DNA of 64,000 bases, taken from NCBI GenBank assembly GCA_030144725.1, contig JASKMD010000003.1, positions 11,203,516-11,267,515 of the forward strand, in the 5' to 3' direction. The DNA is from Haematococcus lacustris (taxonomy: Eukaryota > Chlorophyta > Chlorophyceae > Chlamydomonadales > Haematococcaceae). The notes beneath the pieces are model-generated. The model saw nothing but the letters and a program-made list of their open reading frames with translations, ran no database searches and had not been told where the DNA came from. A program made the position numbers and the translations under genes. This document shows, piece by piece, positions 1 through 64,000 of this stretch; the stretch's first letter is position 1, and the number at the start of each line of letters is the position of its first letter.

Positions 1-1093
1 GCCAGCGCGCAGCAGGTAGCAGGCCAGGGGGCAGCGGGGGAGCGGGAACAGCAAGGCAGGGATGCGGAGGAGCGGCCCCCCGAGGAGGTGCAAGGCAGCC
101 AGCCGCCTCGCTGGCTGGACGCCTCCGCCAGGGCGCACCAGCGGCCCTTGCCGCAGGAGAGGGCGGCCGAGCAGGCTGAGCAACAGCTAAAGGCCCAGCA
201 GCGGCGTGAGGGCAGGCGGCCAGTTGTCCAGCCAGCCCCCCAGGCCGACACTGTGGACCAGCTGGCTGTGGGTGTTCAGGCGGGCCAGCCGTGTGTGAGG
301 GTGTGGACCCCACCCTTCGCCGGGAGCATGTCATTGTGGCCTGGAGGGTGCTCCACGCCAGCCTCATGGTGGGGGCTTTGTGGGGCCACATCGTCGAAGG
401 GGCGGCTGCCCCGGCTTCTTCCGCCTGCAGCCTCTGCCAGCCGGGGCACTTGGAGACCCTCACCCACGCCTTCCTGACCCGCACCGCCGTGGCCCCAGCC
501 TGGGAGTGGGTGTTGGACGTGTACGGCCGTCTCACAGGCACCCGCCCCCCCTCGGGCGACGCCATGCTGCTCCTCAGTGGGCGCCCCACCCGCAGTGAGG
601 CCACTCCTTTCCAGCCCCCTGACAGCCTGTTGTGGCTCCGGCTGCGCGTGGCCTACCCGGGCGCAGTGTGGCGCCTCCGCAACTCAGAAGCCGCTACTGC
701 CCGGCAGCCACAGCAGGTGGCGATGCGGGTCGTGGAGGAGGTCATCCTCGCACTCACCACGGCCGTCAAGCGTGACTGGCATCGGGTGGGGAGGGACATC
801 CGGGTGGGCGCTGTGCCCTCCACCTGGTTCAAGGGCATGGACCCGGAGCTTGACGGCGCTCACTTCGACCAGCTGTGGCCCGAGGCAGCATGGGACTGGT
901 TTGCCAAGCAGCCTAGGAGGGAGCGGAGGGGAGCGCAGGAGGGGGTAGAGTGGAGGGTTGGGGCAGGAGTAGAGGAGGCGGGGAAGGCAGAAGGGAGGCC
1001 TAGGCAGGGGGAGGTCAGGGAGCAGGGGGCGAATGAGCTAGTCGTTCGCCTCTCCTTGCAGGGGCCCGTCCCCTTCCCCGCCGCGCCAGCATG
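1..1093 (+). pseudogene. LINE ORF2 C-terminal part, unit 0 (zf-RVT region), decayed
   Basis: This is the C-terminal ORF2 segment of the array's LINE and runs from the window edge. A short frame (88-477) and a second frame (291-1,094) together cover it. Compared with the intact copy at 11,146-12,150, a 13-nt deletion after about 306 breaks the frame. The zinc-binding region CSLC...H..FLT is visible, but the last Cys of the CCHC-type pattern is Arg here (HAFLTRT instead of HAFLTCT). It is followed by 1,094-1,372, a G-rich non-coding 3' UTR with no gene. The fragment is non-functional. Confidence 0.8.
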
Positions 1094-1372
1094 AGCTGCA
1101 GGGTTGCTGCTGAGGGCTCAGGGCTTTCCGGGGGGGGGTTAGGATGGCCTCGGGGAGCTGTGTGGGTGCCCAGGGACCGGGGGCTTAGGTGGTCTTGGTT
1201 CGGGGGCTGGGGGAGGTGTTCTAGGTTTCAGGTCGGGGGCTGGGCTAAGGCTCGTGTGGGGAGTTTTGTGGGGAGGGTCTGGGGAGGAAGCGTAGGGCTA
1301 GGGTGTAGAGCGAGGGTGTGGGGGTGTTAAGACGTTGTCCGGGACGGGGTTGACCTTTGCTTGAGGTGTATA

Positions 1373-1652
1373 GGGTCTACCAGCCCCCGCTCCCCCACCA
1401 GCTGCCGCAACTGCTCCGCCCCCTCGCCCCGGCTACCTACCCAGGCTTCCCCATGCCGCGAGCCCTGCGGGATGCCCACTCTGTCCGCTGGGGCCAGGAT
1501 ACAGTTGAAGCCGCATCCCATGAGGAGTGCCAGGGGTATAGAACCACTGCCCTTGCCAGGCGGGCTTGGCCCCTAAACTGGCTTCTGCCCACTGCCACAC
1601 GCTTCCCGCCCTGTGGCACTCTCGAGGGAACACCACCTGCACCGGGCTGTCA
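1373..1652 (-). pseudogene. Inverted AP-endonuclease fragment, unit 1
   Basis: Read on the minus strand this matches the APE (exonuclease-endonuclease-phosphatase) domain of the full copy at 8,909-9,955: a GCGFNCI.AP.DRVGIPQGS stretch (the GDFN motif region, with the catalytic Asp of GDFN changed to Gly) and the VVF..ECHRA.SVWQWAEA region. The order is scrambled by internal deletion: the segments are joined without the intervening part. It lies head-first against the sense ORF2 remainder at 1,653, the typical outcome of twin-primed reverse transcription. Confidence 0.78.
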
Positions 1653-3536
1653 GCTACCTCAGCTCGCTTTAGCTGGCAGGCCGCATCAGCACCCCCCCAT
1701 CCCCTCCAGCCTTCAAGCCGTGCACAGGGCCTCCCTGACCCCGCGCTCCCCTCCAAGGGTTAGTGGGCGGGCGACCTCACCATCGTGGTGCTTTACTGGG
1801 TTAAAGACGGGCAGGTGGTAGTAGAGGCCCTGGGCATGTTTCGCGTCGCTGGGAGCCCTGCGCTGAGTGTGAGCAAGAGCTCAGCCCTGCCGTGCGCCCA
1901 GCCAGAGCCCGGGCCGGGTAACCAGGGGCGCTTAGGCCCCGAGGAGGCAGGCAGGGGAGGTCGGGGGGGTAACGGGGGGGCAGGGGCAGGTGGGCGAGCT
2001 GGAGCAAGGCGGCGGGCACGGGCAGGAGGCCGAGCAGCGGCTAGGGAGTGGGCTGGGGAAGGTGGCGGGTTAGGGCAGCAACAACAAGGTGGGAAGCAGG
2101 AGACCGAGGTGATTATCCCAGCTGTCCGAGCCGGGGTGCCAGTGCGCACCTGGGGGTCCCCCTTGGGGCGGCCTCTTACGCCGCCAAAGCGAGGCCGCCT
2201 TCGGGGGGGCAGCCGCGGCCATGACGGCGGCCTCCCTCCCTTGCGGCCTCAAGGCCTCAACCACCTGGGGCGGGTACAGGTGGCCCAGCAGTGCCTGGCT
2301 ATCAAGTCCATACATCAGATGGCCTTCGTGCATCCCTCGGCTCCTCTTGCGCAAGCCATGGTTCTGGCTGTCCATCTCTACGTGGCAGCCTCAGGCCTGC
2401 CCCAGGAGCGCAGCATTAACAGCAGCCGTCTCTACCCAAGCAAGGACATCTGCGTGACGCCCAGGGGCGAGGGAGGGGTTGGGATGCCGGACATGGGGTC
2501 CACCAGCACGGCCTTGCTGGCGAAGATGCTAGCTCAGCTCTGGTCGCCCCAAGTTCGTCCCTGGCAGCCTCTAACCCATAGCCTGCTGGCAGGCCCCTCT
2601 CACAGCACCTGGGTCATCACCGACCCCCCCGCCCCCCCCGCGCGAGGCATCAGCTAGCGGCTGCAAGCTTATGTGGCGGCCCTGGCTCGGCTGAAGCTGT
2701 TCTGTGCCGTGCCCCCCGCTATCCATTCCTTCTTCTCGGTGCTGGCGGAGCCGCTCTGGTACAACGCGCAAGTCCGCATGAACCCGGCAGCAAGGAAGGC
2801 GGCAGCTGAGCAGGGCTGGACCCACGTTTGCCACGTGAGGGAGGCGCTCCACAGCCCCCAGCTGGAGGGGGAGGCCCGCTGGGCTGCTGACCTGGTCAGG
2901 GCTTGCCTTCCCGAGCCCTGGCAGGGCATGGTGGACCGCATGCAGCCTCCACAGCCGGAGTGGGTGTGCCTGAAGGTTGGGCCTGGCGTGGAGTTTGTGG
3001 TGCGGTCCACCCCCATGCTCCAGCCCTCCCACTTTGTGGGCCCCAACGGACGCCTCTACCCCCTAGACCCCACTGAGCATGGGCCCCTTGGGGCTTTCCG
3101 GGCGGAGGAGGGGGCGGCCTGGGGGCCAGCAGCGGTGGCCCTGCTCAACAACCCCAACTACAGGCTGACCCCGAAGGAGCGAGCCACCCACCTCCGCCTT
3201 CTACCCGCCCAGCGTCACGAGGCGCAGGAGCAGGCTCAAGGGCAGGAGCTAGGTGGGGCCAGGGGGAGGGGCAGAGGAGGGGGGCGGGCAAGGGGGCGGG
3301 GCGGGGGCAGGGGGAGGGGTCGTGGAAGGGGTGGAGAGCGTTGGGGCGCAGGGGGCGGGGCAGGAGGGCAGGCTGCTGACCCAGCTGAGGAGGGGCCTGG
3401 CACCTGGCCTAAGGAGGAGTGGCTCTTATGCCCTTGGGCTCACCTGCAGCTGGACCCACAGGTGTGGGGCATGGGCACCCCCACCCTGCTGGACTTTTCC
3501 GTCAAGCACGCCAGGGTGCGCCTACACCAACTCTAA
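1653..3536 (+). pseudogene. LINE ORF2 post-RT segment, unit 1
   Basis: The sense part of unit 1 starts within the RT tail. Around 1,770-1,800 it reads WAGDLTIVVLYWVKDG, aligning with the [FY]ADDLT..V....DG of RT motif C, but the first catalytic Asp is lost. One frame (1,785 to 3,536) then runs through the LINE region ARQCLA..., PS...VTPRGEGGVGMPD and ALLAKMLAQLW, broken by a single TAG at 2,655. After it comes a conserved region of unknown role with an RG-rich stretch (about 3,250-3,350) and a stop at 3,534-3,536. The unit at 10,451 has CAG instead of the TAG. Confidence 0.78.
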
Positions 3537-3643
3537 CGCGTCGGTGCCACCCCCCTTCACCCACCCAGTGGGGGCCTGTGGCCTGCGCTGTGGGGCGTGC
3601 GCCCCCCCCGGGCAGTGGGTGAACCGGAGGTGACAGCGGCGGC

Positions 3644-4881
3644 TGATGGGGCCCTGAGGGAGCTGGAACTTAGTTGGGAGGCCAGCGCGCAGCAGGTAGC
3701 AGGCCAGGGGGCAGCGGGGGGAGCGGGAACAGCAAGGCAGGGATGCGGAGGAGCGGCCCCCCGAGGAGGTGCAAGGCAGCCAGCCGCCTCGCTGGCTGGA
3801 CGCCTCCGCCAGGGCGCACCAGCGGCCCTTGCCGCAGGAGAGGGCGGCCGAGCAGGCTGAGCAACAGCTAAAGGCCCAGCAGCGGCGTGAGGGCAGGCGG
3901 CCAGTTGTCCAGCCAGCCCCCCAGGCCGACACTGTGGACCAGCTGGCTGTGGGTGTTCAGGCGGGCCAGCCGTGTGTGAGGGTGTGGACCCCACCCTTCG
4001 CCGGGAGCATGTCATTGTGGCCTGGAGGGTGCTCCACGCCAGCCTCATGGTGGGGGCTTTGTGGGGCCACATCGTCGAAGGGGCGGCTGCCCTGGCTTCT
4101 TCCGCCTGCAGCCTCTGCCAGCCGGGGCACTTGGAGACCCTCACCCATGCGAGCTTGAGACGGGCACAAACTAAGGGTCAAGCGCACTGGTTGAGCACTT
4201 AACTCAGCCTTCCCCCATTGACCCGGGGGCTAGGCTTGGTTCTCAGGTACGCCGGACCCGCACTGAATTCAGTGGCGCCCAGCCCGGCGAGTGGGTGGTT
4301 GGACGTGTACGGCCGTGCTCGACAGGCACCCGCCCCTCCTCGGGCGACGCCATGCTGCTCCTCAGTGGGCGCCCCACCCGCAATGAGGCCCCTCCTTTCC
4401 AGCCCCCTGACAGCCTGTTGTGGCTCCGGGTGCGCGTGGCCTACCCGGGCGCAGTGTGGCGCCTCCGCAACTCAGAAGCCGCTACTGCCCGGCAGCCACA
4501 GCAGGTGGCGATGCGGGTCGTGGAGGAGGTCATCCTCGCACTCACCACGGCCGTCAAGCGTGACTGGCATCGGGTGGGGAGGGACATCCGGGTGGGCGCT
4601 GTGCCCTCCACCTGGTTCAAGGGCATGGACCCGGAGCTTGACGGCGCTCACTTCGACCAGCTGTGGCCCGAGGCAGCATGGGACTGGTTTGCCAAGCAGC
4701 CTAGGAGGGAGCGGAGGGGAGCGCAGGAGGGGGTAGAGTGGAGGGTTGGGGCAGGAGTAGAGGAGGCGGGGAAGGCAGAAGGGAGGCCTAGGCAGGGGGA
4801 GGTCAGGGAGCAGGGGGCGAATGAGCTAGTCGTTCGCCTCTCCTTGCAGGGGCCCGTCCCCTTCCCCGCCGCGCCAGCATG
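3644..4881 (+). pseudogene. LINE ORF2 C-terminal part, unit 1, with foreign insertion
   Basis: This copy equals 1-1,093 except that, inside the zinc-binding region, about 100 bp of unrelated sequence (roughly 4,149-4,250) interrupt the reading frame. It also shares the 13-nt deletion seen in units 0 and 3. The GC-rich 3' UTR follows at 4,882-5,160. Non-functional. Confidence 0.75.
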
Positions 4882-5160
4882 AGCTGCAGGGTTGCTGCTG
4901 AGGGCTCAGGGCTTTCCGGGGGGGGGTTAGGATGGCCTCGGGGAGCTGTGTGGGTGCCCAGGGACCGGGGGCTTAGGTGGTCTTGGTTCGGGGGCTGGGG
5001 GAGGTGTTCTAGGTTTCAGGTCGGGGGCTGGGCTAAGGCTCGTGTGGGGAGTTTTGTGGGGAGGGTCTGGGGAGGAAGCGTAGGGCTAGGGTGTAGAGCG
5101 AGGGTGTGGGGGTGTTAAGACGTTGTCCGGGACGGGGTTGACCTTTGCTTGAGGTGTATA

Positions 5161-5440
5161 GGGTCTACCAGCCCCCGCTCCCCCACCAGCTGCCGCAACT
5201 GCTCCGCCCCCTCGCCCCGGCTACCTACCCAGGCTTGCCCATGCCGCGAGCCCTGCGGGATGCCCACTCTGTCCGCTGGGGCCAGGATACAGTTGAAGCC
5301 GCATCCCATGAGGAGTGCCAGGGGTATAGAACCACTGCCCTTGCCAGGCGGGCTTGGCCCCTAAACTGGCTTCTGCCCACTGCCACACGCTTCCCGCCCT
5401 GTGGCACTCTCGAGGGAACACCACCTGCACCGGGCTGTCA
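5161..5440 (-). pseudogene. Inverted AP-endonuclease fragment, unit 2
   Basis: This has the same minus-strand APE remnant and the same two junctions as at 1,373-1,652, with only scattered substitutions. The identical junction to sense ORF2 (near 5,438) shows descent from the same rearranged insertion. Confidence 0.75.
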
Positions 5441-6044
5441 GCTACCTCAGCTCGCTTTAGCTGGCAGGCCGCATCAGCACCCCCACCATCCCCTCCAGCC
5501 TTCAAGCCATGCACAGGGCCTCCCTGACCCCGCGCTCCCCTCCAAGGGTTAGTGGGCGGGCGACCTCACCATCGTGGTGCTTTACTGGGTCAAAGACGGG
5601 CAGGTGGTAGTAGAGGCCCTGGGCATGTTTCGCGCCGCTGGGAGCCCTGCGCTGAGTGTGAGCAAGAGCTCAGCCCTGCCGTGCGCCCAGCCAGAGCCCG
5701 GGCCGGGCAACCAGGGGCGCTCAGGCCCCGAGGAGGCAGGGAGGGGAGGTCGGGGGGGTAACGGGGGGGAAGGGGGCGGGCAGGGGCAGGTGGGCGAGCA
5801 GCGGCTAGGGAGTGGGCTGGGGAAGGTGGCGGGTTAGGGCAGCAACAGGGAGGGCGGGAGAGGGTGGGAAGCAGGAGACCGGAGGTGATTATCCCAGCTG
5901 TCCGAGCCGGGGTGCCCGTGCGCACCTGGGGGTCCCCCTTGGGGCGGCCTCTTACGCCGCCAACAGCGAGGCCGCCTTCGGGGGGGCAGCCGCGGCCATG
6001 ACGGCGGCCTCCCTCCCTTGGCGGCCCCAAGGCCTCAACCACCT
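5441..6044 (+). pseudogene. LINE ORF2 post-RT fragment, unit 2 left part
   Basis: Sense ORF2 remnant beginning with the mutated motif C region (LTIVVLYWVKDGQ) and continuing to about 6,044, where the sequence switches abruptly to an opposite-strand LINE. Its last 55 bp (5,990-6,044) are repeated at 10,451-10,504, where unit 2 resumes. Confidence 0.75.
5990..6044 (+). repeat. 55-bp direct repeat flanking the opposite-strand LINE, left copy
   Basis: Matches 10,451-10,504 with one substitution and one length difference. It brackets the minus-strand block exactly like a target duplication, though much longer than usual for LINEs. Confidence 0.7.
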
Positions 6045-6998
6045 TATAGGGCCTCCTTGGAGGGGAGCGCGGGGGTCAGGGCGGCCCTGTGCACGGCTTG
6101 AAGGCTGGAGGGGATGGTGGGGGTGCTGATGCGGCCTGCCAGCTAAAGCGAGCTGAGGTAGCTGACCAGCGGCTGGAGCACGATGCACCAGTAGAGCGGG
6201 GAAGCCCCACTGCCCTGCAACAGCCCCGACGCAAGTGGGAAGGTGGCCGTTGACCAGCACCTGGCTCGTGGCCCCCCGGTGCAGCAGCTGAGCCCAGCGC
6301 ACATGCCCCTCCCGGCAGAACCCCAGACCCCATGGGAGCAAGCCCCAGGACACGTTGTCATAGGCCCACGCCAGGTCCAGCAACAACAGCCAGGCTGGGA
6401 TGCCCCGCTGCTGCAGGTACTCCAGCAGGCCCAGGTGGAAATGCACGCTGTCGCTGATGTCCCTGCCCAGGATAAAGGCGGACTGAGAGGGGGACACCAG
6501 CAGGTCCAAGGGCAGCTGCAGCCGGTCCTCCACTGCCCTGGCCACCATGCGCACGTCGCAGTTGAGGAGCGTGATTGGGCGGTAGCCTGCCACCTGGTCC
6601 CTCGGCTTGCCAGCCTTGGGCACGAGGGTGATGATGCCTGTCAGGAACTCAGCCGGGGGGGGAGGGTGAGCGGTGTCTGCCAGGGCCTCTTGCAACATGG
6701 CCCGCAACGGCCGCCCCAGCTCCACCCACAGCCGGTCATAGACCTCCATGGGCAGTCCATCTAGCCCCGGGGCCTTGCTGTGCGCGCAGCCCTGCAGAGC
6801 CCGGCCCAGCTCCGCCTCTGACAGCATTGGGCTGCCATTGGGGCCCTCGGCTGATCTGGCCTGGGTGGGGGTGAGGTGGGAGGTGAGGCTGCCCAGCAGC
6901 GTGGCGCGCGCAGCTGTGTCCACCGGCTTGGCTGCGTAGACACCGGTGGGCTCGGCAGCTGAGTAGTGTTGTTGGAAAGCCCTGCACGCTGCCTTCAC
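6045..6998 (-). pseudogene. LINE reverse transcriptase domain, truncated
   Basis: Minus-strand frame starting at 6,998. RT motifs in order: a KAPGLDGLP segment, LVPKAGKPR and YRPITLLNCD (finger/motif 1-2 region), SQSAFILGRDISD, and motif A LLLLDLAWAYDNVSW with the catalytic Asp. The following QG.G.SPL motif B region sits in another frame (SGLLQGSGASPL), so there is a frameshift near 6,220. Motif C ([FY]ADD) is absent because the element ends at 6,045 in inverted array-like sequence. The family is the L1-type non-LTR RT; this copy cannot be active. Confidence 0.88.
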
Positions 6999-7100
6999 CC
7001 CGGCCGGCGTGGTAAGGTCTGCTGGCTGACCTGGCTGGCCGGGGAGCTGGAGAGAGGAGATGAGGGTGGGGGTGTGCGCGGGCTGATCGCGATGGTAGAA

Positions 7101-8699
7101 GCCCCGCCCCCGCCCCCGCCCCCGCCCCCGCCCCCGCCCCCGCCCCCGCCCCCGCCCCCGCCCCCGCCCCCGCCCCCGCCCCCGCCCCCGCCCCCGCCCC
7201 CGCCCCCGCCCCCGCCCCCGCCCCCGCCCCCGCCCCCGCCCCCGCCCCCGCCCCCGCCCCCGCCCCCGCCCCCGCCCCCGCCCCCGCCCCCGCCCCCGCC
7301 CCCGCCCCCGCCCCCGCCCCCGCCCCCGCCCCCGCCCCCGCCCCCGCCCCCGCCCCCGCCCCCGCCCCCGCCCCCGCCCCCGCCCCCGCCCCCGCCCCCG
7401 CCCCCGCCCCCGCCCCCGCCCCCGCCCCCGCCCCCGCCCCCGCCCCCGCCCCCGCCCCCGCCCCCGCCCCCGCCCCCGCCCCCGCCCCCGCCCCCGCCCC
7501 CGCCCCCGCCCCCGCCCCCCGCCCCCGCCCCCGCCCCCGCCCCCGCCCCCGCCCCCGCCCCCGCCCCCGCCCCCGCCCCCGCCCCCGCCCCCCGCCCCCG
7601 CCCCCGCCCCCGCCCCCGCCCCCGCCCCCGCCCCCGCCCCCGCCCCCGCCCCGCCCCCGCCCCCGCCCCCGCCCCCGCCCCCGCCCCCGCCCCCGCCCCC
7701 GCCCCCGCCCCCGCCCCCGCCCCCGCCCCCGCCCCCGCCCCCGCCCCCGCCCCCGCCCCCGCCCCCGCCCCCGCCCCCGCCCCCGCCCCCGCCCCCGCCC
7801 CCGCCCCCCGCCCCCGCCCCCGCCCCCGCCCCCGCCCCCGCCCCCGCCCCCGCCCCCGCCCCCGCCCCCGCCCCCGCCCCCCGCCCCCGCCCCCGCCCCC
7901 GCCCCCGCCCCCGCCCCCGCCCCCGCCCCCGCCCCCGCCCCCGCCCCCGCCCCCGCCCCCGCCCCCCGCCCCCGCCCCCGCCCCCGCCCCCGCCCCCGCC
8001 CGCCCCCGCCCCCGCCCCCGCCCCCGCCCCCGCCCCCGCCGCCCGCCCCCGCCCCCGCCCCCGCCCCCGCCCCCGCCCCCGCCCCCGCCCCCGCCCCCGC
8101 CCCCGCCCCCGCCCCCGCCCCCGCCCCCGCCCCCGCCCCCGCCCCCGCCCCCGCCCCCGCCCCCGCCCCCGCCCCCGCCCCCGCCCCGCCCCCGCCCCCG
8201 CCCCCGCCCCCGCCCCCGCCCCCGCCCCCGCCCCCGCCCCCGCCCCCGCCCCCGCCCCCGCCCCCGCCCCCGCCCCCGCCCCCGCCCCCGCCCCCGCCCC
8301 CGCCCCCGCCCCGCCCCCGCCCCCGCCCCCGCCCCCGCCCCCCGCCCCCGCCCCCCGCCCCCGCCCCCGCCCCCGCCCCCGCCCCCGCCCCCGCCCCCGC
8401 CCCCGCCCCCGCCCCCGCCCCCGCCCCCCGCCCCCGCCCCCGCCCCCGCCCCCGCCCCCGCCCCCGCCCCCGCCCCCGCCCCCGCCCCCGCCCCCGCCCC
8501 CGCCCCCGCCCCCGCCCCCGCCCCCGCCCCCGCCCCGCCCCGCCCCTCGCCCCCGCCCCCGCCCCCGCCCCCGCCCCCGCCCCCGCCCCCGCCCCCGCCC
8601 CCGCCCCCGCCCCCGCCCCCGCCCCCGCCCCCGCCCCCGCCCCCGCCCCCGCCCCCGCCCCCGCCCCCGCCCCCGCCCCCGCCCCCGCCCCCGCCCCCG
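7101..8699. repeat. (CCCCCG)n hexamer array, 1.6 kb
   Basis: About 265 hexamers occupy the linker between APE and RT of the minus-strand LINE. The first 415 bp (7,101-7,515) are perfect. From there to 8,540 there are at least a dozen one-base gains or losses that shift the phase. The minus strand is G-rich and able to form G-quadruplexes. Long Pro/Ala/Arg/Gly ORFs across it are translation artefacts. Confidence 0.97.
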
Positions 8700-8908
8700 G
8701 AGGAGCGGTCGCCGTAGTACTGGTCGAGGACTGCGCTGGCCAGCAGGAATTGCTGGGCCCCCTGCTCCCTCGCCCCCACACCCGCCAGGGCTGCGGCCTC
8801 TCCCAGGTGCTGCGCCGCCTACACCTCAGCCTCCCCCTCTCGCTCCACCCGCACCAGCTGCCGCACGAGGTGAGCCCTGGCCACTGCTGCCGCCTTCTCC
8901 CTGCGCTG

Positions 8909-9955
8909 CTACAGGTCACGCTGCGCGCGGCGCTGGGCCCACAAGAAGTGCTGGGCACGTATGGCCAGGCCCTGCTTGATGCGGGCCCACCTGGCCCTGT
9001 GCCCATCCCTAGGCAGCCCCAGCTGACTCGCAGCCTCGTGGTGATGTGCCTCCGCCCGTAGGAAGTCCTTGAGGCAGTCCAGCAGGTCAGGGTTGTCGAG
9101 GTGGGCGGGGTGCAGCTGCCAGGGAGTGGGGACGGTGAGAGGCAGGTCGGGGGGGCACACTGCCACGGACACGGGCCGGTGGTCGGTGGGCACTGGCAGC
9201 ACCCCCTGGATGGCGCTGTCCATCTGCCACTGCACCAGCTCCTCCGAGATGTACCACCGGTCAAGGCGCGCACCCGTCTGCCAACGCTCGCTGAAGTGGG
9301 TGAGGTCTCTCTTGGAGGGGTGCAGATGGCGCCACGGGTCCACCACACCCCGCTCACCCACCTGCTGCCGCAGCTGCTCCGCCCCCTGGCCCCGGCTGCC
9401 CACCCAGGCCTCCCCATGCTGCGAGCCCTGCGGGATGCCCACTCTGTCCACGGGGGCTATGATGCAGTTGAAGTCGCCCCCCATGAGGAGGAGGCGGCGG
9501 TCGGCGGCTGGCGGGAGGCAAGCGGGGAGGCACTCTGCGTAGAACGCTGGCCGCTCTGCCTGCTGCGCCGGGGCGTACACGCACACTAGGGACACCGGCC
9601 TGCCTGCGAGCTCCCCGTCTACCCGCAGCACCCGGCCCTGGGCCCCCTCTGCCAGCAGCTGCACCTGGGTGCACCCCTGGAGGATGGTGGAGGGCTTGAC
9701 CAACACCAGACAGCCTTGGGAGCTGCTGGTGCCAGGGGTGTAAAACCACTGCCCCCGCCAGGCGGGCTTGGCCCCCGAGTGGGCTTCTGCCCACTGCCAC
9801 ACGCTCTCCGCCCTATGGCACTCTTGAAGGAATACCACTTGCGCCGGGCTGTCAGCGGCCCAGTCAAGCAGGGCCTGCAGTTTGTGCGGCTGGGCAAGGC
9901 CCTGCACGTTGAGGGTGACTGCCAAGAACCTGGCGGCCACACCTGGGCACTGCAT
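8909..9955 (-). pseudogene. LINE AP-endonuclease domain (N-terminal part of ORF2)
   Basis: 348 codons on the minus strand. The exonuclease-endonuclease-phosphatase fold motifs are visible: an N-terminal FLAVTLNVQGL (Asn-containing first motif), VVFLQEC with the metal-binding Glu, VCVYAP, LLMGGDFNCI (GDFN), RLDRWYIS, and TDHRPVSVAV (catalytic DH near the end). The ORF ends at a TAG where CAG is expected (RDL*Q), after which the linker continues to a VLDQYYGDRSS motif at about 8,700, the edge of the (CCCCCG)n array. The endonuclease would nick target DNA for target-primed reverse transcription; all catalytic residues I can recognise are present, but the protein is cut from its RT. Confidence 0.88.
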
Positions 9956-10450
9956 GGCTAGTCCTGGCTTGCCCCCGCGCGGGCTACGCGTGTGTAGAGG
10001 AGGGTGGGTGGGCTGGGAAGGGGAGGCGGACCGGGCAAAGGGGGTGGGCCGGGGATAGGGGCTGGAGTGGCCTCAATGCAAGCCAACTTGGCCCCCGGGC
10101 GGCGCAGGCGGATCCGAGGCTCACGGGAATAGATGGCCAGCGGGGGCCGCAGGGGCAGAGGACCGAGCTGCTCGACCTCCTCCCCAGGCTGAGCTGCCTG
10201 CTCGGGCTGCTGCCGCTTAGGCACCCTTAACCTCCCCTCCCGGGGCCCTGCTGACTCAACTACAGGGCTGTCACAGGAGGCCCCCAACGAGCTGGCCAGG
10301 CTAGCAGAGGGGTTGAGCACCCCGTAGATTCGCACGTGTGGGGACCCATGGCCAAGCTGCGCAACACGCTGCCTGCCAGCTTGCTGGTGCCCTGCACGCC
10401 GTGCCTCCCACTCCACAGAGCTGGAACCGGAAGAGGGAATGCCATACCGG
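9956..10450 (-). other. 5' segment of the minus-strand LINE
   Basis: Upstream of the APE domain on the minus strand. A 152-codon Pro/Gly-rich frame (10,416-9,958) is open but shows no domain I recognise; it may be the end of an ORF1 or 5' UTR. No other gene seen. Confidence 0.4.
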
Positions 10451-11035
10451 CCGCGGCCATGAAGGCGGCCTCCCTCCCTTGCGGCCCCAAGGCCTCAACC
10501 ACCTGGGGCGGGTACAGGTGGCCCAGCAGTGCTTGGCTACCAAGCCATACACCAGATGGCCTTCGTGCATCCCTCGGCTTCTCTTGCGCAGGCCATGGCC
10601 CTGGCTGTCCATCGCTATGTGGCAGCCTCAGACCTGCCCCAGGAGCGCAGCATTAACAACAGCCGTCTCTACCCAAGCAAGGCCATCTGCGTGACGCCCA
10701 GGGGGGAGGGAGGGGTTGGGATGCCGGACATGGGGGTCACCAGCACGGCCTTGCTGGCGAAGATGCTAGCTCAGCTCTGGTCGCCCCAAGCTCGTCCCTT
10801 GCAGCCTCTAACCCATAGCCTGCTGGCAGGCCCCTCTCACGGCCTCAGCACCTGGGTCATCACCGACCCCCCCGCCCCCCCCGCGCGAGGCATCAGCCAG
10901 CGGCTGCAAGCTTATGTGGCGGCCCTGGCTCGGCTGAAGCTGTTCTGTGCCGTGCCCCCCGCTATCCAGTCCTTCTTCTCGGTGCTGGCGGAGCCGCTCA
11001 GGTACAACGCGCAAGTCCGCATGATGGGGCCCTGA
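10451..11035 (+). pseudogene. LINE ORF2 post-RT segment, unit 2 right part, with microhomology deletion
   Basis: The sense ORF2 continues after the minus-strand LINE. The left flank (10,451-10,504) repeats 5,990-6,044. This copy keeps CAG where units 1 and 3 have the TAG stop. At 11,023-11,035 the sequence jumps from the NAQVRM region directly to the segment equivalent to 3,645, deleting about 860 bp with ATG as junction microhomology, and terminates at TGA 11,033-11,035. Confidence 0.78.
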
Positions 11036-11145
11036 GGGAGCTGGAACTTAGTTGGGAGGCCAGCGCGCAGCAGGTAGCAGGCTAGGGGGCAGCGGGGGAG
11101 CGGGAACAACAAGGCAGGGATGCGGAGGAGCGGCTCCCCGAGGAG

Positions 11146-12150
11146 GTGCAAGGCAGCCAGCCGCCTCGCTGGCAGGACGCCTCCGCCAGGGCGCACCAGC
11201 GGCCTTTGCCGCAGGAGACGGCGGCCGAGCAGGCTGAGCAACAGCTAAAGGCCCAGCAGCGGCCAGTTGTCCAGCCAGCCCCCCAGGCCGACACTGTGGA
11301 CCAGCTGGCTGTGGGTGTTCAGGCGGGCCAGCCGTGTGTGAGGGTGTGGAAGGAGCTGCTAGACCCCACCCTTCGCCGGGAGCATGTCATTGTGGCCTGG
11401 AGGGTGCTCCACGCCAGCCTCATGGTGGGGGCTTTGTGGGGCCACATCGTCGAAGGGGCGGCTGCCCCGGCTTCTTCCGCCTGCAGCTTGTGCCAGCCGG
11501 GGCACTTGGAGACCCTCACCCACGCCTTCCTGACCTGCACCGCCGTGGCCCCAGCCTGGGAGTGGGTGTTGGACGTGTTTGGCCGTCTCACAGGCACCCG
11601 CCCCCCCTCGGGCGACGCCATGCTGCTCCTCAGTGGGCGCCCCACCCGCAGTGAGGCCACTCCTTTCCAGCCCCCTGACAGCCTGTTGTGGCTCCGGCTG
11701 CGCGTGGCCTACCCGGGCGTAGTGTGGCGCCTCCGCAACTCAGAAGCCGCTACTGCCCGGCAGCCACAGCAGGTGGCGATGCGGGTCGTGGAGGAGGTCA
11801 TCCTCGCACTCACCACGGCCGTCAAGCGTGACTGGCATCGGGTGGGGAGGGACATCCGGGTGGGCGCTGTGCCCTCCACCTGGTTCAAGGGCATGGACCC
11901 GGAGCTTGACGGCGCTCACTTCGACCAGCTGTGGCCCGAGGCAGCATGGGACTGGTTTGCCAAGCAGCCTAGGAGGGAGCGGAGGGGAGCGCAGGAGGGG
12001 GTAGAGTGGAGGGTTGGGGCAGGAGTAGAGGAGGCGGGGAAGGCAGAAGGGAGGCCTAGGCAGGGGGAGGTCAGGGAGCAGGGGGCGAATGAGCTAGTCG
12101 TTCGCCTCTCCTTGCAGGGGCCCGTCCCCTTCCCCGCCCCGCCAGCATGA
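11146..12150 (+). CDS. LINE ORF2 C-terminal domain, best preserved copy (zf-RVT)
   Basis: This open frame of 334 codons covers the C-terminal domain of the LINE ORF2 protein. It has the 13 nt (KELLD region) missing from the other units and keeps the full zinc-binding pattern C-x2-C then H-x4-C (CSLC ... HAFLTC), as in the zf-RVT domain at the end of many plant and algal LINE ORF2 proteins, where it is thought to bind nucleic acid. Downstream residues form an amphipathic, Trp-rich region of unknown role. The frame is a fragment of a longer protein; the start given is the frame's first possible start, not a real initiation site. Confidence 0.7.
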   Translation: MQGSQPPRWQDASARAHQRPLPQETAAEQAEQQLKAQQRPVVQPAPQADTVDQLAVGVQAGQPCVRVWKELLDPTLRREHVIVAWRVLHASLMVGALWGHIVEGAAAPASSACSLCQPGHLETLTHAFLTCTAVAPAWEWVLDVFGRLTGTRPPSGDAMLLLSGRPTRSEATPFQPPDSLLWLRLRVAYPGVVWRLRNSEAATARQPQQVAMRVVEEVILALTTAVKRDWHRVGRDIRVGAVPSTWFKGMDPELDGAHFDQLWPEAAWDWFAKQPRRERRGAQEGVEWRVGAGVEEAGKAEGRPRQGEVREQGANELVVRLSLQGPVPFPAPPA

Positions 12151-12428
12151 GCTGCAGGGTTGCTGCTGAGGGCTCAGGGCTTTCCGGGGGGGGGTTAGGA
12201 TGGCCTCGGGGAGCTGTGTGGGTGCCCAGGGACCGGGGGCTTAGGTGGTCTTGGTTCGGGGGCTGGGGGAGGTGTTCTAGGTTTCAGGTCGGGGGCTAGG
12301 CTAAGGCTCGTGTGGGGAGTTTTGTGGGGAGGGTCTGGGGAGGAAGCGTAGGGCTAGGGTGTAGAGCGAGGGTGTGGGGGTGTTAAGACGTTGTCCGGGA
12401 CGGGGTTGACCTTTGCTTGAGGTGTATA

Positions 12429-12955
12429 GGGTCTACCAGCCCCCGCTCCCCCACCAGCTGCCGCAACTGCTCCGCCCCCTCGCCATCAACCGGGTTAGGA
12501 CCCGAAGCCAGTAGCACCCCATGCAGCAGGTGTGGTTCAGTAGCTACAAACCTCCCTCTTCTTGAGGGTAGTGCCCGCCATCGTGCGGGATTGGAGCTGG
12601 AGTGGAGTAGGCTAATTTCCTATGAAGCTCAGGAGGGTAGACACGTTTCCGAGCCGGGGCGTGTCGTGCTGTTGCGCTTCGGGGGGAGTAGTCTTTCTTT
12701 CTTTTCTTTCTTTCTTTCGCCCCCTCGCCCCGGCTACCTACCCAGGCTTCCCCATGCCGCGAGCCCTGCGGGATGCCCACTCTGTCCGCTGGGGCCAGGA
12801 TACAGTTGAAGCCGCATCCCATGAGGAGTGCCAGGGGTATAGAACCACTGCCCTTGCCAGGCGGGCTTGGCCCCTAAACTGGCTACTGCCCACTGCCACA
12901 CGCTTCCCGCCCTGTGGCACTCTCGAGGGAACACCACCTGCACCGGGCTGTCAGC
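12429..12955 (-). pseudogene. Inverted AP-endonuclease fragment, unit 3, split by a SINE
   Basis: Same inverted APE remnant as at 1,373 and 5,161, here interrupted by a 233-bp SINE (12,485-12,717). Confidence 0.75.
12485..12717 (+). mobile_element. SINE with (CTTT)n tail and 12-bp target duplication
   Basis: Comparison with units 1 and 2 shows the exact insertion: CGCCCCCTCGCC at 12,473-12,484 is repeated at 12,718-12,729. The element is 233 bp, ends in GGAGTAGTC followed by a CTTT-type tail, and contains a weak A-box-like TGGTTCAGTAG (about 12,530), but no convincing B box. The tail is the same as in the tRNA-derived SINE at 39,051-39,236, so both probably use the same LINE machinery. Confidence 0.88.
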
Positions 12956-14847
12956 TACCTCAGCTCGCTTTAGCTGGCAGGCCGCATCAGCACCCCCACC
13001 AACCCCTCCAGCCTTCAAGCCGTGCACAGGGCCTCCCTGACCCCGCGCTCCCCTCCACGGGTTAGTGGGCGGGCGACCTCACCATCGTGGTGCTTTACTG
13101 GGTTAAAGACGGGCAGGTGGTAGTAGAGGCCCTGGGCATGTTTCGCGTCGCTGGGAGCCCAGCGCTGAGTGTGAGCAAGAGCTCAGCCCTGCCATGCGCC
13201 CAGCCAGAGCCCGGGCCGGGTAACCAGGGGCTCAGGCCCCGAGGAGGCAGGTAGGGGAGGTCGGGGGGGTAACGGGGGGGAAGGGGGCGGGCAGGGGCAG
13301 GTGGGCGAGCTGGAGCAAGGCGGCGGGCACAGGCAGGAGGCCGAGCAGCGGCTAGGGAGTGGGCTGGGGAAGGTGGCGGGTTAGGGCAGCAACAACAAGG
13401 TGGGAAGCAGGAGACCGAGGTGATTATCCCAGCTGTCCGAGCCGGGGTGCCAGTGCGCACCTGGGGGTCCCCCTTGGGGCGGCCTCTTACGCCGCCAAAG
13501 CGTGGCCGCCTTAGGGGGGGCAGCCGCGGCCATGACGGCGGCCTCCCTCCCTTGCGGCTTCAAGGCCTCAACCACCTGGGGCGGGTACAGGTGGCCCAGC
13601 AGTGCCTGGCTATCAAGTCCATACATCAGATGGCCTTCGTGCATCCCTCGGCTCCTCTTGCGCAGGCCATGGCCCTGGCTGTCCATCGCTATGTAGCAGC
13701 CTCAGGCCTGCCCCAGGAGCGCAGCATTAACAGCAGCCGTCTCTACCCAAGCAAGGACATCTGCGTGACGCCCAGGGGGGAGGGAGGGGTTGGGATGCCG
13801 GACATGGGGTCCACCAGCACGGCCTTGCTTGCGAAGATGCTAGCTCAGCTCTGGTCGCCCCAAGTTCGTCCCTGGCAGCCTCTAACCCATAGCCTGCTGG
13901 CAGGCCCCTCTCACAGCACCTGGGTCACCACCGACCCCCCCGCCCCCCCCGCGCGAGGCATCAGCTAGCGGCTGCAAGCTTATGTGGCGGCCCTGGCTCG
14001 GCTGAAGCTGTTCTGTGCCGTGCCCCCCGCTATCCAGTCCTTCTTCTCGGTGCTGGCGGAGCCGCTCTGGTACAACGCGCAAGTCCGCATGAACCCGGCA
14101 GCAAGGAAGGCGGCAGCTGAGCAGGGTTGGACCCACGTTTGCCACGTGAGGGAGGCGCTCCACAGCCCCCAGCTGGAGGGGGGGGCCCGCTGGGCTGCTG
14201 ACCTGGTCAGGGCTTGCCTTCCCGAGCCCTGGCAGGGCATGGTGGACCGCATGCAGCCTCCACAGCCGGAGTGGGTGTGCCTGGAGGTTGGGCCTGGCGT
14301 GGAGTTTGTGGTGCGGTCCACCCCCATGCTCCAGCCCTCCCACTTTGTGGGCCCCAACGGACGCCTCTACCCCCTAGACCCCACTGAGCATGGGCCCCTT
14401 GGGGCTTTCCGGGCGGAGGAGGGGGCGGCCTGGGGGCCAGCAGCGGTGGCCCTGCTCAACAACCCCAGCTTCAGGCTGACCCCGAAGGAGCGAGCCACCA
14501 CCTCCGCCTTCTACCCGCCCAGCGTCACGAGGCGCAGGAGCAGGCTCAAGGGCAGGAGCTAGGTGGGGCCAGGGGGAGGGGCAGAGGAGGGGGGCGGGCA
14601 AGGGGGCGGGGCGGGGGCAGGGGGAGGGGTCGTGGAAGGGGTGGAGAGCGTTGGGGCGCAGGGGGCGGGGCAGGAGGGCAGGCTGCTGACCCAGCTGAGG
14701 AGGGGCCTGGCACCTGGCCTAAGGAGGAGTGGCTCTTATGCCCTTGGGCTCACCTACAGCTGGACCCACAGGTGTGGGGCATGGGCACCCCCACCCTGCT
14801 GTACTTTTCTGTCAAGCACGCCAGGGTGCGCCTACACCAACTCTAAC
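12956..14847 (+). pseudogene. LINE ORF2 post-RT segment, unit 3
   Basis: Copy of 1,653-3,536 with the same TAG (13,966) in the same frame (13,420-14,562), plus a one-base deletion near 14,500 that ends the frame early. The RG-rich stretch (14,565-14,660) is retained in nucleotide sequence only. Confidence 0.76.
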
Positions 14848-14953
14848 GCGTCGGTGCCACCCCCCTTAACCCACCCAGTGGGGGCCTGTGGCCTGCGCTG
14901 TGGGGCGTGCGCCCCCCCCGGGGAGTGGGTGAACCGGAGGTGACAGCGGCGGC

Positions 14954-16083
14954 TGATGGGGCCTTGAGGGAGCTGGAACTTGGTTGGGAGGCCAGCGCGC
15001 AGCAGGTAGCAGGCCAGGGGGCAGCGGGGGAGCGGGAACAGCAAGGCAGGGATGCGGAGGAGCGGCCCCCCGAGGAGGTGCAAGGCAGCCAGCCGCCTCG
15101 CTGGCTGGACGCCTCCGCCAGGGCGCACCAGCGGCCCTTGCCGCAGGAGAGGGCGGCCGAGCAGGCTGAGCAACAGCTAAAGGCCCAGCAGCGGCGTGAG
15201 GGCAGGCGGCCAGTTGTCCAGCCAGCCCCCCAGGCCGACACTGTGGACCAGCTGGCTGTGGGTGTTCAGGCGGGCCAGCCGTGTGTGAGGGTGTGGACCC
15301 CACCCTTCGCCGGGAGCATGTCATTGTGGCCTGGAGGGTGCTCCACGCCAGCCTCATGGTGGGGGCTTTGTGGGGCCACATCGTCGAAGGGGCGGCTGCC
15401 CCGGCTTCTTCCGCCTGCAGCTTGTGCCAGCCGGGGCACTTGGAGACCCTCACCCACGCCTTCCTGACCTGCACCGCCGTGGCCCCAGCCTGGGAGTGGG
15501 TGTTGGACGTGTTCGGCCGTCTCACAGGCACCCGCCCCCCCTCGGGCGACGCCATGCTGCTCCTCAGTGGGCGCCCCACCCGCAGTGAGGCCACTCCTTT
15601 CCAGCCCCCTGACAGCCTGTTGTGGCTCCGGCTGCGCGTGGCCTACCCGGGCGCAGTGTGGCGCCTCCGCAACTCAGAAGCCGCTACTGCCCGGCAGCCA
15701 CAGCAGGTGGCGATGCGGGTCGTGGAGGAGGTCATCCTCGCACTCACCACGGCCGTCAAGCGTGACTGGCATCGGGTGGGGAGGGACATCCGGGTGGGCG
15801 CTGTGCCCTCCACCTGGTTCAAGGGCATGGACCCGGAGCTTGACGGCGCTCACTTCGACCAGCTGTGGCCCGAGGCAGCATGGGACTGGTTTGCCAAGCA
15901 GCCTAGGAGGGAGCGGAGGGGAGCGCAGGAGGGGGTAGAGTGGAGGGTTGGGGCAGGAGTAGAGGAGGCGGGGCAGGCAGAAGGGAGGCCTAGGCAGGGG
16001 GAGGTCAGGGAGCAGGGGGCGAATGAGCTAGTCGTTCGCCTCTCCTTGCAGGGGCCCGTCCCCTTCCCCGCCCCGCCAGCATG
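14954..16083 (+). pseudogene. LINE ORF2 C-terminal part, unit 3
   Basis: Copy of the zf-RVT region with the 13-nt deletion after about 15,296. The zinc ligands CSLC...HAFLTC are intact in the downstream frame (15,281-16,084). The G-rich 3' UTR runs to 16,362 without a gene. Confidence 0.76.
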
Positions 16084-16362
16084 AGCTGCAGGGTTGCTGC
16101 TGAGGGCTTAGGGCTTTCCGGGGGGGGGGTTAGGATGGCCTCGGGGAGCTTTGTGGGTGCCCAGGGACCGGGGGCTTAGGTGGTCTTGGTTCGGGGGCTG
16201 GGGGAGGTGTTCTAGGTTTCAGGTCGGGGGCTGGGCTAAGGCGCGTGTGGGGAGTTTTGTGGGGAGGGTCTGGGGAGGAAGCGTAGGGCTAGGGTGTAGA
16301 GCGAGGGTGTGGGGGTGTTAAGACGTTGTCCGGGACGGGGTTGACCTTTGCTTGAGGTGTAT

Positions 16363-16441
16363 AGGGTCTACCAGCCCCCGCTCCCCCACCAGCTGCCGCA
16401 ACTGCTCCGCCCCCTCGCCCCGGCTACCTACCCAGGCTTCC
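16363..16441 (-). pseudogene. Start of unit 4: inverted APE remnant, truncated
   Basis: Only the first 79 bp of a fifth unit remain; the match to the other units stops at 16,441 where a different element begins with TGTTGG. Confidence 0.7.
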
Positions 16442-16546
16442 TGTTGGAGCAAGGCATGCTAGGTTCAGCCAGCCCATCAGGGGTTGAGCTAACTGTATCT
16501 CAAGTGTGACTTCTGTTTTAGGCTCCGCTCAGTGACGTAGTGCTTT

Positions 16547-16686
16547 ACTGTGTTTGTCCGGTGAAGCGCTGCCTCTTAGCGAGAGCCTCTTTCTCTTTCA
16601 GGTGGGCTTTATACTTGCTATAGTGTGTAACTGTGTTTGTCCGGTGAAGCGCTGCCTCTTAGCGAGAGCCTCTTTCTCTTTCAGGT
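16547..16686 (+). repeat. 57-bp direct repeat, period 83, each ending in a splice-acceptor-like tract
   Basis: Identical 57-bp blocks lie at 16,547-16,603 and 16,630-16,686. Each ends in CTCTTTCTCTTTCAG followed by GT, i.e. a strong 3' splice-site-like tract directly abutting a possible donor. They lie upstream of the gag-like start. Confidence 0.85.
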
Positions 16687-16704
16687 TATGGGCCCACGGC
16701 ACGG

Positions 16705-16823
16705 GTGCCGTTGGTGAAATCAGAGGCAGACGTCAGCGCTCCAGCCGAGCAGCCACAGATGGCGCTCGTTATGCCACAGCCGTTGCCCCTGAATGAAGCC
16801 ACTTCGTTTGTCGAGTGGCGACT
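16705..16823 (+). other. Truncated gag-like N-terminus before the gap
   Basis: The frame contains ATGGCGCTCGT (16,759) encoding MALVMPQPLPL..., preceded by a PAEQPQ-like segment. The same context (AVQP then MALVTM) starts the main ORF at 18,073. It could be the gag start of a related nested copy or an alternative first exon; the gap prevents a decision. Confidence 0.4.
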
Positions 16824-17323
16824 NNNNNNNNNNNNNNNNNNNNNNNNNNNNNNNNNNNNNNNNNNNNNNNNNNNNNNNNNNNNNNNNNNNNNNNNNNNNN
16901 NNNNNNNNNNNNNNNNNNNNNNNNNNNNNNNNNNNNNNNNNNNNNNNNNNNNNNNNNNNNNNNNNNNNNNNNNNNNNNNNNNNNNNNNNNNNNNNNNNNN
17001 NNNNNNNNNNNNNNNNNNNNNNNNNNNNNNNNNNNNNNNNNNNNNNNNNNNNNNNNNNNNNNNNNNNNNNNNNNNNNNNNNNNNNNNNNNNNNNNNNNNN
17101 NNNNNNNNNNNNNNNNNNNNNNNNNNNNNNNNNNNNNNNNNNNNNNNNNNNNNNNNNNNNNNNNNNNNNNNNNNNNNNNNNNNNNNNNNNNNNNNNNNNN
17201 NNNNNNNNNNNNNNNNNNNNNNNNNNNNNNNNNNNNNNNNNNNNNNNNNNNNNNNNNNNNNNNNNNNNNNNNNNNNNNNNNNNNNNNNNNNNNNNNNNNN
17301 NNNNNNNNNNNNNNNNNNNNNNN
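16824..17323. other. Assembly gap, exactly 500 N
   Basis: Run of 500 N, a scaffolding placeholder of unknown true size. ORFs through it are meaningless. Confidence 0.99.
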
Positions 17324-18072
17324 CATGAGCGTGACCGTACGGAATGCGTGACATGGCTAGCCATGCAAGCATGACAGTTGGTGGTATCACGGTAGATGGT
17401 GATTGGTGTATGATGGTTGATGTGACCTGGCTACTGTGGGTGGGTTTGTGTGTGTATCCTGCGACTTGCATAACAGTTCTGACATGGTTGCATGGGGGTT
17501 TGGGTATTTGTAGTGGATTGGGATGCTGCGGCGGCAGCTTAGAAGACCTTACCAGCTGTCCGATGTAATCACGGGCACCCAAGTCTGGAGGTATTCTCAG
17601 CTCACTGCCATCGGCATCTGAAGGCCGGCACCATACTGGTGACGGGTATCAGCTTTGCCTTGCTTGCTGCTAGTCGAGGCGTCCTTACTCATTCCGTTTG
17701 CTATCTTACATTTCTTCTAAGCTCTTTTCCCCGGAGGAAGGTTATCAATTGCCTTCAGCTGTCGACAGACGGACGTCTGGGCGTCAGCATCTTCACTTCG
17801 GCTGCAGTCCTGGGCACTCCGGGGTGTTCAGGCTGCAGCCAACCGTAGCTCTGCGGTGCGTGTTTCTTCAACACGTTCGCCCAGTGCATTAGCGCTTACA
17901 TCCGCATTCGTGCTTGCGCGAGGTGGCTGCCATTACTCAGCCGCCTGTACTGGGCACACCGTTGGAGCTTAACGGACCGTACAGCTCCACGGACAACCCA
18001 GTCTTCGACGCAGCAGCACCGCCCCAGGTTCCAGCCCCAGCCCCAGCCCGCAGCAGCCGAGCAGTACAGCCC
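17324..18072 (+). other. Region between gap and gag ATG
   Basis: No gene recognised. The gag frame is open upstream to about 17,914 but without ATG; presumably leader or an upstream exon of the retroelement. Confidence 0.4.
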
Positions 18073-21000
18073 ATGGCGCTCGTCACCATGGCGGTGCCAG
18101 AGCTTATAGGCACTTCCCGGCTGGCCTTCAGAGCCTTCAGCCTCAAGCTGCGGGCGTACCTAGGCCTCAACCTCCACATACCGGTGAATGCGTTCCATCA
18201 CCTGCTGGCCAGCTCTGCCATGGATGGCGTGTTCTTTCAGTCCATTACAGATGCTTATGAGCAGCTGGTAGATGGCTGGGGCGACGAGGCTGACAGGGCA
18301 GAAGCATTAGAGGCCTTGCTAGACCTGGTGGAGGAGCAGCTGATAGACCCACCCAGCCACCAGGCAGGCCTAGACCCAGCTCTCGTGCTAGGGGGCAAAG
18401 GGTGCAGCAGCGCTAAGGCTTTCGCCACAGCCTTTGAGAGCGCTGTGAATGAGGCCATCAGGCGTGGCACACTAACCCACTTCACCGCCATCAACCACCT
18501 CTTCTCCCATTGCCTACAAGTGCCCACCATGCGCCAGGAGCAGCGCACCAAGCTCAGGGACGAGGCTGTGCGCCTATTCCACCAGGCTGTGCCGGATGCA
18601 GAGGACCGGCAGGATCAGCGCGCCTTCAGAGCTGCCTTGCATGCAGTCAGTGCAGCGCATGAGAACCTGCTTGACAGCATGCGTTATGTGCCTGCCACTG
18701 CTGATCGCCCACCGCTACGCGCAGAGCAGGACCTAGTGTCAGAGGAGGTGCTCCTGTTGCGGCAGCAGTTGGCTGAGCTTCAAGCTTGGGCGCTGCCTCA
18801 GCCCCCGCAACGCGAGCGTGCTCGGCAGCCCGTGCCACAGCCCTTGCAGCAGCCCATGCCACATCACCTGCAGCAGCCCATGCAGGAAATGGGTTATCCA
18901 ATGCCGCACCCTGTCATGCAACAGCCGTTGCCATCCTTGCCCATGTCCCAAGCTTATGCTGCGCCACCAATGCAGCTGGATTATGCAGCCATGCCTCAGC
19001 CTGCCTTGCGTAGTGCACCCATGCAGCATGCGCCCATGCAGACCCAGCGCTCGCGGCCTGCCAAGACCTGCCCTCTTCACCCCTATGCTGGCCATGATTT
19101 GGCTGAGTGCAGGCAGTTCCAGGCTATGCCACCTCATGAGCAGCAGAGAGTCATCGGTGGAAGTGCTCCGCGCGCAGCGCATGCCGTAGCTGCACACACG
19201 GCTGGCAGTGTGGTGTCGCGCGCCATCATTGACCCCAGGCAACGCACGCCTCTGCTGGACAGGGGGTATGTACCTGCTGCTCCAGCCCATGCGCAGCACA
19301 CCTGCAGCTACTGTCACAAGCGCTACCATCCCCCTGAGCGTTGCTTCAAGCTGTATCCACATCTGCAAGCAGCTCCTCCACCTAGCCTGTCAGGTCCTGC
19401 TCGAGCCCACACCGTGTCAGCAGAGGGGTCCGGGCTGGGTGCATGGGACATGTCAGGGCATTGGGTGTCGCTGGATGCGCGGGTGCAGCCCCTCTCCTAC
19501 CCTGAGCATGGCAGCTTCTGCATCATCACAGCTAATGCAGCTAGAGCAGTGCCATTCACGCCTATGTCTGCAGCCCTGCCTGCTGGTGCCACCCACACCC
19601 TGCCTAAGGCTGCAGCCCCTGCTCCTCCTGCTGCCCCAGCCACCACCCCCACCATGGGCTCTGTGTTTGCCACCCAGCCCGGCCTGCAGGAGCTGGCTGT
19701 GCAGCTGCAGCACCTTGCTCAACGTGTGACGCGTATTGAGCAGCACCTCTCGCCCAGTGTCGCACCTGTTGACACTGCTGCTCACATCGCTGCTGAACCT
19801 CCACGAGCAGCCGCTGTGCGTGCTGCCTGCCACACCGCTGTGCCCAACCAGCACCTGACATACTTCTCCAACGTCACGGTGCAGTCAGGGTGTGCAGTGG
19901 CTGACAGTGAGGGCCAGCTGCATCTGCTCCAGGGTGTCATGCTGGACGGGGGCAGTGACAGCTGCCTCATTTCGCATGAGTGTGCAGCCGCGCTGAACCT
20001 GCCCCTCACCCCTTGCAGCCGTCGCTTGTCCACTGCAAGTGGTGCAGAGGCCTTAGCCACCCAGGTTGCCACCCTGCGCGTGAGTCTCAGCTATGGCACT
20101 CCCCATGCCATGGTGCACGACCTGGAGGCCATTGTCATGCCTCCTGGTAGCCCCCTTGCTTATGACCTGCTGCTTGGAGCCAACTTCCTCTCGCAGACCA
20201 AGGGCGTGTGCGATGTGTACGACCGGCAGTTCTCTTATTGCCCCCGGCTGCACAGCCATGGAGACATCCGCACCTCTCACTCACTGCCAGTCACTGGGCC
20301 CAAAGGCTGCCTTCCCCTCCTATACTCAGCGCCCATGGGCAGCAGCCAGCTGCTTGTGGCTTGCACTGCCGTGTCCCACAGCCAGGTTCAGCCCTGTGCA
20401 ACCAGCGGCACCGCTTCTGCCATGATCCACACCCCTGGGGTGCACTTGCATGTGGGGACACCTCCAGTGGCAGCGGGCACCACCACACCCAGCGCAGTCA
20501 GCCGTGGGGGTGACCTTGCAACCACAGAGGGTGCCAGAAGCGGGGTGGCCACCGATGACGCACCCATACCAGCAGGATCAGGGGTGAAGTCGGTGCGCAG
20601 CTCAGCTCAGCCAGCCACCCGCAGGGGGGGAGGTACAGCCAGTCAATCTGTGCTCTCCTCAGCACGAGACCCTGCAGCTCGGCGCACGTCTCAGACATCC
20701 AGCGCATCGCAGCGATCAGCCAAACACCTGGCTGTGGGCACCGCCGCAGCCCAGCATGTGGCCAAGCAGCAGCGCTCAAGTGCACCGACCTTGCCCCCGC
20801 CGTCACCGCTGTTGCCTCGACGCTCGTCCAGGGAAGTGGTGTGGCACACTCTCACTCCCTTACGGCTGTTCCTTTCTTTCCTCTTCTTGCTCTGGCTGCC
20901 GGCCATCGTTACTAGCCTGCCACCTCCCATCCCTGATCTGCCCACCTCTGCCATCGCATGCTCAGTCATCAGCATGGTGTTGCCAGATGGACCTGCTGCT

Positions 21001-21978
21001 GCACACTCGCCAGAGCAGTACACCCAATTGCCCAATGGTGTGCCCAACGGTGTGACATCCAAGAAAGGCACTACTCACGAACCCAACATCCAAGAGAGGG
21101 AGCTGGCGCTGGGTTATGTTGTTGGCACCACTGCCGCACCGGGGCTTACTACAGCTGACCGCCACCAGATCACTGGGCACTGCATGGACGCCACGGCTGC
21201 AGAGAGTTTGTATGCGGTGGCGGCTGCCCTGCACCATGCCAGCTTGCTGCACGCCCATGCTCACAGCTGCCTATCCTCCTCATCCCTGTCGCATGCGCTG
21301 GTTGTTGCTGCTGGGGGGGGTGCACAGCTGTTGCCCAGCTCTCACACCAGCACCACCCAGCACTGCTCACCATCTACAGCACCTGATCCAGCTTTGCCCA
21401 CGGCCACAGCTGCGCAGCCAGCAGTTACTCTTGCTCACCTTGCTGATGTTGCGACACCGAACGTGACATACACGATAACACATCCACAATGCAGCGGCTT
21501 CCGCATCACACCTCAAGAGCTGCGTGTGGCAAGCACAGTCATCAACCTGGACCTCATGCACAGCCTGCTAGATCCATGCACCACTACACCCATCATCATA
21601 TCGGGGCTTGAATTGCAGCCATTGTCAGCACAACTGCATCTATCTCTTTCCCCTGCTGCCTACCGTGCACTGTTGCAGCAGCAGCCCATCGACGCCATCA
21701 TCAGCAACCCTGACCCTGCTATCCTGGATCTGCTGCTGCCGCTAGCGGTAATCTATGCTCATTCCCTTGTGTGCATGTTGGTACCCCATGCCTACCTCTC
21801 AGATGCACCACCCGCTCGTTTCCGCTGGATCCAGCAGCTCAAGCAGGCGGAGCGTCTACTTCACGTCACCTGTCCAAGCTTGGGGTCTGGGATGGGATGG
21901 GTCATGGTGTTCTCATCAAAGGCTCAGAAGCGTCATCTGTTGAAGCTGCCAGTGATGGGGGCCTATCTGAAGCTGTAG
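18073..21978 (+). CDS. Retroelement gag-protease polyprotein with degenerate methyltransferase-like C-terminus
   Basis: First ATG of an open frame that extends upstream to 17,914 with non-ATG codons; 1,301 residues from this ATG. Residues 1-220 form a helical gag-like region, followed by a Gln/Pro/Met-rich stretch. Two zinc-binding motifs follow: CPLHPYAGHDLAEC (about 333) and a canonical C-x2-C-x4-H-x4-C knuckle CSYCHKRYHPPERC (about 411). A retropepsin-like domain has LDGGSDSCLIS (about 623) and YDLLLGANFL (about 697). A hydrophobic segment LFLSFLFLLWLPAIVTSLP lies near 931. The last 150 residues contain LLDPCTTTPIII and DAIISNPDPAILDL, resembling motifs I (DPxxGxG) and IV (NPPF) of N6-adenine methyltransferases, but degenerate. 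No RT or integrase. The gag and protease calls are firm; the methyltransferase link is an inference. Confidence 0.75.
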   Translation: MALVTMAVPELIGTSRLAFRAFSLKLRAYLGLNLHIPVNAFHHLLASSAMDGVFFQSITDAYEQLVDGWGDEADRAEALEALLDLVEEQLIDPPSHQAGLDPALVLGGKGCSSAKAFATAFESAVNEAIRRGTLTHFTAINHLFSHCLQVPTMRQEQRTKLRDEAVRLFHQAVPDAEDRQDQRAFRAALHAVSAAHENLLDSMRYVPATADRPPLRAEQDLVSEEVLLLRQQLAELQAWALPQPPQRERARQPVPQPLQQPMPHHLQQPMQEMGYPMPHPVMQQPLPSLPMSQAYAAPPMQLDYAAMPQPALRSAPMQHAPMQTQRSRPAKTCPLHPYAGHDLAECRQFQAMPPHEQQRVIGGSAPRAAHAVAAHTAGSVVSRAIIDPRQRTPLLDRGYVPAAPAHAQHTCSYCHKRYHPPERCFKLYPHLQAAPPPSLSGPARAHTVSAEGSGLGAWDMSGHWVSLDARVQPLSYPEHGSFCIITANAARAVPFTPMSAALPAGATHTLPKAAAPAPPAAPATTPTMGSVFATQPGLQELAVQLQHLAQRVTRIEQHLSPSVAPVDTAAHIAAEPPRAAAVRAACHTAVPNQHLTYFSNVTVQSGCAVADSEGQLHLLQGVMLDGGSDSCLISHECAAALNLPLTPCSRRLSTASGAEALATQVATLRVSLSYGTPHAMVHDLEAIVMPPGSPLAYDLLLGANFLSQTKGVCDVYDRQFSYCPRLHSHGDIRTSHSLPVTGPKGCLPLLYSAPMGSSQLLVACTAVSHSQVQPCATSGTASAMIHTPGVHLHVGTPPVAAGTTTPSAVSRGGDLATTEGARSGVATDDAPIPAGSGVKSVRSSAQPATRRGGGTASQSVLSSARDPAARRTSQTSSASQRSAKHLAVGTAAAQHVAKQQRSSAPTLPPPSPLLPRRSSREVVWHTLTPLRLFLSFLFLLWLPAIVTSLPPPIPDLPTSAIACSVISMVLPDGPAAAHSPEQYTQLPNGVPNGVTSKKGTTHEPNIQERELALGYVVGTTAAPGLTTADRHQITGHCMDATAAESLYAVAAALHHASLLHAHAHSCLSSSSLSHALVVAAGGGAQLLPSSHTSTTQHCSPSTAPDPALPTATAAQPAVTLAHLADVATPNVTYTITHPQCSGFRITPQELRVASTVINLDLMHSLLDPCTTTPIIISGLELQPLSAQLHLSLSPAAYRALLQQQPIDAIISNPDPAILDLLLPLAVIYAHSLVCMLVPHAYLSDAPPARFRWIQQLKQAERLLHVTCPSLGSGMGWVMVFSSKAQKRHLLKLPVMGAYLKL

Positions 21979-22794
21979 AGGCATATAGGGTTGGGCGTGG
22001 GCTAGGAGTGGGGGGGGGTGGTGTTAAGTTTGCATGCATGTCACACTTGTCACACTGTTGCTATTGAACTCACCATGTGTCTCACATAGCTCATCACATT
22101 TCACACGTGTCGCACTATTGCTATTCACCTCACTGTCCATGTCATATTGCTATCACACATCACGTTTTACGTCCTTGCACATCATACATCACGTTTTACA
22201 CGCTCTCATCGCATGACGCTCCTTGATCTCACTGTTCTACTTGCATACATCTTGCATGCTTGCCTTGATCTTCACTCTTGAACATCACTCGTTTAATGGA
22301 TCATGCTACACAACTATCACATTCACCACAATCATCCCAGCATGCTTGCACATGTTATCTTGTTCGGAGGCTATGGACATTCAGGGTAGGAATGCTACAT
22401 TACGGCCGACCCGCTGCCGCGCGTAGGATGCATCAGGCACGACGCTGGCGGGTGAGCACCATGTCATGGTGATGGCCAGTGGCTCAAGTAGAATGAGCCA
22501 TAGGATCCATGTAGGGTTTTCGCGGTTTTACCGCATGGGTCCGGCCTGGAGGCTTGCATGCCACAGGTTTTAGCACTTGGCCGCCGCCAAGGATGTCAAG
22601 GGGGTTGGTGTGGTAGATAGGTGCATTAGTTAGGTGATCACAAGATATGCATTTACTTATGCGCTGCTTCGTTTGCTCTCTTCCATCTGCCACATGTCTT
22701 CGTTGCTCTCATGCTGTCATCTTCACACATGCTTGCAGCTGGGGGGGGGATTCCTTATCCTCTGCAGCGCACTATCATGTTTAGGAACATCTTA
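21979..22794. other. Downstream flank of the retroelement, no gene
   Basis: CA/TG-rich sequence with repeated CACATCACG/TTTTAC words (22,030-22,220). No ORF with recognisable content and no terminal repeat matching 16,442. A possible 3' end of the element lies here but cannot be placed. Confidence 0.5.
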
Positions 22795-23385
22795 TCACGT
22801 GACAGCGCCCTCGCCTTGAAGCATGTTGGACAAGTGGGTCGCAACGCTGTTGTGGATGCCGACGTTGGCGTTGCAGCTGTCCACGACCACAAACAAAACC
22901 CTCAAGCCCCAAAGCCCAACAGCCACCATGCACTGCTTGATTGCTGCTGCCTGTGACAAGGCGGTTTTGCTTGAGGGGCGGAAGCAGCCAACCGTGAACT
23001 CCAGTGGGTGGCCGGCAGTCGTAGCGACTTGGTATGGTGGGTGGGCATCAGCGGGTGGGGCAGCGGGTGGGGCAGCGGGTGGGGCAGCGGGTGGGCCAGC
23101 GGGTGGGGCAGCGGGTGGGCCAGCGGGTGGGCCAGCGGGTGGGCCAGCGGGTGGGCCAGCGGGTGGGCCAGCGGGTGGGGCAGCGGGTGGGGCAGCGGGT
23201 GGCTGTGTTGTGCAGGATGTGACATAGCCATCACACACCTCAAAAGAGACACCGTGGCATGCCTTCCTGCAGCCAAATAGGATGGCACATGGTGGTAGTG
23301 AGAGGACATGAGGTTGGGGGTTGCATACCCATGTAAGTGCTGAGCGCATCGCCAGCGCCACATGAAACTTGGGCTGCAGTTTCAT
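22795..23385 (-). CDS. Hypothetical protein with (PPAG/PPAA) repeat
   Basis: 196 codons from ATG at 23,385. I do not recognise it. The middle is a Pro/Ala/Gly repeat encoded by the 12-bp minisatellite at 23,051-23,203. The C-terminal 75 residues (HPLEFTVGCFRPSS... to LFVVVDSCNANVG) have the look of a folded core and might derive from a transposase, but no catalytic triad can be shown. It may also be a chance frame. Confidence 0.25.
   Translation of the reverse strand: MKLQPKFHVALAMRSALTWVCNPQPHVLSLPPCAILFGCRKACHGVSFEVCDGYVTSCTTQPPAAPPAAPPAGPPAGPPAGPPAGPPAGPPAAPPAGPPAAPPAAPPAAPPADAHPPYQVATTAGHPLEFTVGCFRPSSKTALSQAAAIKQCMVAVGLWGLRVLFVVVDSCNANVGIHNSVATHLSNMLQGEGAVT
23051..23203. repeat. 12-bp minisatellite GCGGGTGGG(G/C)CA
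   Basis: About 13 tandem units with a G/C variant at one position (GCGGGTGGGGCA or GCGGGTGGGCCA). Variant units are clustered in the middle. Open in several frames, so protein-coding potential there is not evidence of a gene. Confidence 0.95.
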
Positions 23386-24613
23386 TTGGGTGCAAACAGG
23401 CCACTAGCTCAGTGGCATACCATTTTATTAGTTAACATGGCTGTGGCATGGCTGGGCGTGCCATGGGCTTGCTGTGATGCTGTCACTCACACCTCACTTG
23501 CATGTTGCAGCAACCTTACCTATTGTGTAGATGAGCTTGATACTGACACATGTGTGTGCCAACGGTCGCGGATGGAGCCCTTGCTAGTGCCTGGCGCCAG
23601 TCAGAGAAACACCGAAATCTGGTCAGTCAAGGCATGGGGCATGTCGCGTTCATTGGTATCACGCCACGTACCTGGGCAAACTAGGACTAGAGATGCACCT
23701 CCGGCTCCTGTTGCGCTCGACTGGACAGTCACGTGATTTTGCAACGCGTCCCTGGAACAATTTGTGCGATGCCCAGTGGTAGAGACCACTACTATAGGCT
23801 CATCCGCGGGGGAACATGTTCGCCCACCACCATCGCGGCCGTACTAGAGGCCAGCGACACAGACACGGCTTGAGCTATAGAGCGGGCTGGTGCAAACGCG
23901 ATGTCCTGAGGTGGCCTGTGTGACCCAAACTGACCCATGCGAACATTTTATCAGGCGTGTCACAGCTGGACAACAGTCTCAATTTGGCAGCAAATGTTGT
24001 ACTTCAGCAAGTTCGCAAATGACTGGCTTGTTACAATAGCGACGGCATTGTGGTGTGCCACTGCAAAAGGTGCCCACAAACAACCGGGCCGAGCTCGGCG
24101 TCGCTAACATGAGCCAGCTGCCAGGCACAAATGCAAGTTTTGGCCCTCTGCCGCGAGAGGACCGGGGTGAAGTAATGCCTCAAGGCATTCAGCGGGCTGT
24201 CAGGCGCAGGATCGGACTCTTTCTCGACACGCAGCAACTTCTGACTTTTACTTCTACTTCTACTTCTACTTTTGCTTCTGCTTCTACATCTACTTCTACT
24301 TCTACTTCTACTTCTACTTCTGACTTCTACACGCAACAACTTCTGGCTTTTCCACAACCTTATCATGCATGTCCCGGTGCCGGGACGTGTGCGATTGGCG
24401 TAGCACCGTGCGGCATGCGATGAACGCTTAGTCTGCTATACGCCCGTAATGCCAGGAACCCCGTAATCGTTAGCATGTAACATCCCGTGTAACATCCCGT
24501 GTAACACCGTTATGACCCGCAAATGTAACAGTTACATGTACGTACATGTACGTACATGAGACGCTCCCTAGTCAGTAGCCTTTACAACATGTGTTTGATT
24601 ACATGTGTGTCGC
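23386..24613. other. Intergenic region upstream of BIO3-BIO1
   Basis: No gene recognised. It contains the (TTCTAC)n tract and, at about 24,480-24,565, repeated CATCCCGTGTAA words and a self-complementary ACATGTACGTACATGTACGT stretch. Confidence 0.5.
24246..24330. repeat. (TTCTAC)n microsatellite
   Basis: Hexamer TTCTAC/CTTCTA repeated about 13 times with a few substitutions. Ser/Thr-rich or Arg/Ser-rich frames across it are artefacts. Confidence 0.9.
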
Positions 24614-27600
24614 ATGAGGGCTGTAGGGATTGTAGTCTATAAGAAACGCAAGACAGCGATGCCGCGCTGGCAGGCTCTGCTGCTGCGCCTTGATATTCAG
24701 CACCATCGACTGCTTGTCGTGACCTCAGCATCGGGCCATTCTCTGGCGCATAGCCTGCAGCATTGCTCCACATCAGTGGTAAGACGACGACAGTCTACAA
24801 CATCCAACGCTCGCGTCCCCCTGGACGTGCCGACCTACGCCATCTGGGGTGCAAACACTGGCATTGGCAAGACTCTAGCCAGTGTTGCTTTGGCGTACGC
24901 GGCCCGGCGAAATCAGGCAATGACCCTGCCAGCTCTGCCACCTGTGCAAGCGACACCATAGTCAGCCTTGCCTCAGGTCCCGTGTTTTCTTGCCTCAGGT
25001 GCATCTACTGTATCTGAAGCCAGTCCAAACAGGCTTCCCTTCTGACTCCGATGCTCGACTAGTGGTCAGTAGATTGTTGCTTCATGTCCCGTCCAAGCTC
25101 TGCCTTCTTCACACGTCATGCTAGTCAGCGTCCTTACCCAACACCTACCAAGCAGGACAACAGCTACCCCACCTGGGTGTTTGTGCAGGCTGCAGCCTCT
25201 GGGTCCCAGTTACAGCTGGGACCCCATGCAGCTGTCCTCGACCCCCAGGGGGCTATATCAGCGACCGCAGTTACCAGCCCTCACGCACAAGAGGGCAAAG
25301 TGCCCATGGCAGCAGCGCAGCTCAAGACATGCAAGGTGCTGCACGCATGGAGTGCCGCAGTGGGACCTCACAAGGCAGTAGAGGCAGAGGGTGAGGCTGG
25401 GCAGGGGCTGGTCAAAGAGGATAAGGGAGGGTCCAGAGAGTGGCGGACCCCCTATGGTTTCAACCTGATCCCCAAGGTTTTTTAACTAGGTTTTGTGAAA
25501 ATCTAGGGTCCAGGTTTCATGTCACCCTCTGACCCAAAACCTTCTACCTCAGTTGCTTTTGCCACAAAACCTTGGGCCCCCCATACCCCTGGGTTCTAAA
25601 ACCTCACGATTAACCGCTAGAAAGGAAAACCCATTCAACCGAGCAAACCTAGTCAACCCATTAAACCAAGCAAACCTAGCAAACCTAGGCAACCTAGTTG
25701 ACCTAGCAAACCTAGCAAACCCAGTCAACCCAGCCAACCTAGCAAACCCAGTCAACCTAGCCAACCTAGTTGACCCAGTCAACCTAGCCATCCTAGCATA
25801 CCTAGACCCTCAAATTCTCCAATTGAAATTTTTCCGTATGAGACCATTTGCTCTGAATCTGTGATCCAAGTCCACAATCGTCAACAACGTCCAATAACAC
25901 TGCTCGAGAGACATGCAGCGTAGCATGCTAGAGTAATTGGTTGATGTGGCGGAAACGTTGCTCGCACACCTGCGCTCATACGCCCAATGCGCACCCAACG
26001 CACACGGTTTTGGTTGGCCGTATGTCTTAAGACCCAACTTTGCTATGCATGGTATGCACAACATGTAGTGCACTTCATGCTGACCCCCAGGCATTCCCTA
26101 CTCTATCCTCTACTATGCATGCGTGAATGTTTGAACCATGGATGTAGTGCTTGTACGATCTTGTGTCGACCTTCTACAAACCTGACCTGTCTCCATGACA
26201 AAGGTGTTTCTTGCTTATTGAGGATAAAGATGCATGCAACGAGGGGGGTGGCGGTATTGGATCTGAGGAGTGGGATGACGCCGACCTCTCCGCTTCTGAA
26301 CAATACACTCACTTGCGTCGGATTGCACGAGCGGTTGGTGATGCCCACAAGCACAATGACGTTGTGGCAGGTACTTGATATGGTGTCCTGCCTTGGGTGT
26401 GGGGTAGGGGCAGCGGAAGGGGCAGCGGAAGGGGCAGTGGCAGGGGGTAGGGTTAGGGTTAGCCTCCTGCCTTATGCACTGCCCTTCCGCACAATGACAA
26501 TGTACTCTCTATCATCACCATGCAATGCCATGTCTAGTATCCTCTACCTAAGTCCATCACAGCCTCTTGCCACCTTGACCTTGTGCCACTCCCAATCCTA
26601 GAGTAGGTTGGCTAGGTTTTAGAGGGGGGGGGGGGGGGGGGCTAGTGATGAAACGCCTAAGCCACTAGCTAGGTTGGCAAAGTTGGCTAGGTTGGCTTGG
26701 TTTGCTAGGTTTCAGGGGGGGGGAGGGGCATTGCCAAGTTCCCTATGTGAGGTTGCTGTAAGGTTGCTCCATCATAGAACCTAGGCTGATCCTTGCGCTT
26801 CCAACCTAGCGAGCCAAATCCCTTGGCGCGCCCCAAAACCCTCACGACCCTAGGAGCCACTAGGTTGAACGTTAGGAGGGTCTGCCATTCTCTCGCTCGG
26901 GTAGGAGCACTTACAAGTAAGGAACTCATTGACCCGCACAGGGATACCAGCTACATCACTGGCAGCCTAGCAGGTGTAAAGCTGTGTCCTTTCTGTCCTT
27001 GTGACCTTTGGGGGGTCTGCCATTCTCTCGGAGGGTCACAAGGACAAAATGGACACAGCTTTACACCTGCTAGGCTGTCAGTGATGCAGTTGGTATCCCT
27101 GCGCATGTCAATGAGTCCCTTACTTGCCAGTGCTCTTACCTGAGCTTAGGGCCAATTGACAAGGGGTTCCTGGCGGGCTCTGAGCAGGCCTCTAGGATGC
27201 CAGTGTGGGAGGCCGGGCAGGCCAGCAAGCCTGCTCCACCAGCCCACACCATGGTGTCCATGGTCATCTGCAATGCAATGGGAAGCTTCTGCATGGGGCA
27301 AGGCACATGGGCCAGGTAGCAGACATGCATGTTGTTGGCTGCATGGAGCATCACAGCATGAGCATGTGCCCCAGCCAGCACACCTCCCCACACTGATACC
27401 GCCACCCCCTTGCTGGTGTGGCCGCTGGTGTTGTCTGTGTTTGTTGCCGTGCGGGTGCGGCTCATTGACTGACTGCGGCTGCTGGCAGGCCGGCAGGTGC
27501 CGGACGCCGACATCCAAGCCAGCGTGGCAGCGGAGCTTCAGGCGTTTGCCTCCCAGACCCGCCTCCAAGCTGTTGCTGCAGGTGAGAGGGTGTGAGAGCC

Positions 27601-30600
27601 AGGCATGGCCAGGCTGCAGCAGACCAAGGTGTAGGCATCCTAGTGCTTGCTCCTCTTTCACCCCCCCTGTACAGCAGCTTGATGTAGCAACAAAAGGTGG
27701 CTGCATCAGAGCATGTCATTGGGCTGGCATGCAGCATGTCATTGGGCTGGCAGGCAGCATGTCGTTGGGCTGGCAGGCAGCATGTCATTGGGCTGGCAGG
27801 CAGCATGTTCCACACTAGCTCATGCAGGGCTCACCAGCTCACTCCCAACTCACTCCCATAGTGCTAGTTCCAGTTAACCTCCTGCCTAGTAAAGCGTGCA
27901 AGTGGAGCAGTGTACCCAGCCTTCTGTCCATCAATTTGCCTTGCCTCGAATTCTTCCTCCCAGTGAACTGCGATGGAGGGCAATGTGTAGCTGCTCTGTA
28001 CAGCGCTCCCATGTGCTGCTGTGCCCTGAACCGTGTGTACTGCACTGCCAGTGAGGCCACCATGCCAGCGCCAGGAGAGCTGGAGACCACGTTGCTGAGG
28101 CCTGCCTGCCTGCCAGGAGGTCCCCCTGACAGCAGCAGCACCTTCCTGGCCGCAGGCAGGGCTGTCCATGACCAGCCTCACCTCAGCCAACATCACAATG
28201 GCCCTGCCCTGCTCCCGACTCTGACCCTGCCCATGCACCCCTCCATCCTTGCAAGCATGCATCAATGCTGGGCACAGGGGCCAGCGTGCTTGTTCCTGCT
28301 TGCCTGCCTATCCCCACCTTTGCTGGGCTGAGCTGTTGCAAAGATGTGGGGGTTGAGGTGGAGCCTGAGTAGAGGACCTGGCACTCTTCTGTTGCCTGAC
28401 ATGTCAAGGGGCTGGTCTGGGATGCAGGGGCACCCACTGCCTGCCTGACCCTGGTGGAGACGGCTGGAGGGGTGGCCAGCCCAGCCCCCTCTGGAAACCT
28501 CATGGTGAGCTGCAAGAGGTGTGGTAGGGAGGGGAGGGGGCTGTGGGCAGCCGGCACAGAAGACAGGGTATTGTATCAAGTGTGTGGTCACACTACAGTG
28601 GGGTTACAACTAGCCCAGCTCGCAAGGGCGTGTGGGGAGCTCCTGGGCCCCTGTGGTGCTGCACTGTCAAGGATCACCCACCCACCCACCCATCTGCTGT
28701 GCATGCCTATTTAGGTAGAACAATGTAGGTACCTTGAGCAGCGTGACATGTGACACGCTGGTGTGAGAGCAGCGAGTGTGACCTGAGTGATTGACCTGCC
28801 CTGCAGTGTGACGTGTTGCGCCCCCTAAGGCTGCCAGCAGTATTGGTGGGAGATGCGCGACTGGGTGGCATCTCCTGCACCATCTCTGCCTATGAGTCGC
28901 TGCTGCTGCGGGGCTATGACGTGGAGGCCATCCTCTTCATAGACCCACTGCTGGGAGCAGGCAGGTCACACCCTCCTGGTGTCTGTTAGTTTACTCCAAC
29001 TGACTGACTGACTGACTGACCGACCGACCGACCGACCGATCGACCGACTGCTAGCCTGCTGAACTACCTCTCTAGCTACCTACCTATCTACCTGCCTGCC
29101 TGCCTGCTTCACTGTCCTCCAGGGCCTAGGTCTTACGGCACGGAGGCTCCCGGCCCCTCACAGGCTGAGACCCAAGACCTGCCGCAGCGACTAGGCAACG
29201 CAGCAGCAGTGCAGCAGCACCTGCAGCAGGCCAGCATCCACCGCTTAGGCTCTGCCCCTGCGCTGGTGCTGGAGCTCCCCGGCTGCCCGGCACCACCCGC
29301 TGAGGCCGCCCAGCAGCAGATCAGCAGCGAGGCGGGAGGCGAGGAGGGTGGGAGGAGGAGGGAGGTGGAGGCGCTCATGCAAGCGGGCCTGGATGCTAGC
29401 CTGGCGCAGTGGCTCCAGGTGGGGTGAGGGCATGGCGGGGGAGGAACAGGGAGGGAAGGGGGGCAGGGGGGGAGGGGAGGGGGCCTGCCTCAGGTCGCTC
29501 ACAATGGGGGGGAGGGTAGGCTCAAGGCAGTTAGGGGCAGGGGAGGGGGCAGGAGAGTGGGCAGGAGAGGGGTCTCCAGGCCTGCGGGGGCGGAGAGGGA
29601 GGAGGGGGGCGCGCCACTGCCGTGCACAAGGGGGAGCAGCAGCAGCAGCAGCACAGCGTTACAAGCAAAGGAGGGATGCATGAAACAGATGACAGGAACA
29701 CTAGGTGCCTGCCCTGAGTGTTTGTTGTCCTGCCTTGCATTGTCTGCCAGGCACTGTGTGCTCACCCCTGCGGCCCACCAGGGCTATTCAGAAAGCTGGA
29801 TTGTCTCCAACACATAGCACACAGCCACATGAGACTAGTGGCCCAAACAATCCAAAGGACAGGAAAGACCCCTTTCCTTCTACTTAGACCCCAGGACTGG
29901 GCATTGACGCCCCCAGGGAAAGCCTACCCTATCCAACATGAAGCATCGCGTTCAATCTGGGCACTAGTGACAAAGTAGAGGGATCACAGTGCGAAGAAGA
30001 GCAGGTGGCCCCACAGTAGCTATGTGGGATCAACGGGACAGGGGAGATGTGTGGAGGTCATGGTAAGGGCCCAAGAACTGCGTGCGTGAAGCTGGGTGAC
30101 CAGCAGCTGGCGTCCCTGCCTGCTCTCACCTTGTGTGTGGGCTGCCCCTGGACTGACGCAGGACACAGCGCCGGCCTTCGACTCCCTCCTCACCTCCCTG
30201 CAGGACCGCCACCACTCCCGCTTGGCTGAGCTGCGGGGGTCGGCCAGTCGGGGCGCTGCCTGCCTGTGGTGGCCCTTTACCCAGCACACCTCCCTCGGCC
30301 CAGGCAGCATCCAGGTCGTGGATTCCAGGTGTGACCCACCTCACACCTCCTGGGCCTGGTCACTCTGGCAGGGTCACGCTGGCTGGGGCGCAGCAGGCAG
30401 GGACTACGACCCCTGATCTGCCATACCTGCCTCCATCCATGCAGCTGCGCAGCCCATGCAGCAACCCATGCGCAACCCATCCAGAAACACTACCATCTGG
30501 GCTTACCTTCTTATCAAGAAGATCAAGCTCCACCTGCACCCAATGAAACCAAGCATATCTGCACACAAAGAAAGCAAACAGTGCCAGCTCCACTGACATC

Positions 30601-33600
30601 TGACGTGAGTATCATTTGATGGTAGAGACCTCAAGAGCTCAAGTCTTGGCCTTGTCACCCTGCCACCCTAGGTCAGGCTGGCTCCTACACTCAACACCCT
30701 GGCTACCCTGGCTGCCCTAACTGCCTTAACTAACTCGCCACCCTCATGCCACTGTGCAGGTCGGGTGAGGAGTGGCAGACCCTGCAGCCGCCTCAGCTGC
30801 AGCCAGCCCAGCCTAACCCAGCCAACAGAGTACCACTTGGGACAGCAACCGCTGCAACCGCCTCGTCTGCCTCATCTGCCCAGCCGGAGGAGCTGGGCCC
30901 ACTGTATGATGCGTGCTGCAGCTGGTGGACTCAGGTGCAAGCCGGGTGCTGCCATGCAAGCATGCAGTCGTGCACCATGAAAGCATGCACCCATGTCCAC
31001 TCTGGGCGACTGTGGACGCGCCCCCAGGCTGCGTCAATACAACCAATCTGCTTGTGCAGCTGCAGCTGCAGCTGCGAATGACAGTGCTGCTGTGAGGGCG
31101 GAGGTGGCTGGAGGCAGTGCTGCAGAGGATGAGGATGGGGATGAGGCGGTTGCTGCTGCTGCGGTGTCCAGCCAGCCTGGTGTGGCCTTGCTGCTGCCAC
31201 AGGGTGCCACTGCTGAGGTTCAGCCTGAGCTGTCCCGGGCGGTGGCCTATGCGGCGGGGCGCTACTTGCACGTGCTCTCCCCCCAGAACGTCCACCAGGT
31301 CTGGCCCCTGCTGCCCTGCTGGAGGCCCAGGGCCAGCCCCGACTGCCAGCCCAAGACAGTTGAGCAGTCAAACAAACTTGGAACTTGGAGGTAGCAGCCA
31401 GTCCCCACATTGTCTTGATGTCGTGCAGTAGATATCCTGTCATGTGACTTCACTTGCAGTGTTCGCTGTGGATGCATTGCTAGACACGAATTTGGCAATG
31501 AGTTGTGCTACATTGTATTGCACTGTACTGTACTGCTCTGTACTGCATTACTCCTCACCATGCGGGCACCGGGGCGTTTATTGTGATGTGAGGTACAGCC
31601 ATGTGTGATGCAAGCCTGCAGGGCCGGACCCAGTCAGCTCAGCCTTGTTCCAGCCCGGCCTGATGAGCACCCACCCACCCTCACTGCATGCATGTTGCCT
31701 GCATGTTCCGTGCCACCCCCTGCTGAACATTGCCGCTGCTGGCCCGCCTGCTGCTGCAGCTGAGCCTGAGGGCGGCTGAGAGGTTGCTGGAGGTGGTGGG
31801 AAAGCCTTGGGCCAGCCGGGTCTTCTTCTCAGGTGGGGTAAGGTCAGGGGCAGGCAAGCCGTGGTGAGGGGTGATGGCGGGGTATGGGAGGGGCAGGGCT
31901 GTAGAAATGTCAGGCCATGTGTATGCCATGACGTTGCCAACATGAACACCTGTCTCGCTGCTGCTCCTGCCTCTGCCTTGCCTCTGCAACTTGATTGGCT
32001 GGGGCTGGGGCTGGGGCTGGGGCTGGGGCTGGGGCTGGGGCTGGGGCTGGGGCTGGGGCTGGGGCTCATGAGTGTGACTGGGCACTTGGGTACGGTGCCC
32101 CTGGTCAATCGCCCAGGGGCAAGGTGGTCGAGCACCTGCGCCTGGCCATCCAGGGTCCACCCTCACAGCCTGCCACACCAGCAGTGCTCCATTGCCCCTT
32201 GCAGCCCTGCTTGCCCTCTTGCCCTGCCCAGATGACGGTTCCACTGCCATTGAGGTGGCCTTGAAGATGGCATTCCGCAAGTTCATGGTGGACAAGGGCC
32301 TGGCCTCAGGGTCCACAGCCACGGCTGCCGTGCAGCTGCAGGTCAGTGCTGCCTGCAGGCGCTGCACTTAGTTCCCCAAGCATTACAAACACCACCGCCG
32401 GCACAGCTTGCAACAGATGGCTTAAGAACGCCAGCCATGTTGCCAAGTTAAGCCCCATGCTACCCCAGATGATGCACATGGTGCTGAGTACCTCTGTGTA
32501 ACCTGTATCTAACCCTTTAATGACGTATGTATTTCCCCTATATAACCTTCATACAACCCTCTGCTTAAGCTGTGTCAGGGAAGGAAGGCTGGGCTTGGCA
32601 ACAGCTGTGGCACTGGGCCGTGTGCTCCCAGTAGGCCACCTCCTTGCCTGAGGCACTGAGCTAGACCCACACCCACCCTGGCCATGTTGACAGTCCCAGT
32701 AGACCTCCTAGATCAGAAGCCACCCTGACCCTGACGGCACCATGTTGACTGTTCCCCCTGTTGATCCCTTTAGAGCCCCATAGTGGGACGGCGGCCATCG
32801 AGCCCCTTCAGGGTCAGTTAGGGGCTCTTCCAGTGAAGGCACTGACCTAGACCCGTACCCGCCCTGGGAACAACAGGTTGACTGATGTCCCTGTTGCTAC
32901 TGGAATGGACCTATTGCTACTGGCTGAACAGGTCCACTCCTGCCACCCTGTGCCAACCACCACAACCGCCCAGTGCATCGCCCTTGTGACTTGCTCTGTA
33001 CATCTCGTCGCACAAGTGCCCAAGCAACCGGCACCCAGCCTGCACATGTGTCTGGTCTGCAATGCATGTTCGTGATAGCTATGGCAGCCGCCCTCCTTCC
33101 AGCTTGGTGCTGGCCACAGCCCTCTGGGGGTGACACAGCTGGCTACAGGGGCAGGCGGGGGCTGAGGCCGGCAGGGCCGTGAGGCTGCCCTCAGCGACTG
33201 ACCCACAGCATCTTGCAGCCGAGAGAGGGGAGGCAAGGGCTGGGCCTGCCTTGGCTTCCATGGTCCAGCTAGGCCAGGCCTACAGTGCAGGACCAGCCCA
33301 GCCCTGCTGCAGCAGGGGCCACATCCAGCACTGGCCTCCCACACCTGCAGCCCATCCAAGCCACCCAGCCCTGCTTAGGGATCGGTCCCACCTCCCCTCC
33401 GCCCCTGACCCTAATGCTGACCCTAACCACAACCCTGAACCTAACCCTGAACCTAACCCTCTGCCCCTGCCCTGCCTGCCTGCCTCGCCTGCCCCGCCTA
33501 CCCTGCCTGCCTCGCCTGGCCCGCCTGCCCCGCCTACCCTGCCTACCCCGCCTGCCCTGCCTACCCTGCCTGCCCTGCCTGCCCTGCCTACCCCGCCTGC

Positions 33601-35561
33601 CCTGCATGCCCTGCATGCCCTGCCTACCCTGCCTACCCTGCCTACCCTGCCTACCCCGCGTACCCTGCCTACCCCACCTGCCCCACCTGGCCCACCTGCC
33701 CCGCCTGCCCCGCCTGCCCTGCCTGGCCCCAGGTGGTAGGCCTGCAGGACGCGTATCACGGGGACACCCTGGGCGCCATGGACTGCGTGGCCCCCAGCGT
33801 GTTCAACGCCCCCCTGCAGACGCCATGGTACCGCGGCCGCGGCCTCTTCCTGCAGGCCCCCAACCTGGGCATGGTCAGGGGCCGCTGGCAGCTGGTCAGC
33901 AGGCCCGCCTGGCTGGCCCAAGGGGGCGCCCAAGGGGAGGCAGGGGGTGAGGGGGCACAGTGGGACAGCTTGGAGGAGGTGGTGAGCCCTACGCGTGATG
34001 ACAGCCAGCTGACACTTAGATACAGGTGAGGGGGATGGATGGGGCAGGGCAGGGTTAGGGTTGGGGTTGGGGTTGGTATGGGTGTTAGAGAGGGGAGGGG
34101 GATCACGGCGTGCGAGACAGCTGTGGGTGCTACAGGTGGGCGCACCCTGCATAACATGGGATGTTCCGATGCCCCTTCCTCATCCTCAAAATCACAGTTA
34201 CGAGCATGCAGGAGCGCAGGGCGTAGCATGTGTGCACAGCCAACTATTTTTATGCCCCTGGGCTGCCCATGCTGGTCATGTTTGCATTGCAAGGATCAAC
34301 TGGTCTGGTCGCAGGCAGTACATTGAGCAGCAGCTGGATGAGCATCAAGCGTCCAGCCCGCCAGGCAGTCATATGGCAGCCCTTATCATCGAGCCCTTGG
34401 TGCAGGGAGCGGGAGGCATGCTGTTGCTTGATCCTCAGTTCCAGCGTCAGATGGTGCAGGTGCGTAACTGCAGATCACTTGGTCTGAACCGTGCTGACAG
34501 TCATTAATTGTGATAGGCTGTTGCTGCCTAGCTCGCCGAAGTACTGAGTATAGAACAAGGGCAGTGCAGTTGCATAGACCGCGAAGGGGAGGTGGTGGGT
34601 CGTGCTAGCGTTGGCGACGGCGCCGTTTGTGCTCAGGCGTGTCGCGCACGCGGGATGGCCATCATTTTTGATGAAGTAATGACGGGCCTGTACCGGGTTG
34701 GTAGCGTGGCAGCGGGAGCCTGGCTACGGGAACAGCCCGACATCGCGTGTTTTGCGAAGCTCATGACAGCGGGACTGGTCCCGATGGCAGCAACACTCGC
34801 GACGGACGCAGTGTTCCACAGCTTCGACGGCGATTCGAAGGTCCGCGTTGAGCTTGCCTGTTTGGACCTGTGTGCGCTCTAAGCCTTACGCATTTTTGCT
34901 CACCATCTCATGTGTTGGGCGTGTCCCGGGTCATGCTTGCATGCCTGTCACCAAGTCGTTCCATACCTTACGACGGCCTTTCCTCCTCCCTTGCCGCCAC
35001 CCGCAGATGCAAGCGCTGCTGCACGGGCATTCGTACACCGCCTTCCCCATTGGCTGTGCCACCACGGTGGCCGCTCTCGAGCTGCTGACGAGCCCTAGCT
35101 TAAATCGGAACCTGTGCACGCCCCAGGGCGACAGCCCGACCTGCCCCTCCCCCGACAAGTGCCGCGGCCCATGCGGCAAACTCGTCAGCCTGTGGGACGC
35201 GGGCCGCGTCTCCAAATTGTCACACCACAGCTTGGTCAGTCATGTCGTATGTTGCGGCTCCCTTCTGGCGGTCCAGCTTCAGGTGGCAGCAAAGGCGCCG
35301 TCAAATGGAGGAGCGCAGCATGCCGTGAACTACACCTCGTTGGCAGGCGCCTCCGTGCAATTAGCCCGGCACTTGCGCGATGTGCACGGCGTGTACGCTC
35401 GCCCCTTAGGGGAGGTGGTGTACTTGATGGTGCCACCAACCACCTCCCCTTCGCGTTGCAGCGCGCTGCAGCAGGCATTGATAGGGGTGCTGGATGACAT
35501 GCGAGACGCCCCCAAGGGCACACGCGTGCAGCAGTGCGAGGGGGGCGGAGTAATTGTGTGA
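24614..35561 (+). CDS. BIO3-BIO1: Bifunctional dethiobiotin synthetase / 7,8-diaminopelargonate aminotransferase, 16 exons
   Basis: Two consecutive biotin-synthesis steps in one protein, mitochondrial in plants. Exons joined by phase: 24,614-24,943; 24,999-25,064; 25,189-25,390; 27,489-27,581; 28,428-28,504; 28,807-28,964; 29,130-29,418; 30,162-30,328; 30,760-30,934; 31,203-31,298; 31,760-31,832; 32,232-32,341; 33,733-34,025; 34,315-34,459; 34,637-34,840; 35,007-35,561. All introns are GT-AG and the sum is in frame (1,010 residues). The N-terminus is Arg-rich and targeting-like; ATG 24,659 is an alternative start. Synthetase motifs: P-loop GANTGIGKT, YLKPVQTGFPSDSDAR, LVETAGGV, VGDARLGGISCTISAYESLLLRGYD. 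Aminotransferase motifs: WWPFTQH, FFSDDGSTAIEVALKMA, DAYHGDTLGAMD, IIEPLVQGAGGM, IFDEVMTG (PLP-binding Asp), CFAKLMTAG (PLP Lys), LLHGHSYTAFPIGC. The plant homologues are about 830 residues; extra length is in the targeting region and linkers. Exon 7 acceptor has an alternative a few bases upstream. Confidence 0.93.
25636..25805. repeat. Tandem AACCTAGC/AACCCAGTC-type repeat in BIO3-BIO1 intron 3
   Basis: About 18 degenerate 9-bp units. A matching inverted-orientation stretch (CTAGGTTGGCTAGG words) lies at 26,603-26,715, so the two could be ends of an inserted element occupying much of this 2.1-kb intron; no target duplication was identified. Confidence 0.75.
26446..26462 (+). repeat. Telomere-like GGTTAGGGTTAGG tract in intron 3
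   Basis: GGTAGGGTTAGGGTTAG, about 2.5 TTAGGG units. Two further tracts occur at 33,406-33,460 and 34,051-34,078 in other introns of the same gene. Confidence 0.7.
26624..26641 (+). repeat. G18 homopolymer
   Basis: Run of 18 G in intron 3; length may be unreliable in the assembly. Confidence 0.9.
26900..27140. repeat. Long intronic inverted repeat (107-bp arms, 27-bp loop)
   Basis: Left arm 26,900-27,006 and right arm 27,034-27,140 are reverse complements with roughly ten mismatches. The loop carries GGTCTGCCATTCTCTCG, a direct copy of the sequence just left of the hairpin (about 26,879-26,895). Transcribed within BIO3-BIO1 intron 3, the RNA would fold into a hairpin long enough for Dicer processing. 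It may equally be a foldback transposon remnant. Confidence 0.88.
27711..27802. repeat. 23-bp minisatellite, 4 units
   Basis: GCATGTCATTGGGCTGGCAG-type 23-bp unit repeated four times with two substitutions; lies in BIO3-BIO1 intron 4. Confidence 0.92.
29000..29050. repeat. (GACT)n/(GACC)n tetranucleotide tract
   Basis: Compound tetranucleotide microsatellite in intron 6, followed by CTAC/CTGC tetranucleotides to about 29,108. Confidence 0.9.
31997..32066. repeat. (GGGGCT)n hexamer, about 11 units
   Basis: Pure hexamer tract in BIO3-BIO1 intron 11, G-quadruplex-prone on the transcribed RNA. Confidence 0.95.
33406..33460 (-). repeat. Interstitial telomere-like CCCTAA repeats in intron 12
   Basis: Degenerate CCCTAAC/CCTGAAC words, six to eight units, equivalent to TTAGGG on the minus strand. 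Confidence 0.75.
33461..33727. repeat. Pyrimidine-rich CCTGCC/CCTACC/CGCCTGCC tandem repeat
   Basis: About 265 bp of 9-12-bp units immediately upstream of exon 13 (33,733), so the expanded tract also forms the polypyrimidine region of that acceptor. ORFs across it are repeat translations. Confidence 0.9.
34051..34078 (+). repeat. TTAGGG/TTGGGG tract in intron 13
   Basis: AGGGTTAGGG then three GGGGTT units directly after exon 13. Confidence 0.7.
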
Positions 35562-35601
35562 CCTGCTGTACCTTCATTGTCACACTCTCGTTGTGTCAGG
35601 T

Positions 35602-35606
35602 TGTAA
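35602..35606 (+). terminator. Putative poly(A) signal TGTAA of BIO3-BIO1
   Basis: TGTAA, the usual polyadenylation signal of chlorophycean algae, 41 nt after the stop codon. It implies a short 3' UTR. Confidence 0.5.
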
Positions 35607-36094
35607 TGCAAAAGAAACATGTGCCTGGCTGAATTGTCTAGGTAACCTGGTAGGGTGACTAAATGACATGCCTAACTAGCATGCAACGACGACTTGAGTG
35701 AGAGGTTGGTTATGCTAAGGAGCATGTTGCATATCAGCATGATCAACATGATCAATATTTAACGTTATTGGCATGTTTGGCTGGCTGGCTGGCTGTCCAG
35801 CTTCCTTTGCTGCATGGAAATCCTCGCTCGGCTGCCAGGTATCAAGTAGACGCCGGCCAACCAGCTAACACCAAATCAGCTAACACCATCAATGCAATGG
35901 AGAAGAGTGCGGGAGCCGGTTCTCCTTCACCTCACAGGCCGACTAAGCCTCCCATGATAGCTTTTCATGCTAAACTATAAATGAGTCATGACAGGCCATG
36001 GTAGTAGAGCCCAGCAAGAGCCGCAGAGTGGACGCAATGGACAGCTCACAGAACCAGCCTCAGCAGTGGTCACCGGCGCCAGCTGCTTGGTAGC
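35607..36094. other. Intergenic region, no gene seen
   Basis: Moderately AT-richer sequence with a GGCTGGCTGGCTGGCTG run at about 35,780; nothing else recognised. Confidence 0.5.
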
Positions 36095-36310
36095 TTAGGC
36101 CTTGGGCGCTGCCTGCTTGGCCTCCTCAATTAGCGCAACCAGCTTCTCCACCTTGGCCCCAGTCATCTCTGCCACCTGCTCCAAGACGGGCAGGCAGTTC
36201 ACCTCACCTGCCACGTCAGCGAACACCCAGCCTGCCTCTGTGTGTCGCAACATACCCGCGGTCTCCGATTGGAGACATGCATCGCCAAATGCCATGCGAC
36301 GGTGTGTCAT
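36095..36310 (-). CDS. Possible terminal exon, unknown protein
   Basis: A 71-codon minus-strand frame whose last 35 residues (QVAEMTGAKVEKLVALIEEAKQAAPKA) look like an amphipathic protein C-terminus; a splice acceptor-like CAG lies just upstream. The sequence is faintly like thioredoxin-fold C-termini, but no WCxxC-bearing exon was found upstream on this strand. Function unassigned. Confidence 0.3.
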   Translation of the reverse strand: MTHRRMAFGDACLQSETAGMLRHTEAGWVFADVAGEVNCLPVLEQVAEMTGAKVEKLVALIEEAKQAAPKA

Positions 36311-36626
36311 GTGACACGCACAACGCCCCGCCCCTGCCCCTACCCCTTGCTGCGGTTGCTGGCAGGAAGTCAGGGTCAGAGTCTGAGTCCCTAAGGCCCC
36401 TGTCCCTACCCCTGCCCCAACCCCGGCCTCGACCCCGACCCCGTCTTGCTGCTACTGGCCGGTAGTCGATGTCAGAGTCAGACTGCATTGGGGATACTAG
36501 GGGGGTGAGGGAGGAGAGCAGCCAGACATCTGCAGCCGGCAAGGGGGGCCGGTTACGGCGGGGGTAGCGTGGCTGAGGGGGCACAACAGGAGCAGCTGGA
36601 GCGGGGAGGACAGGAGTTGGCTGCAC
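36216..36626 (-). CDS. Hypothetical RG-rich, SDSD-repeat ORF
   Basis: A 136-codon minus-strand frame with two copies of an SDSDxDYxP/SDSDPDFLP unit, each followed by an RGRGRG stretch. Low complexity and no known domain. Overlaps the preceding frame, so at most one is real. It could be a retroelement remnant or exon. Confidence 0.25.
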   Translation of the reverse strand: MQPTPVLPAPAAPVVPPQPRYPRRNRPPLPAADVWLLSSLTPLVSPMQSDSDIDYRPVAARRGRGRGRGWGRGRDRGLRDSDSDPDFLPATAARGRGRGGALCVSHDTPSHGIWRCMSPIGDRGYVATHRGRLGVR

Positions 36627-37480
36627 TGCAGCTGGTGCATCCGCGCCATGCGCTGCCCTGCGCCTTCCCCACCCCTTCCCTGACGCGCAGCTGCAATCCC
36701 CCCCCTATCCCTGCCCCTGGGCCTCCCCCCTCCCCCTCCCTCCCTCACCCCCTTCCCTCCCTCGCCCTTGGCTTGGTCCCGCAGCGGCTGGTGGCTGTTG
36801 GGCAGCACCAGACGGCCCCGCAACGGCTGCTGGCTGCTGACTTCTATTGGCAGCTGACAGGGGTGTGGCATTTGTGACGGGGAAAAGCACCTGGCTGATG
36901 CGCAACGGGGTGAAAGCAGGGCAGTGAGAGAACAAGAACGCAACAATGCAGCGTATGCAACATGGTGCAACAACATCAGCAGTAGCAACAGGGTAGCACG
37001 GTAGCACGGTAGCAGGGCAGCAGCAGGAAGATGGACGATGTGCACGTTGGCTGCGTCAGCCCTGGCCTCGGCACTCAAGAGGTACGAGTAGGCCACTGTC
37101 AGCAGATGTGCACCGAGGTGGTTCGGGTTGCTGCCAAGGGCGGCCTTTGCAGCAAAGGAGCAGAATCTGCACTTGCGCTTGTCGCTATCGCAGCCTTCGC
37201 CATTTGCGCCGAAGTGCCTTTGATACCAGACCGGTGTGCTGATGCTGGGCTGGTCGGTCCGGCTGCGCTTTCAGAGCGGCCCAGAGACGCCAGGGATCTG
37301 CTACACATCCTCCGCAGTGGCCATGGAAGACCGGCGCAACAGTGTCTGCATCTGCAGACGCTGAGTGGCGCGTAGTGACCCCAGCTCCGTCACAGACGAT
37401 GTGCGCTCGTCGCGACGCACTGGTGTTGCTGCGGGGCTCGAAGGTCACAGGGTGCTTCACATATACGGGAGGCGGTTGGA
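36627..37480. other. No convincing gene
   Basis: Pyrimidine-rich 36,690-36,780; short frames only. An imperfect palindromic stretch with CCCGTAT / ATACGGG words starts at about 37,458 and continues to 37,560. Confidence 0.4.
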
Positions 37481-37794
37481 TCCGGACTTACCCCGTATCG
37501 CTTACGGATATACATACGTACGGATTACCACCCGTGTATCCGTAACTTACCCCGTATAGTCACAGCCCTGGTCGTGTGACTGGTCAGAGAAGCTCACCAT
37601 TCACCAAGACATAGCATGTCAAGGAGCATATTGGAAGCAAAGGACCATGTCAGTGTTCGTGGCATGTGCACACTACCGAGACATGGCTGGCAACTACAGG
37701 GAGGAGTCAGTGTTTGTGAGTGCTGACAAGTGTGACCAGTCTGCTGAGGCATCCACCACAGCCCTCGTGAAAGTGATTGAGTGTTTGCTGCAAC

Positions 37795-38137
37795 ACTCCT
37801 ACAACTTAGTCCCTGCGTTTGTCCCTGCGTTCTACCGACCTTGTCCGATCGGGCTGAAATTTTGATAGATGGCAGTTTGCAGAAAATAAAACATATTTTC
37901 TCAGATTAAATATTTTAAAAAATCAAAGGCGGCTGCGCTGTGGCCCTGTGGCTAGAGTGCAGGGATGAGTGCAGGGATAGGTTGCGGGCCACAGCGCAAC
38001 AGCTGTTGATTTTTTCAAAATATTTTTCTTGCAAAATATGTTTTATTTTTTGCAAACTACCATCTATTAAAATTTCAGCCCGATCGGACAAGGTTGGAAA
38101 CACGCAGGGACGGACGCAGGGATTTATTTGTAGGAGT
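37795..38137. mobile_element. 343-bp AT-rich foldback element (second copy 44,315-44,657)
   Basis: Nearly the whole element is an inverted repeat: ACTCCTAC at 37,795 and GTAGGAGT ending at 38,137, arms of about 150 bp (CCGATCGGGCTGAAATTTT and its complement) around a short GC-rich centre. Strongly AT-rich compared with its surroundings. No clear target duplication beyond 2-3 bp. Apparent frames entering it (37,647-37,865) are probably not genes. Confidence 0.85.
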
Positions 38138-39050
38138 GAGGCCATCAGGTTGCATTGGCACCTAGCCAATAGGTTTGGGGTGCCTGTTAGGGCGCGACCG
38201 ATCATATGACTTGCTGAAGAATTGGTCATATGACTGAATATGATGGCATAAAGATGGGATATGACCGGGTCTGTAGTCAAGAGGATAATGTAGCAGATTA
38301 CCACACTAATCCACCTGGGAACCCCGAGTGTGAAGAGGGTTTGACGCCCTCAAAACCAGTATCGCTCTCAGTTGCAATTAACCCGCCGCAACACTCCTCT
38401 ACTCTCCGCGAAGTTAACCATTGAGGTTGAGACCACGGCAATGAAGCTCTCTGTATCCTCTTGTAATCGATCTTGGCCTTGGTCATGCGCAAAGTGATTT
38501 TGGCTACACGCGTCCCGGGTTCCATGCTCCTATCTCAAAGATGTCAAGCTCATCAACTGCAGCGGCCGGAGCAACCTATGTGCAACGTACAAGCCTTGTA
38601 GCATGCGATGCTAAGGTTGCATGCTTTTGCTTAGCAAAAGGGGTCAGCAAATTCGAAATGCTCGGCGGTTGGGTCCGACGGTTGGGTCGGTTGGGTGGCA
38701 TACCTGTACAGAGTGCAGGTGGCAGCGTGGCAGAGCTCGGCCAGGTTCAATTGCACCTTGGCTAGGCAGAGTGCTGGGAACATGCTGACCGCTGTGCTGG
38801 TGTTCGTCACTGAATCCATTGTTTGCATTTTGTGATGTTGTTAGCTTGGGACAATAGTTGAGACAGTTAAGACGGTTGGGACAATAGTCGATGTGGGTGA
38901 AAGGCAAGCAAGTCTGCCATACAGTGCATGTGCTATTGAAATATGAGGTGAAACGTGTAAGGATGCATGCACTGATGTGTGCAGCTAGCAGCTAGCAGCT
39001 AGCTTTTTGAATGCCATAGCTTTCTGCTGCCGCTGTCTTGATGGCTCGCT
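38138..39050. other. No convincing gene (second copy 44,658-45,570)
   Basis: Short frames only, e.g. 38,541-38,765 (74 codons, unrecognised). A triple CAGCTAG repeat lies at 38,981-39,003. Confidence 0.4.
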
Positions 39051-39236
39051 ATCCCGCCCCGTCGTGCGGTGAAGTGGCTCAGTTGGTGAAGGGTGATTCC
39101 TACAACTGAGAGGTCGTGGGTTCGACTCCACTACGACGAAGTATCTCTGGTGGGATAGTGTCGGCGCCCCATGCCGGAGTCCTCCCTTAATGCACGCTGG
39201 TGTTACACCGGAGTAGTCTTTCTTTCTTTCTTTCTT
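39051..39236 (+). mobile_element. tRNA-derived SINE with 13-bp target duplication (second copy 45,571-45,756)
   Basis: The head looks like a tRNA with A box TGGCTCAGTTGG (39,075-39,086) and B box GGTTCGACTCC (39,119-39,129), 32 nt apart; the acceptor-stem halves GTCGT/ACGAC still pair. The body ends in GGAGTAGTC followed by (CTTT)n. TTGATGGCTCGCT at 39,038-39,050 is repeated at 39,237-39,249. Transcription would be by RNA polymerase III from the internal promoter; movement would need a LINE. Confidence 0.93.
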
Positions 39237-39356
39237 TTGATGGCTCGCTGGGGCCAAGTCCATGTCCAGGGACTGCTCCACACAGGCCAGGCTCATGACG
39301 TGGCCCAGGCCCAGGCAGGCAGGTGCTCCAGCGGTGGTAGCGAGGTGGCAGCTGGG

Positions 39357-39490
39357 TAGGGATCGTCCCATCTACGTAGATCTACGTAGATATAACGTTA
39401 GATTAGATGGTTAGATGGCATCTAACAAGCCAATCTAACGTTAGAATCGTCTAATCTAATCTAACGTTAGATGGGTCGGGACGATCCCTA
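39357..39490. mobile_element. 134-bp hAT-type MITE (second copy 45,877-46,010)
   Basis: Terminal inverted repeats TAGGGATCGTCCCA / GGGACGATCCCTA, flanked by an exact 8-bp duplication CAGCTGGG (39,349-39,356 and 39,491-39,498). Eight-bp duplications and TAGGG-type termini are typical of hAT transposons. The interior is a set of CTAACGTTAGAT palindromes with no coding capacity. Confidence 0.9.
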
Positions 39491-39498
39491 CAGCTGGG

Positions 39499-40044
39499 TC
39501 GTGGTGGAGGTGTGGGCCACCCAGTTGAGGTGTCCCCATCTGCCTTGGAAGCGCTTAAGCAGGCATGATCATGCCAGCGATAAATTGGTTGACCTAGGTG
39601 GTGTGCCTGAGGTCACGGTCCTGACCCCCTCCCTGGCCATCACCCAGTGTGGTGTGGCTGAGGCAGCGGTTCTAAACATGACACAACAGTGAGATGTATG
39701 TGCAGTGTGCAGGTGGCTGTGGGCAAATTGTACGGATGTGTGCGCTTGTATGTGAAGCCACTCAAGTAGAGAGGCAGACCTTGCCTAAAGACTGCCATGG
39801 CTTGTTTCTGTCGCTGACGGCTCATTGTTTTTAACGCTCCCATCTGCCTTCAACCTCATTAAACGTTTAAGTAGGCACGATTGAGATAGCTATACACTGC
39901 TTGACCTTGGTAGGTAGAGCTGGAGCAAGGGGCTTATCAGTTTATATTCATTCGCGTTTAAATTCACTCGGCAGTTTAAATTCACTCGCATGTGCATTGC
40001 AAGTGCGATGTCGCCCATCGAGTTAGTCGCCCATTGTGACTGCC
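39499..40044. other. Upstream region of the F-box/LRR pseudogene
   Basis: No gene seen. Duplicated TTTAAATTCACTCG words at about 39,956-39,990 precede the start codon. Confidence 0.4.
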
Positions 40045-41789
40045 ATGGTCAAGCGTCGCAGGCGCATCGATGCATCCGTCGATGGCATGCCTGACGGGGC
40101 ATCTTCGGCAATACTTGGACCTGTTCCTGGCACTTCCCTGACGACACTGCCTATTGAGTTAAAGGACGACATTGCCCGCAGGGCCATGCAGCTTGGTGCG
40201 GGCGAAGCGCTATCTCTCGCGTGTTGCGCCTTCTCCAAGACCAACCTGTTGCACGCACCAGCTCTCCACATCCAGCTGGACAGCCAGGGCTGCGACCAGT
40301 TCCTCGCACCACACGTCGTCGCAGCCCTGCAAGCCAGGACATGCAAGCTGGCCCTGACTCTTGAGCAACAGCGGGCACAAAGCAGCAGGGAGTACATCAG
40401 GCTGCTGACAGAGGTTCTGAAGAAGCTGTCCATCCATGGTTGTGGGAAGAAGGCCAGCTGTGCAGCTGTGGATACCTGCAAGCTAGGAACCATCCAGGGT
40501 CCCTCCCCAATCCTTCGTTGTTCTCTGCGCTGCAGCCCCGAGCTTGCTGAGCAATTGATGGATAGCTTCCCAGGCCTGACTTCCCTAGCCCTTCACGGCT
40601 ACTCCATCCCCTGCAATGGTCTGGCCAGCATGCTCTCCCACCCGCAGCTAAACCTGCAGCTGCAGCAGCTGGACCTCAGCAGCACCATCATTACCCAGCC
40701 CAAGCAGCCTGAGCCAGGAGCCGTTACCCTGGCCAACCTGTTTTGTGCATCCAGGCTCAAGCAGCTGAGCCTGTTGATCATCAACATGGCTGACGGACTA
40801 AACAAGCCCCTCCTGCCCAACCTGCAGCCAGTGTCCCAGCACCTGACACAGCTGTGCCTCATGCAGGGGGCAGGTGCGTTTTTTACCTTCGACAAGTACA
40901 CTGCAGCACTGCAGCCCCTGGCTCAGCTGCAGGTGCTGACATTTCTCGCTGTAATTACATGTGTGGTCTGACTGAGCTGCTGCAGGCGTTGCCTCAGCTG
41001 CACACCCTGCAGCTGCCTGACGCAACAGTCTATGGGCAGAGGGAGCTGGACACACTGCTGGCAGCCACCCAGCTTACCAGCATCCAGCTTAAATCAGTGA
41101 CAAGGCTTTCCGGCGCACGTGCATATGAGCCCTGCAGCTGGCAGCAACTGGAGCCAAGAGGCTATGTTGACTGCTCCTCTGCGGCACACCTGCCGCTGCA
41201 CACCCTCACCCAGCCCCTGGTGCTGGAAGAGCTTCAATTCTGTGTCAATGACTTGCACCTGGTGGCAGCTGCAGTCCATAACTTGACGCAGACTTGCAAG
41301 GTGCCAGTGAAGATCAAGATCTTGCGGCTGGACATGTTTGTCATGTCGGACACCCCCGTCATGGCCGCACATCAGCATGTCAAGTTGCAGCAGCTGGTGG
41401 CAGAGCTGCAAGCGTTGAAGCACTGCATCTGGGGAACGGTGTCTGTGGCATCCATGGATGTGGGCGCAGCGGATGTTGCGACACTGGCGCCCTTGTGTCA
41501 GGGCCGCACACACCTTGACTTCTCTTATGGCAGCCTGACCCCCTCCCTGGAGTTCTGGCGCCAGCTGGTGCAGCTCATGCCCACCGTCACTCACCTCACA
41601 TTTTCATATGCAGACGGTTCCGCCTCGGCAGCCATGTGTGAGTCACTGCAGCTCATGACCCAGCAGCCCTGGGCCCGGTGGCTGGACATTTGCATTTCGC
41701 GGCCATCAAGCTCATATAGGTTGCCTGCATGCTGGCGGGCCAGCCCCCTTTCCCAGCCGGGCAAGCTCAGGGTGTGGTTCAAGTCATGA
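40045..41789 (+). pseudogene. F-box/LRR-like gene with frameshift (second copy 46,565-48,309)
   Basis: Paralogue of the intact gene at 56,067-57,857. The first frame (ATG 40,045, MVKRRRRIDAS...) carries an F-box-like N-terminus LPIELKDDIARRAMQLG...LACCAFSK and leucine-rich segments, then ends at a TGA at 40,969 after LAVITCVV. The rest continues in the +1-shifted frame (GLTELLQALPQLHTLQLP...) to 41,789. Aligned with the intact paralogue, the region 40,943-40,968 is about 4 nt short, which explains the shift. It could be a pseudogene or a sequencing error. No intron fits. Similar proteins are substrate receptors of SCF ubiquitin ligases, but the F-box here is weak. Confidence 0.8.
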
Positions 41790-42529
41790 GCGCATGAGAC
41801 ACAGGTGTGTGCATCCCTGCCAGGTGCAGCAACAACCAGGATATGCTTTGCATGCAGGTGCATGGGCAGCCTCAACCATGTGTTCCAACAGCAGTGTGTG
41901 CCTTGCTAGTGATGTGAGGGGTGGCAGGAGACTATGTTCATCATTGTGTGGTGTGGCCCTTGTACGCACAGATACACATTGAGAAATTGCCAGAGTGGTT
42001 TACACGCAGACGCATGGGCGGCCTAGAACATGTGCAAAATGCAGTGTGTGCCTTGCTGTTGATGTGACATGATCAGTACTGTGGTGCTTTCATACAGGTT
42101 ATGTGGTTTGGCACTAGGCCGGCTGCTGAAGGCTTTAACCTGTTTTTTATTGTATCAGACTTCAGCCTCTGAGCCTGGATGTCAGCTCGCGTGCGTGGTT
42201 CCTGGTGATGTAGTCATGTTGCCACAACTCACCAGCAGCAGCGTGTGGCAGCAGCAGCAGCTTGCAACATGATTCCGTCCGCCTTGTGTAAACCTTGTAT
42301 GCACAGATACTACCTTGACATAATGCACATGTGACCCTCACCAGCATTGCCCACCACACCGTTAGGGCGGTTCCCCCACAAACTAATATTAGCGCTCATA
42401 TTAGCTCATATCAGCTCCCGGCCAGCTCATATCAGCTCCCGATAGCTCATATCAGCTCTGATCAGCTCAGATCAGCTCATCTAAGCTCCCGGTAGAGCTC
42501 CCGCCGCTTTACCTAATATCAGCGCTAAC
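41790..42529. other. Flank with AGCTCATATCAGCTCCC repeats (second copy 48,310-49,049)
   Basis: No gene. At 42,380-42,525 short direct repeats AGCTCATATCAGCTC occur five or six times between two TAATAT(T/C)AGCGCT motifs, possibly a small MITE or minisatellite. Confidence 0.5.
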
Positions 42530-42865
42530 ATGGCCCTTCTTTCTCAAAATGATATGGTTCGTCCAGTCACAGCTGATGGGGTGGGAGTAGTCACAAAGTC
42601 TGCTACATTGCTAGTGGGAGGGGTGCATTGCCACAGCGGAGACACTAACTGTACCTCACTATCTCAGAAACATAAGCTGCACCTCAAACTGCCAGCATCC
42701 TCCACAATTTCATCCCTCACCCTCACCATGTTGCACAGTGGCTGCCACACCAACGCGCTGCCCACCACCCCACAGCTGCACTCTACCGCAGCCACAGCCT
42801 CAGCAGCAGGACCCAACGAGATCCTTCTTGTGCAGCACATCATGAGCAGGGCAAGTGGCAGCTGA
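42530..42865 (+). CDS. Hypothetical ORF (second copy 49,050-49,385)
   Basis: 111 codons from ATG, Ser/Thr/His-rich, no recognised domain or signal. Possibly an exon or a chance frame. Confidence 0.2.
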   Translation: MALLSQNDMVRPVTADGVGVVTKSATLLVGGVHCHSGDTNCTSLSQKHKLHLKLPASSTISSLTLTMLHSGCHTNALPTTPQLHSTAATASAAGPNEILLVQHIMSRASGS

Positions 42866-43005
42866 GGTTCAAAAGCCCAGGGTCAGGCTGGGATGTGGGA
42901 CGTGCAGGTCGGCAGGGCAGGCTGGCAGATGCTGAGATCAGAGATGGTCAACTGCGTTCTGCCAGGCGTGGCCTGTATGATGCCCAGGTTGGTGCACGTT
43001 GGTTG

Positions 43006-43500
43006 CCCGCCCCGCCCCGCCCCGCCCCGCCCCGCCCCGCCCCGCCCCGCCCCGCCCCGCCCCGCCCCGCCCCGCCCCGCCCCGCCCCGCCCCGCCCCGC
43101 CCCGCCCCGCCCCGCCCCGCCCCGCCCCGCCCCGCCCCGCCCCGCCCCGCCCCGCCCCGCCCCGCCCCGCCCCGCCCCGCCCCGCCCCGCCCCGCCCCGC
43201 CCCGCCCCGCCCCGCCCCGCCCCGCCCCGCCCCGCCCCGCCCCGCCCCGCCCCGCCCCGCCCCGCCCCGCCCCGCCCCGCCCCGCCCCGCCCCGCCCCGC
43301 CCCGCCCCGCCCCGCCCCGCCCCGCCCCGCCCCGCCCCGCCCCGCCCCGCCCCGCCCCGCCCCGCCCCGCCCCGCCCCGCCCCGCCCCGCCCCGCCCCGC
43401 CCCGCCCCGCCCCGCCCCGCCCCGCCCCGCCCCGCCCCGCCCCGCCCCGCCCCGCCCCGCCCCGCCCCGCCCCGCCCCGCCCCGCCCCGCCCCGCCCCGC
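43006..43500. repeat. (CCCCG)n pentamer array, runs into the gap
   Basis: 99 perfect pentamers ending exactly at the gap; corresponds to the first part of the array at 49,526. The contig evidently ended because this repeat could not be resolved. Confidence 0.97.
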
Positions 43501-44000
43501 NNNNNNNNNNNNNNNNNNNNNNNNNNNNNNNNNNNNNNNNNNNNNNNNNNNNNNNNNNNNNNNNNNNNNNNNNNNNNNNNNNNNNNNNNNNNNNNNNNNN
43601 NNNNNNNNNNNNNNNNNNNNNNNNNNNNNNNNNNNNNNNNNNNNNNNNNNNNNNNNNNNNNNNNNNNNNNNNNNNNNNNNNNNNNNNNNNNNNNNNNNNN
43701 NNNNNNNNNNNNNNNNNNNNNNNNNNNNNNNNNNNNNNNNNNNNNNNNNNNNNNNNNNNNNNNNNNNNNNNNNNNNNNNNNNNNNNNNNNNNNNNNNNNN
43801 NNNNNNNNNNNNNNNNNNNNNNNNNNNNNNNNNNNNNNNNNNNNNNNNNNNNNNNNNNNNNNNNNNNNNNNNNNNNNNNNNNNNNNNNNNNNNNNNNNNN
43901 NNNNNNNNNNNNNNNNNNNNNNNNNNNNNNNNNNNNNNNNNNNNNNNNNNNNNNNNNNNNNNNNNNNNNNNNNNNNNNNNNNNNNNNNNNNNNNNNNNNN
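43501..44000. other. Assembly gap, exactly 500 N
   Basis: Placeholder gap between two contigs whose ends are the same 6-kb sequence. Confidence 0.99.
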
Positions 44001-47000
44001 TCCGGACTTACCCCGTATCGCTTACGGATATACATACGTACGGATTACCACCCGTGTATCCGTAACTTACCCCGTATAGTCACAGCCCTGGTCGTGTGAC
44101 TGGTCAGAGAAGCTCACCATTCACCAAGACATAGCATGTCAAGGAGCATATTGGAAGCAAAGGACCATGTCAGTGTTCGTGGCATGTGCACACTACCGAG
44201 ACATGGCTGGCAACTACAGGGAGGAGTCAGTGTTTGTGAGTGCTGACAAGTGTGACCAGTCTGCTGAGGCATCCACCACAGCCCTCGTGAAAGTGATTGA
44301 GTGTTTGCTGCAACACTCCTACAACTTAGTCCCTGCGTTTGTCCCTGCGTTCTACCGACCTTGTCCGATCGGGCTGAAATTTTGATAGATGGCAGTTTGC
44401 AGAAAATAAAACATATTTTCTCAGATTAAATATTTTAAAAAATCAAAGGCGGCTGCGCTGTGGCCCTGTGGCTAGAGTGCAGGGATGAGTGCAGGGATAG
44501 GTTGCGGGCCACAGCGCAACAGCTGTTGATTTTTTCAAAATATTTTTCTTGCAAAATATGTTTTATTTTTTGCAAACTACCATCTATTAAAATTTCAGCC
44601 CGATCGGACAAGGTTGGAAACACGCAGGGACGGACGCAGGGATTTATTTGTAGGAGTGAGGCCATCAGGTTGCATTGGCACCTAGCCAATAGGTTTGGGG
44701 TGCCTGTTAGGGCGCGACCGATCATATGACTTGCTGAAGAATTGGTCATATGACTGAATATGATGGCATAAAGATGGGATATGACCGGGTCTGTAGTCAA
44801 GAGGATAATGTAGCAGATTACCACACTAATCCACCTGGGAACCCCGAGTGTGAAGAGGGTTTGACGCCCTCAAAACCAGTATCGCTCTCAGTTGCAATTA
44901 ACCCGCCGCAACACTCCTCTACTCTCCGCGAAGTTAACCATTGAGGTTGAGACCACGGCAATGAAGCTCTCTGTATCCTCTTGTAATCGATCTTGGCCTT
45001 GGTCATGCGCAAAGTGATTTTGGCTACACGCGTCCCGGGTTCCATGCTCCTATCTCAAAGATGTCAAGCTCATCAACTGCAGCGGCCGGAGCAACCTATG
45101 TGCAACGTACAAGCCTTGTAGCATGCGATGCTAAGGTTGCATGCTTTTGCTTAGCAAAAGGGGTCAGCAAATTCGAAATGCTCGGCGGTTGGGTCCGACG
45201 GTTGGGTCGGTTGGGTGGCATACCTGTACAGAGTGCAGGTGGCAGCGTGGCAGAGCTCGGCCAGGTTCAATTGCACCTTGGCTAGGCAGAGTGCTGGGAA
45301 CATGCTGACCGCTGTGCTGGTGTTCGTCACTGAATCCATTGTTTGCATTTTGTGATGTTGTTAGCTTGGGACAATAGTTGAGACAGTTAAGACGGTTGGG
45401 ACAATAGTCGATGTGGGTGAAAGGCAAGCAAGTCTGCCATACAGTGCATGTGCTATTGAAATATGAGGTGAAACGTGTAAGGATGCATGCACTGATGTGT
45501 GCAGCTAGCAGCTAGCAGCTAGCTTTTTGAATGCCATAGCTTTCTGCTGCCGCTGTCTTGATGGCTCGCTATCCCGCCCCGTCGTGCGGTGAAGTGGCTC
45601 AGTTGGTGAAGGGTGATTCCTACAACTGAGAGGTCGTGGGTTCGACTCCACTACGACGAAGTATCTCTGGTGGGATAGTGTCGGCGCCCCATGCCGGAGT
45701 CCTCCCTTAATGCACGCTGGTGTTACACCGGAGTAGTCTTTCTTTCTTTCTTTCTTTTGATGGCTCGCTGGGGCCAAGTCCATGTCCAGGGACTGCTCCA
45801 CACAGGCCAGGCTCATGACGTGGCCCAGGCCCAGGCAGGCAGGTGCTCCAGCGGTGGTAGCGAGGTGGCAGCTGGGTAGGGATCGTCCCATCTACGTAGA
45901 TCTACGTAGATATAACGTTAGATTAGATGGTTAGATGGCATCTAACAAGCCAATCTAACGTTAGAATCGTCTAATCTAATCTAACGTTAGATGGGTCGGG
46001 ACGATCCCTACAGCTGGGTCGTGGTGGAGGTGTGGGCCACCCAGTTGAGGTGTCCCCATCTGCCTTGGAAGCGCTTAAGCAGGCATGATCATGCCAGCGA
46101 TAAATTGGTTGACCTAGGTGGTGTGCCTGAGGTCACGGTCCTGACCCCCTCCCTGGCCATCACCCAGTGTGGTGTGGCTGAGGCAGCGGTTCTAAACATG
46201 ACACAACAGTGAGATGTATGTGCAGTGTGCAGGTGGCTGTGGGCAAATTGTACGGATGTGTGCGCTTGTATGTGAAGCCACTCAAGTAGAGAGGCAGACC
46301 TTGCCTAAAGACTGCCATGGCTTGTTTCTGTCGCTGACGGCTCATTGTTTTTAACGCTCCCATCTGCCTTCAACCTCATTAAACGTTTAAGTAGGCACGA
46401 TTGAGATAGCTATACACTGCTTGACCTTGGTAGGTAGAGCTGGAGCAAGGGGCTTATCAGTTTATATTCATTCGCGTTTAAATTCACTCGGCAGTTTAAA
46501 TTCACTCGCATGTGCATTGCAAGTGCGATGTCGCCCATCGAGTTAGTCGCCCATTGTGACTGCCATGGTCAAGCGTCGCAGGCGCATCGATGCATCCGTC
46601 GATGGCATGCCTGACGGGGCATCTTCGGCAATACTTGGACCTGTTCCTGGCACTTCCCTGACGACACTGCCTATTGAGTTAAAGGACGACATTGCCCGCA
46701 GGGCCATGCAGCTTGGTGCGGGCGAAGCGCTATCTCTCGCGTGTTGCGCCTTCTCCAAGACCAACCTGTTGCACGCACCAGCTCTCCACATCCAGCTGGA
46801 CAGCCAGGGCTGCGACCAGTTCCTCGCACCACACGTCGTCGCAGCCCTGCAAGCCAGGACATGCAAGCTGGCCCTGACTCTTGAGCAACAGCGGGCACAA
46901 AGCAGCAGGGAGTACATCAGGCTGCTGACAGAGGTTCTGAAGAAGCTGTCCATCCATGGTTGTGGGAAGAAGGCCAGCTGTGCAGCTGTGGATACCTGCA

Positions 47001-50000
47001 AGCTAGGAACCATCCAGGGTCCCTCCCCAATCCTTCGTTGTTCTCTGCGCTGCAGCCCCGAGCTTGCTGAGCAATTGATGGATAGCTTCCCAGGCCTGAC
47101 TTCCCTAGCCCTTCACGGCTACTCCATCCCCTGCAATGGTCTGGCCAGCATGCTCTCCCACCCGCAGCTAAACCTGCAGCTGCAGCAGCTGGACCTCAGC
47201 AGCACCATCATTACCCAGCCCAAGCAGCCTGAGCCAGGAGCCGTTACCCTGGCCAACCTGTTTTGTGCATCCAGGCTCAAGCAGCTGAGCCTGTTGATCA
47301 TCAACATGGCTGACGGACTAAACAAGCCCCTCCTGCCCAACCTGCAGCCAGTGTCCCAGCACCTGACACAGCTGTGCCTCATGCAGGGGGCAGGTGCGTT
47401 TTTTACCTTCGACAAGTACACTGCAGCACTGCAGCCCCTGGCTCAGCTGCAGGTGCTGACATTTCTCGCTGTAATTACATGTGTGGTCTGACTGAGCTGC
47501 TGCAGGCGTTGCCTCAGCTGCACACCCTGCAGCTGCCTGACGCAACAGTCTATGGGCAGAGGGAGCTGGACACACTGCTGGCAGCCACCCAGCTTACCAG
47601 CATCCAGCTTAAATCAGTGACAAGGCTTTCCGGCGCACGTGCATATGAGCCCTGCAGCTGGCAGCAACTGGAGCCAAGAGGCTATGTTGACTGCTCCTCT
47701 GCGGCACACCTGCCGCTGCACACCCTCACCCAGCCCCTGGTGCTGGAAGAGCTTCAATTCTGTGTCAATGACTTGCACCTGGTGGCAGCTGCAGTCCATA
47801 ACTTGACGCAGACTTGCAAGGTGCCAGTGAAGATCAAGATCTTGCGGCTGGACATGTTTGTCATGTCGGACACCCCCGTCATGGCCGCACATCAGCATGT
47901 CAAGTTGCAGCAGCTGGTGGCAGAGCTGCAAGCGTTGAAGCACTGCATCTGGGGAACGGTGTCTGTGGCATCCATGGATGTGGGCGCAGCGGATGTTGCG
48001 ACACTGGCGCCCTTGTGTCAGGGCCGCACACACCTTGACTTCTCTTATGGCAGCCTGACCCCCTCCCTGGAGTTCTGGCGCCAGCTGGTGCAGCTCATGC
48101 CCACCGTCACTCACCTCACATTTTCATATGCAGACGGTTCCGCCTCGGCAGCCATGTGTGAGTCACTGCAGCTCATGACCCAGCAGCCCTGGGCCCGGTG
48201 GCTGGACATTTGCATTTCGCGGCCATCAAGCTCATATAGGTTGCCTGCATGCTGGCGGGCCAGCCCCCTTTCCCAGCCGGGCAAGCTCAGGGTGTGGTTC
48301 AAGTCATGAGCGCATGAGACACAGGTGTGTGCATCCCTGCCAGGTGCAGCAACAACCAGGATATGCTTTGCATGCAGGTGCATGGGCAGCCTCAACCATG
48401 TGTTCCAACAGCAGTGTGTGCCTTGCTAGTGATGTGAGGGGTGGCAGGAGACTATGTTCATCATTGTGTGGTGTGGCCCTTGTACGCACAGATACACATT
48501 GAGAAATTGCCAGAGTGGTTTACACGCAGACGCATGGGCGGCCTAGAACATGTGCAAAATGCAGTGTGTGCCTTGCTGTTGATGTGACATGATCAGTACT
48601 GTGGTGCTTTCATACAGGTTATGTGGTTTGGCACTAGGCCGGCTGCTGAAGGCTTTAACCTGTTTTTTATTGTATCAGACTTCAGCCTCTGAGCCTGGAT
48701 GTCAGCTCGCGTGCGTGGTTCCTGGTGATGTAGTCATGTTGCCACAACTCACCAGCAGCAGCGTGTGGCAGCAGCAGCAGCTTGCAACATGATTCCGTCC
48801 GCCTTGTGTAAACCTTGTATGCACAGATACTACCTTGACATAATGCACATGTGACCCTCACCAGCATTGCCCACCACACCGTTAGGGCGGTTCCCCCACA
48901 AACTAATATTAGCGCTCATATTAGCTCATATCAGCTCCCGGCCAGCTCATATCAGCTCCCGATAGCTCATATCAGCTCTGATCAGCTCAGATCAGCTCAT
49001 CTAAGCTCCCGGTAGAGCTCCCGCCGCTTTACCTAATATCAGCGCTAACATGGCCCTTCTTTCTCAAAATGATATGGTTCGTCCAGTCACAGCTGATGGG
49101 GTGGGAGTAGTCACAAAGTCTGCTACATTGCTAGTGGGAGGGGTGCATTGCCACAGCGGAGACACTAACTGTACCTCACTATCTCAGAAACATAAGCTGC
49201 ACCTCAAACTGCCAGCATCCTCCACAATTTCATCCCTCACCCTCACCATGTTGCACAGTGGCTGCCACACCAACGCGCTGCCCACCACCCCACAGCTGCA
49301 CTCTACCGCAGCCACAGCCTCAGCAGCAGGACCCAACGAGATCCTTCTTGTGCAGCACATCATGAGCAGGGCAAGTGGCAGCTGAGGTTCAAAAGCCCAG
49401 GGTCAGGCTGGGATGTGGGACGTGCAGGTCGGCAGGGCAGGCTGGCAGATGCTGAGATCAGAGATGGTCAACTGCGTTCTGCCAGGCGTGGCCTGTATGA
49501 TGCCCAGGTTGGTGCACGTTGGTTGCCCGCCCCGCCCCGCCCCGCCCCGCCCCGCCCCGCCCCGCCCCGCCCCGCCCCGCCCCGCCCCGCCCCGCCCCGC
49601 CCCGCCCCGCCCCGCCCCGCCCCGCCCCGCCCCGCCCCGCCCCGCCCCGCCCCGCCCCGCCCCGCCCCGCCCCGCCCCGCCCCGCCCCGCCCCGCCCCGC
49701 CCCGCCCCGCCCCGCCCCGCCCCGCCCCGCCCCGCCCCGCCCCGCCCCGCCCCGCCCCGCCCCGCCCCGCCCCGCCCCGCCCCGCCCCGCCCCGCCCCGC
49801 CCCGCCCCGCCCCGCCCCGCCCCGCCCCGCCCCGCCCCGCCCCGCCCCGCCCCGCCCCGCCCCGCCCCGCCCCGCCCCGCCCCGCCCCGCCCCGCCCCGC
49901 CCCGCCCCGCCCCGCCCCGCCCCGCCCCGCCCCGCCCCGCCCCGCCCCGCCCCGCCCCGCCCCGCCCCGCCCCGCCCCGCCCCGCCCCGCCCCGCCCCGC

Positions 50001-50020
50001 CCCGCCCCGCCCCGCCCCGC
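44001..50020. repeat. 6,020-bp segment, second copy of 37,481-43,500
   Basis: Identical in all landmarks to the first copy at an offset of 6,520. The copies of the foldback (44,315-44,657), SINE (45,571-45,756), MITE (45,877-46,010) and F-box/LRR pseudogene (46,565-48,309) all lie here, frameshift included. Confidence 0.95.
46565..48309 (+). pseudogene. F-box/LRR-like gene with frameshift, second (probably artefactual) copy
   Basis: Same sequence as 40,045-41,789, with the same frameshift (first frame ends at 47,491). Probably the same locus assembled twice. Confidence 0.8.
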
Positions 50021-52280
50021 CCCGCCCCGCCCCGCCCCGCCCCGCCCCGCCCCGCCCCGCCCCGCCCCGCCCCGCCCCGCCCCGCCCCGCCCCGCCCCGC
50101 CCCGCCCCGCCCCGCCCCGCCCCGCCCCGCCCCGCCCCGCCCCGCCCCGCCCCGCCCCGCCCCGCCCCGCCCCGCCCCGCCCCGCCCCGCCCCGCCCCGC
50201 CCCGCCCCGCCCCGCCCCGCCCCGCCCCGCCCCGCCCCGCCCCGCCCCGCCCCGCCCCGCCCCGCCCCGCCCCGCCCCGCCCCGCCCCGCCCCGCCCCGC
50301 CCCGCCCCGCCCCGCCCCGCCCCGCCCCGCCCCGCCCCGCCCCGCCCCGCCCCGCCCCGCCCCGCCCCGCCCCGCCCCGCCCCGCCCCGCCCCGCCCCGC
50401 CCCGCCCCGCCCCGCCCCGCCCCGCCCCGCCCCGCCCCGCCCCGCCCCGCCCCGCCCCGCCCCGCCCCGCCCCGCCCCGCCCCGCCCCGCCCCGCCCCGC
50501 CCCGCCCCGCCCCGCCCCGCCCCGCCCCGCCCCGCCCCGCCCCGCCCCGCCCCGCCCCGCCCCGCCCCGCCCCGCCCCGCCCCGCCCCGCCCCGCCCCGC
50601 CCCGCCCCGCCCCGCCCCGCCCCGCCCCGCCCCGCCCCGCCCCGCCCCGCCCCGCCCCGCCCCGCCCCGCCCCGCCCCGCCCCGCCCCGCCCCGCCCCGC
50701 CCCGCCCCGCCCCGCCCCGCCCCGCCCCGCCCCGCCCCGCCCCGCCCCGCCCCGCCCCGCCCCGCCCCGCCCCGCCCCGCCCCGCCCCGCCCCGCCCCGC
50801 CCCGCCCCGCCCCGCCCCGCCCCGCCCCGCCCCGCCCCGCCCCGCCCCGCCCCGCCCCGCCCCGCCCCGCCCCGCCCCGCCCCGCCCCGCCCCGCCCCGC
50901 CCCGCCCCGCCCCGCCCCGCCCCGCCCCGCCCCGCCCCGCCCCGCCCCGCCCCGCCCCGCCCCGCCCCGCCCCGCCCCGCCCCGCCCCGCCCCGCCCCGC
51001 CCCGCCCCGCCCCGCCCCGCCCCGCCCCGCCCCGCCCCGCCCCGCCCCGCCCCGCCCCGCCCCGCCCCGCCCCGCCCCGCCCCGCCCCGCCCCGCCCCGC
51101 CCCGCCCCGCCCCGCCCCGCCCCGCCCCGCCCCGCCCCGCCCCGCCCCGCCCCGCCCCGCCCCGCCCCGCCCCGCCCCGCCCCGCCCCGCCCCGCCCCGC
51201 CCCGCCCCGCCCCGCCCCGCCCCGCCCCGCCCCGCCCCGCCCCGCCCCGCCCCGCCCCGCCCCGCCCCGCCCCGCCCCGCCCCGCCCCGCCCCGCCCCGC
51301 CCCGCCCCGCCCCGCCCCGCCCCGCCCCGCCCCGCCCCGCCCCGCCCCGCCCCGCCCCGCCCCGCCCCGCCCCGCCCCGCCCCGCCCCGCCCCGCCCCGC
51401 CCCGCCCCGCCCCGCCCCGCCCCGCCCCGCCCCGCCCCGCCCCGCCCCGCCCCGCCCCGCCCCGCCCCGCCCCGCCCCGCCCCGCCCCGCCCCGCCCCGC
51501 CCCGCCCCGCCCCGCCCCGCCCCGCCCCGCCCCGCCCCGCCCCGCCCCGCCCCGCCCCGCCCCGCCCCGCCCCGCCCCGCCCCGCCCCGCCCCGCCCCGC
51601 CCCGCCCCGCCCCGCCCCGCCCCGCCCCGCCCCGCCCCGCCCCGCCCCGCCCCGCCCCGCCCCGCCCCGCCCCGCCCCGCCCCGCCCCGCCCCGCCCCGC
51701 CCCGCCCCGCCCCGCCCCGCCCCGCCCCGCCCCGCCCCGCCCCGCCCCGCCCCGCCCCGCCCCGCCCCGCCCCGCCCCGCCCCGCCCCGCCCCGCCCCGC
51801 CCCGCCCCGCCCCGCCCCGCCCCGCCCCGCCCCGCCCCGCCCCGCCCCGCCCCGCCCCGCCCCGCCCCGCCCCGCCCCGCCCCGCCCCGCCCCGCCCCGC
51901 CCCGCCCCGCCCCGCCCCGCCCCGCCCCGCCCCGCCCCGCCCCGCCCCGCCCCGCCCCGCCCCGCCCCGCCCCGCCCCGCCCCGCCCCGCCCCGCCCCGC
52001 CCCGCCCCGCCCCGCCCCGCCCCGCCCCGCCCCGCCCCGCCCCGCCCCGCCCCGCCCCGCCCCGCCCCGCCCCGCCCCGCCCCGCCCCGCCCCGCCCCGC
52101 CCCGCCCCGCCCCGCCCCGCCCCGCCCCGCCCCGCCCCGCCCCGCCCCGCCCCGCCCCGCCCCGCCCCGCCCCGCCCCGCCCCGCCCCGCCCCGCCCCGC
52201 CCCGCCCCGCCCCGCCCCGCCCCGCCCCGCCCCGCCCCGCCCCGCCCCGCCCCGCCCCGCCCCGCCCCGCCCCGCCCCGC
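49526..52280. repeat. (CCCCG)n pentamer array, 2.75 kb
   Basis: 551 consecutive pentamers without any visible variant. All three forward frames read (RPAPP)n and the reverse reads (GAGRG)n, which creates spurious ORFs over 950 codons. G-rich on the minus strand, with strong G-quadruplex potential. Confidence 0.97.
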
Positions 52281-53700
52281 AGCTGATCATTGGAGCAGCT
52301 TATTCAGGCTGGTGGCACCCAGCCGACACCCACTATCCATTACCTCGTGCCACCCTGCTACCCTGCTCCTCTGCCGCCCTGCTGCCCTGCTGCCCAGCCG
52401 CCCTACTGCAGGCTGCTGAGTCTTGTGTGATGCCCTTATATTCCTTTCTGCCATACCTCATCTATCTCCTCCAACTGCCGTGCCTTGCCTCCTCCCTCAC
52501 CCCATGGTTCAAGCACTGTGGCCTGTGCCCTGGAGGCCCAGGACAGCAGGGCATTAGTAGTAAGTGCAGTCCCGGCTGACTCCTCAGCTGCTGCCCCCTA
52601 CTGCCTGGGTCCATGGGGCTGCTGCCTGGCTAATGGGGCCACTGGCAGCAAGGGGACGATGCTGCAGGTGGGTGTGGTGCTGTGCATCAAGCTGGCCATG
52701 TCCTGGTCAGGGCAGACTAGCCGCTGCTAGAGCCAAGTTAAGGGTGAGACACTGCGAAGGTGCCTGGGCCAGCAGGCTGTTGACGCACCAGGTACACCTG
52801 GTGAGGTGCAGTGGTCATCAGTGATGGATCTTAATATCGCAAAAACTACGAACTGATTCTATACAACTACAGCATACTCCCTTGTAGACCTGGAATCAAA
52901 GCTATCCAACATAGCCCCACACCCCAGCCCTAGTGGGCCAGCATGCAACAGGCTGGGCTGTAGCCCAACACCCTAGTTTGCGGAAGATGGGAAACATTGT
53001 TTGTGGATAAGTAATAAGCGGAGTACCAGAAGGGCGGTGGAGCTATTTCCGAAGTAATGAAGTTCACTCATTTTGAGGACAACTTTTTCGACTTATTACC
53101 GTTTTTGGCGCTGGATTACTACCGACTTATTACATTATTACCCAACCGCCAGTGGTCATGACATCCCAATACACTCAGCTGCCACTGCTCTCTGCCTTAT
53201 CCTGCCGTCCTGCTGCCCTGCTGCCCTGCCGCCATGCAGAGCAGGAGAGGGTCTGCCTCAGGCTGCTCTCTTGAAGGGCAGAGTCAGAGCAGAGCAGCAG
53301 TGCTGGAGGAGGGTGTTCACTGCTGCCAGCAACCAGCCCCTGTGCTAGCCTGGTTGGAGCTGCTGCCAGTCAGCCGGGCCGACACCTGCACTGCCTTCAC
53401 AGAGCTCCCAGATTGAGGCAACACAGCACCTGCAGCGCCTGCACTGCCACCGGTAGCAGCAAGATATCGCCTGCCTGCAGTGTCTGGCACTAGCTGCTGC
53501 GGCTCCACCTCGAGCTGCCTGGCTGGCCTGGTGTGTGGTGGTTGTGGTGAGGGCCTGGTGTGGTGCCCCCAAGTACCCCCACGCAGCCCAGCAACCCAGG
53601 CAGCCCAGCCTGGCCCGCCACAGGGTGATGGAGGGGAGGCTCTTAGTTTTTGTAGTTTTAGTATTTTGGTGTCGGGAGCCAGGCCAAGGCAGGGTGACCC
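52281..53700. repeat. Diverged duplication, left copy
   Basis: Blocks of this segment recur in the same order at 54,298-55,085: an AGCTGAT...CACCCAGCC block at 52,281, a CAGCTGCCACTGCTCTC block at about 53,180, a GAGCAGCAGTGCTGGAGGA block at 53,295, and a GGGAGCCAGGCCAAGGC block at 53,674. About 80-85% similar where aligned, with indels. Holds no gene I can support; about 52,840-53,130 is AT-richer and has no match in the right copy. Confidence 0.8.
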
Positions 53701-53742
53701 CTCACAGCCCCTCACAGCCTGGCCCGCCTTGCAGCTGACAGC

Positions 53743-53990
53743 ATGGAAGCATTTTACCAACTATCAAGTACCCCTGCCATGGCAGCACAACAGCAGGGAG
53801 ACTTGCAGCAGCTGGTGCATTGCAACCTTTGCAGCTGGGGAAGGTCGACCGTGACCCAGATTTACATGGGCGCGGCAGAAGTCTCGACACTGGCGTCCTT
53901 GTGTCAGGCCTACATGCAACTTGAATTTGCCTTTGGCAGCGTGAAACCCTCCGCTGGAGTTCTGGCTTGCCGCAGGGTAATGAAGAGGAG
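53743..53990 (+). pseudogene. F-box/LRR family fragment
   Basis: A short frame matches the C-terminal part of the family: AMAAQQQGDLQQLV against VMAAHQHVKLQQLV and GAAEVSTLASLCQ..LEF.FGSVKPS against GAADVATLAPLCQ..LDFSYGSLTPS. No start or full domain; a dead fragment. Confidence 0.75.
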
Positions 53991-54297
53991 GCTCTGAGGT
54001 GGCGGCAGCGGATGACCTGGTTGGCCAGGCAGTGGGAGGCAGTGGCAGGCAGTCTTGAGGCTGACTCTGCCCCTGCTCGCCCATCCTGCCATTGTTTCAG
54101 CGCTTGCCTGCCTGCATCACGAGGTCGTCACGAACCCCTGGCAGGCGGCTGCTCTAGTGGAGGACTGGCTGAAGGGAGGCGGGGACAGCTGGCCAGGCTG
54201 AAGGGTGATGGAGCCGGTGCCGGGCTGCAGCCAGGGGTGAGCTCATTGTTGCAATGCTGTGCATGCCCTGGCATGTGATCATCCACTGCCCTGCCAA

Positions 54298-55085
54298 GCA
54301 GCTGATTGCCAGAGCAGCTCACTCAGGCTGTTAGCACCCAGCCAGCACCCACCCTGCCGGTCTGCCTGGGCCTAGCATGTCAGCAGCAGCCTGCGTGCCT
54401 CAGCCTGACCTCACTGCCTCGCCACTGCCTGCTCTGGCCCAGCTGCCACTGCTCTCTTCCTCAGCCCTCTGCGTTACCCTATGCCTCCACAAACACCTCT
54501 GACTTTAACATGTAAGCCCGCCGTTCTGCTGCCCTGCAGAGCAGCAGAGCAGCTGATATAGGCTACTGCCTGGTGCTGTCAGGACAGAGCAGCAGTGCTG
54601 GAGGAGGGTGTCCACTGCTGCCAGCAACCAGACCCTGTGGTAGCCTGGTCAGTGCTGCTGCCAGTCAGCCAGCCTGACACCCGCACTGCCTGCACATAGC
54701 TGCCAGGTTGGGGCCACACAACACCTGCAGTGGGGCCACCTGCCTGCAGTGTGCGGCAAGGGCTGCTGGGGCTCCACCTGCGGGGTCAAGCTGCCTGGCT
54801 GGCCTGGTGGGTGGTGGTGGTGGTGGTGGTGGTGATTTCAGTCAACAGTTGGGGCTGCAGGGGAGTGAGGTGCTGGCTACTGGCAGCTGCCCCATTTGAG
54901 TGCACGGCATGGCAAGACAGCGAGCGCCTGGTGTGGCGCCCTAAGCATACCCAGGCAGCCCAACCACCCAGGCAGCCCAACCACCCAGGCAGCCCAGCCT
55001 GGCCCCTCAAAGCCCTTTACGGCCTGTGGTGGCGGCAGCAGCAGGGAAGGCCGATGTGGTGTTGGGAGCCAGGCCAAGGCGGGGT
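54298..55085. repeat. Diverged duplication, right copy, with (GGT)n tract
   Basis: Counterpart of 52,281-53,700. It contains a pure (GGT)n tract at 54,806-54,834 at the position of a shorter GGTGGTTGTGGTG in the left copy. Confidence 0.8.
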
Positions 55086-56066
55086 GGCGAGGGAATGAGA
55101 GGCGGCATTGTGTGCCAGCAGTCGTGGGTGTCACTTTGTGTTGCACTGACTGTTAATTGCTGATTAAAGCCTCCACATGAATGTTCACTGCCATAGCGGC
55201 ATGCATGTAACCTACCATGGCGGTCTTACCCTGTTGGCGGCATATGCCACAGCTCTTGTCTGCCTGATGCCTAAGCTTTTGGACCTCATCTGCCACCTGC
55301 TGCCTGTTCAATGGGCCAGGGAGAGGTTGCTGTGATCAGTTGTAGCGGTACGCTGTGCCTGACCCTGCAATGTACATCCTACAATGGCAAGAAGCTGCAC
55401 CTCACCACCAGGCAGATCAGATGTGCTAAGAGTCCGCACAAGAGTTCACGTGACGCGACCCTGATGTGAAGGTAAACACGCAGATGCTTGATGTGACAAG
55501 GGGTGGTGGTGGATGCTGGCAGCACAAGGAGGGAGTGTCTTTAATACGTACGCAGCATGATGTGACTGCGAGCTTCGAATGCATCATTCTCTGTTCGCAG
55601 TCGCAAGTTTGAATGCCTCAGTAAGAGCTCGTAGTCCACGCTGATCGATGATGCCAATGTCGCCTAGGCGCATCGCCCTCGGCTTCGTGCGAAGCTAGCA
55701 TAACCCTGCTCAGCGGCTTGCGTAGCCTAGCTGGCTGTAACATCGGGCGCACAAGCCGAACCGCTCGTAAGTCATCTTTAGCGCCTGTGGGAGTAGCCAG
55801 GGAGTAGTGTTTCCCGCCGGCTGTGATCTACTGGCTCATGTCTGAGGTCTACGCTGCCGCCCTCTTTCTGCTCTGCAGGCTTCTTCTCCGCAGGCTCTGA
55901 AAGCATCGCCGAGAGGATAGTGAGCTGTGAGAAGCCAGGAGCAGCCAGGTGCGTACTTGCACCCACACGCAGCCAACCAAATGCTGCTGCTGCTACTGGC
56001 GCGCCCCTCACACCCTGACAGCCTTGTTGCTCCACCCACTCTGCAGGGCAACAGGCAGTCCCAGCT
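55086..56066. other. Upstream region of the intact F-box/LRR gene, no gene seen
   Basis: No frame with recognisable content; no TATA box found near the expected start. Between 55,700 and 55,770 an imperfect inverted pair GCGGCTTGCG / CGCACAAGCCG occurs. Confidence 0.5.
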
Positions 56067-57857
56067 ATGAGCCAGCGTGACATGCAACATCAAGTCGCAG
56101 TGGATGGTGGTGCCTCTGCAACAGATGGGTACAGCCCAGCCGGGGAGGTGCCCCCTCCTGCCTCTAGGATGCTAGACCTCCCGCCAGCGCTGCTGGATGA
56201 CATCGCTTGCCGGGTCATGCAGCTTGGTTCCAGGAGCCTGCTGCCCCTGACCTGCCGCGCCTTCTCCCAGGCCCACCTGCTGCACATCCCAGCCTTGCGC
56301 ATCCAGCTAGGCAGGCAGCGCTGTGACCAGCTGCTGACGCCCCGAGTTGTTACAGCCCTGCAAGCGAGGAAGAGCAAGCTGGTTATCACCTTATGGCAGC
56401 CAAAGAAAGGGGACAGCGCAGCATTCAAATGGAAGTGGGCTCCCACCTTGCAGCTGCCGCAGGCAGAGGACACCCAACAGTATACCGACCTGCTGGCCCA
56501 TGCCCTGGCAAAGCTGGACAACTGTGCAGCAGTGGAGGTCTGCAGGTTGTTCAGCGGGGAATACCACCCCAACATACGCAGACATCTACGCTGCCCACCT
56601 GGCCTTGCCCAGCACCTGCTGGACAGCTTCCCCAGCCTGACTGCCCTGACCCTGCAGGGGTTCTTGGTCTCAAGCAACACGCTAGCCAGCCTGCTCTCCC
56701 ACCCGCCGCTGGCCCGGCAGCTGCAGCAGCTACACCTCACCACGACCTACGTTCTGAATGGTGATAAGCCTGTGCACCCTGTGCTCCAAGGTCTGCAGCT
56801 GAAGCAGCTAAGCATATGTGCCTGGGACCCCAAGCTGCCTAGCTTCCAGCCCCTGGCGCAACACCTAACCCAGCTGCACTTACAGTACTATTCTGATTAT
56901 GATAAGGATTTCAAACCTCTGGTGGAGTACTTGCAGCCGCTGGCTCAGCTGCTGGTGCTCACTATAACCTGCCAACAGGTCCAGCTGCAGGGCCTGGCTG
57001 AGCTGCTGCAGGCGCTGCCTCAGCTACACACCCTGCAGCTGCCTAGGGCCACAGTCAGGGGCCAGCAGAAGCTTGACACACTCCTGGCAGCCAACCAGAT
57101 CACAAGCATCCAGCTGCAAGGTGTGACAGGGCTGGATGCCTCATGTGCTGATGCCCCTTGCAGCTGGCAGCGGCTGGAGCTCACAGGGGCGGTTGAGGGG
57201 CCTGACATCATGTACCTGCCCCTGCACTCCCTCTCCCAGCCTCTGGTGTTGGGGCGACTGGACATCCGTGCAAGCGACACCTCAGATATTAAGGTGGCAG
57301 CCGCACTCCACCTTGTGGCAGAAGCAATCAAGGTGCCCGTGCACATCAAGGAGGTGCAGCTGACAATGGTGAGACAGGAGCTGCAGCACCGTACACTGAC
57401 ACCCACAGTCATCACTCCAACACTCCTACAGCATCAGAGCGTGGACCTGGCGCAGCTGGTATCTTTACTGCAACCGCTGCAGAGCTGCTTCGTGGGCAAG
57501 GTGCAGGTCCGTTGCCTGCATGAAGTGACAGGTGCTGATGTCCTGGCACTAGCTCCATTGTGCCGAGACTGCACACATTTTGAGTTGCGGGGTGGGAGCG
57601 TGGAGCCTTCAGTTGACTTCTGGCACCAGCTGGTGCAGCTCATGCCCGCTGTGGGGAAGGTCGATTTCATCCGTGTACAGGGATATGTTTCTGCAGCCAT
57701 GCATGAGTCGCTGCAGCTCATGACCGAGCAGCCCTGGGCACGGTGGCTGGACATCACAATTCGCTACCAATACATTTCATCTAAGCTGCCTGCATGTTGG
57801 CAGGCTGGCAGCTGGCTGAAGGCTGGCGTAATCAAAGTGTCCATGTTGGGTGATTGA
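56067..57857 (+). CDS. F-box/LRR-like protein, intact single exon
   Basis: 596 residues from ATG 56,067. Residues about 36-80 (LDLPPALLDDIACRVMQLG to PLTCRAFSQAHLLHIPALRIQL) fit an F-box: LPxxLLxxI...L..L..LxxxxxCRxF. The rest is leucine-rich with LRR-like segments, e.g. LQQLHLTTT, LTQLHLQYY, LPQLHTLQLP, ITSIQLQGV. F-box/LRR proteins recruit substrates to SCF ubiquitin ligases. Two shorter relatives lie within 16 kb (40,045 and 53,743) and the last exon region is echoed at 58,655, so a local family is expanding and decaying. The intact frame over 1.8 kb supports a functional gene; the substrate is unknown. Confidence 0.8.
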   Translation: MSQRDMQHQVAVDGGASATDGYSPAGEVPPPASRMLDLPPALLDDIACRVMQLGSRSLLPLTCRAFSQAHLLHIPALRIQLGRQRCDQLLTPRVVTALQARKSKLVITLWQPKKGDSAAFKWKWAPTLQLPQAEDTQQYTDLLAHALAKLDNCAAVEVCRLFSGEYHPNIRRHLRCPPGLAQHLLDSFPSLTALTLQGFLVSSNTLASLLSHPPLARQLQQLHLTTTYVLNGDKPVHPVLQGLQLKQLSICAWDPKLPSFQPLAQHLTQLHLQYYSDYDKDFKPLVEYLQPLAQLLVLTITCQQVQLQGLAELLQALPQLHTLQLPRATVRGQQKLDTLLAANQITSIQLQGVTGLDASCADAPCSWQRLELTGAVEGPDIMYLPLHSLSQPLVLGRLDIRASDTSDIKVAAALHLVAEAIKVPVHIKEVQLTMVRQELQHRTLTPTVITPTLLQHQSVDLAQLVSLLQPLQSCFVGKVQVRCLHEVTGADVLALAPLCRDCTHFELRGGSVEPSVDFWHQLVQLMPAVGKVDFIRVQGYVSAAMHESLQLMTEQPWARWLDITIRYQYISSKLPACWQAGSWLKAGVIKVSMLGD

Positions 57858-58654
57858 ATCGCCGAGTGACAGTGGTTGGCGGGGCCTTGATGCGTTGTGA
57901 TGTTAATTGCATGCCACAGTACTAACTGCCGCCATGCTGAAAGACCTAAGAGCGGTGACACTGACAAGACATGCGTGGCTGGACCAGACTAGACAGCTCC
58001 AATGCTTGCATCATCCCTGATGACAACAGCTTTGTCACCACACGCGCTGTGCCTGACACCATGCCTGACAGCAGTGGCCAGGCAAGGTCGGGTGTGAAGC
58101 TTATGGTTTGTAGTTCAAACTGAGTTTTCAAGTGTTGAAGCTGATGTGGCAGTGGCTAGGAGATGTCAAGGCCTATGACGGGGATGGGGGGTGGGAGGGG
58201 AAGGGGTGGTGGTACACGTGCCACTGATACTGTTTACGTGTCGCCGCCCCTCCTGCCCTTGCTGCCCTTGCTGCTGCTAGGTCGATGCCGGGTGTTTGGT
58301 GCTAGTGCTGGTCCCTATCCCATCCCCAACTTAATCACCCACCATAGCCACCCTAAAACATGTCAGCCCAACCACTAACCTACCACCTAGGCCTGTTACC
58401 TCTTGAATAATAGCTACGCACTCTTACCTCTTACCTGCTCGATGCTAGCCTGCTAGCCTGCTAGCTTGCTAGGGGGTAGACAGGGCCAGTTGGTTCTCAT
58501 GGTGCGTAGGTTGAGCTTAATCTGATGCAGCAGACGGGATGATGCAGGGTGACCTCCTAATGTTGTGACTGGACGTGTTTGGCGGGTAATTCAGCGTATT
58601 AGGCAAGCTGTGCCAGTTTGTGGGGACAAATGTGTCGCCGTGTAGGAAAGCTGG
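57858..58654. other. 3' flank of the F-box/LRR gene
   Basis: No gene recognised. Short CTAGCCTGCTAGC repeats at about 58,443-58,472. Confidence 0.5.
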
Positions 58655-58840
58655 GCATCACACTGGGCACGGTGGCTGGACATCACACCGCAAAACAACT
58701 GCACTGCCACTAAGTCCCATGCATTTTGGCGGGCTGGCAGTTGGTTGAGGACTGGTGTACTGTTGGGTATGCAAATGTTGGGTATGTGAAGTGGCAACTG
58801 ACAGTGGCTGGTGGGGCCTTGCCATAACGTGCTAGGCAAG
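58655..58840 (+). pseudogene. Echo of the F-box/LRR gene 3' end
   Basis: CTGGGCACGGTGGCTGGACA... and the following segment match 57,733-57,895, including the last codons, the stop region and the sequence beyond it (CAGTGG(T/C)TGG(C/T)GGGGCCTTG). A duplicated 3' end. Confidence 0.75.
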
Positions 58841-59111
58841 CTGTGCCAGCAAGTGGCAAAGCGCGCCATGCCATCAACCTGGCCAGTACCATGTCCTCAT
58901 CACAGGTTCGATGCCATGCCTCTTCTAGTCATGCTAGCGGCCAGTATAGGGCAGCCCCAGGTTCATGCAAAAGGCCCGCCGGCTGCCCATTACATATCTA
59001 AGGTGTTCAGAACACAGACTTATGCCCCAGTATCCTACCCCCTCCGCATGTGGCCAGGGAAGCGGCGTAGCTCGTCAAACTGTCACATCCGTGAAAAGAC
59101 ACCGTGAAAGG

Positions 59112-59118
59112 TATAAAA
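59112..59118 (+). promoter_or_regulatory. TATA box of the kinase-GTase-ligase gene
   Basis: TATAAAA 67 bp upstream of ATG 59,185, a fitting distance for a core promoter with a 5' UTR of about 40 nt. Confidence 0.6.
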
Positions 59119-59184
59119 CCCCTGCCTTCTATTTGCGCCTGCACACGTCGGAGACATAGCCGGTCTGCGCTCTGCCGCGCTGCC

Positions 59185-62100
59185 ATGGCTAGCAGCAGCG
59201 TAGGCCCCGGGGAAACCCGCGGCGTCGTTCTGCTGATCGGTGCGCCAGGCGTCGGCAAGACCTGCCTTGCCAGGGCGATGGTGGCGCAGCAGGCCGCGAA
59301 GGGCGGCAGTGGCGGAGCGCCGCTCTTTTTCAGCGTCGGCGAGAGGCTCCGGGCCGATGGGCTGCTAGCCAAGCACGTCGCACCCGACGAGCGAGCTGCG
59401 TGCGCCGAGACAATGCGCGCCACCGCGCGGGACCTAATCAGTCGGAAACTGCACGCGCTTGGCCAGCGGTGGGCTGGGGCACGCGACCGCACCAGCACGC
59501 GATTTTTATGTACGCTCCTGTCTTGCACTGCAATCACTTGAGCCACTCTGTGGGCTGCGACCTCGAGCGCTGCTGGACTCCGTCTGGTGCTGCAGGGTGC
59601 TGGTATTGGAAGCGGTGAAGGACAGGGAGGGCGCTGATGACCTGGCCGAGCTTCTAGAGCAGCATAGTGTGCCTCTTCTGCAGGTGGGCGAGCCCTCCCT
59701 CCCATGCAGGAGGACATTGAGGCTGACACAGGAGCAGCTCCACTAGCTAGGGAGAACGGCGCATGCACACCGTGGATAGCAGTCACTCAGGCAGCCCATA
59801 GCTGGTGTAGCAGCAACCGCCAGCCACACCCTTCCATTACTAGCAGGTCAGGGTGCATAGGCTGTCACTGCTGTCTTAGCCTATGGGTTCCAGCATAGGC
59901 CACGACTTCTGTGGCATCCAGCCATCCCTGCTGAAGTACATGCCACTTTGTGCATGACGTGTTGTGTTGTGCTGACCGCTGTTTCCACGGCAGGTACAAG
60001 AAGCAGACATAGCACCTTTCTTGCAGACATACTGTTCCACTTCCGTGTCACATTGTACAGGAAGTGTTGTGTTGTGCTTGCAAAGATGCCGATTTCCATG
60101 CATGTTGCATGGTGTATGGCTGGTGCAGTGGTTGGTGTGATGCGACAGGCAGACCAACTTGCTGCCCATTCCCTCCTGTAGCAGCAGCTGTGGTGGCTTG
60201 AGAAGGCCCTTGGCATCGGATGGGCTGGTGGTCAAGGTGGGCCGCCTGCCCACTCCATGTATGGCCACCCTCAGGTGCTGTACCTGCCTCATGACGTGTC
60301 GTCAGCTGTGGCCACCTGGGGCTTCGGGGAGTCCCGGCAGCGTGACGCAGAGCACCAGGTGGCTGAGCGCCAGGCCAAGTGGCAGCGGGCTGCAGGCTGG
60401 CTGCTGGAGCTGTACTCCAGCCTGGGCTGCCTGGCAGAGGTCAGCCTACTGGACACGAAGGGCGGGTCGGCACAGCAGCCATCCCTGGCTGCACTGGGCT
60501 ATGCTGCCCCTGCTCCTGAATGCAGCTGGCTGGCGGCAGCAGGCTGGGCACCACTGGGCAGGTGGAAGAAGAGCAGTGACACCAGCAGCAGCAGCAGCAG
60601 TAGCAGCAGCAGTCCAGGCAGCTCGTCTGCCGTGAGCCGCAGTTCAATGCAGCAGACCTGGCCTGGCCTGGCCATCACCCCTCTGCAGCCAGTGACCAGC
60701 TGCCGCCTGGTGAGCTGCAGCAGGGCCAGGGCGGCAGTGGTGGCTGAGGCTGAGGCGTTCACAGGACTGCACCCGCTGCCCCTGCCAGTGCCCTCCCATA
60801 GCATGACCTGCAGTGCGGATGCCCGCTGGCTGGCCTACCCTGGCCGCTACCTGGCTGCCCTGAAGGCTGACGGTGTGCGCCACCTGCTCATCACCACAGC
60901 CACAGGCCAGCCATTCCTGCTCAACAGGGCAGGGGCGCTGTACGCCTACCCAATGCAGGCAGCCCCTTCGCAATCAGCAGCAGCTGGGCAGGAGGGAGCG
61001 TTGGGCGGCAGGGCAGAGCTGGAGGGGGAGGAGGGGGAGGAGCAGCAAGCAGCCAGTGCGGGGCATATTACACTGGAGGAGGAGCTGCAGCAGCTCAGCC
61101 TGCAGGGCAGCGGGGCAGCGGAAGGTCAGGGGGCACCAGCCAGGGCCTGTGATGTTGTCGCCCTCCCTCCCGCTGCCCTGCCCCCTTGTGGCCTGCCCTG
61201 TTGCACAGTTCTCGATGGCGAGCTGGTGCTGCACGGTGGCGGTGCCCAGCCCCTGTTCCTGGTGTTTGACGCGCTGTGTGTTGCCGGCAGCCCGGTGTGG
61301 CAGCTGCCCCTCACAGCCCGCCTGCAGCACCTGGACAGCCTGGGCCTCACCACAGCCAGTGAGGCAGTCATGGGCCAACCAGCAACATCTGTGTTCACAC
61401 CTCGACCAGCCCTTAGGGTCCCCTTTCCTGCCACTGCTGCCCCCTCGCCAGCAGCTATAGCAGCAGCCCCACCACGCGGCTTTGTGAAGCAGCAGCAGGG
61501 TCCTCCTAGAGGTCAGGACACGGTGCTGGTGCTCCGCAAGCCTTGCTTCCCCGTCAGCCCCTCAGGCCTGCAGCAGCTGGAGGCGGCTGCTGAGCGCTGC
61601 GGGTTCCCTGCTGATGGGGTGGTGTTCTCCCCCTGCGCCATGAGCAGTGTGCTGGGCCAGGCGGAGCTGCTGCTCAAGTGGCAGCCACCTGGCTGTGTTG
61701 GGGTGGACGTGTTAGGCATCCATGCGGGCAGCCTGCCGCCGCACTCCTGGAGGACAATGTGGCGGTATGGATGGTTGAGCCTTGACCTCCAGAGTAAGGC
61801 ACCTGGTGCACTAGTGTGTGAGTACATGCAGTGGCAGGTGGAAGTGGAGGAGGCCAGCCATTCCAGTGCAAACAAACATGGGAAAGAGCAGCAGGGCCCA
61901 GCAAGCAGCAGGCAGCAGGGCAGCAGCAGCAAGCAGCAGGGCCCAGCGTCACAGGCCCCCCCCACCATTGTGTTGAAAGGCAACGCTTGGATCATGCGCT
62001 CTGTTCGCTTTGACAAGGTGGTGGGCAACAGCCCAGAAGCTGTCGAGAGGCTGACCCAGCAGACCTGTCTGCCCTGGCCTGACCTGGTGCTAGCAGTGCA

Positions 62101-63814
62101 GCAGCAGCAGCAGACCGCCCCACCACCCTCCGCGCTCCACACTCCAGCTCTGCAGTGCAGCGCTGTCCCACCTAACTCTGACCTTGTGCCTGCTTCCCCC
62201 ACCAGCCCCCATCCAGCCCGACTGCTGCCCTTCCCTCAGCTCCACTCCCTGGCCCTAACGGCAGTGCAGTGCGGGTCAGTGGAGGTGAGCAGCGACCCTG
62301 ACACTGGGCTGCAGGTGTTCAACTACCTGGCAGCAGCCAGCCCATGCAGCAGCCAGGCAGAGCAGCTGTGCCGCGGCCTGGTGCTGCACCCGGACTCACA
62401 AACCCTGGTCGCCACACCCTTTCCACGCTTTGCTGCAGAGCAGCAGCTGGACTCCTCACCCTGCACTGTGACAAGGGCAGCTGCAACAGCCCTAGCACCG
62501 CCTCCTGCTGGCCAGCCTTCCTCTCCTGCAGCTGCTGCAGTGCGCGCTGCAGTCAAGGTGGATGGCTCCCTGGTCATTGCCTTCCTGTGGCAGGGCCAGG
62601 TGCATGCCTGCACGCGGCGCCGCATGACCTCTGAGCAGGCCGTGTGGGCGCAGGGGCAGCTGCGGGCCAACCCAGCCTTTGTGGCGCACGCCCAGCCCGG
62701 GTGGACCTACCTGTTTGAGGCTGTGTATGTTGCCAACACACACGTCATCAGGTACCCCTTCCAGGGGCTGGTGCTGCTGGACGCCATCTGCCCAGCAGGC
62801 CTGGGCCTGGCCTCAGGGGCAGCCAAGCACGCCCTGGCCACACGCCTGGGCACTCTGGCTGCACCAGAGCTGCAGCTGCAGCAGGCTGAGGAGCTGGGCA
62901 GCTGGCTGCAGGCTGGCCAAGCCTCCTCCTCCTCCACCTCCACCCCAAACCCCGCCCCGACCCATCCTCCTGCATCTCGTCCTCTCTCCACCTCTCTCTT
63001 CTCCTTCTCGTCCTCCTCCTCCCCCACCTCCTCACTTCACACCCCATCACACCCGCCTGCATCAGAGGGCTGGGTGGTGACCCTTGGCAGTTGTGGCCAG
63101 CGCATCAAGCTAGTGCACGACAGCTTCAAGCGCGCTCACTATGAGGCCCAGCAGCTGCACCCGCTGTGTGTGTGGGACAGGGTCAGGCAGGGGGCCAGCC
63201 GCGACCAGCTACTGCCGCCCTGGATGCCCAGCCACGTGAAGGCAGAGGCAGAGGCTGTGCTGGCGGCCCTGCACCGCAGCTTCCAGGAGGTGCGGCTGCA
63301 GCACAGGGCTAAGGGGCAAGCAGTAGCTGCTCTGAAAAACGGAGGCCGTGAGCAGCAGCCCCTGAGCATGTACTACAGCGGATGGCAAGTCGTTGCCACC
63401 CCTCACCTCCGAGCCCAGCTCCTGGACCTGGTGCGGCCGGCTCATGACGGCAGTGGCCTGCCTGCCTACCAGCCCTCAGCTGCAATGGCTCAGACCTTTG
63501 CCAAGGCCTGGCCAAAGGGGCCGCTGGCGGGTCGCCTGGCGCCCAGCCCCGAGCCGGCATGCGCCATCATTCAGACGCCGCAGTTCTTTGAGCTTGTCTT
63601 GGCTGCGCTGGGTGGAATCTCAGCACTTAGGGCCATGTCAGTGTGCTGGACATGGTGCCGGCTAGTGCGAGGCTGGCCGGGCCTTGTGGCGGCCGTGGAG
63701 CAGAGCAAGGAGATGACTCGTCCTAGACGTTTCAGACCACCACCTTACCACGATGACGATGATGACTACTCTCATGGGCCCTACTATGGCTACCGCGGTT
63801 ATGGGAGTAGGTAA
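59185..63814 (+). CDS. P-loop kinase-like / mRNA guanylyltransferase-like / Rnl1-type RNA ligase / F-box-like fusion, 3 exons
   Basis: Exons 59,185-59,468, 59,596-59,683 and 60,182-63,814 join in phase with GT-AG introns to 1,334 residues. Residues 1-124: P-loop domain with GAPGVGKTCLAR and FFSVGERLRADG, like NMP/adenylate-type kinases, and a VLVLEAVKDREGADDL strand. Residues about 340-730: covalent nucleotidyltransferase of capping-enzyme type with motif I K352-A-D-G-V-R, motif III LDGELV (468), IIIa FLVFDAL, IV ADGVVFSP (about 601), V LLLKWQPP (about 623) and VI WIMRSVRFDKVVGN. Residues about 790-1,130: T4 Rnl1-type ligase with K916-V-D-G-S-L, TRRRMTSEQAVWA, TYLFEAVY, EGWVVTL and QRIKLVHDSFKRAHY. 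Residues about 1,255-1,293: F-box-like LVLAALGGISALRAMSVCWTWCRLV. Acidic and Gly/Tyr/Arg-rich end. Low-complexity Ser/Gln linkers separate the domains. The long exon 3 frame leaves no doubt that GTase and ligase are in one protein; linkage of exon 1-2 rests on matching splice phases. Confidence 0.86.
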
Positions 63815-64000
63815 AGCGCTGCAGCTGAGCACGACCTGATGTGGGCTGCTGTGCTGGCAGTTACAGTCATGCCAGGTGTGTTCAGGTTTCTGATGGTCGT
63901 TGATAGGGCTGGTTGCTAGCTAGCAACAGCTGTTGCTGAAGTCGCTCACATCATCAGTACACACATCATACGCAGTACCACTCCCTCGCCCAGCCCCTGG
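63815..64000. other. 3' flank to window end
   Basis: No TGTAA signal in the first 100 nt after the stop; nothing else recognised. Confidence 0.4.

Follow-up and report, generated by a model that had tools for sequence, protein, structure and literature searches.

A predicted kinase, guanylyltransferase and RNA ligase fusion protein in Haematococcus lacustris and other green algae as a candidate enzyme of RNA 5' ends

Capping enzymes, RNA ligases and the algal protein

Cytoplasmic recapping in Trypanosoma brucei is carried out by TbCe1, which combines an RNA kinase with a guanylyltransferase and converts decapped pRNA to ppRNA and then to GpppRNA (PMC11417388). The same pair of domains is predicted within one chain in a protein of the green alga Haematococcus lacustris, encoded in the window, the 64,000-nucleotide stretch of DNA analysed here; the comparison rests on domain make-up and not on sequence homology. 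In TbCe1, the kinase part is N-terminal and contains a P-loop, and no RNA ligase or F-box is known in this enzyme. The algal guanylyltransferase domain shares its fold, motifs I–VI and the family PF01331 with the metazoan and plant capping enzyme RNGTT/Mce1 and with fungal guanylyltransferases, but it is joined to a kinase and a ligase, and no RNA triphosphatase domain was detected in Pfam scans of the window protein, its relative P0029 and 12 compact relatives.

Fungal Trl1 and plant RNL tRNA ligases consist of a ligase followed by a Pnk-type kinase and a phosphodiesterase. The algal protein differs from them in domain order and kinase type, and its guanylyltransferase and F-box-like region are additional. 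With T4 Rnl1 it has the adenylylation domain in common, and with bacterial Rnl1-like ligases (L013–L018) the boxes that open and close the ligase module. The bacterial ligases looked at stand alone (L013, 379; L017, 373; L018, 396 aa), whereas the algal module is embedded in a larger protein and carries inserts.

Judged by sequence, every domain is of a known kind and the combination of kinase and guanylyltransferase has a precedent; a chain that also includes a full Rnl1-type ligase, together with an F-box-like tail, was not found described. The open-licence PMC literature yielded no account of a fusion of kinase, guanylyltransferase and Rnl1-type ligase, which is a weak negative, and PMC3400036, judged by its title and opening abstract, does not concern such a fusion. 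Two complete covalent nucleotidyltransferases of differing specificity in one chain are likewise an arrangement not found described.

Gene model and predicted domains

The gene lies on the plus strand and comprises three predicted exons. Exon 1 (59185..59468, from the alignment of copies) contains the start codon, the P-loop and the SVGERLR motif, and exon 2 (59596..59683) encodes the LVLEAVKD strand of the kinase-like domain. Exon 3, with a corrected start (60275..63814), encodes the end of this domain, the guanylyltransferase, the ligase and the F-box-like tail up to the stop. The model is based on an upstream alignment of seven sequences, namely the window's own copy (L020) and paralogs L021, L024, L025, L027, L029 and L031, drawn from 13 copies on contigs C175, C518 and C333. 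The start codon at 59185 and both GT-AG borders of exon 2 are kept in all seven. The intron-2 acceptor of the sequence-only reading, at 60181, did not hold, being deleted in three of the seven (L021, L024, L027). Because the acceptor at 60274 is kept in every copy and creates the junction VPLLQ/VLYLP, in which QVL is invariant in the seven-sequence protein alignment, exon 3 was set to 60275–63814 and 31 residues of the earlier model were assigned to the intron. With this correction the gene encodes a predicted protein of 1,303 residues. A TATAAA sequence 73 bases 5' of the start codon (59112..59117, plus strand) is a possible core promoter; it is retained in three of the seven copies (L020, L029, L031) and changed in four.

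A protein search matched the window gene to the deposited H. lacustris protein QJQ45_010552 (P0001), at 100% identity and 98% query coverage. The N-terminus of P0001 is probably wrong, since an upstream gene appears to be joined on and entry into the window gene falls inside the P-loop; P0004 and P0006 start at the equivalent of 59185. This apparent error lends some weight to the view that the two nucleotidyltransferase domains are adjacent genes fused by annotation, an explanation that is nevertheless hardly credible. Both motif sets share one open frame, as had been claimed, which spans 1,210 codons rather than 1,185 (60182–63814, stop included), and the other five frames over exon 3 contain 24–40 stops. 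The long matches L021 and L024 are free of stops, and all domains occur in the same order in single predicted proteins from other algae and metagenomes (P0029–P0031, P0043–P0049, P0051 and P0053, from protein records), so that exon 3 is unlikely to hold two separate genes. Sequence comparison also confirmed that the motif sets are more than chance, given a PF01331 match over the cut-off and the same motif order in relatives.

The kinase-like domain contains the P-loop GAPGVGKT (59239–59262) and the adenylate-kinase-like SVGERLR (59332–59352) in exon 1, and its last conserved block in the family alignment is AERQAKW (60362..60382). The earlier assignment to nucleoside-monophosphate-kinase-like proteins was upheld by profile and fold searches, and the P-loop of the form GxPGxGKS/T, the SxGxxLR motif and the predicted adenylate kinase fold point to an adenylate-kinase-like domain. 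In Pfam scans, PF00406 exceeded the cut-off in P0029, and nine of the 12 compact relatives matched it at E ≤ 0.001; in the exon-1 piece of the window it fell below threshold, and other P-loop families led. The DGFPR loop is a mark of true adenylate kinases. By eye it is absent from the family alignment, where an LExVK-like block occupies its place, and for this reason the domain is not filed as a true adenylate kinase. As a negative control of the profile comparison, the kinase profile matched the ligase profile with a probability of 0.05%.

The first nucleotidyltransferase motif set reported earlier was recovered in full within exon 3 (KADGVR, LDGEL, ADGVVF, LKWQP and WIMRSVRFDK), with the catalytic lysine renumbered from K352 to K321. 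In the family alignment, motif I is LKADGVRHLL (60860..60889), motifs III and IIIa are TVLDGEL and LFLVFDAL (61205..61276), motifs IV and V are FPADGVVF and LLKWQP (61604..61687), and motif VI is SVRFDK (62000..62017). Profile and fold searches led to mRNA guanylyltransferases, and the KxDGxR motif I, motifs III–V, the RxDK motif VI and the predicted fold are consistent with a capping guanylyltransferase. Supporting this assignment, PF01331 was found in the window's own protein at 2.5e-9. Run against the H. lacustris genome at the default threshold, PF01331 gave no match, a threshold that missed even the window gene. Ordinary capping enzymes are far in sequence: four appeared in the family search, three at 4e-14 to 7e-10 and one at 0.93.

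The second motif set (KVDGSL, GWTYLFEAVY, EGWVV and RIKLV) also proved to lie wholly in exon 3, with K885 in place of the former K916, and profile and fold searches of this domain led to T4 Rnl1. The module opens with the HPARLLPF box (62210..62233), shared with bacterial ligases, and continues with the CRGLVLHP box (62369..62392), placed in the Rnl1-type adenylylation domain by a profile search of the PDB. The family alignment locates motif I VKVDGSLVIAF (62552..62584), motif IIIa GWTYLFEAVY (62699..62728) and motifs IV and V, SEGWVV and RIKLV (63062..63142), and the module closes with the box RP..DG..L..Y.PS (63428..63478), again common to bacterial ligases. An adenylylation domain with KxDG, a CRG..PF N-terminal region and the EGW and K motifs suggest an Rnl1-type enzyme. 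This assignment depended on the family profile. Searched by itself, the ligase piece of the window protein matched nothing in Pfam, PF09511 included, or in the PDB, a single sequence being too weak a query for this domain. The region between ligase and F-box was considered as an unknown conserved domain and rejected, as comparison with bacteria showed its closing box to be that of the ligase module.

The F-box-like region (63584..63682) was located by alignment to P0029, in which F-box-like PF12937 exceeded the cut-off; the same family reached E ≤ 0.001 in six of 12 compact relatives. The chain terminates in GYGSR (63797..63811), part of a family-wide YGS motif. Neither this F-box-like C-terminus nor the multicopy nature of the gene had featured in the sequence-only reading, and the TbCe1 precedent for the kinase and guanylyltransferase half and the bacterial character of the ligase had likewise escaped it.

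Proposed action on RNA 5'-monophosphate ends

Comparisons of sequence and predicted structure support the identity and order of the domains and the retention of catalytic residues, and with them the earlier interpretation of the domains: neither refuting condition named in the sequence-only reading arose, as far as this can be judged without transcripts. It is about evenly balanced whether one polypeptide serves RNA 5'-monophosphate ends, produced by decapping or cleavage, along two routes. In the first, the adenylate-kinase-like domain would phosphorylate pRNA to ppRNA, and the guanylyltransferase, through lysine-GMP at K321, would convert ppRNA to GpppRNA, that is, recap it. In the second, the Rnl1-type domain, through lysine-AMP at K885, would adenylate pRNA and join it to a 3'-OH end, resealing the RNA. 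The F-box-like tail may connect the protein with SKP1/cullin and thereby serve its turnover or its location. An SxGxxLR motif is expected for a 5'-monophosphate acceptor, and the algal kinase, which by sequence resembles enzymes that phosphorylate nucleoside monophosphates, suits a pRNA acceptor. One substrate with two outcomes is suggested because an Rnl1-type ligase would use the same pRNA end. The fuller proposal is more tentative, with prospects somewhat short of even: a chlorophyte enzyme that caps or seals 5'-monophosphate ends, built from a TbCe1-like half and a captured bacterial Rnl1-type ligase, with the F-box-like tail and YGS peptide providing SCF control.

Several observations count against capping or sealing of such ends. 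The P-loop part of the kinase profile also matches AAA ATPases and midasin, with almost the same strength (from 1.1e-7), PF09511 was found in only three of 12 family ligase pieces (best 3.2e-5), and Pfam found no F-box in the window's own protein. Additionally, the same domains could serve the healing of 5'-OH ends. A 5'-OH repair enzyme is the strongest rival, though a rather unlikely one: in an RNA repair or splicing ligase like the fungal and plant tRNA ligases, the P-loop domain would phosphorylate 5'-OH, the Rnl1-type domain would seal, and the guanylyltransferase would be an accessory that guards ends or caps the product. The algal kinase, unlike that of tRNA ligases, is N-terminal and adenylate-kinase-like with SxGxxLR, and no phosphodiesterase or phosphatase families were found in Pfam scans of the window protein, P0029 and the 12 compact relatives.

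If recapping and resealing of 5'-monophosphate ends is the true function, cytoplasmic recapping by a dedicated kinase-guanylyltransferase, known in trypanosomes, would extend to green algae, and recapping would be linked with RNA ligation and perhaps with ubiquitin signalling. The idea is directly testable through Cre12.g524850, the family member of the genetic model Chlamydomonas reinhardtii.

Ligase origin, family distribution and genomic copies

Relatives of the ligase were found at six bacterial loci with 30–34% identity (Methylobacterium, L013–L015; Caulobacteraceae, L016; Rhodopila, L017; Obscuribacterales, L018) and on twelve viral contigs with 25–31% identity; both of the two viral relatives scanned matched PF09511. 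In a small FastTree phylogeny built from 12 algal and 6 bacterial ligases and 11 of the 12 viral ones, the algal sequences stand beside the bacterial ones with support of 0.90. HHalign, whose filter kept 23 of the 25 algal modules, aligned these with the six bacterial ligases over 366 columns at 27% identity and probability 100, a pairwise result obtained against no background database, so that the PDB profile search weighs more. The start box is HPAR in five bacterial proteins and HKAR in the sixth, L018. Of the 25 algal modules, 13 have HPAR and one (P0006) has HSAR; in the other 11, mostly compact metagenomic ones, the box was not found. The end box RP..G...Y.PS occurs in all 25 algal modules, part of it having served to select them, and in altered forms in the six bacterial proteins. 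By sequence, the bacterial character extends over almost all of the ligase, and the plain reading is that an ancestral green alga captured a whole bacterial-type ligase; transfer in reverse, from alga to bacterium, is possible. Recognisable from first to last box, the module would clearly exemplify the incorporation of a bacterial RNA-repair enzyme into a eukaryotic enzyme of RNA ends.

Viral insertions are frequent in chlorophyte genomes, which would favour a gene derived from a giant virus of algae, as would viral structure models named capping enzyme or RNA ligase that match single domains (among at least 50 viral matches, which bear other names as well). Such an origin is very improbable. 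Besides the placement of the ligase with bacterial rather than phage enzymes, the window gene has introns, several named algae carry the family, and a scan of 2.9 million viral contigs, of limited reach as it used the family alignment and two short peptide patterns, returned one locus (L019; 28% identity over query residues 265–385, part of the guanylyltransferase).

Three protein searches yielded a family of 53 proteins, many of them metagenomic by their records, after four ordinary capping enzymes (P0055–P0058) and P0013 were set aside. The named hosts are all green algae (H. lacustris, Chlamydomonas reinhardtii, Edaphochlamys, Gonium, Tetrabaena, Volvox as a partial model, Pleodorina, Micractinium and Chlamydomonas sp. 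UWO 241); each search scored about 8,000 candidates, which makes absence elsewhere weak evidence. Across all 53, including many fragments, the P-loop was detected in 34, guanylyltransferase motif I in 45, motif VI in 44 and ligase motif I in 50. The 21 selected as full-length by P-loop and closing ligase box all carry the nucleoside-monophosphate kinase motif, guanylyltransferase motifs I, III, IV and VI, and motifs I and IV of the ligase; 18 match the motif V pattern and 20 the ligase GWTY pattern. These sequence comparisons support conservation of the fusion in green algae. Edaphochlamys P0014, which counts against recapping or resealing, is without the P-loop, both lysines and motif VI.

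A six-frame search of the H. lacustris genome gave 44 matching pieces, several copies having internal stops. Contig C175 holds 16 places within two regions, 10.24–11.27 Mb and 20.85–21.26 Mb: 11 measure ~3.3–3.6 kb, one measures 1.6 kb and four measure ~245 bases. C518 and C333 carry further copies, and C11 carries a divergent pair (L040, L041) with 40–49% identity in its main pieces. This pair has Q for the guanylyltransferase lysine and keeps the ligase lysine, its P-loop and motif VI being absent by pattern; L023 and L029 are also without motif VI by pattern. Like P0014, these copies count against recapping or resealing. Because the C11 pair and P0014 have lost catalytic lysines, the family also appears to yield pseudoenzymes.

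The number of pieces and their stops, the C11 copies short of catalytic residues, and the kinase exons carried within the deposited LINE-type protein P0013 would all fit the explanation that the window copy belongs with many other decaying or redundant members of an amplified family, the enzyme being of importance only in other copies or algae. This is improbable, as the window copy has no internal stop, keeps all catalytic motifs and shows, on the whole, higher constraint in its two cores than in the linkers. Whole-exon dN/dS is only moderately low, at 0.41–0.64 among H. lacustris copies and 0.41–0.57 when the window copy is compared with seven long paralogs; this and the poorly constrained OB/linker segment also weigh against the recapping or resealing proposal. 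Block-wise comparison with L021, L024 and L025 gave 0.08–0.50 in the guanylyltransferase cores and 0.15–0.66 in the ligase cores, compared with 0.58–0.82 in the OB/linker segment and values reaching 1.18 in linkers.

Copies of the fusion gene in the H. lacustris genome

The fusion gene is amplified in the H. lacustris genome. An own-genome search placed copies at 16 sites on a single contig (C175), 11 of them long, with the copies lying at 10.24-11.27 Mb and 20.85-21.26 Mb, and found further copies on contigs C518 and C333. Some members of this amplified set carry internal stops.

C-terminal peptide and divergent copies

The window protein bears a YGS peptide at its C-terminus (63797-63811), which is present in 20 of the 21 full-length relatives selected for having both the P-loop and the closing ligase box. 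Two divergent copies of the gene, L040 and L041, are located on contig C11 (3.147-3.151 Mb and 4.191-4.195 Mb). In both, the guanylyltransferase lysine is replaced by glutamine and a pattern search did not find the P-loop; judged by their sequences, they are apparent pseudoenzymes.

Deposited models and neighboring sequence

The deposited model matching the window gene (QJQ45_010552) fuses it to an upstream gene and enters the window gene inside the P-loop. This upstream gene, lying before about 58100, appears leucine-rich-repeat-like by eye. Another deposited protein, QJQ45_010516, combines the kinase exons of the fusion gene with an endonuclease domain (PF03372) and a reverse transcriptase domain (PF00078), which reflects a LINE insertion or else a mistake in the gene model. 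Elsewhere in the window, a (CCCCG)n array with perfect repeats covers at least 49700-52279 and exceeds 2.5 kb, and the intervals 16001-18000 and 43001-44000 each contain about 500 N, representing assembly gaps or masked sequence.
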